40,536 nt of DNA. Origin: an uncultured Oscillospiraceae bacterium. GTDB taxonomy: Bacteria > Bacillota > Clostridia > Oscillospirales > Oscillospiraceae. Shown here piece after piece: positions 1 to 40,536 of the stretch. Made by a program: the position numbers and the translations under genes. Numbering within the stretch: position 1 is the stretch's first letter; each line of letters starts with the position of its first letter. Under the pieces are notes generated by a model. The model was given only the letters and a program-made list of their open reading frames with translations. It was not told where the DNA came from and made no database searches. Location: contig CAJOIC010000003.1 in assembly GCA_905234625.1 (NCBI GenBank), forward strand, positions 88,180 through 128,715, written 5' to 3'.

Positions 1-586
1 CCGCGCCGAGAAGACGCCCCGCCGTGATGGCGAGGCAGGCGTACTCCAGGTTCCCGGCGGGCATCCCCGTGAGAAAAAGCGCCGTGACCGCGATGGTGAC
101 TACCTGCTGACCGATGGCGATGAGAACGCTTTTCCACACCCGGCCCACGGCGGTGAAATAGCCATGCATCACGGAGTCGAGACCGGTGAGGGGCATCTCC
201 AGCGCCAGCAGCATCAGAGGCTGCACGGTGCGGGCGTCACCCAGCCACAAAAACCCCACAGGCTCTGCCAGAAACAGGAGGATCGTCCCTGCTGCCAATC
301 CAAAAAACAGACCGTACAGCAGGCAGACCGTCATAGCCTGAGCCGCTCCTTTCGGCTGCCGGAGGCCCAGTTCCTCGGATACGAGGCGCGTAGTGGTGTA
401 GCGGCTGCCGGAGACGGCCACCGTGGCTGCCAGGGTCCCGACGCTCATGACCAGCTGGAAAAGGCCGATGCCCGCATCACCGATCCTTCCCACCAGCCAG
501 ACCTGCCACACCATGCCCACGAACCGCAGCGCGAGACCAGAGGCGGTGAGCAGCGCGGTGTTGAGCGCCAGCTTCTTATCTTTCAT
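1..586 (-). CDS. SpoVB/MurJ-like polysaccharide flippase, N-terminal part (runs off the window)
   Basis: The first 195 codons of a minus-strand gene are present; the rest lies outside the window. The start at 586 is preceded on the minus strand by AGGAGT with 8 bases between. The product begins MKDKKLALNTALLTASGLAL and is strongly hydrophobic, with repeated membrane-spanning stretches. The pattern (an N-terminal amphipathic helix, GRIGDAGIGLFQLVMS, then SGSRYTTTRLVSEELG) is that of the MATE-like oligosaccharide flippases grouped with SpoVB, which move lipid-linked wall precursors across the membrane. Whether it is the sporulation SpoVB or a general paralogue cannot be decided from the N-terminus. 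It is transcribed divergently from ispD. Confidence 0.8.
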   Translation of the reverse strand, partial: MKDKKLALNTALLTASGLALRFVGMVWQVWLVGRIGDAGIGLFQLVMSVGTLAATVAVSGSRYTTTRLVSEELGLRQPKGAAQAMTVCLLYGLFFGLAAGTILLFLAEPVGFLWLGDARTVQPLMLLALEMPLTGLDSVMHGYFTAVGRVWKSVLIAIGQQVVTIAVTALFLTGMPAGNLEYACLAITAGRLLGA

Positions 587-603
587 AGGATCGTACTCCT
601 CCC

Positions 604-632
604 TTGCGCAACCCGCCGTCAGCGGGTATAAT
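604..632 (+). promoter_or_regulatory. Candidate sigma-A promoter for ispD
   Basis: TTGCGC at 604-609 and TATAAT at 627-632 are separated by 17 bases. Transcription would start near 639, giving a leader of about 55 bases before the ispD start at 694. Seen by eye only; the -35 box is weak. Confidence 0.5.
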
Positions 633-693
633 ACCAACAGGACCGCATGGCGTATACTATGTGGAGATCCGCGGGGATATGAGGGAGGACGGT

Positions 694-1416
694 ATGAGCA
701 TTTTATCGGAACGGCTGCGGACGGCACGCTGTCCCACGGCGTCGGCTGTGATCGTGGCCGCGGGCTCGGGAACGCGCTTCGGCGGGGATAAGCTCATGGC
801 GGAGCTGGGCGGCATACCGGTGCTGCTGCACAGCCTGCTGGCCTTTGAACGCTCGGCTCTGATCACGGAGGTCGTTCTGGTGACCCGCAGCGGTGCGGAG
901 GAGGAGCTGTCCGCCCTGTGCGCGCCTTATGAGCTGACGAAGCTGACGAAGATCGTGCCGGGAGGCGAGACCCGGGCGGACTCCTGCTTCGCGGGAGTGA
1001 TGTCCGTGTCGGACAAGGCGGGGATCATCGCCATCCACGACGGCGCGAGGCCTCTCGTGACGGAGACGCTCATCGACGCCGCCGTATGGGACGCCTACCG
1101 CCACGGCGCTGCGATCCCGGCGATCCCGGTACGTGATACAGTCAAGCTCGCCTCGGAGAATGTGGTGGAATCCACCCCGGCGCGGGAGCGGCTTTTCGCT
1201 GTCCAGACGCCCCAGTGCTTCCAGCGGGACGTGATACGCGGAGCGCTGATGGAGGCGGTGAAGCAGGGCTGGACTATCACTGACGACAGCATGGCGGTGG
1301 AGCGCATCGGCGGACAGATCTGGCTCACCGAGGGCAGCGAGGAGAATATCAAGATAACGACGCCGCTTGACCTGGCCATGGCGGAGCTTATACTGCGGAG
1401 GAGGCAAGGCCAATGA
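694..1416 (+). CDS. ispD: 2-C-methyl-D-erythritol 4-phosphate cytidylyltransferase (IspD)
   Basis: IspD joins MEP and CTP to form CDP-methylerythritol, the third step of the MEP isoprenoid pathway, in the cytoplasm. The 240-residue product carries the nucleotide-binding signature [15 protein letters not shown] near the N-terminus, the DGARPL motif in the middle and DDSMAVE towards the end, as expected of the family. An open frame continues upstream to 604, but ATG 694 has GAGGGAGGA about 6 bases ahead and begins just before the conserved domain, so 694 is preferred. The stop overlaps the ispF start by 4 bases (ATGA), so the two consecutive MEP enzymes are translationally coupled. Length is normal for the family. 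Confidence 0.95.
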
Positions 1417-1880
1417 GGATCGGACATGGATATGACGCCCACAGGCTCGTGGAGGGGCGGAAGCTCATCCTGGGCGGTGTGGAGATCCCCTTCGAGAAGG
1501 GACTGGAGGGCCATTCGGACGCGGACGTGCTGCTCCACGCCCTGGCGGACGCCGTTCTGGGCGCCGCCGCGCTGGGGGATATCGGGAAGCTCTTTCCTGA
1601 CAATGATCCCGCCACGGAGGGCATCGACAGCCGGGTCATCCTCCGGGAGGCGGTCCGCAGGGTGAGGGAGGCGGGCTTTACCGTCGGCAACTGCGACGTC
1701 ACCATGATCGCCCAGAGACCCAAGCTCGCGCCGTATATCCCGCAGATGCGGCAGAACATCGCGGAAGATCTGGGCGTGGATATCTCCGCCGTCAGCGTGA
1801 AGGCGACGACGGAGGAGCATATGGGCTTCACCGGCACCGGCGAGGGGATGTGTACCCACGCGGTGGTCCTGCTCGTCTGA
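1413..1880 (+). CDS. ispF: 2-C-methyl-D-erythritol 2,4-cyclodiphosphate synthase (IspF)
   Basis: IspF cyclises CDP-ME 2-phosphate to MEcPP and releases CMP; it is a homotrimer with a zinc in each active site. The 155-residue product has the zinc ligands in GYDAH (residues 6-10) and the second histidine in [17 protein letters not shown], plus the [10 protein letters not shown] motif and the C-terminal [11 protein letters not shown] loop. All are standard for the family, and length is normal. It overlaps ispD by 4 bases. The next gene, 65 bases on, lies behind a hairpin and is probably expressed independently. Confidence 0.96.
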
Positions 1881-1897
1881 AAAGGAACAGAATACAC

Positions 1898-1940
1898 ATC
1901 CTCCCACATACAATGGACCGAACCATTGATATGGGAGGAT
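1898..1940 (+). promoter_or_regulatory. Hairpin covering the ribosome-binding site of the DUF3343 gene, with a CATACAAT box in its left arm
   Basis: Left arm 1898-1916 pairs with right arm 1923-1940: 9 bp (ATCCTCCCA with TGGGAGGAT), a small internal loop, then 6 bp (CAATGG with CCATTG), closed by a 6-base loop. The right arm contains the Shine-Dalgarno GGGAGGAT 5-6 bases before the start at 1945. The left arm contains CATACAAT (1907-1914), identical to the -10 consensus of sigma-E, the mother-cell sporulation factor. A start about 7 bases later would fall in the loop, giving RNA that cannot form the hairpin. No convincing sigma-E -35 box at the right distance is seen. The promoter role is inference. 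Confidence 0.5.
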
Positions 1941-1944
1941 CATT

Positions 1945-2205
1945 ATGCGTTATTTATTTATGTTCCGCAGCCTGACCTACGCCCAGCGGGCCTCCCGGCT
2001 CCTGGAGCGCTCCGGCATCACGGGTACGGTCACGCGGATGCCCCGCTCTGCGGGGACGAAGGGCTGCGCTTACGGGGTTCTGGTGTCCCCGGGAAATCGG
2101 GACAGAGCGCGTTCCGTGCTCACAGGCGGAGGGCTCTCGCCGGAGCGTATATATCTGCGACGACAGGACGGCTCTCTGAAGGAGGAACGGGATGATATGG
2201 CTTGA
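1945..2205 (+). CDS. DUF3343 family small protein (putative Se/S carrier-like)
   Basis: An 86-residue protein of the DUF3343 type: RYLFMFRSLTYAQRASRLLE at the N-terminus and one conserved cysteine in KGCAYGV around residue 43. Members of this family often neighbour cysteine desulfurases and are suspected to carry sulfur or selenium on that cysteine; the biochemical role is not established. It overlaps the downstream cysteine desulfurase gene by 14 bases, which supports a shared job in sulfur transfer. The Shine-Dalgarno sits inside a hairpin with a sigma-E-like -10 box, so it may be controlled separately from ispDF. The assignment rests on the overall pattern and context. Confidence 0.75.
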   Translation: MRYLFMFRSLTYAQRASRLLERSGITGTVTRMPRSAGTKGCAYGVLVSPGNRDRARSVLTGGGLSPERIYLRRQDGSLKEERDDMA

Positions 2206-3325
2206 CAGCGCGGCCACCAGCTTCCGAAAACCGGCAGAGGTGCGCCGTGCCGTCTGGCGGGCGATGGAGTGCCTTTCAAGTCCCGGAAGGGGCGGCTATA
2301 CCAGCGCAATGGAGGCCGCGGAGCTCCTGTTCGAGGCCCGCTGCGAGATCGGCGACATGTTCGGCGCGGCGTCGCCGGAGAAGGTGGTCTTTACCTCCAG
2401 CGCCACCCACAGCCTGAATATTGCTGTCAAGAGCCTCGTTGGAAGGGGCGACAAGGTAGTCGTCTCCGGCTATGAGCACAATGCCGTCGTCCGTCCGCTG
2501 CATGCCATAGGCGCCGACGTTCGGACGGCGTCGTCGCCCCTGTTCGATCCGGAGGCGGCCATTGAGGCATTCCGCCGGGAGCTCCCCGGAGCGAAAGCGG
2601 CGGTTTGCTGCCATGTGTCCAACGTCTTCGGCTATGTCCTGCCCCTGGATGAGATCGCTACCGCCTGCAGGGAGGAGGGGATACCCCTCATTGTTGACGC
2701 GTCCCAGTCTGCGGGGGTCCTGCCGCTGGATATGGAGGCGCTTGGCTGTGCGTTCCTCGCCATGCCGGGGCATAAGGGCCTCCTGGGTCCCCAGGGGACG
2801 GGGGTCCTCCTCTGCGCGGGAGAGGACGCCGCTCCGATCCTGGAGGGCGGGACGGGCTCAGAGAGCGAGAGCCCCGATATGCCCCTGTTCCTGCCGGACC
2901 GGCTGGAGGCGGGGACACACAATATGCCGGGGATCGCGGGACTTTTGGCCGGTGTCCGCTGGATCAAAAAGCAGGGGCTCGCAGCGATCCGGGAGAAGGA
3001 AAAACGGCTGCGACGCGTCCTGTGCCGAGAACTCCGGCAGACGGAGGGAGTGACGCTGTATGAAGCGACGGAGGACGATCTGCAGACCGGGGTCCTGTCC
3101 CTTTCGCTGTCCGGAATGGACTGCGAGACGGCGGCGGACCAGCTGGGAAAGAGGGGCATCGCCGTCCGGGCGGGGCTCCACTGTGCGCCCCTGGCCCATC
3201 GCACGGCGGGCACCTTTGAGAGCGGCACGGTGCGGATGAGCGTCTCTCCCTTCACTACGGAGCGGGAGGTGCTGACCGCAGCCGCCGACATTCGGCTGAT
3301 CGCGGCCAATGGGTCGCTTGTATAA
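2192..3325 (+). CDS. Class-V aminotransferase fold cysteine desulfurase family protein
   Basis: A 377-residue PLP enzyme that should take sulfur from cysteine and pass it on as a persulfide. The N-terminal motif is WLDSAATSFRKP. The PLP lysine lies in MPGHKGLLGPQGTG (around residue 193). The catalytic cysteine is in RAGLHCAPLAHRTAGT, with GTVRMSVSPF close by. These features fit the SufS/CsdB-like subfamily common in Clostridia rather than IscS. The start at 2192 is preceded by GGAGGAAC and overlaps the DUF3343 gene, its likely partner. A promoter for cdaA follows, so this gene probably ends its transcription unit, although no terminator is evident. Confidence 0.9.
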   Translation: MIWLDSAATSFRKPAEVRRAVWRAMECLSSPGRGGYTSAMEAAELLFEARCEIGDMFGAASPEKVVFTSSATHSLNIAVKSLVGRGDKVVVSGYEHNAVVRPLHAIGADVRTASSPLFDPEAAIEAFRRELPGAKAAVCCHVSNVFGYVLPLDEIATACREEGIPLIVDASQSAGVLPLDMEALGCAFLAMPGHKGLLGPQGTGVLLCAGEDAAPILEGGTGSESESPDMPLFLPDRLEAGTHNMPGIAGLLAGVRWIKKQGLAAIREKEKRLRRVLCRELRQTEGVTLYEATEDDLQTGVLSLSLSGMDCETAADQLGKRGIAVRAGLHCAPLAHRTAGTFESGTVRMSVSPFTTEREVLTAAADIRLIAANGSLV

Positions 3326-3359
3326 AGACGGTCCGAGGCTGGATTTAAATAAATATATG

Positions 3360-3388
3360 TTGCTATATCCGTCCGGTTGATGTATAAT
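3360..3388 (+). promoter_or_regulatory. Sigma-A promoter for cdaA
   Basis: TTGCTA (3360-3365) and a perfect TATAAT (3383-3388) with a 17-base spacer, in an AT-rich gap between two GC-rich genes. Transcription would start near 3395, about 27 bases before the cdaA start. Confidence 0.75.
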
Positions 3389-3421
3389 ATTTTGACCTAG
3401 AATGTGCAATGGGGACGTTTT

Positions 3422-4309
3422 ATGAACAGGATACTCACGAATCTGACCGACGCCGGAAAGGTCATACGCTCCATGGCCTTTTCCGACGTTGTGGACATAC
3501 TGATCGTAGCGGCGCTGATCTACCTGCTGATCCGGTTTATCCGGCGCACCAACGCCAATAAGGTCGCAAACGGGATACTCTTCCTGGTGGTGGCGATGTG
3601 GCTGTCCACCGCGCTTAACCTCACCGTGACCAGCTTCATCCTGCGGCAGGTCTTCGAGATCGGCATTTTGGCGGTGATCGTGCTGTTCCAGCCCGAGATC
3701 CGACGCGCTCTGGAGAAGGTCGGTTCCAGCCAGCTCTTCTCCCTCTTCGGCAGGGAGTGGGGCGGTCAGGCCATCGACCACGTCATCATGGAGACGGTCT
3801 ACGCCTGTGAGGATATGGCCAGGACCCGCACCGGCGCCCTCATCGTGTTTGAGCGGGACAATCGCCTGAACGAGGCCCTCAGCTCCGGTACTCCGGTGGA
3901 CGCCTACGTCTCCACAGAGCTTTTGAAGAACATCTTCTACGACAAATCGCCGCTGCACGACGGCGCCGTCATCATCAAGGAGGGGCGCCTTGCCGCCGCG
4001 GGCTGTATGCTTCCGCTGTCCACCAACGCCAGCCTCAGCCGCGATCTGGGCATGCGCCACAGAGCCGGAATCGGCGTCTCCGAGCAGTCGGACGCGGTGG
4101 TGGTCATCGTCTCTGAGGAGACCGGCGGCATCAGCGTCGCCGTGGACGGCCTGCTTAAGCGCCATCTGACCCAGGATACCTTCGAGGCCATCCTTCGCCG
4201 CGAGCTCCTTCCCTTGGAGGAGCCGGTGAATCAGGGCTTCTTCAGCCGCTTGAAAAACGGGAAAGGGAAAACCGATGCAAAAGACAAACGAGACGAAGGC
4301 GAAGAGTAA
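3422..4309 (+). CDS. cdaA: Diadenylate cyclase CdaA
   Basis: CdaA makes c-di-AMP from two ATP and is the membrane-bound cyclase of Firmicutes that controls potassium and osmolyte balance. The 295-residue product has three membrane helices in the first 100 residues (including VVDILIVAALIYLLIRFI and FEIGILAVIVLFQPEIRRAL), then a DAC domain with the DGA motif in SPLHDGAVII and the RHR motif in GMRHRAGIG. A GTG at 3404 is in frame, but ATG 3422 has GGGGA 6 bases ahead and is preferred. It overlaps cdaR by 35 bases, the usual cdaA-cdaR arrangement. Unusually, glmM does not follow. Confidence 0.95.
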   Translation: MNRILTNLTDAGKVIRSMAFSDVVDILIVAALIYLLIRFIRRTNANKVANGILFLVVAMWLSTALNLTVTSFILRQVFEIGILAVIVLFQPEIRRALEKVGSSQLFSLFGREWGGQAIDHVIMETVYACEDMARTRTGALIVFERDNRLNEALSSGTPVDAYVSTELLKNIFYDKSPLHDGAVIIKEGRLAAAGCMLPLSTNASLSRDLGMRHRAGIGVSEQSDAVVVIVSEETGGISVAVDGLLKRHLTQDTFEAILRRELLPLEEPVNQGFFSRLKNGKGKTDAKDKRDEGEE

Positions 4310-5564
4310 ATCGCTGCTTGACAACCGGATACTGTGGATGGCGGTGTCCGTCGTTCTGGCTATGCTCATCTGGGTGTACTACGTCTCGAACTACGGCACG
4401 GAGGTCACCCGCACCTTCTACGGTGTGGAGGTCACCTATGTGGGGCGCGACGCCATGCGCGAGTCCCAGAGCCTCATCATCTCCGAGGAGGAGACTACCA
4501 GCGTCACCCTGACCCTCTCCGGCAGCCGTCGGGAGATGTCGAAGCTCACCAGCGAGGATCTGAAAGCCGTGGTGAACCTGTCCACCGTCGTTTCGCCGGG
4601 CTATCGCACGATGGCGTACACCATCTCCTATCCCAGCTCAGTCAACAGTGCCTCCATCCGGGAGGATGTCAAGCAGCCCCAGACGGTGGGTCTCCAGATC
4701 AGTAAGCTGGCGAACCGCCTCGTGGAGGTAAGCGGCCGGTTCGAGGGCTCCCTGGCGGAGGGATATGCTCTGGACGCGGCGGGCATGAGCTTCGATCCGG
4801 CGTATATCACGCTGTACGGCCCTGAGGAGGAGCTTGAGCAGGTGGCGACAGCCGCGGTCATCATAAGCAGAGACAATGTCAGCAGCTCCTTTACCGCCGC
4901 CGCGAACTACAACCTTGTGGATGAAAACGGCGAGCAGCTGTCCTTTGACGACGTTACTGTGGACGCCGATACTGTCTCCGTGTATGTGCCTATCAACATG
5001 ACGAAGGAAGTGGCCCTGGACGTGAGCCTCGTCTATGGCGGCGGTGTCACGGAGGAACACGTGGTCAAGGACATCAGCCCCCAGACCATCACCATCGCGG
5101 GCGACGCGGCTGCCATAGACAGCATCAACACCATCTACATTGCCACCATCGATCTTTCGGACTATCTCGCCTTCCCGCATACCGAGTATTCCATCATCCT
5201 GCCGAATGACGCGGAGAACCTCTCCGGCGTCTCGACGGCCTCCGTGGATCTGACCTTCACGGGTCTGGAGACGGCGTATTACGTCGTGACGAATCTCGAA
5301 TACACAAACCTTGCGGAGGGCTATGACGCTGACGTCATGGATATCACGCTGGGCGTGACGATCCGCGCTCCGGCGGATGTCCTCTCTTCCATCGAGGCCA
5401 ACAATATCCGCGCCGTGGCGGATCTGACCGACATCACCACTACGTCCCGGGCGCCTGTTACGGTGTATGTGGACGGATACAGCGAAGCCGGAGCCGTGGG
5501 CGACTACGTGCTCTACGTCCGGGTTGTCCCCGCGGCGGCAGAGGAGGAGGCGGCGGAGGGATGA
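4275..5564 (+). CDS. cdaR: YbbR-domain regulator of the diadenylate cyclase (CdaR)
   Basis: A 429-residue protein with one N-terminal membrane helix (WMAVSVVLAMLIWVYYVSNYG, about residues 22-42) followed by an extracytoplasmic region of repeated YbbR domains, each with the typical pattern 'V(D)V(S/T)G...(V)..V.A.VDLS' (for example ITIAGDAAAIDSINTIYIATIDLS). CdaR binds CdaA and modulates c-di-AMP synthesis. The start lies inside cdaA and the stop overlaps the next start by 4 bases, so the group is coupled. Roughly four YbbR repeats fit the length. Confidence 0.88.
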   Translation: MQKTNETKAKSKSLLDNRILWMAVSVVLAMLIWVYYVSNYGTEVTRTFYGVEVTYVGRDAMRESQSLIISEEETTSVTLTLSGSRREMSKLTSEDLKAVVNLSTVVSPGYRTMAYTISYPSSVNSASIREDVKQPQTVGLQISKLANRLVEVSGRFEGSLAEGYALDAAGMSFDPAYITLYGPEEELEQVATAAVIISRDNVSSSFTAAANYNLVDENGEQLSFDDVTVDADTVSVYVPINMTKEVALDVSLVYGGGVTEEHVVKDISPQTITIAGDAAAIDSINTIYIATIDLSDYLAFPHTEYSIILPNDAENLSGVSTASVDLTFTGLETAYYVVTNLEYTNLAEGYDADVMDITLGVTIRAPADVLSSIEANNIRAVADLTDITTTSRAPVTVYVDGYSEAGAVGDYVLYVRVVPAAAEEEAAEG

Positions 5565-5962
5565 CCCAAAACGGCGTTGTAACGAAGCTCCTGGGTGACG
5601 GGAGAGCCGAGGTCTCCGTGGAGCGGGGCACCGCCTGCGGCGGGCATTGCGACGGGTGCGAGACCTGCATCTACGCCTCCACGCTGCGGATCCCGGCGGA
5701 GAATACCGTGTACGCTCAGCCCGGCGACCGGGTGGTCCTGGAGAGCGGGACCAGAGGCGTCATGGGCGCCGCCATGCTGGTGTATCTCATGCCGGTGCTG
5801 CTGCTGTTCGTCGGCTACGCCGCCGGCGCGGCGTCGGGCCTCGGTCAGGGGCTGTGTGTCGTGACGAGCCTTGCAGGCCTCGTCCTGGGCGGTGCGCTGG
5901 TTGTCTTCTTCGGACGCCGGCGGAAGGAGATCGTCTTCCGCATCGTCGGCTTCCAGCGCTGA
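5561..5962 (+). CDS. RseC/SoxR-reducing-complex family membrane protein
   Basis: A 133-residue protein that begins with a small soluble domain containing a cysteine cluster (ACGGHCDGCETC, residues 25-36), followed by two membrane helices (MLVYLMPVLLLFVGYAAGAA and CVVTSLAGLVLGGALVVFF) and a basic tail. This is the layout of the RseC/MucC family, linked in other bacteria to electron transfer to SoxR or to sigma-E control; in Clostridia the partner is unknown. It overlaps cdaR by 4 bases and the next gene by 1 base (TGATG). Confidence 0.82.
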   Translation: MTQNGVVTKLLGDGRAEVSVERGTACGGHCDGCETCIYASTLRIPAENTVYAQPGDRVVLESGTRGVMGAAMLVYLMPVLLLFVGYAAGAASGLGQGLCVVTSLAGLVLGGALVVFFGRRRKEIVFRIVGFQR

Positions 5963-6849
5963 TGTACGGTTACGTTCGGCCGGAAAAGGGCGAGCTGAAG
6001 GTCCGGGAGTATGAGACCTTCCGAGGCGTGTACTGCGGCCTTTGCCATACGCTGAAAAAACGGTACGGTCCGCTCCTGCGGTTCGCGGTGAATTATGATC
6101 TGACTTTCCTGGCGATGCTCCTGGCGGGACCCGGACCTGTGACGACCTGCCCGAAGCGGTGCCCGTACCACCCTCTGCGGACGGCCCAATGCCCGGAAAC
6201 CTCGGAGGCTATGGACGCCGCCGCGGATTACACGGTCATTCTGTCCTACTGGAAGCTGCGGGACGGGGCGGAGGACAAGCCCTTTGCTGCCGGACTGGGA
6301 TACCGCCTCCTGGCGTGGCTCATGACAGGCGCCTACCGTAAAGCGGTGCTCCTCCGGCCGGAGTTCGCTTCAGTCACGGAGACGGAGCTTGCGGCTCTCG
6401 GCGAGCTGGAACGGCAGAGCTGTCCCGGCGTGGACCCTCCGGCGGACCGGTTCGCCCGGATCCTGGCAGCTGCCGGGGAGGGGGCAGAGGGCTCAGATCG
6501 GCGGCGGGTGCTGCGGGAGCTTCTGTATCACCTGGGCCGGGTCGTGTATATCCTGGACGCGGCGGACGATCTTCCGGAAGACATGAAGACCGGCGCTTAC
6601 AACCCGCTGCGCTATCGCTTCTCCCCGGAGAACGGGAAGCTATCCCCGGAAGATGAAAAGGAACTCCGGCTGTCTCTCCAGCACTCCCACAACAGTATCT
6701 CCGCGGCCTTCGCGCTGCTGGACGATACCCCTTATACAAGCATCCTTACGAACATCCTATATATCGGCCTTCCCGCCGTGACCCAGGCGGTGTTTTCCGG
6801 CGAGTGGAGGGCTTCTGCAAGAAAACGGAAGGAACGGAGCGGCTTATGA
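5962..6849 (+). CDS. DUF5685 family protein with two Asp-rich motifs
   Basis: A 295-residue protein of unknown function, recognised as DUF5685 by its start [18 protein letters not shown] and by its partner, a J-domain gene. Cysteines C25 and C28 (YCGLC) and C63, C67 and C77 ([11 protein letters not shown]) could bind metal. Two acidic motifs stand out: LRDGAED (D101, D105) and [15 protein letters not shown] (D199-D207) followed by AYNPL. Their spacing and helical context recall the two Asp-rich motifs of class I prenyl or squalene synthases, which is a resemblance only. The start at 5962 shares a base with the preceding stop; the long open frame upstream overlaps the RseC-like gene and is not coding. 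The stop overlaps the next start by 4 bases. Confidence 0.75.
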
Positions 6850-7490
6850 ACGATCCCTATAGCGTCCTCGGCGTATCCCCGTCCGCCAGCGATGATGAGG
6901 TCAAAAAGGCTTATCGCGACCTGGCACGGAAGTACCATCCCGACAACTACCACGACAATCCCCTGGCGGACCTGGCCTCCGAGAAGATGAAGGAGATCAA
7001 CGAGGCGTACGACGCCATCACCAAGGGCCGCGAAAACGGCGGCTCCTATGGCGGCAGCGCCTATCAGAGCCAGGGCTATCAGTACCAGCAGTCCTACTCC
7101 GGCCCCCGGAGCGGCGCGTCGTCGGGCAGCGCCGCCTATGGCACCATCCGCAGCCTCATCAACCAAAACCAGCTGGACCAGGCCATGGCGATGCTGAGCA
7201 CGATCCAGAACCACGACGCGGAGTGGAACTACCTCATGGGCAGCATATACTGGCGGCGGGGCTTGATGGATGAGGCGGCGCGGTATTTCCGTACGGCGGC
7301 CACCATGCAGCCGGGAAACATCGAGTACCGCAACGCCGTGCAGTATATGAACAGCGGCGGACAGGCCTACCGTCCGGCCAACGTCCGTTCCTCCATGTCT
7401 CAGTCGGACATGTGCACCGTCTGCAACTCCCTCATCTGCGCGGATTGCTGCTGCGAGATGATGGGAGGCGATCTCATCCCGTGCTGTTGA
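6846..7490 (+). CDS. J-domain protein with a TPR-like part and a cysteine-rich tail
   Basis: A 214-residue DnaJ-like co-chaperone. The J domain fills about residues 3-65: [20 protein letters not shown], then the HPD motif in [14 protein letters not shown] Gly/Ser/Tyr/Gln-rich linker follows (about 66-100), then a helical TPR-like stretch ([17 protein letters not shown] ... [16 protein letters not shown]). The last 25 residues hold seven cysteines ([16 protein letters not shown] ... CC), which probably bind metal. It lacks the zinc domain of true DnaJ, so it is an accessory J protein that would direct DnaK to special clients. The start is the ATG overlapping the DUF5685 stop; the pair commonly occurs together in Clostridia. 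Confidence 0.88.
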
Positions 7491-7491
7491 T

Positions 7492-7995
7492 ATGACCGAT
7501 CGTACCAAGCGAGCGGCCCGCCTGGGCATCCTGACAGCCCTGGGCACGGTCCTCCTGTTTCTGACGGGCATCATACCCACCGGACGGCTTTGGCTCATGC
7601 TGATCGCGAGCCTTCCCGTCGGCGCGGCCCTGATGATGTACGGCTGGGGCTGGGCGCTGGGCGTGTTCGCCGTGACGGCGGCTCTGAGCGGCCTGCTGTT
7701 TCCCAACGGGGCGGTGGCTCTGTACGCCTTGTTTTTTGGGTACTATTTCGTGGCAAAGAGCCTGTTCGAGCGGCTGCATGCCGCCTGGCTGGGCTGGGTC
7801 CTGAAGTACGCCCTGTACGCGGCGGTGTTCATGGTCGTGTATCTGCTTCTGGGTCAGATCCTGACCGCCGGGGCGGTGGTCCTGCCATGGTATGCCCTGT
7901 TTCTTATCGGAGCGGCAGCCTTCGCCGTCTATGACTGGTGCTGCTCCGTCGTCATTCGATTCTACATTGAAAAAATCGCGAGGTATTTCCCATGA
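7492..7995 (+). CDS. Polytopic membrane protein of unknown function
   Basis: A 167-residue protein with about five hydrophobic helices (for example LGILTALGTVLLFLTGIIPT, WALGVFAVTAALSGLLFP, YALYAAVFMVVYLLLGQIL) and short basic loops. No catalytic motif is recognisable. The size and small-residue-rich helices resemble the membrane S components of ECF vitamin transporters, but I see no diagnostic motif. It starts one base after the J-domain gene and overlaps yicC by 4 bases, so it is co-expressed with both. Confidence 0.7.
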   Translation: MTDRTKRAARLGILTALGTVLLFLTGIIPTGRLWLMLIASLPVGAALMMYGWGWALGVFAVTAALSGLLFPNGAVALYALFFGYYFVAKSLFERLHAAWLGWVLKYALYAAVFMVVYLLLGQILTAGAVVLPWYALFLIGAAAFAVYDWCCSVVIRFYIEKIARYFP

Positions 7996-8870
7996 TCAAA
8001 AGCATGACCGGCTACGGCGGCGCCAAGGGCGAGATCCGCAGCATCATCGTCTCCGCCGAGCTGCGCAGCGTCAATAACCGCCATCTGGACGCCAACATCC
8101 GGCTCCCCAAGAGCTGTCTCTTCGCGGAGGAGGCTGTCCGAAACGCCGTGAAGGACGCCATCTCCCGGGGCAAGGTGGACGTGTTCATCTCCGTGGACAC
8201 CTCCCATGCCGACGAGGTGACCATCGCTGTGAACGAGCCACTTGCCGCCGCGTATGTGAAGGCCGCGCACCAGGTGTTCGACAAATTCGGCGTCACGGAT
8301 GATATGACCGCCGCCACGCTTCTGCGCATGCCGGAGGTGATATCCACCGAGCGCGCCGATACCGACAAGGACGCGGTCCTGGAGGCTGTCGCCTCGGTCT
8401 TTGGTGAGGCTCTCGCGCAGTTCGACGCGATGCGCTCCCGGGAGGGGGATAAGCTGTGTGCGGACATCCTCGATAAGCTCGGAAACATCGAAACCATGGT
8501 GGGCCTCGTGGAGAGCCGCTCTCCCGAGACGGTGAAGGAGTACCGAGAGAAGCTTACCGCCCGTATGACGGAGGTGCTTGGGGAGGCCGGGATCGATGAG
8601 GCCCGCATCCTGCAGGAGGCCGCCGTCTATGCCGACAGGATCGCCGTGGACGAGGAGACCGTCCGCCTCCGCAGCCACATCGCCCAGTTCCGGCTGATGC
8701 TGGAGGGCGGGTCACCTGTGGGACGGAAGCTGGACTTCCTGGTGCAGGAGATGAACCGGGAGATCAACACCACCGGCTCCAAGTGCTCCGACAGCGAGAT
8801 CGCCAATACCGTCATCGCCATGAAGGCGGAGCTGGAGAAGATCCGCGAGCAGATCCAGAATATCGAGTAA
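7992..8870 (+). CDS. yicC: YicC/YloC family endoribonuclease-type protein
   Basis: A 292-residue member of the YicC family, called YloC in Bacillus. It starts with the family signature MIKSMTGYGGAK, then AELRSVNNRHLD, and ends with LDFLVQEMNREINTTGSKCSD and a helical tail. YicC-family proteins act in RNA turnover and have been reported to cleave RNA. In Firmicutes the gene sits just ahead of remA-gmk, as here. The stop is 12 bases before remA. Length is standard. Confidence 0.93.
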   Translation: MIKSMTGYGGAKGEIRSIIVSAELRSVNNRHLDANIRLPKSCLFAEEAVRNAVKDAISRGKVDVFISVDTSHADEVTIAVNEPLAAAYVKAAHQVFDKFGVTDDMTAATLLRMPEVISTERADTDKDAVLEAVASVFGEALAQFDAMRSREGDKLCADILDKLGNIETMVGLVESRSPETVKEYREKLTARMTEVLGEAGIDEARILQEAAVYADRIAVDEETVRLRSHIAQFRLMLEGGSPVGRKLDFLVQEMNREINTTGSKCSDSEIANTVIAMKAELEKIREQIQNIE

Positions 8871-8882
8871 GGAGATAAGATC

Positions 8883-9146
8883 TTGAAGCTCATCAACATC
8901 GGGTTCGGGAGCTACGTCTCCCCGGACCGGATCATCGCGGCGGTGGACCCCGAGTCGAATCCCATCAAGCGCATCGTGTCCCAGGGGAAGGAGAGCGGAA
9001 GGCTCATCGACGCGACATACGGCCGCAAGACGAAGACCGTCCTCATCATGGACAGCGGCCATGTGATACTATGCCCGCTGACGCCGGAGGGCGTGTCCCA
9101 GCGGGTCGCAGGGAAGGCAGGAGGCAGTAATGACGACGAGGAATAA
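8883..9146 (+). CDS. remA: Extracellular matrix regulator RemA (DUF370)
   Basis: An 87-residue DNA-binding protein with the family pattern KLINIGFGSYVSPDRIIAAV, then PIKRIVSQGKESGRLIDATYGRKTK and VIMDSGHVIL. In Bacillus subtilis RemA activates biofilm matrix and osmoprotection operons; its role in Clostridia is not known. The start is a TTG at 8883, preceded by AAGGAG at the end of yicC with 8 bases between; no ATG is available before the conserved N-terminus. It overlaps gmk by 17 bases. Confidence 0.93.
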   Translation: MKLINIGFGSYVSPDRIIAAVDPESNPIKRIVSQGKESGRLIDATYGRKTKTVLIMDSGHVILCPLTPEGVSQRVAGKAGGSNDDEE

Positions 9147-9738
9147 CAAAGGCGTTCTGGTGATCGTATCCGGGCCCTCCGGCGCGGGAAAGAGCACGAT
9201 CATATCCCGGGTATCCCAGCTTCGGCCCGATATCCGCTTTTCCGTCTCAGCTACGACCCGGGATCCCCGTCCCGGTGAGATCGACGGTGTGAACTACTAC
9301 TTCAAGACCCAGGAGGAATTCTGGGAGATGATCAAGCTCGACGCGTTCCTGGAGCACGCCGAGTATGTGGGGAATTCCTACGGTACCCCGGCCGCGCCGG
9401 TGGACAACGACCTCGCTCAGGGCTATAACGTGATCCTGGATATCGAGGTCCAGGGCGCCGCCCAGGTCATGGAGAAGCGTCCGGACGCCGTGAGCATCTT
9501 TCTCTGCCCGCCGAGCCTGGAGGAGCTGGAGCGCCGTCTCCGGGGCCGGGGCACGGACACCGAGGAGAAGATCCGGGACCGGCTCATGGCTGCCCACCGG
9601 GAATACTCCCAGGCACATAAATACAGCTACATCATCATAAACGATGACGCAGATACCGCCGTCCGTGAACTGGACGCGATCATAACCGCGGAACGATGCC
9701 GCAGCAAGTACTTTCTGGAAGGAGAAAACACATTATGA
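9130..9738 (+). CDS. gmk: Guanylate kinase
   Basis: Gmk phosphorylates GMP to GDP with ATP. The 202-residue product has the P-loop GPSGAGKST (about residues 14-22), the GMP-binding SVSATTRDPRPGEIDGVNYYF and the lid-domain arginines in RLRGRGTDTEEKI. Length is normal. It lies between remA and rpoZ, its standard neighbours, with overlaps at both ends. Confidence 0.97.
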   Translation: MTTRNNKGVLVIVSGPSGAGKSTIISRVSQLRPDIRFSVSATTRDPRPGEIDGVNYYFKTQEEFWEMIKLDAFLEHAEYVGNSYGTPAAPVDNDLAQGYNVILDIEVQGAAQVMEKRPDAVSIFLCPPSLEELERRLRGRGTDTEEKIRDRLMAAHREYSQAHKYSYIIINDDADTAVRELDAIITAERCRSKYFLEGENTL

Positions 9739-9956
9739 TGCTCTATCCCCCCGTAGCCGACCTGGTGGACAAGGTCGGCAGCAGCTATGCCCTCGTAAAC
9801 CTGGTCGCCAAGCGCGCCAGGGCCATCTCCGCCGCAGCGGAGGCAGAAGGCGAGCCCATGACGAAGAAGGCCGTCTCCGCCGCCATCGACGAGGTCTATA
9901 CCGGCAAGCTCACCCTGAGCACCGAGCGTGACGATGAGGAATCCCCCGAGGACTGA
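9735..9956 (+). CDS. rpoZ: RNA polymerase omega subunit
   Basis: A 73-residue omega subunit that helps assemble RNA polymerase. The pattern VADLVDKVGSSYALVNLVAKRARAI followed by KKAVSAAIDEVYTGKL fits RpoZ. The start at 9735 overlaps the gmk stop; AAGGAG (9719-9724) lies 10 bases ahead. A second ATG at 9738 is equally possible. The acidic C-terminal tail is ordinary. Confidence 0.93.
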   Translation: MMLYPPVADLVDKVGSSYALVNLVAKRARAISAAAEAEGEPMTKKAVSAAIDEVYTGKLTLSTERDDEESPED

Positions 9957-9966
9957 GGGGACCGCT

Positions 9967-12423
9967 GTGCCGGAGGCGGCCGTGACCGCGCGGATCGCCG
10001 TATCCGGTGTGACCTATTGGGTGGATAAGCCCTATACCTATTCCGTTCCGGCAAAGCTGGCGGGCAAGGTCAGACCCGGTGTCCGCGTCGCCGTGCCTTT
10101 CGGCGGCAGCAGGCCCCGGGAGGGCATCGTCCTCGCCCTGGGCGGGGATACGGACAAGCGTCTCAAGCCCATCCTGGACGTGCTGGACGACGAGCCCCTC
10201 CTCACGGAGCGGCAGCTGAAGCTGGCCCTGTGGATGCGGGAGCGGTTCTTCTGCACGGTGATGGACGGTATCCGGGCCATGCTCCCGGCGGGACTGTGGT
10301 ATCGGGTGAGCCCCGTCTACTGCCTGCGGGACGGATTGGAGAGCGGCGAGGCCTATGCCGCCGCCGGAACGTCAAAAAACGAGCGCCTCATCCTGGACGC
10401 CGTATTCGGCCATGGCGGCCGGTGCGAGCTGGCGGATATCGAGGCTCTGTTCCGGACGAAAAACCCCGGACCCGCGCTGGCGAGCCTCGTAAAAAAGGGC
10501 GTCCTAACCGCGGACGCAGAGGCTGTGCGCCGGGCGGGGGACAAGACCATCCGGAAGGTGACGCTCGCCATCTCTCCGGAGGAGGCCCTGGCCCAGGCGG
10601 AAAAGAACCGCCGTGCGCTGCGTCAGAGCTCCATCCTGCGGGTCCTGGCGGAGCTGCATACCGCCGCCGTGGCGGATATCTGCTATTTCACCGGCGCCAC
10701 CCGCGAAACGGTCAAAAGCCTGGAGAAAAAGGGCTTTGTCACCGTCTCCCGACAGGAGGTCTACCGCCGTCCGGACTATGACACAGGAGAGCGGAAGCCC
10801 ATGCCTGTCCTGAACGCGGACCAGCAGAAGGCCTTCGAGGGTCTCCATGCTCTCGTGGAGAGCGGGAAGCCTCAGGCGGCGCTGCTCTTCGGCGTCACCG
10901 GAAGCGGCAAGACCACCATCTATATCCGCCTCATAGACGAGGTGCTGAAAAAGGGAAAGTCCGCTATCCTCCTGGTGCCGGAGATCGCTCTGACGCCTCA
11001 GATGCTCCAGACCTTTTCCGGGCATTTCGGCGACAGCGTAGCCGTGCTGCACTCGTCCCTCTCCATGGGGGAGCGGTATGACGAGTGGAAGCGCATCCGC
11101 GGGGGAGACGCCCGCCTCGTCATCGGCACCCGCAGCGCGATATTCGCGCCGGTGTCCGACCTTGGCATCGTCATCATCGACGAGGAGCAGGAGGATACCT
11201 ATAAATCCGAGACGACGCCCCGCTATCACGCCAGGGATGTGGCGAAGTATCTCTGCGCCCACGCCGGAGCGACGCTGCTTCTCGGCAGCGCCACGCCGGA
11301 CGTATGCTCCCGGTACTATGCTGAGACGGGACGCTATAAGCTGTTCACCCTGCCGGGGCGCTATAACGCCATGCAGCTTCCGGAGGTCCGCATCGCGGAT
11401 ATGAAGCGGGAGCTCAAAAGCGGCAACAATACCACCATCTCTTCGCTTCTCCGGGACGAGATCGAGGAGAACCTCCGCCGGGAGGAGCAGAGCATCCTGT
11501 TCATCAACCGGCGAGGCGCGAACAAGATGGTGACCTGCCAGGACTGCGGGCATGTGTATCAATGCCCGAACTGTACGGCATACCTCACGTATCACAGCGT
11601 GGGGGACAAGCTCATCTGTCACTACTGCGGGCATGTGCGGCGTCTGGACCGGAGCTGTCCGGAGTGCGGCGGAGAGTTGAGCTTCGTGGGCTCCGGAACG
11701 CAGAAGGTGGTGGAGGAGCTGGGAGAGCTCTTCCCGAACGTCCCCGTCCTGCGCATGGATACGGACAGCGTCGCCCCGGTGGGGAGCCACCGCACGCTGT
11801 TCGAGAAATTCCGCTCCGAACGCATCCCCATCCTGGTGGGGACGCAGATGGTGACGAAGGGCCTCAACTTTGAAAACGTTACCCTTGTGGGGGTGCTATC
11901 GGCGGATCAGAGCCTGTATAACAGCGACTACCGGGCGGGAGAGCGGACCTTTTCCCTCATCACCCAGGTCATCGGACGAAGCGGGCGGTTCGAAAAGCCG
12001 GGCCGGGCCGTCATCCAGACCTTCACTCCGGAAAACGAGATCATCCGTCAGGCGGCGCGTCAGGACTACAACGGCTTTTACGAGGGAGAGATCGCCCTTC
12101 GGGAGCTTACGGGAACGCCCCCGTTTTCGGACATGTACGTCCTTACGGCTATGGGCGAGGACGAGAACACCGTGCTGCGCTGCTGCCGTGACGTGCGAAA
12201 CGCCATGCTCCGGCTGACCCGGGATATCCCGGAGGCGAAGGTCCTGGGCCCCGCGCCGCTGCCGGTTGCCAGGATGGGCGGCGTATGGCGCTACCGGGTG
12301 ACCGTGGAGTGCCCGGAGAAAAGTCCCGTTCGGGACGCCGTGCGTCAGGCGCTCATGGAGTGCAACAACAGTAAAATCTACCGGGGCGTCTCGCTGTATG
12401 CGGACTACAACCCCCTGGACTGA
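9967..12423 (+). CDS. priA: Primosomal replication restart helicase PriA
   Basis: PriA is a 3'-5' DEAH-type helicase that reloads the replisome at stalled forks. The 818-residue product has an N-terminal DNA-binding domain (TARIAVSGVTYWVDKPYTYS), Walker A GVTGSGKTT, Walker B IIDEEQ, a zinc domain with paired cysteines (CQDCGHVYQCPNC and CHYCGHVRRLDRSCPEC), the GTQMVTKG motif and the arginine finger in QVIGRSGR. In-frame starts exist at 9928 and 9934 inside rpoZ, but GTG 9967 follows GAGGGG by 6 bases and lies just after the rpoZ stop, so it is preferred. Confidence 0.95.
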   Translation: MPEAAVTARIAVSGVTYWVDKPYTYSVPAKLAGKVRPGVRVAVPFGGSRPREGIVLALGGDTDKRLKPILDVLDDEPLLTERQLKLALWMRERFFCTVMDGIRAMLPAGLWYRVSPVYCLRDGLESGEAYAAAGTSKNERLILDAVFGHGGRCELADIEALFRTKNPGPALASLVKKGVLTADAEAVRRAGDKTIRKVTLAISPEEALAQAEKNRRALRQSSILRVLAELHTAAVADICYFTGATRETVKSLEKKGFVTVSRQEVYRRPDYDTGERKPMPVLNADQQKAFEGLHALVESGKPQAALLFGVTGSGKTTIYIRLIDEVLKKGKSAILLVPEIALTPQMLQTFSGHFGDSVAVLHSSLSMGERYDEWKRIRGGDARLVIGTRSAIFAPVSDLGIVIIDEEQEDTYKSETTPRYHARDVAKYLCAHAGATLLLGSATPDVCSRYYAETGRYKLFTLPGRYNAMQLPEVRIADMKRELKSGNNTTISSLLRDEIEENLRREEQSILFINRRGANKMVTCQDCGHVYQCPNCTAYLTYHSVGDKLICHYCGHVRRLDRSCPECGGELSFVGSGTQKVVEELGELFPNVPVLRMDTDSVAPVGSHRTLFEKFRSERIPILVGTQMVTKGLNFENVTLVGVLSADQSLYNSDYRAGERTFSLITQVIGRSGRFEKPGRAVIQTFTPENEIIRQAARQDYNGFYEGEIALRELTGTPPFSDMYVLTAMGEDENTVLRCCRDVRNAMLRLTRDIPEAKVLGPAPLPVARMGGVWRYRVTVECPEKSPVRDAVRQALMECNNSKIYRGVSLYADYNPLD

Positions 12424-12438
12424 ACCTAGGAGAAAGCT

Positions 12439-12951
12439 ATGGCTCTGCGCAATATCTTAAAAGAAGGGGACGAGATGCTGGAAAAGCACTGCCGTCCCGT
12501 GACCGACTTCAACGACCGTCTCCACATCCTGCTGGACGACATGGCGGAGACCATGAACAGCGCCGAGGGTGTGGGCCTTGCCGCGCCCCAGGTGGGCGTC
12601 CTGCGCCGGGCGGTGGTGGTGCTGGAGACCAACGTGCCCGAAGGGGAGGAGCCCTATGTCGTCGAGCTGGTGAACCCCGAGATCCTGTCCTCCGACGGGG
12701 AGCAGGAGGGACCTGAGGGTTGCCTGTCCGTGCCAGGCGTGTACGGTTGGGTGAAGCGTCCGGAGCATGTGGTGGTCCGGGCCCAGGACCGTAACGGCGA
12801 GACCTTCGAGATCGAGGGCTTCGGCCTCACGGCCAGGGCCTTCTGCCATGAGATCGCCCACCTGGAAGGGCAGCTCTTTCTGGAGGTCAGCGAGCATCTC
12901 ATGACGGAGGAGGAGCTGGAGGAGTACTATTCCTCCGGCGACGAGGCATGA
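12439..12951 (+). CDS. def: Peptide deformylase
   Basis: Def removes the formyl group from new proteins and is metal dependent. The 170-residue product has all three family motifs: GVGLAAPQVG, EGCLSVPG (metal-binding cysteine) and HEIAH (two histidines and the catalytic glutamate). The usual form of the last motif is HEIDH or HEFDH; the aspartate is alanine here, but the ligands are intact. TAGGAGAAAGCT precedes the start. It overlaps fmt by 4 bases; the two gene products act at opposite ends of the formyl-methionine cycle. Confidence 0.95.
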   Translation: MALRNILKEGDEMLEKHCRPVTDFNDRLHILLDDMAETMNSAEGVGLAAPQVGVLRRAVVVLETNVPEGEEPYVVELVNPEILSSDGEQEGPEGCLSVPGVYGWVKRPEHVVVRAQDRNGETFEIEGFGLTARAFCHEIAHLEGQLFLEVSEHLMTEEELEEYYSSGDEA

Positions 12952-13868
12952 GGATCGTTTTCATGGGTACGCCGGATTTCGCGGCGTGCTCTCTCCAAAA
13001 GCTCATCGACGAGGGCTTCGATGTGGCCGGGGTCTTCTGCCAGCCGGACAAGCCCAGAGGCCGGGGCCACAAGCTCCAGCCCTGCGAGGTGAAACAGACT
13101 GCTCTGACGGCGGGAATTCCCGTTTACCAGCCGGAGAAGCTCCGGGACGGTACGGCGCTGGCCGTGCTGCGGGAGCTTGCGCCGGAGGTCATCGTCGTGG
13201 TGGCCTACGGCCGCATCCTGCCGGACGATATCCTGGCTCTGCCGAAATACGGCTGCATAAACGTCCACGGTTCGCTGCTGCCCAAGTACAGAGGCAGCGC
13301 ACCCATCCAGCGGGCGGTGATCAACGGCGAGAAGATCACCGGCGTCACCACCATGTATCTGGCGAAGGAAATGGACGCCGGTGATATGATCTTTACCGCG
13401 GAGACGGAGATCGGCCCTTCGGAGACCAGCGGCGAGCTCTTCGACCGGCTGGCGCCCATGGGGGCTGAGCTTCTCGTGAAGACCCTCCGGGCTATAGAGG
13501 ACGGGTCTGCGCCAAGGGTCTCCCAGGACCACGCTCAGGCTACCTATGCGCCGCCTCTTTCCAAGGACGAGGCGCCGGTGGACTGGTCTGCGGAGCCAGC
13601 GCCGATCCTGCACCACATCTACGGTATGCAGCCCTGGCCATGTGCCACGGCGGAGCTGGGAGGCGTATCCTTCAAGCTTTACGGGGCGGAGACCACGTCC
13701 CATACCACCGGCAAAGCCCCGGGGACGGTGATCGCCGCAGACAAGCGGGGCATCGAGGTAGCCTGCGGCGGAGGCCGTACGGTCCTTATCACGGAGGTCC
13801 AGGCCGCCGGCGGCAAGCGCATGACGGCGGGGGCGTACCTCCTGGGCCATCCCATGGAGGTGGGCTGA
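12948..13868 (+). CDS. fmt: Methionyl-tRNA formyltransferase
   Basis: Fmt formylates initiator Met-tRNA using 10-formyl-THF. The 306-residue product begins MRIVFMGTPDFAACSL, has the folate-binding NVHGSLLPKYRGSAPIQRAV (with the catalytic asparagine region) and HHIYGMQPWPCATAEL at the start of the C-terminal OB-like domain. Length is standard. It is coupled to def by overlap and followed one base later by rsmB, the classical def-fmt-rsmB order. Confidence 0.97.
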   Translation: MRIVFMGTPDFAACSLQKLIDEGFDVAGVFCQPDKPRGRGHKLQPCEVKQTALTAGIPVYQPEKLRDGTALAVLRELAPEVIVVVAYGRILPDDILALPKYGCINVHGSLLPKYRGSAPIQRAVINGEKITGVTTMYLAKEMDAGDMIFTAETEIGPSETSGELFDRLAPMGAELLVKTLRAIEDGSAPRVSQDHAQATYAPPLSKDEAPVDWSAEPAPILHHIYGMQPWPCATAELGGVSFKLYGAETTSHTTGKAPGTVIAADKRGIEVACGGGRTVLITEVQAAGGKRMTAGAYLLGHPMEVG

Positions 13869-13869
13869 A

Positions 13870-15123
13870 ATGCCCCGCAGGACCGCGGCGGAGGCGCTGG
13901 AACGCTTTCGTCGGGACGGAGCATGGAGCCGCCAGGTGATGAATGCCGTGGTGAAAAAGCACGGTCTGGAAGGCAGGGACGCCGCCCTGGCTTCGCGGCT
14001 GTTTTACGGTACTTTGCAGAACCTGGCGCTGTGCGACTATTACATCTCCTGCTATGCCAGGGGAAAGCTGGAACCGAAGGTGCGGGATATCCTGCGGCTG
14101 GGCGTTTACCAGATCCTGTTCATGGACCGGATCCCCGTCAGCGCGGCGGTGAGCGAATCCGTGAAGCTGACGCGCAGCCTGGGGTATGACCGGGCGGCGG
14201 GGCTTGTGAACGCCGTCCTGCGCAGGATCGGCGGGGAGCGGGACGATCTTCCCGAGGTGCCGGGCATCGGCACGGCGGCATATCTCTCCGTGAAATACAG
14301 TCATCCCCTCTGGATGACGGAGGAGCTCATATCCCTGCGGGGGTACGACGGCGCGGAGGCGGTCCTTGCCTGCGACAATGAGGACGCGCCCGTCTATATC
14401 CAGACGAACACGCTGAAAACCACGCCGAAGGCGCTGGCGGAGGCTCTGGGAGCGGCGCCTTTCGAAGGCGTCACCGGATGCCTGCAGCTTCCCGGCGGGG
14501 ACTTTACGAAGACGCCGGAGTTTCTGGCGGGACAGTTTTACGTCCAGGACCCTGCGGCCAGGATGGCCGTGATGGCGGCGGACCCCAAGCCCGGGATGCG
14601 GGTGCTGGACGTCTGCGCAGCCCCCGGCGGCAAGAGCTTTGCCGCGGCTGTGGCCATGGAGGACCGGGGTGCCGTGATCTCCCGGGACATCAGCGACAGC
14701 AAGCTCAGTCTCGTCATGGACGGCGCAGACCGGCTTTCCCTCCATATCATCGAGTGTTCCCAGCGGGATGCCCGGGAAACGGAGGCGGGTGGCTATGATC
14801 TCGTCATTGCGGATCTGCCCTGCAGCGGGCTCGGCGTCATCCGGAAGAAGCCGGATATCCGGTACCGGGAGAAGGCGGAGCTGGATCGTCTGCCGGAGCT
14901 CCAGACGGAGCTTTTGGAGGCCGTCTCCCGCGGCGTGAAGCCGGGGGGAAGGCTCCTGTACTCCACCTGCACGTGGCGGCGTCGGGAGAACGAGGCCGTG
15001 ACGGAGGCGTTTCTCAAGACGCATCCGGGATTTGAAAAGTCGCTGGAGAGGACGTTCTGGCCCGATATCGACGGGACGGACGGGTTTTATATATGCCGAA
15101 TGGAGCGGAAAAACGAGATATAA
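13870..15123 (+). CDS. rsmB: 16S rRNA (cytosine-967-C5) methyltransferase RsmB
   Basis: RsmB uses SAM to methylate C967 of 16S rRNA. The 417-residue product has an N-terminal NusB-like RNA-binding domain (RTAAEALERFRRDGAWSRQV ... YQILFMDRIPVSAAVSESV) and a C-terminal methyltransferase domain with DVCAAPGGKSF (SAM), the first catalytic cysteine in ADLPCSGLGVIRKKPD and the second in LLYSTCTWRRRENE. The SAM motif usually ends in GGKT; here it is GGKS. The end overlaps rlmN by 31 bases. Confidence 0.95.
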   Translation: MPRRTAAEALERFRRDGAWSRQVMNAVVKKHGLEGRDAALASRLFYGTLQNLALCDYYISCYARGKLEPKVRDILRLGVYQILFMDRIPVSAAVSESVKLTRSLGYDRAAGLVNAVLRRIGGERDDLPEVPGIGTAAYLSVKYSHPLWMTEELISLRGYDGAEAVLACDNEDAPVYIQTNTLKTTPKALAEALGAAPFEGVTGCLQLPGGDFTKTPEFLAGQFYVQDPAARMAVMAADPKPGMRVLDVCAAPGGKSFAAAVAMEDRGAVISRDISDSKLSLVMDGADRLSLHIIECSQRDARETEAGGYDLVIADLPCSGLGVIRKKPDIRYREKAELDRLPELQTELLEAVSRGVKPGGRLLYSTCTWRRRENEAVTEAFLKTHPGFEKSLERTFWPDIDGTDGFYICRMERKNEI

Positions 15124-16136
15124 AATCCCTTCTGCCGGAGGAGCTCTCCGCGGAGCTGACGGCGATGGGCCTTCCGGCCTTCCGGGCAAAGCAGGTGTTT
15201 TCCTGGCTGGCCCGGGGCGTCAGGTCCTTCGACGATATGACGAACCTGCCGAAAAGCCTGCGGGAGAGTCTGGCAGAGCGGTATGAGATCCCCAGTCTGA
15301 GGATGCTGCGAAAGCAGATATCCGCCCTGGACGGGACGGTCAAATTCCTATGGGAGCTGCCGGACGGTGAGAGTGTCGAGACGGTCCTCATGCGGTATAA
15401 GCACGGCAATTCCGTCTGCATCTCCAGCCAGGTGGGCTGCCGGATGGGCTGCGCCTTCTGCGCCAGCACCATCGGAGGGAAGATCCGGGACCTGCGGGCC
15501 TCCGAAATGCTGGATGAGGTCCTGCGCACCGGGATCGAGGCGGAGGCGGAGATATCCAACATCGTTCTCATGGGCATCGGCGAGCCCCTGGACAACTTTG
15601 ACAATGTAGTCCGGTTCCTGCGTCTCGTGAATTCCCCGGAGGGGGCGAACATCGGCATGCGGCATATCTCTCTTTCTACCTGCGGCGTGGTGGAGGGAAT
15701 TGACAAACTGGCGGAGCTTAATCTACAATTAACGCTGTCCGTCTCGCTCCACGCGCCGGACGATGAGACCCGCCTCAAGATCATGCCGGTGGACAGAGCG
15801 TACAACGTGCAGTCTTTATACGACGCCTGTCGGCGGTATTTTGAGAAGACGGGACGGCGGATATCCTTTGAGTACGCCATGATCCGGGATGTGAACGACA
15901 CCCCGCGGCACGCGGGACTTCTCGTAAAGCGTCTCCGGGGAACGGGAGCGCATGTGAACCTCATTCGTCTCAACTATGTTTCCGAACGGGGACTTCAGCC
16001 GTCCCCGGAGGAGCGTGTCAGGGAATTTGAAAAAACACTATCGGACGGCGGCGTGACAGTAACGGTGCGGCGTCGTCTGGGAAGCGACATAGATGCGGCG
16101 TGCGGTCAGCTGCGCCGGGGGAGTTACAGAGAATGA
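15093..16136 (+). CDS. rlmN: Dual-specificity 23S rRNA A2503 / tRNA A37 methyltransferase RlmN
   Basis: RlmN is a radical-SAM enzyme that makes 2-methyladenosine. The 347-residue product has the CxxxCxxC iron-sulfur motif in GCRMGCAFCAS, the MGIGEPLDNFDNV motif and the two methyl-transfer cysteine regions, STCGVVEGI and AACGQL near the end. The first 30 bases overlap rsmB in another frame; no other start lies close, so 15093 is kept. The stop overlaps the next start (ATGA). Confidence 0.96.
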   Translation: MPNGAEKRDIKSLLPEELSAELTAMGLPAFRAKQVFSWLARGVRSFDDMTNLPKSLRESLAERYEIPSLRMLRKQISALDGTVKFLWELPDGESVETVLMRYKHGNSVCISSQVGCRMGCAFCASTIGGKIRDLRASEMLDEVLRTGIEAEAEISNIVLMGIGEPLDNFDNVVRFLRLVNSPEGANIGMRHISLSTCGVVEGIDKLAELNLQLTLSVSLHAPDDETRLKIMPVDRAYNVQSLYDACRRYFEKTGRRISFEYAMIRDVNDTPRHAGLLVKRLRGTGAHVNLIRLNYVSERGLQPSPEERVREFEKTLSDGGVTVTVRRRLGSDIDAACGQLRRGSYRE

Positions 16137-16885
16137 TAATTAGCTTTGGTTACTCGGACAAGGGGCGATATCGGGCTGAAAACCAGGACGCCTTCGATAT
16201 CGCCGACTGCGGGACCGATACCCTGGCCGTCGTGTGCGACGGTATGGGAGGCGCCGCGGCGGGGCGTCAGGCCAGCGATATGGCGGTGAAGCGCTTTGTT
16301 TCCTTTGCGAAAGCGGGCTTTGACGTAGGCGGCGCCGATCAGGACGACGATGTCCTGCGCCAGGCGGCGGACGCCGCGAACCGGCAGATCTACCACTTCG
16401 CTTCCACGTCGGAGGAATACGCCGGTATGGGAACGACCCTGGTGGGCGCCATCTTCCGGGAGAATACGGCCACCATCGTCAGCGTGGGAGACAGCCGCGC
16501 CTACCGCATCGCCCGGGACGGCATCGTCCAGATCACAAAGGATCACTCCCTCGTACAGCAGATGGTGGACACAGGAGAGCTGACGAAGGAGCAGGCCCGG
16601 AAGCATCCCCGGCGGAACATCATCACCCGCGCGGTGGGCAGCGAGGCGTTCGTCACCAGCGATATCTTCACGGTCCCGGTGCGGGAGGGAGATATCTTCC
16701 TCATCTGCACCGACGGTCTGACGAACGCGGTGGAGGACGCCGAGCTGCATCGGCTGACGCTGGCGGCGGAGGATACGGAGAGCGCCTGCCGCGCCCTGGT
16801 GGAAAAGGCTCTAGAAAACAATACCCGGGACAATGTCACAGCTGTGGTGGTGTCCTATGTGAAGGGAGGCGGAGAGCGTGGATAA
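16133..16885 (+). CDS. prpC: PP2C-type Ser/Thr protein phosphatase (PrpC/Stp)
   Basis: A 250-residue PPM phosphatase that should reverse the action of the kinase encoded next to it. Metal-binding and family motifs are GRYRAENQDAF, VVCDGMGGAAAG, SVGDSRAYRI, ICTDGLTN and the final NTRDNVTAVVV. The ATG at 16133 overlaps the rlmN stop and follows GGGGGAG. The end overlaps prkC by 8 bases. This phosphatase-kinase pair controls wall growth and dormancy exit in Firmicutes. Confidence 0.95.
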   Translation: MIISFGYSDKGRYRAENQDAFDIADCGTDTLAVVCDGMGGAAAGRQASDMAVKRFVSFAKAGFDVGGADQDDDVLRQAADAANRQIYHFASTSEEYAGMGTTLVGAIFRENTATIVSVGDSRAYRIARDGIVQITKDHSLVQQMVDTGELTKEQARKHPRRNIITRAVGSEAFVTSDIFTVPVREGDIFLICTDGLTNAVEDAELHRLTLAAEDTESACRALVEKALENNTRDNVTAVVVSYVKGGGERG

Positions 16886-18644
16886 TAAAGTCGGCTGGCG
16901 TCTGGGTAAGACGCTTGACGGACGATATGAGATGATCTCCGTCCTGGGCATCGGCGGCATGGCCGTCGTTTACAAAGCCTTCGATCATAAGCTCAAGCGC
17001 AACGTGGCCATCAAGGTCCTTCGGGACGATGTGGCCATGGACGCACAGTCCCGCCGCCGCTTCCGCACGGAGTATCAGGCGGTCGGAATGCTGAGCCATC
17101 CCAATATTCGCGCAGTGTATGACGTGGTCTCCTCCGGGGACACGGAGTATATCGTGATGGAGTATGTGGAGGGCATCAACCTCAAGCAATACATGAAGAA
17201 AAAGGGCGCTCTCTCCTGGAAGGAGACGCTCCACTTCGCCACGCAGATCGCGAAGGCTCTCAGCCACGCCCATTCCAAGGGCATTATCCACATGGACATC
17301 AAGCCCCAGAACATCATGCTTCCCAAAGACGGGACGGCGAAGGTGGCTGATTTCGGCATCGCGCAGTTCGGTGACACGGGAGAGGACGACGGGGACTCCG
17401 AGGAGGCCGTCGGCAGCATCCACTATATCTCCCCAGAGCAGGCCCGGGGCGAGGCCGTGGATGCCCGGTCCGACATCTACTCCCTGGGTGTCGTCATGTA
17501 TGAGATGCTCACGGGCAGGCTCCCCTTTGACGGGGAATCCGTGGCGGAGGTGGCGGTGAAGCACTACACCGTCGTGCCCGAGGCACCCACCGTCATCAAT
17601 CCCGAGATCCCGCCGGAGCTGGAGGAGATCACGCTTCACGCCATGCAGCCGAATCCGGACGACCGTTACGCCACCATCGACGAGATGCTGACGGACCTGG
17701 AGGATTTCCGCAAGGGCCAGACCGCAGCCATCACATCCGTCGTGCGCAGGGCGCTGGCGGATCAGGCAGCCAAGGACAAAACCCCCGTCGTCCGCGACGA
17801 GATCCATATCATCACCCGAAACGTTCCCCGGATCAGCACCGCCGGTGAGCTCTCAAAGGAGGGATATCAGCGCCGCCGTACCCGGGCCAACCGCATCAGC
17901 ACGCTCCTGGGCTTCAGCCTGGTCATCGCCTTCGCGCTGTTCCTGTTTGGCTTCGTCTGGAAGTATTGGCTCCAGGAGATATTCTCCGATGCCGAGCGCA
18001 TGAATGTTCCCAGCTTCGTGGGACAGACCGAAGATTCCATCCTGAACGACGAGAGCATGACGGAGATATTCGACTTCGCCGTGACCTACAAGGCCGACTC
18101 CGTCCATCCCGAGGGGGAGATCATAGGGCAGAATCCCGACGCCGGCGCAAGCCGCATGATCATTCCCGACGGCATCAAGGTGGAGCTCACCGTCAGCTCC
18201 GGTATCAAGCTCGTGCCCCTGCCGGATGTGGCGAACCTGGCTTATACTGACGCCCAGGTGGAGTTGCAGAGCATCGGTCTGAATGTGGAGACGATCCTGG
18301 AAGCCTCGGAGGACATCACGAAAAACTACGTCATACGCACCGAGCCCGAGGGCGGCGCGTCGGTCTCCAGCGGCAGCACGGTGACCATGGTGGTCAGCGC
18401 GGGGCCGGAGGTCACCATGCGCACGGTCCCGAATGTGGTCGGCATGACCAAAGCAGAAGCCATGATGAAGCTGCAGCAGCAGGGATTCGTGTGCTCCGAG
18501 ACTGAGGTCACCTACGTCAGCTCCGAGGCGGACGAGGAGGGCAAGGTCATTTGGCAGAACCCGTCCGACGACGAAAAGATCATCGGCACAAAGGTCTATA
18601 TCCAGGTGGGCAGCGGCTCCGCCATGGGCGCGGGACAAGGGTGA
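16878..18644 (+). CDS. prkC: PASTA-domain Ser/Thr kinase (PrkC/Stk)
   Basis: A 588-residue membrane kinase that senses muropeptides or lipid II outside and phosphorylates proteins inside. The kinase domain covers about residues 14-275: glycine loop GIGGMAVVYKA, catalytic lysine K46 in VAIKVL, the catalytic loop HMDIKPQN (H138, D140) and ADFGIAQF. One membrane helix lies near 344-365 (FSLVIAFALFLFGFVWKYWL), followed by three PASTA domains (about 373-440, 441-510, 511-585). The start is GTG. The catalytic loop has methionine where most relatives have arginine (HRD), so this is a non-RD kinase. Confidence 0.95.
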   Translation: MDNKVGWRLGKTLDGRYEMISVLGIGGMAVVYKAFDHKLKRNVAIKVLRDDVAMDAQSRRRFRTEYQAVGMLSHPNIRAVYDVVSSGDTEYIVMEYVEGINLKQYMKKKGALSWKETLHFATQIAKALSHAHSKGIIHMDIKPQNIMLPKDGTAKVADFGIAQFGDTGEDDGDSEEAVGSIHYISPEQARGEAVDARSDIYSLGVVMYEMLTGRLPFDGESVAEVAVKHYTVVPEAPTVINPEIPPELEEITLHAMQPNPDDRYATIDEMLTDLEDFRKGQTAAITSVVRRALADQAAKDKTPVVRDEIHIITRNVPRISTAGELSKEGYQRRRTRANRISTLLGFSLVIAFALFLFGFVWKYWLQEIFSDAERMNVPSFVGQTEDSILNDESMTEIFDFAVTYKADSVHPEGEIIGQNPDAGASRMIIPDGIKVELTVSSGIKLVPLPDVANLAYTDAQVELQSIGLNVETILEASEDITKNYVIRTEPEGGASVSSGSTVTMVVSAGPEVTMRTVPNVVGMTKAEAMMKLQQQGFVCSETEVTYVSSEADEEGKVIWQNPSDDEKIIGTKVYIQVGSGSAMGAGQG

Positions 18645-18648
18645 TCGC

Positions 18649-19533
18649 TTGAGCGCAGAGGGTACCATCATCCGCGCCATGAGTGGGTTTTACTATGTAC
18701 GCAGCGCCGGAGAGGAGATCGCCTGCCGCGCCAAGGGCCGCTTCCGCCGAGAGGGCATAACGCCTCTCGTGGGGGATAGGGTGTTGCTGGAGCGCAATGC
18801 CGACGGTTCCGGCACGGTGGCGGAGATACTGCCCCGCAGGAACGCTTTCTCACGGCCCGCCGTGGCGAACGTGGATCTGCTGGTGATGATCGTGTCGGAG
18901 GCTATCCCTGTGACGGAGCCGTACCTGGCCGACCGCGTCACGGTGCGCTGTGAGAAAAACGGCTGCGGCGCGGCGATCGTTGTCAACAAGTGCGATCTCT
19001 CTCCCGGGGACCGGCTCGCTGCTGTCTACGAGGCGACGGGCTATCCGGTCTGGCGTGTCAGCGCCGCGACGGGGGAGGGTATCAGCGAGCTCCGCAGGGG
19101 CCTCGCCGGAAAGATCTGCTGCTTCACCGGGAACTCCGGCGTGGGCAAAAGCAGCGTCCTGAACGCCCTGGACCCAGCCTTCACCATCCCCACCGGGGAG
19201 GTCAGCCGCAAGCTGGGCAGAGGCAGGCACACTACGCGGCACGTGGAGCTTTTCGCTTTGGGCGAGGATACGCTCATCGCCGACACTCCGGGCTTTGCCT
19301 CCTTCGGCGACGAGACGGAGGAGCCTATCTTCCCGGAGGAACTACCGGCGCTGTTCCCGGAGTTCGGACCCTATCGGGATACCTGCCGGTTCGACGACTG
19401 CACCCACCGAAGAGAACCCGGCTGCTCCGTGCGGGAGGCGTCGGAGGCGGGAGCGATCCATCCCAGCCGGTACGCGTCCTATCTCCGGATGTACGAGGAG
19501 GCCTCTCATCTGAAAAGATGGGAGCTCCGATAA
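18649..19533 (+). CDS. rsgA: Ribosome small-subunit GTPase RsgA
   Basis: RsgA is a circularly permuted GTPase that tests the maturing 30S subunit. The 294-residue product has an OB fold with GFYYVRSAGEEIACRAKGRF, then the permuted motifs in the order NKCD (G4), GNSGVGKSS (G1) and DTPGF (G3), and a C-terminal zinc site in CRFDDCTHRREPGC. The start is probably TTG 18649, 4 bases after the prkC stop; no better start fits the conserved N-terminus. Neither rpe nor thiN follows, unlike in Bacillus. Confidence 0.94.
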   Translation: MSAEGTIIRAMSGFYYVRSAGEEIACRAKGRFRREGITPLVGDRVLLERNADGSGTVAEILPRRNAFSRPAVANVDLLVMIVSEAIPVTEPYLADRVTVRCEKNGCGAAIVVNKCDLSPGDRLAAVYEATGYPVWRVSAATGEGISELRRGLAGKICCFTGNSGVGKSSVLNALDPAFTIPTGEVSRKLGRGRHTTRHVELFALGEDTLIADTPGFASFGDETEEPIFPEELPALFPEFGPYRDTCRFDDCTHRREPGCSVREASEAGAIHPSRYASYLRMYEEASHLKRWELR

Positions 19534-19545
19534 CTACACAATATG

Positions 19546-19578
19546 ACCGCCTTTTCCATAGACTGTGGAAGAGGTGGT
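19546..19578 (+). promoter_or_regulatory. Hairpin covering the ribosome-binding site of the 50-residue membrane protein, with a CATA box
   Basis: ACCGCCTTTTCCATA pairs with TGTGGAAGAGGTGGT, about 15 bp with three G-U pairs and a 3-base loop. The right arm includes the Shine-Dalgarno GAGGTGG about 9 bases before the start at 19586. CATAGACT (19557-19564), similar to a mother-cell sigma -10 box, lies at the tip. The same 12-mer CTTTTCCATAGA occurs again at 19766-19777 before the next gene. Confidence 0.45.
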
Positions 19579-19585
19579 TTTTCTT

Positions 19586-19738
19586 ATGAGGTGCAGAAAA
19601 AAGGGCGGCTTCATCGCCTGGGCGGCCATCGTGGTGGGCGCTGTCATCCTGTGCATCCTCGTTCTCCCGGCGTGGTTCTGGTGGCTGGTATGCGGCTGCG
19701 CGCTCCTGACAGGCGGTTTTCTTCTGCTGCGGAAATAG
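19586..19738 (+). CDS. 50-residue single- or double-pass membrane protein
   Basis: A small open frame: a basic start MRCRKKGGF, then almost entirely hydrophobic (IAWAAIVVGAVILCILVLPA and WLVCGCALLTGGFLLL), ending RK. It is preceded by GAGGTGG at a good distance. The shape, two helices around a proline-tryptophan turn, is frequent among small proteins near sporulation genes in Clostridia, and the next gene is a spore-coat type protein. No function can be assigned. The matching leader hairpins suggest it is expressed together with the next gene. Confidence 0.7.
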   Translation: MRCRKKGGFIAWAAIVVGAVILCILVLPAWFWWLVCGCALLTGGFLLLRK

Positions 19739-19760
19739 GCATATCCCGCACTGTGTCGGC

Positions 19761-19793
19761 ATAGCTTTTCCATAGAAACTATGCAAGGAGCGA
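19761..19793 (+). promoter_or_regulatory. Hairpin covering the ribosome-binding site of the SPOCS/LysM gene, with a CATA box
   Basis: CATAG-AAA-CTATG (19771-19783) extends through a mismatch into CTTTT paired with AAGGAG-side bases, so the Shine-Dalgarno AAGGAG (19785-19790) is at least partly paired. CATAGAAA is similar to a mother-cell sigma -10 box. This is the weakest of the five hairpins of this type; the stem has a mismatch and a bulge. Confidence 0.4.
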
Positions 19794-19800
19794 TATTGAC

Positions 19801-21303
19801 ATGGATACGGCTTTGAAGACGAACAGCACGGAGCGGCTGGCGCTGATATGGTGCGGCAGCGCCGGAAAAGAGCTGACGGAGGAATATGTCGTTCCGGACA
19901 GTATGCCGGATGTGGGTGAGATCCTGGACGCCAGGGGCGTCCTGACGGTGCAGGGCAAGGACACGGAGGCAGGCAGCGTGCATCTGAACGCGTCGCTGTC
20001 CGTGTCCGTGGTCTATGCGCCGGAGGATTGCGGAGGGATCCGAAGTCTGGAGTTGACGCTTCCGGCAGATATCCGTCTGGACGCGCCGGAGGCGGATACG
20101 GACTGCCGGACCGTGGCGCGTCTGCGCGTGCGCTCCGTGGAAGCGAGGCTCCTGAACTCCCGCAAGATCGCCGTGAGAGCGGAGGCGGAGGCGGAGGTGT
20201 GCTGTTACCGAAGCGAGACCCTCAGCCTTTCGGCGGGTATGGAGGACGAGGGCTGCGGCGCGCATATCCGCATGGAGACGGCGCAGGCCATGCTGGTGAC
20301 CGATGTGCGGGAAAAGACCTTCGCCGTGACGGATGAGTATCCGTGGCCCTCGGGCTGCGGCGGCGCGGATAAGATCCTCTCCCGTCAGGTGGACGTGGTG
20401 ACGGAGGATGTAAAATTCGTGGGCGGGAAGGTCCTGTTCCGGGGGCGCGTGCGCAGCGAGCTCTTGCTGGCCGATCCTGCCTCGGAAAAGACCTTTTTTG
20501 GCCGGTATGAAACGGAGTTTTCACAGATCATGGAGGTGGACGCACAGCAGGAGGATACGCAGCCGGAGCTTACGATCTTTTTCACCGGGGTGTATTTCGA
20601 CCTGCCGGAGCCGGGCTCCGACGGGGACCGGCTTCGTGCGGAGATCCATATGGGGGCCCAATGCGTCTGCCGGGAGCGGCGGGAGCTTCCGTATATGGCG
20701 GACCTTTACAGCAGCCGCACGGAGCTGATACCGAGATGTGAGAACGTGCGTCTCGTCCGGGATGTGCGGGCGGTGGTCATGAGACAGACGGTGGCAAACC
20801 GGATCGAAGGCGCCGAACGGGAGGCGGAGCTTCTGCAGACGGGAGCGTCCGTGGGAGGCATTATGGTTGAGGACGGCGCGGTGAAAACCGCCGTGAACGT
20901 GCGCCTTATGTACATCCTGCCGGACGGCGGCTGCTCATCGGTACGGGGCAGGCTGCCTGCGGAGTTCACTCTGCCGGAGCTTCCTGCCGGAGCGGCGCTG
21001 CGGAACGTCTCTGTGGCCGTGACGGATATCTACTGCGTACCCGGCACGGGGGACGTGCGGGTGACCCTGCGCCTGGACGCGCTGGCGGTGGAGGAGACGG
21101 AGATCTCCTGCGTCTGCGCCGTGGAGGAGGACGCAGACGCATGGAGCGCTCGGGGACGAATGCCCTCCGCCGTGCTTCTGCGCATCCCTGCGGGGACGGA
21201 TCTCTGGACCGTGGCGCGGAGATATCGCTCCTCTGTGGAGGATATCCTTCTCGTGAACGAGGGCCGTCGGGACGGGCTCCTTCTCATCCCCAAGGGAAGA
21301 TAA
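19801..21303 (+). CDS. SPOCS (DUF3794) and LysM domain spore-coat-type protein
   Basis: A 500-residue protein with an N-terminal SPOCS region (YVVPDSMPDVGEILDARGVL is a typical signature, residues 24-43), further DUF3794-like beta-rich repeats (TDEYPWP ... DVVTEDVKFVGGKVLFRGRV and later VAVTDIYCVPGTGDVRV), and a C-terminal LysM module (LRIPAGTDLWTVARRYRSSV, then LLVNEGRR and LLIPKG). SPOCS-LysM proteins such as SpoVID/SafA-like factors attach coat layers to the forespore surface, with LysM binding the cortex. It therefore probably works in spore envelope assembly and is made in the mother cell. No signal peptide is seen, which fits. Confidence 0.9.
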   Translation: MDTALKTNSTERLALIWCGSAGKELTEEYVVPDSMPDVGEILDARGVLTVQGKDTEAGSVHLNASLSVSVVYAPEDCGGIRSLELTLPADIRLDAPEADTDCRTVARLRVRSVEARLLNSRKIAVRAEAEAEVCCYRSETLSLSAGMEDEGCGAHIRMETAQAMLVTDVREKTFAVTDEYPWPSGCGGADKILSRQVDVVTEDVKFVGGKVLFRGRVRSELLLADPASEKTFFGRYETEFSQIMEVDAQQEDTQPELTIFFTGVYFDLPEPGSDGDRLRAEIHMGAQCVCRERRELPYMADLYSSRTELIPRCENVRLVRDVRAVVMRQTVANRIEGAEREAELLQTGASVGGIMVEDGAVKTAVNVRLMYILPDGGCSSVRGRLPAEFTLPELPAGAALRNVSVAVTDIYCVPGTGDVRVTLRLDALAVEETEISCVCAVEEDADAWSARGRMPSAVLLRIPAGTDLWTVARRYRSSVEDILLVNEGRRDGLLLIPKGR

Positions 21304-21308
21304 ATGTG

Positions 21309-21358
21309 TTGATATTGCGCGGATAATGTGGTAAAATACCCTGTAAAAACTTACAGGG
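21309..21358 (+). promoter_or_regulatory. Sigma-A promoter and ribosome-site hairpin of yebC
   Basis: TTGATA (21309-21314), 17 bases, TAAAAT (21332-21337). Directly after it CCCTGTAA (21339-21346) pairs perfectly with TTACAGGG (21351-21358) around a 4-base loop; the right arm carries GGGAG, the Shine-Dalgarno. Transcription would begin near 21344, inside the left arm, so only read-through RNA from upstream could form the full hairpin. Confidence 0.65.
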
Positions 21359-21369
21359 AGATGAAATAG

Positions 21370-22107
21370 ATGTCCGGACATTCCAAGTGGCATAATATTC
21401 AGAAGACCAAGGGTGCGGCCGATGCCAAGCGCGCGCAGGCCTTTACGAAGATCGCGCGGGAGATGATCGTCGCGGTCAAGGAGGGCGGCAGCGGCGACCC
21501 GAAGAACAATATGCGTCTAGCGGCCGTCATTACCAAGGCCAAGGCCGCCAATATGCCGAACGACAATATCAAGCGCACCATCGAAAAGGCGCTCGGCAAC
21601 GGCGATACCTCCAGCTTCGAGTCCGTCACCTATGAGGGCTATGGTCCCGGCGGCGTGGCGGTCATCGTGGAGGCTATGACGGATAACCGCAACCGCACCG
21701 CCAGCGAGGTCCGGCACAGCTTTGACAAATATAACGGCAATCTCGGCGCCGCCAACTGCGTCTCCTGGTCCTTTGACCGCAAGGGCGTCATCGTGGTGGA
21801 CAACGAGGACGGCGACCTGGACGAGGACAGCGTCCTCATGGACGCCATGGAAGCCGGCGCCGCCGATATGGAGACGGAGGAGGGCATCTTCACCCTCTAC
21901 ACCGCTACCGCGGACGTCACCACCGTCGCGGACTATATGACCGAGCACGGCTATAAGCTCCTCTCCGCCCAGGAGGAGATGGTCCCCCAGAACTACATCA
22001 CGCTCACCGCCGAGGGCGATATCAAGAACATGCAGAAGATGCTGGACGCCTTCGACGATAACGACGATGTCCAGAACGTCTGGCACAACTGGGAGAACAA
22101 CGACTGA
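21370..22107 (+). CDS. yebC: YebC/PmpR family translational or transcriptional regulator
   Basis: A 245-residue YebC/TACO1 family protein. It begins MSGHSKWHNIQKTKGAADAK, the family hallmark, followed by FTKIAREMIVAVKEGGSGDP, MPNDNIKRTIEKALG and YEGYGPGGVAVIVEAMTDN. Family members were first seen as DNA-binding regulators; recent work ties YebC-type proteins to ribosomes stalled on proline stretches. It has its own promoter and terminator, so it is a single-gene unit. Length is normal. Confidence 0.96.
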   Translation: MSGHSKWHNIQKTKGAADAKRAQAFTKIAREMIVAVKEGGSGDPKNNMRLAAVITKAKAANMPNDNIKRTIEKALGNGDTSSFESVTYEGYGPGGVAVIVEAMTDNRNRTASEVRHSFDKYNGNLGAANCVSWSFDRKGVIVVDNEDGDLDEDSVLMDAMEAGAADMETEEGIFTLYTATADVTTVADYMTEHGYKLLSAQEEMVPQNYITLTAEGDIKNMQKMLDAFDDNDDVQNVWHNWENND

Positions 22108-22119
22108 TAAAGGGAAAAT

Positions 22120-22154
22120 GACTGAAGAAGGGGGACCTTCTTCAGTCGCTTTTT
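22120..22154 (+). terminator. Rho-independent terminator of yebC
   Basis: GACTGAAGAAGG (22120-22131) pairs perfectly with CCTTCTTCAGTC (22136-22147) around GGGA, followed by GCTTTTTC. It sits 12 bases after the yebC stop and before the rnpB promoter. Confidence 0.9.
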
Positions 22155-22167
22155 CATTGTGTTCGGC

Positions 22168-22195
22168 TTGCAAACCCGGATATATATGATATAAT
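22168..22195 (+). promoter_or_regulatory. Promoter of rnpB
   Basis: TTGCAA (22168-22173), 16 bases, TATAAT (22190-22195). The predicted start near 22202 coincides with the 5' strand of helix P1 of RNase P RNA, which supports both calls. Confidence 0.8.
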
Positions 22196-22201
22196 ACACC
22201 C

Positions 22202-22547
22202 GCGAGCTTTCTGAACGGCCGCGGGTACGAGCCGAAAGGCTGTGCGTGAGGAAAGTCCGGGCTCCACAGGGCAAGGATAACGGGTAACGCCCGCCGATGG
22301 CGACATCAGGACAAGTGCAACAGAAACAGACCGCCGTCCCCGAAAGGCGGTGTAAGAGACCACCCGGCGGACTGGCGACAGCCCGCCGCTGTAAACTCTA
22401 TCCGGAGCAACACCGTGGAGGGGAAGGGTCATTCGACCCCTGCAAGACCTGCCCGGTCTCCCCGAGGAGGTGGCTGGAGCGTGCCGGCAACGGTACGCCT
22501 AGATAGATGGCCGTTTTTAACAGGACCCGGCTTACAGGGAAACTCGC
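22202..22547 (+). ncRNA. rnpB: RNase P RNA (class A)
   Basis: The catalytic RNA of RNase P, which trims the 5' ends of pre-tRNAs. Conserved blocks are present in order: GAGGAAAGTCCGGGCTCC near the 5' end (CR I), ACAGAAACAGACCGCC in the middle (CR II-III region), GCAAGACCTGCCC, AGATAGATGGCCGT and the 3' ACAGGACCCGGCTTAC (CR V). The ends GCGAGCTTT and GAAACTCGC can form helix P1. The pairing plan with distal GGCGG/CCGCC stems suggests the ancestral type A fold, not the Bacillus type B fold, as usual for Clostridia. Exact ends are estimates. Open reading frames across this stretch are not coding. Confidence 0.95.
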
Positions 22548-22550
22548 CGC

Positions 22551-22583
22551 AAAAGAGACAGGAGCTTCTCCTGTCTCTTTTTA
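22551..22583 (+). terminator. Rho-independent terminator of rnpB
   Basis: AAAAGAGACAGGAG and CTCCTGTCTCTTTT form a perfect 14-bp stem with the loop CTT, ending in a run of five T. It lies 4 bases after the RNA. Confidence 0.92.
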
Positions 22584-22607
22584 TATCAAGTTGTAGGAAT
22601 CTGTTTC

Positions 22608-22637
22608 TTGTCCTGACACAAGATGTGGTATTATAAT
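22608..22637 (+). promoter_or_regulatory. Candidate promoter of murD
   Basis: TATAAT at 22632-22637 with TTGTCC at 22608-22613, spacer 18. CTGACA at 22613 would be too close. The start would be near 22644, only about 17 bases ahead of the murD start codon. Confidence 0.55.
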
Positions 22638-22660
22638 AGCGATGCATGGAGGTGTATGCC

Positions 22661-24046
22661 ATGACCTTGAAAGACTATATCGACTCCCTTGCCGGGAAGA
22701 CCGTCACGGTCGTCGGCGCGGGGATATCGAACCGCCCGCTCATCACGCTTTTGGCGGAGGCGGGCGTTTCCGTGACCGTGAGGGACCGCTCAAGCGCGGA
22801 AGCTCTCGGCGGGTTTTATGACGAGAACGCCGCCAAGGGCGTCTGCTTTATCCTGGGGGACGGGTATCTGGACGGCGAGATGGGGGACGTTGTCTTCCGC
22901 ACACCGGGGATGCATCCCTTCCAGCCTGCCCTGCGGGCCGCGGCGGAGCGGGGGAGCGTCGTCACCAGCGAGATGGAGCTGTTTCTGAAGCTCTGCCCCT
23001 GCCGGGTATTCGCCGTAACGGGCTCCGACGGAAAGACCACCACCACGACCCTCGTTTCAGAGCTCCTGAAGGCCGCAGGCTATACCGTATGGCTGGGGGG
23101 CAACATCGGAAAGCCCCTGCTCTCGGAGGTGGACAGCATGTCTCCGGAGGATGCCGCGGTGCTGGAGCTCAGCTCTTTCCAGCTCCACAGCATGACCTGT
23201 TCGCCGGAGGTGGCCGTCATTACGAACATCTCCCCGAACCATCTGGACGTGCATCCCAGCTACGCGGACTATATCGACGCGAAAAAGCAGGTCTACCGGA
23301 ACCAGTCGGAGGGCTCTCGCCTCGTTCTGAACCTGGACAACGACGTGACCGCATCCTGCGCGGAGGAGGTAAGTGGCGGCGTCTCCTGGTTCAGCCGTCG
23401 CCATACTGTGGACAACGGCTGCTTCCTCCGGGAGGACGGCATGATCTGCCATGCTTCCGCGGGGGAGACGACGGAGCTTCTGTCCGCGTCGGAGCTCCTC
23501 ATCCCTGGCGTCCACAACGTGGAGAACATGATGGCGGCCTTTGCCGCGGTGTGGGGGTACGTGAGTCCGGAGGTCATGCGGACGGTGGCCCGCAGCTTCA
23601 CGGGCGTCGCCCACCGACTGGAGAAGATCCGCGTCCTGCGGGGCGTGACCTACATAAACGACTCCATCGCCTCCAGTCCCAACCGGACTATCGCGGGGCT
23701 CGCCTGCTTCCCGGAGAAGGTCATCCTCATCGCCGGCGGCAAGGACAAGGGTATTTCATACGACGCAGTCGGTCCCGCGATCTGCGCCCATGTGAAGAAG
23801 CTCTATCTCACCGGCATGACGGCCCAAGTCATCGAGGATTCTGTCCGGAAAGCGGCGGAATATGAGCCGGGAGCGCCGGAGATCTACCGGATCGACGGCT
23901 TTGACGAGGCTATTCGCGCGGCGGCGGCTGCTGCGGAGGCGGGAGATGTGGTGCTGCTTTCTCCGGCCAGCACGTCCTTCGACCGATTCAAAAACTTTGA
24001 GGAGCGCGGCAACCGCTTCCGCCGCGTCGTGGAGGAATTGGCGTGA
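22661..24046 (+). CDS. murD: UDP-N-acetylmuramoyl-alanine--D-glutamate ligase
   Basis: MurD adds D-glutamate to UDP-MurNAc-L-Ala with ATP in cytoplasmic peptidoglycan synthesis. The 461-residue product has the N-terminal Rossmann motif VVGAGISNRPL, the ATP loop AVTGSDGKTTTT, ELSSFQL, ITNISPNHLDVH and the C-terminal YINDSIASSPNRTIAGL and LSPASTSFDRFKNFEERG. ATG 22661 follows GGAGGTG by 6 bases and is preferred to the in-frame ATG 22646, which overlaps that ribosome site. It stands outside a mur cluster, next to M42 peptidases, with its own promoter. Confidence 0.95.
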   Translation: MTLKDYIDSLAGKTVTVVGAGISNRPLITLLAEAGVSVTVRDRSSAEALGGFYDENAAKGVCFILGDGYLDGEMGDVVFRTPGMHPFQPALRAAAERGSVVTSEMELFLKLCPCRVFAVTGSDGKTTTTTLVSELLKAAGYTVWLGGNIGKPLLSEVDSMSPEDAAVLELSSFQLHSMTCSPEVAVITNISPNHLDVHPSYADYIDAKKQVYRNQSEGSRLVLNLDNDVTASCAEEVSGGVSWFSRRHTVDNGCFLREDGMICHASAGETTELLSASELLIPGVHNVENMMAAFAAVWGYVSPEVMRTVARSFTGVAHRLEKIRVLRGVTYINDSIASSPNRTIAGLACFPEKVILIAGGKDKGISYDAVGPAICAHVKKLYLTGMTAQVIEDSVRKAAEYEPGAPEIYRIDGFDEAIRAAAAAAEAGDVVLLSPASTSFDRFKNFEERGNRFRRVVEELA

Positions 24047-25074
24047 ATATGGAATTGACGGAACTTACCAGGGCGCTCAGCGCCATCCCGGGGCCTTCCG
24101 GCTTTGAGTCGCCCGTAAGCGAATATATCGCGGAATATGTAAGACCCTTCGCAGACGATGTGAAGATCGATGTGATGGGGACGCTTCTCGCCTGGAAGCG
24201 CTGCGGGAAGACCGGAGCGAAAACAGTGCTCCTGGACGCACACATGGACGAGGTGGGCTTCATCGTCACGGCGGTGGAGGAAGGAGGATTTTTGAAATTC
24301 TCTACCCTGGGCGGGATCGACGCCCGCATCCTGCCTGCGCTGGAGGTGAAGGTCCTGTCCGAGGACGGGCCTCTTTTCGGCGTTATCGGCACCATGCCGC
24401 CCCACGCCTTGAAGGCGGGGGATTCCGACAAAGCCGTGGACGCAGACGACCTGTATATCGACGTGGGCCTGTCACAGGAGGAGGCGGAAAAGCGCGTTCC
24501 CCCGGGGACGCCCGCGGTATATGCCGCGGGCTGCGATACCATGGCAGGAGGCCGTCTCTGCGGCAAGTCCCTGGACGACCGTGTCTGCGCCGCGATCCAG
24601 GTGAAGGCCTTTGAAGACCTGTGCGGCAGGGACCTGAACGTGGACCTGTGCCTGATGATCAGCACCCAGGAGGAGGTAGGCGGCCGCGGGGCCGTCACCG
24701 GCGCCTGGGGCGCTGACCCGGACTATGCCATCGTGTCGGACGTGACCTTCGATAAAGGCACGGACGGCAAGAGCGTCGCCACCGTCCTGGGCAAGGGCGC
24801 CGCCATCGCCGTGGGCCCCAACATGAATACTGCTATGACCCGGGAGCTCGTCCGGCTGGCGGAGGAGAAGGGGATCCCGTACCAGATCGAGGTCTGTCCC
24901 GGGCGGAGCGGCACGAACGCTGAAGAGATCCAGATCTCCCGTCTGGGTGTCGCCACGGCCCTTGTGTCCCTGCCTATCCGGTATATGCATACGCCCATCG
25001 AGTGCGCACTGCCGGAGGATATGGAGAGCGTGCGCCGTCTTGTGGCGGAATATGTCGCGTCGATGGAGGCTTGA
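24043..25074 (+). CDS. M42 family metallopeptidase (first of a tandem pair)
   Basis: A 343-residue dinuclear metal aminopeptidase of the M42 family (glutamyl aminopeptidase or TET-like), which forms large dodecamers and trims short peptides. Ligand motifs are AHMDEVGFIV, DDRVCAA, TQEEVGGRGA (catalytic EE) and the C-terminal MHTPIE histidine. GTG 24043 is best spaced to GGAGGA (24031-24036) and overlaps the murD stop; ATG 24049 is possible. The second paralogue follows after 3 bases. Confidence 0.9.
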   Translation: MNMELTELTRALSAIPGPSGFESPVSEYIAEYVRPFADDVKIDVMGTLLAWKRCGKTGAKTVLLDAHMDEVGFIVTAVEEGGFLKFSTLGGIDARILPALEVKVLSEDGPLFGVIGTMPPHALKAGDSDKAVDADDLYIDVGLSQEEAEKRVPPGTPAVYAAGCDTMAGGRLCGKSLDDRVCAAIQVKAFEDLCGRDLNVDLCLMISTQEEVGGRGAVTGAWGADPDYAIVSDVTFDKGTDGKSVATVLGKGAAIAVGPNMNTAMTRELVRLAEEKGIPYQIEVCPGRSGTNAEEIQISRLGVATALVSLPIRYMHTPIECALPEDMESVRRLVAEYVASMEA

Positions 25075-25077
25075 GTC

Positions 25078-26100
25078 ATGCTGGATACATTGGAAACTCT
25101 GTGCTGCCTGAGCGGCGTCTCCGGCAATGAGGACGAGGTGCGGGATTATATCCTGGAGCGGGTCATGCCCTTTGCGGATGAGATCCGTACTGATCCCATG
25201 GGCAATCTCATGGTGTTCAAAAAAGGCGAGGTGTCGCCCGATCAAACGATCATGCTGGCGGCGCATATGGACGAGGTGGGCCTCATTGTGACGGATATCA
25301 CCGACGACGGCTTTCTGAAGTTCGCCTTTGCCGGCGGCATCGACCGCCGTGTGCTCCCGGGCAAGCGGGTGTATGTTGGAGAGAGCCGCACCCTTGGCGT
25401 TGTGGGCATGAAGGCAGTCCACATGACCGACGCGAAGGAACGGAAGGAGCTGTCTGAGCTTGAGGATATGTACATCGATATCGGCGCATCGGACCGGAAG
25501 TCGGCGGAGGAGCTCGTCCGCCTGGGGGACACGGTCTCCTTCGACGATACCGTCATCCGCTTCGGCGATGGCTTTCTGAAAGCGAAGGCCATCGATGACC
25601 GTGTGGGCTGTGCAACCATGCTGGAGCTGATCGAGAGCCGCCTGCCCTGTGACTGCTGGTTCGCCTTTACCGTCCAGGAGGAGGTGGGCTGCCGCGGTGC
25701 TGTCACCGCCGCCAGGAGCATCCAGCCGGATGTGGCTCTTATCCTGGAGGGTACCACAGCGGCAGACATCCCCGGCGTGAAAGGCGCCGACCGCATCTGC
25801 CGTCTCGGGCAGGGTGTCGTGATCCCCTTCATGGACCGGGGCACCATTTATGACAAGGCGCTTTACGGGCAGCTGACCGCTATTGCGGATAAAAATGAAA
25901 TCTCCTGGCAGACCAAGACCCGTATCGCCGGAGGTACGGACGCCTCCGTCATTCAGCGGAGCATGACGGGGGTCCGGGTCGCGGCGGTATCCGTGGCGGT
26001 GCGGAACATACATTCCCCTGCGGGTGTGGCGAAGATCTCGGAGTGCGAGGCGCAGCTGAGGCTGGCCCGCCTCTTCCTGGAGGACATGGCGAAGGCATGA
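25078..26100 (+). CDS. M42 family metallopeptidase (second of a tandem pair)
   Basis: A 340-residue paralogue of the preceding gene with the same metal-binding pattern: AAHMDEVGLIV, DDRVGCATM, VQEEVGCRGA, LEGTTAADIPG and the C-terminal histidine in NIHSPAG. The aspartate-glutamate ligand regions are complete, so it should be active. Tandem M42 genes are common in Clostridia, and the copies may form mixed or different-specificity particles; substrate cannot be read from the sequence. Confidence 0.92.
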   Translation: MLDTLETLCCLSGVSGNEDEVRDYILERVMPFADEIRTDPMGNLMVFKKGEVSPDQTIMLAAHMDEVGLIVTDITDDGFLKFAFAGGIDRRVLPGKRVYVGESRTLGVVGMKAVHMTDAKERKELSELEDMYIDIGASDRKSAEELVRLGDTVSFDDTVIRFGDGFLKAKAIDDRVGCATMLELIESRLPCDCWFAFTVQEEVGCRGAVTAARSIQPDVALILEGTTAADIPGVKGADRICRLGQGVVIPFMDRGTIYDKALYGQLTAIADKNEISWQTKTRIAGGTDASVIQRSMTGVRVAAVSVAVRNIHSPAGVAKISECEAQLRLARLFLEDMAKA

Positions 26101-26106
26101 ATCCGG

Positions 26107-26136
26107 CCCCCGCCGCATAGTCTGCGGCATAGGGGG
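26107..26136 (+). promoter_or_regulatory. Hairpin covering the ribosome-binding site of yunB, with a CATAGTCT box
   Basis: CCCCC-GCCGCA (26107-26117) pairs with TGCGGC (26123-26128) and, after a 3-base bulge, GGGGG (26132-26136). The right arm provides the Shine-Dalgarno GGGGGTG 6-7 bases before the start at 26144. CATAGTCT (26116-26123) spans the end of the left arm and the loop. The stem is GC-rich and should be very stable. Confidence 0.5.
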
Positions 26137-26143
26137 TGATGCT

Positions 26144-26788
26144 ATGTCAAAGGGCAGATGGCCGCGAAGCGGAGCGGTCATGTCAGCGCGCAGAACGCTT
26201 CTGCTGCTTCTGGCGGTCCTGCTGCTCTCAGCGGTCGTGGCGGGAAGCCTTGCGTTTCGGAGCCTTGTGACGGAGCTTGCGGTATCCTCTGCGCAGGACG
26301 CGGTGGTCATGGCGGTGAACTCCATCGTGAAGGATATCATGACGGACCGGGACTTCGATCCCTCCGGCCTGGTATCCCTGGAGCGCAGCGCCGATGGGAG
26401 CGTGGCGGCGGTGACCACGAATGTGGCGGCGGTGAACATGCTGGCGGCCCAGGTACTGGAGCGGGCGGTGGAGCAGACGTCGGAAAACACCATCTCCGTG
26501 GGCATCCCGCTGGGAAATCTTTTGGGGAGCACGCTGCTGTTGGGGAAGGGGCCGTCCATCCCGGTCCAGCTCGTGATGCTGTCCTCCAGCGTGGCGGGGT
26601 TTCGCAGCGAGCTGACCACGGCGGGGATCAACCAAACCCGGCACCAGATCCTGCTGGACCTGAATGTGCAGGTGTCTCTTCTGATGCCGTGGCGCACCGT
26701 GGGGACCTCGGTGGATACGGAGATACTCGTCTCCGAGACGGTGATCGTGGGCGAGGTACCGGAGAGTTACCTGAACTGGACGAACTGA
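26144..26788 (+). CDS. yunB: Sporulation protein YunB
   Basis: A 214-residue protein of the YunB type: a basic N-terminus, one membrane helix (LLLLLAVLLLSAVVAGSLAF, about residues 18-37), then an external domain with the typical AVNSIVKDIM, VAAVNMLAAQVLERA, ISVGIPLGNLLGS and GINQTRHQILLDLNVQVSLLMPW. In Bacillus subtilis yunB is transcribed by sigma-E in the mother cell and its loss harms sporulation; the mechanism is not known. The start is just behind GGGGGTGAT. It is followed 15 bases later by ligA. Confidence 0.9.
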   Translation: MSKGRWPRSGAVMSARRTLLLLLAVLLLSAVVAGSLAFRSLVTELAVSSAQDAVVMAVNSIVKDIMTDRDFDPSGLVSLERSADGSVAAVTTNVAAVNMLAAQVLERAVEQTSENTISVGIPLGNLLGSTLLLGKGPSIPVQLVMLSSSVAGFRSELTTAGINQTRHQILLDLNVQVSLLMPWRTVGTSVDTEILVSETVIVGEVPESYLNWTN

Positions 26789-26803
26789 TATAGGAGAACG
26801 AAC

Positions 26804-28749
26804 ATGGAACACACATTAGAAAGCTATAACGAACTGGTAGAGCGCCTGCTGGCCCTCTCCGTGGCGTACTACGATAACGACGCGCCGCTGGTCTCCGATT
26901 TCGAGTACGATCGGATGAACAACGAGCTCAAGAAAATGGAGGCGGAGCATCCCGAGTGGATCCGGCCCGATTCGCCCACTCAGCATGTGGGCGGCCATGT
27001 GAGCGACGCTTTCGCTCCCGTGGTCCATGAGGTGCCTCTGGAGAGCTTGGCGGACGTGTTCTCCTTCGAGGAAGTGGCAGGCTTCGTAGCCCGGATGGAT
27101 GAGGCTGTGCAGGCGCCCCACGACTATGTCACCGAGCCGAAGATCGACGGACTGTCCGTGGCTGTGGAGTATCGCGGCGGCGTCTTTTACCGCGGCGCCA
27201 CCCGGGGAAACGGCGAGGTGGGGGAGGATGTGACGGAAAACCTCCGTACCATCCGCAGTCTGCCGAAGAAGCTGATAAACGCTCCGGAGCGAGTCATCGT
27301 CCGGGGCGAGGTGTATATGTCACACGAGGCGTTCAACACCATCAACGCCCAGCGGGAGATAGAAGGGGAGCAGCCTCTGGCAAATCCCCGGAACGCCGCC
27401 GCCGGATCCCTGCGTCAGCAGGACCCCGCCGTGTGCGCACAGCGTATGCTGGACGTGGTGTTTTTCAATATCCAACTGGCGGAGGGAGCGTCGTATTCGA
27501 ACCACTTCGAGACGCTGGAGGCCATGGCGGCCATGGGTCTTCCCGTGGTGCCCCACACCCTGTGCCGCACAGCGGAGGAGTGCGTCGATACCATCGAGCG
27601 CATCGGCGAAGGCAGGGAGGGCTATGCCTATGATATCGACGGCGCTGTGGTGAAGCTCAACGACCTCTCCCAGCGGGAGACGCTGGGCAGTACGGCCAAG
27701 TATCCCCGCTGGGCCGTGGCGTACAAATACCCGCCGGAGAAAAAACCCAGCAAGGTGGTGGATATCCTGGTGCAGGTGGGCCGCACCGGCGTGCTGACCC
27801 CCAAGGCCGTCATCGAACCCATCCGCCTTGCCGGAACAACGGTGACGAACGCCACGCTCCACAACCAGGATTTCATCGAAAACCTGAATGTGAACATCGG
27901 CGATACGGTCCTTGTCCAGAAAGCGGGAGAGATCATACCCGAGGTGCTGGAGGTGGTGAAGAAGGACAGCGTGGATTTCTTCCGCCTGCCCTCCGTGTGT
28001 CCTGCCTGCGGTGCGCCTGTGGAGCGGGATATAGACGGCGCCGCTATCCGGTGCACCGGCGCGGAATGCCCTTCGCCTCCAAGGAGGCCATGGATATCGA
28101 CGGACTCGGCCCTGCCGCAGTAGAGGCTCTGGATAAGCTGGGCCTTATTCGCACTCCTGCGGAGCTTTACGGTCTGGACGCTCAGTCCGTGGCTACGGCG
28201 GATCGTATGGGCAAGAAGTCCGCGGAGAACCTCATCGCCGCCATCGAGGCCAGTAAGACCCAGGGCCTGGCAAGGCTCCTGTGCGCCTTCGGCATCCGTC
28301 AGGTGGGTTCCAAAGCGGGGAAGGTCCTGGCCCGGCGGTTTGCCAGCCTCGACGAGCTCATGGCTGCGACGGAGGAGGAGTTGACCGCCATCGACGATAT
28401 CGGTCCCGTTACCGCGCGGTATATCACCGAGTGGTTCGGCAGCGTGCAGAGCCGCCACCAGATCGAGCTGCTGCGGGCGGCGGGCGTCTCCTTCGACAGC
28501 GCGGAGGAGGTGGCTGACAGCCGCTTTGCCGGGAAGACCTTTGTGCTGACGGGAACGCTGGAGACCCTCACCCGCGCAGAGGCGGAGGCCATCATCGAGC
28601 GATTTGGCGGCAAGGCCTCCGGATCGGTCTCCAAGAAGACCAGCTACGTTCTGGCGGGAGCAAACCCAGGCTCCAAGCTCACCAAGGCCGAGGGTCTGGG
28701 CATCCCCATCATTTCGGAAGAGGATTTCCGCGTCATGACGGCGGAATGA
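26804..28749 (+). pseudogene. ligA: NAD-dependent DNA ligase LigA, split by a frame-shifting gap
   Basis: LigA seals nicks using NAD and is normally essential. The first frame (26804-28123) has the adenylation lysine K113 in EPKIDGLS, ATRGNGEVGEDVT and the start of the zinc finger (CPACG ... RCTGAECP). The second frame, open from 28072 to 28749, continues at FASKEAMDIDGLG through the helix-hairpin-helix repeats to a BRCT domain (FAGKTFVLTGTLETLT). Between ECP (28067-28071) and FASKEAM the usual nine residues (AQ......H) are absent. A loss of 28 bases at 28071/28072 explains both the missing residues and the shift, and would restore 657 residues, the normal length. Either a real mutation or a sequence or assembly error. 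Confidence 0.9.
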
Positions 28750-28763
28750 TCCTGTAACAACAT

Positions 28764-28805
28764 AGATCCCCCTTTGCATAGAATGACATGCAAAGGGGGA
28801 AATCT
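28764..28805 (+). promoter_or_regulatory. Strong hairpin covering the ribosome-binding site of the cotJ operon, with a CATAGAAT box
   Basis: CCCCCTTTGCAT (28768-28779) pairs perfectly with ATGCAAAGGGGG (28788-28799), loop of 8. AGAT before and ATCT after can extend it around a 2-base bulge. The right arm carries the Shine-Dalgarno GGGGGA 7 bases before the TTG start. CATAGAAT (28777-28784) differs by one base from the sigma-E -10 consensus CATACAAT; cotJ is a sigma-E operon in Bacillus. The T run after the stem means it could also end ligA transcription. Confidence 0.6.
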
Positions 28806-28807
28806 TT

Positions 28808-29254
28808 TTGGCAAACAAAAATGAATGCACATATAAACAGGGAACGCTGCCCATGTGCGCGCCTTTGGCCTTGGGCACGATCCCTGCGCAGCAGAGCGCG
28901 GAGCCTGCCTATGACAAGGACCAGGCGCTGGTAAAGGGCACGCTGTTCCCGGGGCTTGACCTGCCCTTCAAGGACTATGTGGCGGCCGGTACGCTGGAGG
29001 ACACGCCGCAGTATGAGCTCATGGCGCTGGATTTCGTCACCCAGGAGCTGGCGCTTTATCTGGATACCCACGCCGACGACAAGGAGGCGTTCGAAACCTG
29101 GAAATGCTTCACGGAGCTTGCCAAGGAGGGACGCCGTCGGTATGCGGAGAGAAACGGTCCGCTCAAGCGCTCTCAGACCGCGATGTTCGACAGCTGGGTG
29201 TGGACAGATGAGCCCTGGCCGTGGGAGTTTCTCGGCAATGGAGGTAACGGCTGA
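28808..29254 (+). CDS. Fused CotJA-CotJB spore-coat protein
   Basis: A 148-residue protein that joins two coat proteins usually encoded separately. Residues about 14-58 match CotJA (MCAPLALGTIPAQQ, then YDKDQALVKGTLFPGLDLPF). Residues about 65-143 match CotJB (YELMALDFVTQELALYLDTH, then ERNGPLKRS and the end WVWTDEPWPWEF). In Bacillus CotJA, CotJB and CotJC form part of the inner coat. The start is TTG 28808, 7 bases after GGGGGA. The stop overlaps the cotJC start, so the proteins are made together. Confidence 0.88.
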   Translation: MANKNECTYKQGTLPMCAPLALGTIPAQQSAEPAYDKDQALVKGTLFPGLDLPFKDYVAAGTLEDTPQYELMALDFVTQELALYLDTHADDKEAFETWKCFTELAKEGRRRYAERNGPLKRSQTAMFDSWVWTDEPWPWEFLGNGGNG

Positions 29255-29796
29255 TGTTTATATATGAGAAGAAACTGCAGTATCCCGTCCGCATCAAAAA
29301 CGCAAATCCCGCCCTGGCGAAATTCATCATCAGTCAATACGGTGGTCCAGACGGCGAGTTGGGCGCATCGATGCGATATTTGAGCCAGCGGTACTCCATG
29401 CCCTACCCGGAGCTGAAGACAATACTGACGGATATCGGCGTCGAGGAACTCGGCCATCTTGAAATGGTCGGCGCGATCATCCACCAGCTCACCCGGAACA
29501 TGTCCGTGGAGGATGTGAAGGCCGCCGGGATGGAGGCGTATTTCGTGGATCACACGGCTGGCGTATACGCACAGGCCGCCGCGGGGTGGCCCTACAATGC
29601 TGCGACCTTTGCCGTGAAGGGCGATGTGATCGCGGATCTGACGGAGGATATGGGCGCGGAGCAGAAGGCCCGCGTCACCTACGACAACATTCTGCGTATG
29701 TGCGACGATCCGGATGTCATCGACGTCATCCGGTTCCTGCGGGAGCGGGAGGTCGTGCACTTCCAGCGGTTCGGCGAGGCGGTACAATCAAGGTGA
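29254..29796 (+). CDS. cotJC: CotJC spore-coat manganese-catalase-like protein, 5' part, interrupted by a mobile element
   Basis: CotJC belongs to the ferritin-like manganese catalase family. The part here reads 180 residues: metal-binding helices around GPDGELGASMRYLSQRY, DIGVEELGHLEMV, LTEDMGAEQKARVTYDNILR and FLREREVVHFQRFGEA. After codon 176 (ending at 29781) the natural frame is cut off and only VQSR from the element is added before a stop. The missing C-terminus lies at 33547-33615. Joined at the 11-bp repeat the protein has 198 residues, close to the usual CotJC length. The truncated form keeps the four-helix core and might fold, but lacks the conserved tail. Confidence 0.95.
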   Translation: MFIYEKKLQYPVRIKNANPALAKFIISQYGGPDGELGASMRYLSQRYSMPYPELKTILTDIGVEELGHLEMVGAIIHQLTRNMSVEDVKAAGMEAYFVDHTAGVYAQAAAGWPYNAATFAVKGDVIADLTEDMGAEQKARVTYDNILRMCDDPDVIDVIRFLREREVVHFQRFGEAVQSR

Positions 29797-29799
29797 AGT
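29771..29799 (+). other. Left attachment site (attL) of the cotJC element
   Basis: Core TCGGCGAGGCG (29771-29781) followed by the element arm G-TACAATCAA-GG-TGAAGT (29782-29799). The arm is the reverse complement of the right-end arm, apart from two central mismatches. The base pair GA at 29776-29777 lies at the centre of the dyad and is the likely crossover dinucleotide. Confidence 0.85.
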
Positions 29800-29812
29800 G
29801 AACCACAGAGCC

Positions 29813-29862
29813 GCCAACAAAAAATAACCGAGCATCGTATCCGGTACCTATGATGCTCGGTT
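29813..29862 (-). terminator. Terminator of the toxin-antitoxin operon (minus strand)
   Basis: AACCGAGCATC (29826-29836) and GATGCTCGGTT (29852-29862) form an 11-bp stem around a 15-base loop. Read on the minus strand the stem is followed by TTATTTTTTG, a good terminator tail. On the plus strand there is no T run. It lies about 110 bases past the toxin stop. Confidence 0.7.
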
Positions 29863-29972
29863 GCTTACACTCAAATGAGCATGAGTATGTTTTGCTCTTT
29901 TTCGGTTTTGTTCCTGTTTCAAAGACTAGGGTCGATGCTATGCCAAGTCCAGATGTCGATATATTATTCCTC

Positions 29973-30278
29973 TCAACAAGTGCGTGATGAATCCTGACGA
30001 CAGTCCACCACGGCGTCCAGATACACCGTCTTGTCCTCGATGAGAAACAGTGCCTTGTAGCGCTTAGCAAACAGCGCTTTGTGATAAGTATCCGACGGGA
30101 GGTTCATGTCCACCTCATAAGGGAACTGATAAGGGTTCTCCTCCAGATCACGGATGACTTTCTTGAAATCATCCCGAAATTGTTTTGCCGCCGGAACGCT
30201 GACACGCGCGAGAAACTCCACGTGGCGCAGGAGCATATTGTCTACGCGGCTGCCAAAGATCACCTTGTATTTCGGCAT
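29973..30278 (-). CDS. RelE/ParE-family toxin
   Basis: A 101-residue protein with the fold pattern of the RelE/ParE superfamily: MPKYKVIFGSRVDNMLLRHVEFL, then FRDDFKKVIRDLEENPYQFP and the core beta strands KALFAKRYKALFLIEDKTVYLDAVVD. Members either cut mRNA on ribosomes or poison gyrase; the sequence does not decide. It begins at ATG 30278, 2 bases after the antitoxin stop, with GGAG 7 bases ahead; a GTG at 30284 is too close to that site. The pair probably stabilises the element when it is a circle or when it risks loss. Confidence 0.85.
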   Translation of the reverse strand: MPKYKVIFGSRVDNMLLRHVEFLARVSVPAAKQFRDDFKKVIRDLEENPYQFPYEVDMNLPSDTYHKALFAKRYKALFLIEDKTVYLDAVVDCRQDSSRTC

Positions 30279-30280
30279 GG

Positions 30281-30571
30281 TCACTCTCCGGCTTCCGCGG
30301 CGGCGATGATCTTATCTATATCGCCCAAAACCTCATCCGCTGTCCTGCCTGTATACCCCTTCGCACGTTCTGTCTGAGCGAAAAGAAGATCGGCATAGGC
30401 AGCCTGCTCCGAATTGAGAGACAGGCTCAGCGGGACAGCCTTGTCCCGAACGATCTGCTGAAGAAACATATTGATGGTTCCATTCATGTTCATACCCAGC
30501 TGGGACAGGATGCTCTCTGCCTGGGCCTTCAGTTCCGAATCGGTGCGTATACTCATGTTGATGCTTGCCAT
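30281..30571 (-). CDS. RelB/DinJ-family antitoxin
   Basis: A 96-residue protein. The first 50 residues are a ribbon-helix-helix DNA-binding domain (SINMSIRTDSELKAQAESIL, then MNGTINMFLQQIVRDKAVPL), typical of RelB/DinJ antitoxins, which also repress their own operon. The C-terminal half, with RAKGYTGRTADEVLGDIDKI, would wrap the toxin. AGAGGTG precedes the ATG at 30571. It comes first in the operon, as usual. Confidence 0.88.
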   Translation of the reverse strand: MASINMSIRTDSELKAQAESILSQLGMNMNGTINMFLQQIVRDKAVPLSLSLNSEQAAYADLLFAQTERAKGYTGRTADEVLGDIDKIIAAAEAGE

Positions 30572-30591
30572 AATAAATCACCTCTGGCTTT

Positions 30592-30621
30592 ATTATACCC
30601 AATATTGATATACAATGTCAA
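30592..30621 (-). promoter_or_regulatory. Strong promoter and likely operator of the toxin-antitoxin operon
   Basis: On the minus strand TTGACA (30621-30616), 18 bases, TATAAT (30597-30592): both boxes are perfect. The spacer contains TTGTATATCAATATTG, an imperfect palindrome that could be the antitoxin operator. Confidence 0.8.
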
Positions 30622-30868
30622 TACAAATGCGAACAACCAAAGGGCCGACTTCACCTGCAAAGTTAAATTCTAGCGCGAACTAGAAGTTGGTTTTGCAAAT
30701 TGTGTCCTGGAATTTAGGTCTTGCAAACGAGTGTATCAACCTTTTTGGCATAAGGCAAGGTGGTGCTACCCCACGTCCTTCTTTGTTCTTACGACGATGA
30801 AACGTGTGATAATTCCTTTGCTGTATAACAAATCTGAGATTCCGGCCCTCCTATAGGCAGATTGCATA
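30622..30868. other. Non-coding stretch of the element with a small inverted repeat
   Basis: No convincing gene on either strand. TTCTAG (30668-30673) and CTAGAA (30680-30685) form a 6-bp inverted repeat. Base composition is clearly more AT-rich than the host genes around the element. The position, between the toxin-antitoxin promoter and the iteron-like repeats ahead of a relaxase remnant, would suit a degraded transfer or replication origin, but no known origin motif is recognised. Confidence 0.4.
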
Positions 30869-30957
30869 TTTCGCTTCAACGGTCCACGCATTTCGTTTGA
30901 AACGGTCTGGCGGTTTCGGATGAACGGTCTATGGCTTTCGAACCAACGGTCTGCGTG
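30869..30957 (+). repeat. Four tandem 22-bp iteron-like repeats
   Basis: Units start at 30869, 30891, 30914 and 30936, with lengths 22, 23, 22 and 22. Each has TTTCG, 4-6 variable bases, then AACGGTC and 6-7 variable bases. The period equals two DNA turns, so a protein could bind the same face of each unit. This is the layout of replication iterons or of binding sites for an accessory factor. Confidence 0.75.
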
Positions 30958-30962
30958 ATAGA

Positions 30963-31625
30963 GTGTTTCTTGTAGTCCACTACAAGAAAGGAGCTCAATC
31001 ATGCAAGACTAAGCTGAAGAAGGAGCAGGACAAGTATGACGCGGAAAACATTGCCACGCTCCTCAACACCTACTATGACCGCCGTAATGCCGGGGCATAC
31101 AGCCAGAAGGCGCGAGCGAACAATTTCAAGAAGCAGGTGGAGACATTCAACTACTTACAGGCCAAGGGCATCAACACCCTGGATGACTTAAAGGAAGCTG
31201 CTTCCCAAATGGGCGACCAGGTCAGCGATATGACGAAGTCGCTCAGAACGGATGAGGCTCGAGCAAGAGAGTTGACCGACCTTATTCGATACGCGGAAAA
31301 CTACCAACGGATCAAGCCTATCTACGATGAGATGAACGGCATCCAATGGAAGAAGAAACGAGAGAAATACCGGCAGGAGCACGACGGTGAACTGCGGCTG
31401 TTCTATCTCGCCCGCCGGGAGCTGGAAGAGCAGGTCAAAGGCGGCGCGATTCCGTTGTCAGACTGGCGCAAAGAACTCAAGACACTACAGACAAAGCATA
31501 AGAAGGATTATGAGGATCTGAAGGCGATCCGTGAGGAAGCCCGTAAGCTATACAAGATCCAAAAGAATCTGGAATCAGCTCTGCACCCGGAGCGGGAACT
31601 CCGGAGTAGAGGGCCGGAACGATGA
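30963..31625 (+). pseudogene. C-terminal remnant of a relaxase/mobilisation protein
   Basis: The open frame encodes 220 residues, very basic and helical: LLNTYYDRRNAGAYSQKARA, then NNFKKQVETFNYLQAKGINT, DLIRYAENYQRIKPIYDEMN and long charged helices. This is the pattern of the C-terminal region of relaxases from clostridial conjugative transposons (Tn1549-like). The N-terminal nuclease domain with its HxHxH motif is absent, and the only good ribosome site upstream leads into a three-codon frame. Translation from GTG 30963 lacks a ribosome site. It is therefore taken as a remnant without nicking activity. Confidence 0.65.
30969..31012 (+). promoter_or_regulatory. Palindrome and an aborted translation start ahead of the relaxase remnant
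   Basis: CTTGTAGT and ACTACAAG (30969-30986) form an 8-bp palindrome with a CC centre. AAAGGAG (30987-30993) then stands 7 bases before ATG 31001, an ideal start, but the frame is ATG CAA GAC TAA, only three codons. This looks like the intact start of a lost gene fused out of frame to relaxase coding sequence by a deletion. Confidence 0.6.
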
Positions 31626-31762
31626 AAGGAGGATGATCCGGATCAAATCATCAAGATACATGCAGACACCACTTCGTAAGAATAGTCCAAGCCGCAGCGA
31701 GAATAAAGTCTATCAGGGCTTATTTGCGGCCTTTCCCCGCCAAAGGAGGTCGGTGTCTAAGC

Positions 31763-31921
31763 ATGAAATATGCCCAGTCCAATCATGTTGCCCAAATCGG
31801 GAATAAGACAATTACGGTTCGTAACCTGACGCCTGTGTTTGTCAGCCGGGACGAAAAAAAAGACACCAAAGACAAGATCGAAAAAGGCTTATACGATATT
31901 TTTAAAAAATATATACCTTGA
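31763..31921 (+). CDS. 52-residue protein upstream of the recombinase (candidate directionality factor)
   Basis: A small basic protein, starting MKYAQSNHVAQIGNKTITVR and ending with a charged helix (EKKDTKDKIEKGLYDIFKKY). The AAAGGAGG site at 31742-31749 is 13 bases before the ATG, a long gap, so translation may be weak. Similar small frames sit directly ahead of serine recombinases in clostridial elements. By position and size it could be the excision (recombination directionality) factor, as SprB of about 58 residues is for SPbeta. No homology to a known directionality factor is claimed. Confidence 0.6.
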   Translation: MKYAQSNHVAQIGNKTITVRNLTPVFVSRDEKKDTKDKIEKGLYDIFKKYIP

Positions 31922-31968
31922 GCTTTTGGAGCCGCCACGCTATAATGTAGCCGTTGGCGGCTCTTTTT
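31918..31968 (+). promoter_or_regulatory. Recombinase promoter whose -10 box lies in the loop of a terminator hairpin
   Basis: GAGCCGCCA (31929-31937) and TGGCGGCTC (31955-31963) form a 9-bp stem followed by TTTTT (31964-31968), a terminator for RNA coming from upstream. In the loop lies TATAAT (31941-31946), and TTGAGC (31918-31923) stands 17 bases before it. Transcription from this promoter would start near 31953, beyond the left arm, so it escapes the terminator. Confidence 0.7.
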
Positions 31969-31989
31969 CTAAAGAAAGGAAAGAGCCAA

Positions 31990-33507
31990 ATGGAAAAATA
32001 TGACGCCATATATGGCAGGCAGTCTGTAGACCGGGCCGACAGCATCAGTATCGAGAGCCAGATAGAGTACTGCCAATACGAAATCAGAGGAGGTACATAC
32101 AAGACCTTTACGGACAAAGGTTACAGCGGAAAAAACACAGACCGCCCTCAGTTTCAGGCGATGATGGAAGCCATACGACGCGGTGAGATCCGCCGAGTCA
32201 TCGTGTACAAGCTGGATCGGATCAGCCGCTCTATTCTGGACTTTGCCACAATGATGGCCGAGTTTCAGGAATACGGCGTGGAATTTGTCTCCTGTACGGA
32301 GAAGTTCGATACCTCAACCCCTATGGGCCGAGCCATGCTGAATATCTGCATTGTATTCGCGCAGCTCGAGCGCGAGACCATCCAAATGCGCGTAGAGGAC
32401 GCCTATATCTCCCGCAGCCGCAGAGGATTCTACATGGGAGGGCGCATACCATACGGATACAAACTGGAGCCGCATATGATCGACGGGAAAAAGACGTCCC
32501 GCTATGGAATTGACCCCGCCGAGGCCGAGATCGTGAAGCTGATCTTCTCCATGTATGCCGAGCCGCAGACATCCTATGGCGATATCGTCCGCTACCTCAC
32601 AGAAAACGGTATCCAGAACGACCGCACGAAAAACGGAGTGTGGGATCGTTGCCGTATCGCGGAGATGGTCAAGAACCCGGTCTATGTCAAAGCCGACCTG
32701 AACATCTATCGGTTTTATAAGGATCAGGGAACGGTCATCCACAACAGCCCGGAGGATTTTGTCGGCATCTTTGGTTGCTATCTGTACTCGGACAAGAACG
32801 CCGGACGAAAGCAGACGACGCTGGAGGGACAGCACATCGTCCTCGCTCCTCACGAGGGGATCGTTTCATCCGATGTATGGCTGAAAGCACGCTTGAAGTG
32901 CCTCGGCAATAAGCAGGTGGCAAAGCCTCTCAAGGCCAAGAACACATGGCTGGCTGGGAAGATCAAATGCGGCAAATGCGGCTATGCGCTGACGATCAAA
33001 AAGGCAAAGACGAGGATCGGACGGTACTTCATATGCAGCAGCCGGATGCAGACGCACCGCTGCGAGGGCGTGGGCGGCATCGACGCCACTGCCTTTGAAA
33101 ACCTGATCCTAGCCGAGATGACTGACCACCTGACGCAGTTTGAAACGCTGAAGGCTCCGCAGGAGCAGGCCGAGAACCCCCGTATCTACGAGATCAGTGT
33201 GAAGCTCGAGCAAATCACGGCCGAGATCGAAAAACTGATGGACAAGGTGGCCGACGCGGACGAGTTGATGATGGAGTACATAAACCGCCGTATCCACGAG
33301 CTGGACGCGCAGGCAAACGATCTTCGTCAGGAACTGAAGGAACTGTCGCCGCTGGAAAACCAAAATCGATGTGATCTCACCGAGCTTCGGGGTTATATGT
33401 CCCATTGGGAGGAGCTGTCCTTTGATGACAAACGCGCCGTCGTCGATCAGCTGATCGCGCGGATCAGCGCCACGGAGGACACATGCGAGATCGAATGGAA
33501 GATATGA
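31990..33507 (+). CDS. Large serine recombinase of the cotJC element
   Basis: A 505-residue site-specific recombinase. The N-terminal resolvase domain (about 4-150) has the catalytic serine S12 in YGRQSVD, the IESQIEYC motif, YKLDRISRSILDF and FAQLERETIQ. The recombinase domain (about 155-265) starts GGRIPYGYKLEP. A zinc ribbon has C327 and C330 (IKCGKCGYAL) with C349 and C358. A coiled-coil stretch (about 395-450) ends the protein, as in large serine integrases. ATG 31990 follows AAAGGAAAG. The gene reads in the same direction as cotJC and ends 28 bases from the right attachment core, the usual place for an integrase beside its att site. Related to SpoIVCA-type and transposon recombinases. 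Confidence 0.95.
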   Translation: MEKYDAIYGRQSVDRADSISIESQIEYCQYEIRGGTYKTFTDKGYSGKNTDRPQFQAMMEAIRRGEIRRVIVYKLDRISRSILDFATMMAEFQEYGVEFVSCTEKFDTSTPMGRAMLNICIVFAQLERETIQMRVEDAYISRSRRGFYMGGRIPYGYKLEPHMIDGKKTSRYGIDPAEAEIVKLIFSMYAEPQTSYGDIVRYLTENGIQNDRTKNGVWDRCRIAEMVKNPVYVKADLNIYRFYKDQGTVIHNSPEDFVGIFGCYLYSDKNAGRKQTTLEGQHIVLAPHEGIVSSDVWLKARLKCLGNKQVAKPLKAKNTWLAGKIKCGKCGYALTIKKAKTRIGRYFICSSRMQTHRCEGVGGIDATAFENLILAEMTDHLTQFETLKAPQEQAENPRIYEISVKLEQITAEIEKLMDKVADADELMMEYINRRIHELDAQANDLRQELKELSPLENQNRCDLTELRGYMSHWEELSFDDKRAVVDQLIARISATEDTCEIEWKI

Positions 33508-33518
33508 CACATACACAT

Positions 33519-33546
33519 ACTTCATGTTGATTGTATCGGCGAGGCG
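33519..33546 (+). other. Right attachment site (attR) of the cotJC element
   Basis: Element arm ACTTCA-TG-TTGATTGTA (33519-33535) followed by the core TCGGCGAGGCG (33536-33546). Joined to the left arm, the circle would carry ACTTCA-N2-TTGATTGTA-N12-TACAATCAA-N2-TGAAGT, a 15-of-17 dyad about the centre GA. Confidence 0.88.
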
Positions 33547-33615
33547 CTCCGCCTGGCCACGGACAGGATGGACGAGAGAAACGTCTACGCCATGAACCCG
33601 GCCTTCGATATGTAA
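33536..33615 (+). pseudogene. cotJC: 3' part of cotJC, separated from its start by the element
   Basis: From 33547 the 22 codons LRLATDRMDERNVYAMNPAFDM followed by TAA encode the conserved CotJC tail. There is no start codon or ribosome site of its own, so it can only be expressed after excision of the element. The reading frame is intact with no stop or shift, which argues for continued selection or recent insertion. Confidence 0.93.
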
Positions 33616-33617
33616 AA

Positions 33618-33648
33618 GAATCCCCCGTGCGATCATGCACGGGGGTTC
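33618..33648. terminator. Bidirectional terminator between cotJC and the phosphofructokinase gene
   Basis: CCCCCGTGC (33622-33630) and GCACGGGGG (33637-33645) form a 9-bp stem; GAA and TTC outside extend it past one bulge. Tails are only moderately T-rich on either strand. It lies between two convergent genes. Confidence 0.75.
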
Positions 33649-33658
33649 AATGTTTCTA

Positions 33659-34897
33659 TCAGGCTTTGATCTTCCTGAGCTTTGCGTAGCGAGGGAGAGA
33701 GCACTCGGTGGGACGTTCCGGAGCACCCTGGATGAGGGGCAGAACGTAGTCGATGAACTCGTCGGTAACGAAGTTGCCCTCCGGGGTGATCCACTCCAGG
33801 GGGACCTTCTTCTCGGCGTTCGCCACGGCGGTGAGGGGGATGAGCTTCGTTTTGCAGACGTACTCGCCGTTCTCCTCGGCGCGCTCAAAGGCGACCATCT
33901 TGCCGGTCTCGCCGGCAATGGCGCTCTCCACGGCGATGCGTCCGGCCAGCTCCGCCTCGTCCACGTCGGCCTTGGAGGCCAGGTGGGCGCCGCAGCGCTG
34001 GAGAAGAGACAGCTCGATGGCGCGGGTCTTCACGTCGAGCTTCGCTTTGACGGCGTCCGCCAGACGGGAGGCGAGACCGCCCAGCTGGGCGTGACCGAAG
34101 CCGTCGGTGGAGCTGGCCTTCGCTTCGGAGACAAAGGTGCCGTCCGCGAAATGGACGCCCTCGGACACGGCAACGAGGCAGTTGCCCTTGGCCTTATAGA
34201 CCGTCTCCACGTCCGCGAGGAACTTGTCCATATCGAAGTCCAGCTCCGGCAGATACACGAGATCGGGACCCGCGCCGAAGCGGGAGCCTACGGCGGCGGA
34301 GCCTGCCAGCCATCCGGCGTGACGTCCCATGATCTCCATGATGGTCACCTGCCCGGTCGGGTAGACGCGGCTGTCGCAGGAGACCTCCATGCAGCTGGTG
34401 GCGATATATTTTGCCGCAGAGGCAAAGCCGGGGCAGTGGTCGGTGCCCACCAGGTCATTGTCGATGGTCTTGGGGATGCCCATGACACGGCATTCCCAGC
34501 CGGACTTGGCCATGAAGCGGCTGATCTTGTCGCAGGTGTCCATGGAGTCGTTGCCGCCGTTATAGAAGAAGTAGCGGACGTTGTGCTTCTTGAACATCTC
34601 GAGGATTGTCTTATAATCGGTGTCGTCCACGTCGGGATCGGCGAGCTTATAGCGGCAGGAGCCCAGCTCGGAGGAGGGGGTGTTCTTCAGAAGCGCCAGC
34701 TCCGCGGGGTCCTCCAGACCCATATCATAGAGCTTATCGCCCAGAACGCCGGTGATACCGTGGTCCGCGCCGAGGACCTGGGTGATCTCTTCGGCGGCGA
34801 GAGCGGCGGAGATGGCGCCGTAAGCGCTGGAGTTGATAACGGAGGTGGGACCTCCGGACTGACCGATGATGCATGCGCCGATAAGTTTATCAGCCAT
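33659..34897 (-). CDS. pfp: 6-phosphofructokinase, PPi-dependent type
   Basis: A 412-residue phosphofructokinase acting at the committed step of glycolysis. GQSGGPTSVINSS is the N-terminal phosphate loop. The motifs YNGGNDSMDT and GIPKTIDNDLVGTDHCPGF mark the type: an acidic residue after GGN and a lysine in PKTIDND are features of enzymes that use pyrophosphate, whereas ATP enzymes have GGDGS and PGTIDND. MEIMGRHAGWLAG and the fructose-phosphate binding region follow. The use of PPi is inferred from these residues. GGAGGAAAA lies ahead of the ATG on the minus strand. It is divergent from the aldolase gene. Confidence 0.9.
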   Translation of the reverse strand: MADKLIGACIIGQSGGPTSVINSSAYGAISAALAAEEITQVLGADHGITGVLGDKLYDMGLEDPAELALLKNTPSSELGSCRYKLADPDVDDTDYKTILEMFKKHNVRYFFYNGGNDSMDTCDKISRFMAKSGWECRVMGIPKTIDNDLVGTDHCPGFASAAKYIATSCMEVSCDSRVYPTGQVTIMEIMGRHAGWLAGSAAVGSRFGAGPDLVYLPELDFDMDKFLADVETVYKAKGNCLVAVSEGVHFADGTFVSEAKASSTDGFGHAQLGGLASRLADAVKAKLDVKTRAIELSLLQRCGAHLASKADVDEAELAGRIAVESAIAGETGKMVAFERAEENGEYVCKTKLIPLTAVANAEKKVPLEWITPEGNFVTDEFIDYVLPLIQGAPERPTECSLPRYAKLRKIKA

Positions 34898-34929
34898 TGT
34901 TATTTTTCCTCCAATTATTAAGATTTTGG

Positions 34930-34961
34930 TTGATTATAGCATACATTTGAGGTAAAATAAA
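34930..34961. promoter_or_regulatory. Overlapping divergent promoters of pfp and fba
   Basis: Plus strand (fba): TTGATT 34930-34935, 17 bases, TAAAAT 34953-34958. Minus strand (pfp): extended -10 TGCTATAAT with TATAAT at 34938-34933 and TTTATT at 34961-34956, spacer 17. The -35 of one overlaps the -10 of the other, so polymerase can occupy only one at a time. Confidence 0.75.
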
Positions 34962-35009
34962 GACAATAAAGACAAAAACAACATAATTTCAAAAGGAGAC
35001 ATACCAATC

Positions 35010-35945
35010 ATGCCTATCGTATCTACGACTGAGATGTTCAAGAAGGCCTATGACGGCGGTTATGCCATCGGCGCGTTCAATGTGAACAACATGGAGATCG
35101 TCCAGGGCATCACCGAGGCTGCCGCTGAGGTGAATTCTCCCCTGATCCTCCAGGTATCCGCCGGTGCGCGCAAGTACGCCAAGCACGTTTACCTCATGAA
35201 GCTGGTGGAGGCCGCCGAGGCTGATACGGGCCTGCCCATCGCGCTGCACTTGGATCACGGCGCCGATTTCGAGATCTGCAAGAGCTGCATCGACGGCGGC
35301 TTCACCTCCGTCATGATCGACGCTTCCTCCAAGTCCTTTGAGGACAACATCGCCCTGACGAAGCAGGTGGTGGAGTATGCCCACGACCACGGCGTCGTGG
35401 TGGAGGCCGAGCTGGGCACCCTGGCCGGCGTGGAGGATGAGGTCAAAGTCTCCGCTGAGGATTCCAGCTACACCCGTCCCGAGGATGTGGAGGAGTTCGT
35501 CTCCCGCACGGGCTGCGACTCCCTGGCCATCGCCATCGGCACCAGCCACGGCGCATATAAGTTCAAGCCCGGCACGAAGCCCCAGCTCCGCTTCGACATC
35601 CTGGAGGAGGTCAGCAAGCGTCTGCCCGGGTTCCCCATCGTGCTCCACGGTGCCTCCAGCGTCATCCCCAAGTATGTGGATATCATCAACGCCAACGGCG
35701 GTGCTCTGGTGGACGCCATCGGCGTTCCCGAGGATATGCTCCGCAAGGCCGCGACCATGGCCGTCTGCAAGATCAACATTGACTCCGATCTGCGTCTTGC
35801 CATGACTGCCGGTATCCGCGAGCATTTCCAGGAGCATCCCGAGCACTTCGATCCGCGCCAGTATCTGACCGTTGGCCGCGCGTATATCAAGGAGCTTGTC
35901 AAGGACAAGATCGTGAACGTCCTCGGAAGCGACGGCAAGGCCTGA
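35010..35945 (+). CDS. fba: Class II fructose-1,6-bisphosphate aldolase
   Basis: A zinc enzyme that splits fructose 1,6-bisphosphate into DHAP and glyceraldehyde 3-phosphate. The 311-residue product starts MPIVSTTEMFKKAYDGGYAI and has GAFNVNNMEIVQ, the zinc ligands in LHLDHGADF and in GTSHGAYKF and LHGASSV, plus SVMIDASSKSFEDNI and KINIDSDLR. AAAGGAGA precedes the ATG. It runs 3 bases ahead of the P-type ATPase relative, so both share the promoter at 34930. Together with the divergent phosphofructokinase it forms a glycolytic pair. Confidence 0.97.
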   Translation: MPIVSTTEMFKKAYDGGYAIGAFNVNNMEIVQGITEAAAEVNSPLILQVSAGARKYAKHVYLMKLVEAAEADTGLPIALHLDHGADFEICKSCIDGGFTSVMIDASSKSFEDNIALTKQVVEYAHDHGVVVEAELGTLAGVEDEVKVSAEDSSYTRPEDVEEFVSRTGCDSLAIAIGTSHGAYKFKPGTKPQLRFDILEEVSKRLPGFPIVLHGASSVIPKYVDIINANGGALVDAIGVPEDMLRKAATMAVCKINIDSDLRLAMTAGIREHFQEHPEHFDPRQYLTVGRAYIKELVKDKIVNVLGSDGKA

Positions 35946-35948
35946 TCC

Positions 35949-37613
35949 ATGGGCTTTTTCCGCGAGATAGACAAAGCCGTGTCCGGTCACGGGCACGGCT
36001 GCGGCTGCAATGACTGCGTACGCTTATACAACGCTCCGGACACCCGGAGCGTTGACAGAGTTCTGTGCGTACGCCTGGTGATCGCAGCCGCTCTTTTTAT
36101 AGCGGCGTGGATCCTCAGCGGTTCGCTGAGCGCGGTGTCTGTGCTGCTGTCCTGCGCGTCCGTTCTGTGTGCGGGGTATGACCGTTTCGTGCGTGCTGTT
36201 GCCGTGTGCGTCCGTGAAAAGAATGTGAACGAGGATCTCCTCATGCTGATCGTCGTGGTGGCAGCCGTAGTCATCGGACATCCGCTGGAGGCGGCCGGAG
36301 GTACGATCCTTCTCCAGGTCTCCGCCGTGCTGCGGGGCGTCGCGGTAGACAAGGTCAGGCGCGGACTGAGCATCCTGGCCGAGGACGGCGCCGAGCCGGA
36401 TACGGACGAGCTGTCTGCCTCCCATACCCGGGCGGAGGAATTTATCGCACATTTTGCCAGGCTCTATACGCCGGTCATCATCGCCATCGCGGTTGTGATC
36501 GCCGTGGTCACGCCGCTGCTGCTGCATACCACGGCGGTCGAGGGGATATACCGCGCGCTGATCCTGATGGTGATAGCATGCCCCTGCGCACTGATCGTCT
36601 CTGTGCCCCTGGCATACATGGCGGGTGTCGGCGCCGCGGCGAGACAGGGCGTCCGGTTCCGCAATACTGCCGCGGAGGACCGGCTCTGCCGCGCAGATAC
36701 GGTGGTTTTCGATCAGCATTCCGCCCTGGAGGGGGAGGGCCTGCGCGTGGTGTCCGTTAAGAGCGACAGGATCGACGCGGACGTACTTCTCCGGATCGCC
36801 GCACACGCCTGCGCCTATTCCGACGGCGAATACGCCCAGAGCGTCAAGGCCGCGTATCAGGACACGATCTACATAGAGCTCATCCAGAGCTTCATGCAGG
36901 ACCCCGGGCGGGGCATCACCGTGGAGGTGGAAGGCGTAAGTATCCTCTTGGGTACGGAGGAGTTCGTGCGCGAGCATGGCGTGGACCCCGGACTTGACGC
37001 GGTGCCTGAGACAAGCATGTACCTTGCCATAGACGGGAAATACGCGGGACGGATCCTTTTCGGCGCTGTTGCCCGTCCCACGGCCGCTGCTGCTGTGGCC
37101 CAGCTCGCCTGGGACGGTGACCGCAAGCTGGTGATGCTCTCCGAGGAGACCCCCGCCGCGGCGGAGAAATTCTCCCGTCTCGTGGGCGTGGGACAGTATT
37201 ACGCCGGATGCGGCGCGGATGGAAAGGCGGGCATTGTCCGGGATCTCCGGGAACGCCTGCGCAAAAACGAGTCCCTGGTCTTTGTTGGCGACGCCGCAAA
37301 GGACGCCGCGTGCTTTGAATTGGCTGACGTGGGCATTGCCGCCTCCGACAGCGACTCTGCGGATATCACCGCGGCGGAGCCGGGACCGGAGACTGTTCTG
37401 AAGGCCATCCGAACGGCGAAGCGTACCCGCAGCATCGTTCTGCAGAACGTGATCGGCGTTCTGGCGTTCAAGATCCTGGTGCTGTCGATGGATATGCTGG
37501 GCGTCTGTCCTCTGTGGCTCGCCATGCTGGCGGATGCGGGAGCGGCCCTGGCGGCCGTGCTCAATTCCATGCGTGCGCTGATCCCTCACGGGACGGCGCT
37601 GACAGAAGAATAA
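35949..37613 (+). CDS. Degenerate heavy-metal P-type ATPase relative, probably without pump activity
   Basis: A 554-residue membrane protein clearly derived from P1B (CadA/ZntA-like) ATPases. It has a His/Cys-rich start (GHGHGCGCNDC), paired helices up to the metal-binding CPC (C211-C213 in ACPCALIVSVPLAY) and two final helices. Yet the DKTGT phosphorylation motif reads FDQHSALEGEG (D255 kept, KTGT lost). The actuator domain with TGES is missing between RRGLSIL and AEEFIAHFARLYTP, TGD is SEE, and GDGxNDxP is GDAAKDAAC (from D448). The frame is long and clean, so it is maintained. It may bind metal or regulate rather than pump. It lies 3 bases after fba. Confidence 0.85.
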   Translation: MGFFREIDKAVSGHGHGCGCNDCVRLYNAPDTRSVDRVLCVRLVIAAALFIAAWILSGSLSAVSVLLSCASVLCAGYDRFVRAVAVCVREKNVNEDLLMLIVVVAAVVIGHPLEAAGGTILLQVSAVLRGVAVDKVRRGLSILAEDGAEPDTDELSASHTRAEEFIAHFARLYTPVIIAIAVVIAVVTPLLLHTTAVEGIYRALILMVIACPCALIVSVPLAYMAGVGAAARQGVRFRNTAAEDRLCRADTVVFDQHSALEGEGLRVVSVKSDRIDADVLLRIAAHACAYSDGEYAQSVKAAYQDTIYIELIQSFMQDPGRGITVEVEGVSILLGTEEFVREHGVDPGLDAVPETSMYLAIDGKYAGRILFGAVARPTAAAAVAQLAWDGDRKLVMLSEETPAAAEKFSRLVGVGQYYAGCGADGKAGIVRDLRERLRKNESLVFVGDAAKDAACFELADVGIAASDSDSADITAAEPGPETVLKAIRTAKRTRSIVLQNVIGVLAFKILVLSMDMLGVCPLWLAMLADAGAALAAVLNSMRALIPHGTALTEE

Positions 37614-37629
37614 ACCGCTTTATCCTATG

Positions 37630-37661
37630 GCCCCGGAGACCTCTGTCCCCGGGGCTGTTTT
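37630..37661 (+). terminator. Terminator after the fba operon
   Basis: GCCCCGG (37630-37636) pairs with CCGGGGC (37649-37655), with an inner GAC/GTC extension past one mismatch, followed by TGTTTTC. Confidence 0.82.
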
Positions 37662-37725
37662 CGTATTTGCAGTCGCTCATGGGTGTGTTCCTGGGAAAAA
37701 AACCGCTCCGCTATCGCCCTTTTTC

Positions 37726-37754
37726 TTGTAATGCGGGTCGATTTGACCTATAAT
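37726..37754 (+). promoter_or_regulatory. Sigma-A promoter for cdsA
   Basis: TTGTAA (37726-37731), 17 bases, TATAAT (37749-37754). The leader to the cdsA start would be about 95 bases long and contains a small upstream frame. Confidence 0.75.
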
Positions 37755-37837
37755 AGACCAGGATTCTGCGGATCAACAGGCTCTCTCGAAGCGCCGGACC
37801 GGAATGCGGATCACTCGGATATAAGGAGTTTCGGGCC

Positions 37838-37852
37838 ATGGCCCGTCTGTGA
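37838..37852 (+). other. Four-codon leader frame (MARL) coupled to cdsA
   Basis: AAGGAG (37822-37827) stands 10 bases before ATG 37838, which opens ATG GCC CGT CTG TGA. A second stop TAG follows at once, then one base, then the cdsA ATG at 37857. The cdsA start itself has no ribosome site. CGGGC-CATG-GCCCG (37832-37845) is a 5-bp hairpin with the leader ATG in its loop. Confidence 0.5.
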
Positions 37853-37856
37853 TAGT

Positions 37857-38660
37857 ATGAACATCAAAAAAAGATTGCTGCCCGCTGCGCTGATCGTGAT
37901 CGTCACCATCGGCTGCGTCCTTCTGAGCCGCCCGACGCGGATCTGGTATTTTGTCCTGCTGGGCATCCTGTCGGCGTTGGAGCTGGATAATGTCATGAAT
38001 CAGGGGGGTAGGCCCATATCCCGGATGCTTCCGATCCTATATATCGTCATCCAGGGCGTGCTGTGCCAGTTCCGGCTGTCAGCGGTATGGATGGTCGTCT
38101 GCTTCCTGGTGTTCGCGTTCTGTATCTTCTTCTGGGGCATCCTTGATCCGAAAAAAGGCGCCGCCTTCGTTATGGACGATCTCTTTGTCCTGATGTGGCC
38201 CTTCGGCTTCTATGCGGTGGTGATCCATGCCGCAGCGTCCGAAGTCTGGCTGCCGGTGCTGGCCATGGCGATCCTGGGAGCTTGGGCCTGCGACAGTATG
38301 GCCCTCATCGGCGGAAAGCTCCTGGGAAAGCACAAGCTGGCCCCGGAGGTGTCTCCCAACAAGACCTGGGAGGGTGCCGTGACGGGTGGGGTCTTTGCCG
38401 TTTTGGCAGGCTTGCTCATCAGCCTCATGCTGAAAAGCTTCGCGCCTGTGCCTGCGCTGCCCTGCATGATCATCACCTTCATCGCCTCCTGTTTTGGGCA
38501 GGTGGGTGATCTTGCGGCGTCGCTTATAAAGCGCATGGCCGGGGTGAAGGATTACGGGCACCTCATGCCTGAGCACGGCGGCATCATGGATAAAATGGAC
38601 AGTATGCTGTTCGCCATTCCTGCAGCGTATCTGGGCGTTTATATCATTGGACTGGTTTAA
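37857..38660 (+). CDS. cdsA: Phosphatidate cytidylyltransferase
   Basis: CdsA makes CDP-diacylglycerol from phosphatidic acid and CTP, the branch point of phospholipid synthesis, in the membrane. The 267-residue product has about eight helices and the C-terminal family signature: WACDSMALIGGKLLGKHKLA, VSPNKTWEGAVTGG, GQVGDLAASLIKRMAGVKDY and MPEHGGIMDKMDSM. The start ATG 37857 is chosen because MNIKKR leads straight into the first helix; the open frame continues upstream to 37683, but that part runs through the promoter. The stop overlaps the next start by 1 base. Confidence 0.95.
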   Translation: MNIKKRLLPAALIVIVTIGCVLLSRPTRIWYFVLLGILSALELDNVMNQGGRPISRMLPILYIVIQGVLCQFRLSAVWMVVCFLVFAFCIFFWGILDPKKGAAFVMDDLFVLMWPFGFYAVVIHAAASEVWLPVLAMAILGAWACDSMALIGGKLLGKHKLAPEVSPNKTWEGAVTGGVFAVLAGLLISLMLKSFAPVPALPCMIITFIASCFGQVGDLAASLIKRMAGVKDYGHLMPEHGGIMDKMDSMLFAIPAAYLGVYIIGLV

Positions 38661-39373
38661 TGAAAATGAGAAGAAAAGCATTGGTGACAGGCTCCTCTCG
38701 GGGCATCGGCGCCGCCACGGCAAGGCGTCTCGCAGCGGACGGCTGGGATGTGATCGTACACTATTTCCGCTCTGAGGAGAAGGCGCTGGCCCTGGCGACT
38801 GAGTTGGGGACCATAGCCGTCCGGGCGGACGTGCGTGACCCGGAGCAGGTGACGGATATGTTCCGTCAGATCGGGACCGTGGACCTTCTGGTCTGCTGTG
38901 CCGGAATCGCGGACTTCAACCTCCTCTCCGATGTGAGTGAGGAGCTATGGCGGGATATCCTGGGCACCAATACCGACGGTGCTTACCGCTGCTGCCGGGA
39001 GGCTATCCCTGGCATGGTGCACAACAAATCCGGCTGCATCCTGCTGACATCCTCCGTCTGGGGCCGGTACGGCGCCTCCTGCGAGGTGCCCTATTCCGCC
39101 TCCAAGGCGGCTGTCATCGGCCTGACCAAGGGCCTTGCCAAGGAACTGGGGCCTTCCGGTATCCGGGTGAACGCGGTGGCGCCGGGCCCGATCCTGACGG
39201 ATATGTTGACGCAATATGACTTTATCGATCTCGATTCTGTGGCGGAGGATACGCTTCTCGGCCGCTTGGGTACACCGGAGGATGTGGCGGAGCTTTTCGC
39301 CTTTCTCGCCTCCGACCGGGCCTCTTTCATCACGGGACAGATCATCGGCTGTGACGGCGGTTACGGTATGTGA
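38660..39373 (+). CDS. Short-chain dehydrogenase/reductase, FabG-like
   Basis: A 237-residue NAD(P)H-dependent SDR. The cofactor motif is VTGSSRGIGAATARRLA, followed by CCAGIADF, the catalytic serine in LLTSSVWGRYG and YSASKAAV (Tyr and Lys), and PGPILTDM. It is near FabG and the YmfI/ElfM-type reductases; the substrate is not evident. Coupling to cdsA by a shared base (TAATG) hints at a role in lipid metabolism, but FabG proper normally sits in fatty-acid gene clusters. Confidence 0.9.
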   Translation: MKMRRKALVTGSSRGIGAATARRLAADGWDVIVHYFRSEEKALALATELGTIAVRADVRDPEQVTDMFRQIGTVDLLVCCAGIADFNLLSDVSEELWRDILGTNTDGAYRCCREAIPGMVHNKSGCILLTSSVWGRYGASCEVPYSASKAAVIGLTKGLAKELGPSGIRVNAVAPGPILTDMLTQYDFIDLDSVAEDTLLGRLGTPEDVAELFAFLASDRASFITGQIIGCDGGYGM

Positions 39374-39396
39374 CGCCGACAGGGAAGGTGGACAGG

Positions 39397-40431
39397 ATGG
39401 ATTTTGAAAAGGATGAACAAAGGGATGTGACCTCTGCGGACTGGAAAAAGGAAAATGCCGCGGAGAAGAAGGAATTCGATTTCGACGCCTTTTTGGCGGA
39501 CGATCTGGAGGAACGCATCACGGCGGCGCTGGACGGGCGTGACCTTTTGGAGGAGGACGCCTTCGGCGGGTCCGTGAGCGAGTATGTGCCCAGATGCCCC
39601 GGAGACGGTGAACACGGCCGCCACGAAGCGCCGGAGCCCGTCAGCACGGCCCAGCGTCCGCCGGTCTCCTCAGAGACACAGGAGGAGCCGCGGCCTACGG
39701 GACCGGACACCTCGGATCCTCGCTATGCCGCGCCGGAGAGGCCGCAGGTGGTGGTGGCGGAGCCGAGGCCCACGGTGTATGTCACACCGCCCTCCGGTGA
39801 TGAATATTTATCTGCAGCCTCTGCCGGGAACAAGGGAACAGCCAGGGGCCTGAAGGTGGCTGTCGTGGTTCTGGTGGTCATAGCGATCCTGGTGGGCGCG
39901 CTGCTGGCCTTTCTCAGCCGCGGAGCGAGAGACATCGACGATGAGGCGCAGACGCCTGTTACGACGCCTCAGGTGAGCAGGGAAGACGAATCAAAACCCG
40001 AGTCCACACCGGTCCCTGCGGACACTCCGGCCCCTGAGGTGACGCCCACGGCGCCCCCCCAGACGGCGACTCACACCATTACCGTGACGGCAGGCTCCGG
40101 CGGCACCGTATCGCCCAAGGGAGCCGTTACCGTGAAGGAGGGAGAGGAAGTCACCTTTACAGTCACCCCGGATGCGGGATATGAGCTGGGGCAGCTGCTG
40201 GTGGACGGATCGCCGGCGGAGCTCGGCAGTACCTATCGATTCACGAACGTAACGAAGGACCATACGCTTTACGCGGTATTCCAGCAGGCGGCAACGCCTG
40301 TCCCCGAGCCGACGGCTACGCCGGAACCTACCCCGGAACCGACGCCTACTCCGACGGCACCGCCTCCCGTGGAGACGGAGGTTCCGACAGAACCGGAATC
40401 GGAGCCGGTACCGGAAGTTCCTCAGGAATAA
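39397..40431 (+). CDS. Membrane-anchored protein with an external InlB/Flg_new-like repeat domain
   Basis: A 344-residue protein: an acidic cytoplasmic half (FDFDAFLADDLEERI and similar), a proline-rich stretch, one membrane helix (KVAVVVLVVIAILVGALLAF, about residues 154-173), then an outside region rich in Pro, Thr and Glu. In that region about 70 residues form one beta-rich repeat (HTITVTAGSGGTVSPKGAVT, then GYELGQLLVDG and VTKDHTLYAVF) like those of bacterial surface and adhesin proteins. The C-terminus is an extended PEPT-type linker. ATG 39397 follows GGAAGGTGG; GTG 39370 is in frame but less likely. Function unknown; a wall-spanning or sensing role is possible. Confidence 0.8.
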   Translation: MDFEKDEQRDVTSADWKKENAAEKKEFDFDAFLADDLEERITAALDGRDLLEEDAFGGSVSEYVPRCPGDGEHGRHEAPEPVSTAQRPPVSSETQEEPRPTGPDTSDPRYAAPERPQVVVAEPRPTVYVTPPSGDEYLSAASAGNKGTARGLKVAVVVLVVIAILVGALLAFLSRGARDIDDEAQTPVTTPQVSREDESKPESTPVPADTPAPEVTPTAPPQTATHTITVTAGSGGTVSPKGAVTVKEGEEVTFTVTPDAGYELGQLLVDGSPAELGSTYRFTNVTKDHTLYAVFQQAATPVPEPTATPEPTPEPTPTPTAPPPVETEVPTEPESEPVPEVPQE

Positions 40432-40472
40432 AAAGTGATGGGCGCGTTGCAGAATAGCGCCGAATGAAACAA

Positions 40473-40516
40473 AGGCACCAGCTTACCCGAAAAGGGGTTG
40501 GCTGGTGCCTCTGTTT
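40473..40516 (+). terminator. Hairpin terminator at the end of the cdsA operon
   Basis: AGGCACCAGC (40473-40482) pairs with GCTGGTGCCT (40501-40510), with an inner ACCC/GGGT extension. The tail CTGTTT is weak in T. No gene is seen between 40432 and the end of the window. Confidence 0.7.
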
Positions 40517-40536
40517 GCGTTAGAATTATGGTGTGA

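Follow-up and report, generated by a model that had tools for sequence, protein, structure and literature searches.

Cuts at fixed places in the spore-coat gene cotJC, seen in roughly one in three of the related species sampled, suggest that the gene may be rebuilt during spore formation

In the window, by which we mean the whole 40,536-nucleotide stretch of DNA from a gut Oscillospiraceae bacterium analysed here, a 3,765-bp element bordered by an 11-bp repeat cuts the spore-coat gene cotJC in two behind its codon 176. We consider it likely that this is a gene-intervening element seated at one fixed site of the gene, site D, and that its skin-like excision in the mother cell would rebuild cotJC. 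Similar cuts, again at fixed positions in this gene, occur in roughly one in three of the related species sampled, which suggests, at the level of sequence, that sporulating cells may rebuild it.

The interrupted gene

The features of the region are the following.

28808..29251, + strand: fused CotJA-CotJB, the upstream gene of the cotJ operon (PF12652, E 4e-22; PF11007, E 5e-10)
29254..29781, + strand: cotJC 5' piece, codons 1-176, the ORF continuing to a stop at 29796 (PF05067, Mn_catalase, E 4.6e-50)
29771..29791, + strand: left junction, consisting of the core (29771-29781), a G and the arm TACAATCAA (29783-29791), from the sequence
29973..30284, - strand: 103-aa ORF beside RelB, putative toxin by position alone (no family match)
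30281..30571, - strand: RelB/DinJ-family antitoxin (PF04221, E 8.9e-10; TIGR02384, E 7.2e-17)
30963..31622, + strand: possible MobA/MobL relaxase gene remnant (similarity to an ORF of L069)
31763..31918, + strand: 52-aa ORF, candidate directionality factor, upstream of the recombinase (relatives at other loci)
31918..31946, + strand: sigma-A-like promoter match preceding the recombinase, TTGAGC-17-TATAAT (10/12 positions)
31990..33507, + strand: large serine recombinase (LSR), 505 aa plus stop, adjoining the right junction (PF00239, PF07508, PF13408)
33527..33546, + strand: right junction, consisting of the arm TTGATTGTA (33527-33535) and the core (33536-33546), from the sequence
33547..33615, + strand: cotJC 3' piece, codons 177-198 plus stop, the 22 codons being 33547-33612 (rejoining and orthologue alignment)

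The repeat, TCGGCGAGGCG, has exactly two copies on the + strand of the window (29771-29781 and 33536-33546), and their spacing of 3,765 bp is divisible by three. When the flanks are joined at the repeat, an open cotJC of 198 codons results; left unjoined, the 5' piece is a 180-aa ORF made of 176 native codons and VQSR. The repeat is the sole point where the two pieces of this conserved gene rejoin in frame, and in the rejoined element ends the core is flanked by 9-bp perfect inverted arms. The combination of such a repeat at the in-frame rejoining point with the inverted arms places the split beyond chance. A preliminary description of this DNA had put the cut after codon 176 and the last 22 codons 3,765 bp downstream, had obtained a continuous 198-codon gene by collapsing the repeat copies and had seen a large serine recombinase beside the right end; the exact repeat spacing, the open frame and the domains of the 505-aa protein bear out all of this.

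The same description had allowed that the downstream 22 codons might not be the natural end of cotJC. Uninterrupted orthologues align with the rejoined gene without gaps over residues 1-197 (92% for L071, 91% for L072 and 86% for L002), so that the 22 codons are the natural end and a non-native tail is ruled out. The sister metagenome-assembled genomes (MAGs) L071 and L072 thus provide empty sites. Synonymous changes exceed nonsynonymous ones on the window branch (15-19 versus 2-5) as well as in the sister L071 (26-31 versus 3-5). The window genome is itself a MAG (118 contigs, 82% complete) with a single cotJC copy, which is split, and no excised state was seen in it. In the window's genus, cotJC is full-length in four of the six sampled genomes.

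Contents of the element

The LSR of the window has Resolvase, Recombinase and Zn-ribbon domains and is 75% identical to that of G116, from another genus, versus 60% to that of the congener G294. Since the recombinase is nearer to another genus than to its congener, the element was probably acquired on its own, as a recent gain rather than a long resident. Relatives of the 52-aa ORF occur at eight other loci (seven at E <1e-3, G294 at 0.009) and on six viral contigs. The possible relaxase remnant had no match in a Pfam search; it is 25% identical over 163 aa (E 1e-9) to the L069 ORF, which is a MobA_MobL protein (E 1.5e-94), and the site-D element of G072 carries a MobA/VirD2 relaxase. For the 103-aa ORF, no Pfam family was found at E 0.01 and the NCBIfam match was only at chance level. 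The promoter match is weak, because six such matches occur in the region against 3.7 expected. No phage structural gene families were found among the five element ORFs tested, and a phage origin of the element was rejected, the nearest phage record being only 32% identical.

Split cotJC genes across the family

We sampled 300 genomes of the family, of which 237 have a cotJC match, and re-examined 104. The gene is broken into at least two pieces in 82 of the 237 (81 of those re-examined plus the window), and the 81 represent 47 genera; cotJC is a hotspot for recombinase elements in the family. Carriers include Pseudoflavonifractor phocaeensis An858 (L142/G039), with cotJC cuts at two sites, Pseudoflavonifractor sp. 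An184 (L148) and Negativibacillus massiliensis (L132). The splits recur at four sites whose cores adjoin the metal-ligand motifs of cotJC, and in 14 genomes three pieces tile two sites. Contig-edge artefacts are ruled out as the source, as 48 of 50 same-contig neighbouring pairs are on one strand and in the right order, with gaps of 1.9-42.6 kb; the exceptions come from G005, where the additional pieces are copies of the tail, and from G143, where the final piece faces the other way. A rejoining test on 36 same-contig junctions (G005 and G067 left out) found the core on both sides in 31 and an in-frame join without a stop in 29; the window counts as a miss here because the search pattern was too strict. 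In a test of conservation on 83 intact cotJC genes, the 18-nt windows at the four cores fall in the 6th, 19th, 9th and 1st entropy percentiles, for which the resampling P of about 0.001 is only rough, since neighbouring windows are not independent.

Of the 81 split genomes, 68 have an LSR no more than 2.5 kb from a junction; the sequence analysed for the other 13 had none that near. When clustered at ≥38% identity, 80 of the 82 site-linked LSR entries fall in single-site clusters, the remaining two pairing a site-D entry with an entry of unassigned site. In a tree of 77 of these entries (those under 380 aa dropped), sites A, C and D each correspond to one clade and site B to two. Near-identical site-D recombinases in different genera (G017/G072 and G039/G291) point to horizontal spread. 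At the class level, 254 of 391 genomes gave a cotJC match, and other families contributed partial matches. Some IMG/VR contigs have LSRs of these kinds next to cotJC pieces (cotJC matches at E <0.5, weak in some cases, at 10 of 29 viral loci). Searching viral contigs with four patterns for the rejoined element ends (attP, or circle junction) gave no matches.

Two other genes put this in proportion. Aldolase, our comparison gene, was matched in at least 274 of the 300 genomes; among the 27 lowest-scoring, re-examined, seven have two complementary pieces (G014, G037, G040, G158, G161, G184 and G212). In five of these seven, a piece sits at a contig edge. Several other genomes have a single partial piece only. 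The sporulation gene spoIVA was matched in 248 of the 300 genomes, including 76 of the 81 with split cotJC, and was not found in the window's 82%-complete MAG. It is split near codon 403 in five of 21 re-examined genomes (G032, G089, G143, G179 and G246), and this position looks like a second recurrent target; in others the gene is broken at contig edges or elsewhere. These cases make cotJC extreme, though not alone.

Selection on the separated pieces

Separated from promoter and start, the downstream pieces stay under purifying selection in genera which seem to have inherited the element. Of 35 within-genus pairs, six had saturated dS; 28 of the 29 finite omegas lie between 0 and 0.13, the outlier (g78, 0.27) being partly element sequence. 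Nonsynonymous changes are absent over 118 codons in the g54 pair (pS 0.32) and over 64 codons in g90 (pS 0.36). Some pairs show weaker constraint (upstream pieces of g78, 0.21-0.48; g40, 0.30). With dS often above 1, and with the split site differing between the members of some within-genus pairs, these values are no test of the time since one shared insertion. Stops occur in six of 71 downstream and three of 54 upstream fragments, every one on the element side, so that the downstream fragments are free of stops past the junction. Of 36 site-B downstream pieces, just two contain an in-frame start accompanied by a Shine-Dalgarno-like motif.

In genus g98 the element is present in all five sampled species, its LSR between the cotJC halves, and both pieces are retained. 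Here the element also carries the only close copy of pyrimidine-nucleoside phosphorylase that these species have. Losing the element would deprive them of it, a point in favour of excision being limited to cells without progeny.

Discussion

Our preferred scheme is that a decayed mobilizable element integrated by means of its own LSR at the fixed site D. Dividing cells would carry the split gene; at sporulation, a directionality factor, for which the 52-aa ORF is a candidate, would turn the LSR to excision in the mother cell. The 198-codon cotJC would be rebuilt on the mother-cell chromosome, which is later discarded, and the element would be kept in the forespore. The preliminary description had proposed such a developmental switch and noted that sequence alone would not tell it from a plain insertion. 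Integration was exact and relatives have empty sites; splits in 82 of 237 genomes, four sites linked to separate LSR clades and intact downstream pieces under selection make plain insertion less likely and support the switch, whose excision step and timing we infer.

It is nevertheless conceivable, if unlikely, that cotJC serves the elements as a landing site, well conserved and dispensable, and is dead in its carriers, with re-excision serving only transfer of the element. Exact rejoining is expected from any site-specific integration, the site-D recombinases have spread horizontally, no excised form was seen in the MAG or among viral contigs, and loss of CotJC in Bacillus subtilis is described as having no apparent defect (PMC12122855). 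A dead gene should decay, yet none of the 71 downstream pieces has a stop beyond the junction, nearly all finite omegas are low and a whole sampled genus retains element and both pieces. That same genus speaks against excision that is real and non-developmental, at a low rate or under stress in any cell, with a rebuilt-gene subpopulation sufficing for selection: g98 cells would lose their only close phosphorylase copy along with the element. This explanation, which we find quite unlikely, has a precedent in yin in yabG, which some of the cells had excised whatever the time point (PMC10747680), and would accord with the weak sigma-A-like match before the LSR. Conservation of both pieces would also fit separate polypeptides assembling into a split protein. 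We regard this as highly implausible, for the 3' piece of the window has just 22 codons, translation starts are scarce in site-B 3' pieces and 14 genomes would require up to three pieces.

Returning to excision in the mother cell, it is tempting to speculate that mobile DNA in gut Oscillospiraceae finds a safe harbour in cotJC, a wider proposal to which we would give an even chance. At least four LSR lineages would target codons beside its metal-ligand motifs, the gene being rebuilt in the doomed mother cell, in some species through two excisions in succession. One genus or more would have the arrangement fixed, with a host metabolic gene housed in the intervening DNA and with terminal genome editing as a routine step of its spore formation. 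Confirmation of excision would mean that programmed gene reconstruction in sporulation is widespread among gut Firmicutes, beyond a few Bacillus and Clostridium genes, given that roughly one in three sampled family genomes that have cotJC show it fragmented. A single gene of 600 bp into which elements naturally integrate at four sites would also supply a panel of site-specific recombinases together with their matching sites, and the splits would be a way into the question of why cells keep and reconstitute a coat protein that seems dispensable. Some caution is due with spore-gene 'pseudogenes' annotated in MAGs, which may be functional genes.

In searches of an open-access library we found no description of cotJC as a target of intervening elements, in line with the preliminary description, which knew of none. 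Tn4451-type elements (TnpX, TnpW) have a small ORF beside a large serine recombinase and a mobilization gene. The window element resembles them in its small ORF beside the LSR and its possible relaxase remnant, and differs in that the 52-aa ORF matches TnpW only at E 0.16, under the cut-off. The phi027 prophage of Clostridioides difficile R20291 adjoins a CotJC-like gene (CDR20291_1465), with cotG downstream of attR; by the available description it is adjacent to the gene and not reported to split it (PMC11222575, PMC12122855). In a survey of site-specific LSRs, several clusters likewise converge on one conserved target gene, and its main text, as available, mentions neither spore nor catalase (PMC10083194). 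Mobile elements with their own recombination unit are described in other sporulation genes (SPbeta/spsM, phi3T/kamA, vfbin/spoVFB, the spoVR element and yin/yabG; PMC6957869, PMC10747680), nearly all such elements being in mother-cell genes (PMC6957869). In the accessible portions of both papers, the target lists do not include cotJC, and no target is described with four sites. Gin in gerE of Bacillus cereus is similarly non-phage, with a serine recombinase, a further factor (GirX) and a short repeat core, and has 28.6 kb and three recombinases versus 3.77 kb and one here (PMC5595907). The likeness to skin in sigK of B. subtilis and C. difficile lies in a serine-recombinase element inside a mother-cell gene and its exact removal; the small directionality factor of C. 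difficile skin, CD1234, has 53 aa, and the candidate here 52 (PMC10747680, PMC6957869). The difference is that here the target is a coat-protein gene with four sites, from which excision is predicted.

Recurrent interruption of cotJC

With the 198-aa product as query, a match was found in 237 of 300 family genomes. Among the 104 of these that we re-examined, picked for several matches or a truncated one, cotJC lies in at least two pieces in 81, which span 47 genera; 5 hold a single truncated piece, 15 an intact gene and 3 a full copy plus a fragment. Including the window, cotJC is thus split in 82 of the 237, and the remaining 132 mostly have one full-length match (about 14 only a weak or short one). 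Piece ends cluster at four sites, near codons 30 (A), 61 (B), 134 (C) and 172-176 (D), the last being the site of the window's element. In 14 genomes three pieces tile two sites; a count that gave more than one site to 24 genomes is an overcount, as it includes alignment artefacts (G131, G259), a duplicate tail taken for a second site (G005) and some genomes without a piece.

In G005 (locus L064), two extra cotJC 3' ends, about 3 kb apart, lie downstream of the native tail and resemble traces of stacked site-D elements. G143 (L192, L193, L194) carries a third piece on the same contig in opposite orientation, either through inversion or through assembly error. Another gene, spoIVA, is cut at about codon 403 in G032, G089, G143, G179 and G246; in two of the five, both pieces lie on one contig, 31-42 kb apart.

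The short repeats at the junctions (cores) adjoin E35 (A), E65/H68 (B), E136 (C) and H169 (D), residues that correspond to the metal ligands of manganese catalases; across 83 intact cotJC genes, conservation of each reaches 98% or more. In the PDB, the matches are to Alr3090 (E 2.2e-24) and the L. plantarum catalase (E 3.8e-16). DNA windows around the cores rank among the better conserved parts of the gene. A recombinase requiring a constant target would presumably find one at such positions.

A large serine recombinase (LSR) gene lies within 2.5 kb of a cotJC junction in 68 of the 81 split genomes. Clustered at 38% identity, the 82 LSR rows fall into groups of 33 and 4 (site B), 19 (A), 13 (D, including the window) and 11 (C), plus a pair made up of one D row and one row without site assignment. 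In a tree of 77 of these rows, one branch (support 99-100) separates the A rows from all others, and the same holds for C and for D; for B, two are required. Distinct recombinase lineages have thus converged on cotJC, each at its own point in the gene. On IMG/VR contigs L283, L284 and L287, LSRs of the site-C type (about 68%) adjoin fragments of a cotJC that is more distantly related (49-53%), so the target is also used outside Oscillospiraceae.

The element of the window

The preliminary description reported an 11-bp repeat at both junctions, a 3,765-bp spacing between its copies and an open frame of 198 codons after joining, all of which the window sequence bears out. The serine recombinase claimed near the right end is indeed there, as a 505-aa LSR reading towards the right junction. 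In the sister MAGs L071 and L072, from red deer, cotJC is uninterrupted and element-free, and ends in the same tail as in the window. The cotJ operon is complete in the window, a fused CotJA-CotJB ORF standing directly upstream of cotJC. Compared with L071:6000-8200, the operon (28750-33660) is inverted relative to its neighbours: the order is phosphofructokinase, cotJ operon, ligA in L071 and ligA, cotJ operon, phosphofructokinase in the window. The window's ligA (26804-28749) occupies two overlapping frames, 26804-28123 and 27997-28749, pointing to a frameshifted gene or an assembly error.

The element also encodes a RelB-family antitoxin with an unassigned partner ORF and a fragment that matches a stretch of a MobA/MobL relaxase at 25% over 163 aa, with no phage structural genes among the tested ORFs; a decayed mobilizable element is the most fitting description. 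Immediately upstream of the LSR lies a 52-aa ORF, with relatives on six viral contigs and at eight other loci, which belong to site-D elements or to genomes with a split cotJC (E < 1e-3 for seven, 0.009 for one); the bacterial relatives mostly stand directly before an LSR. It is close in size to the directionality factor of C. difficile skin, 53 aa according to PMC10747680, and may be regarded as a candidate directionality factor.

Selection on the pieces and element cargo

Downstream pieces in split genomes have neither promoter nor start. Stops occur in 6 of 71 downstream and 3 of 54 upstream pieces, in every case on the element side of the junction. For downstream pieces in within-genus pairs, some of them split at different sites, omega (a measure of purifying selection) was finite in 29 of 35 and 0-0.13 in 28 of the 29; the outlier (genus g78, 0.27) includes element sequence. 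Pairs with a shared site and sister LSRs include those in g43, g54 (G053/G198), g67 (G066/G145), g76, g81 (G080/G290, G209/G253), g90 and g98. Against this, upstream pieces in g78 and g40 gave 0.21-0.48, a sign of weaker constraint. The window's cotJC branch carries 15-19 synonymous versus 2-5 nonsynonymous changes, a balance similar to that of the uninterrupted sister.

In g98, each of the five sampled species has a 3.0-3.8-kb element at site B; four of the LSRs had the length needed for the tree, where they group in a single, long-branched clade. Two long genes are common to all five elements, the LSR and a pyrimidine-nucleoside phosphorylase, of which no second close copy was found in these genomes. 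Since germ-line loss of the element would cost the phosphorylase gene, it is likely that the element is fixed and that excision, if any, is confined to a cell without descendants. Cargo elsewhere includes relaxase and FecCD transporter genes (G072), FeoB (G132), restriction-modification genes (G051) and MatE (G181). Also inside the G072 site-D element, L055:9829-12888 encodes a protein of 1,020 aa that contains an RNA-dependent RNA polymerase domain (PF05183, E 1e-14); an ORF of comparable length is present in G291.

Comparison with known systems

No excised state was seen in the window's MAG or in the viral contigs searched. Searches of the open-access literature yielded no description of cotJC as interrupted. 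Excision in the mother cell is nevertheless the best explanation of these elements, by analogy with gin (PMC5595907), skin, SPbeta, phi3T, vfbin and yin (PMC10747680, PMC6957869). Under this explanation, cotJC would be needed in the mother cell only, the spore would retain the element, and selection would maintain pieces and recombinase in working order. In C. difficile, PMC11222575 and PMC12122855 place a CotJC-like gene beside prophage phi027, whereas in the window cotJC itself is split by the element.
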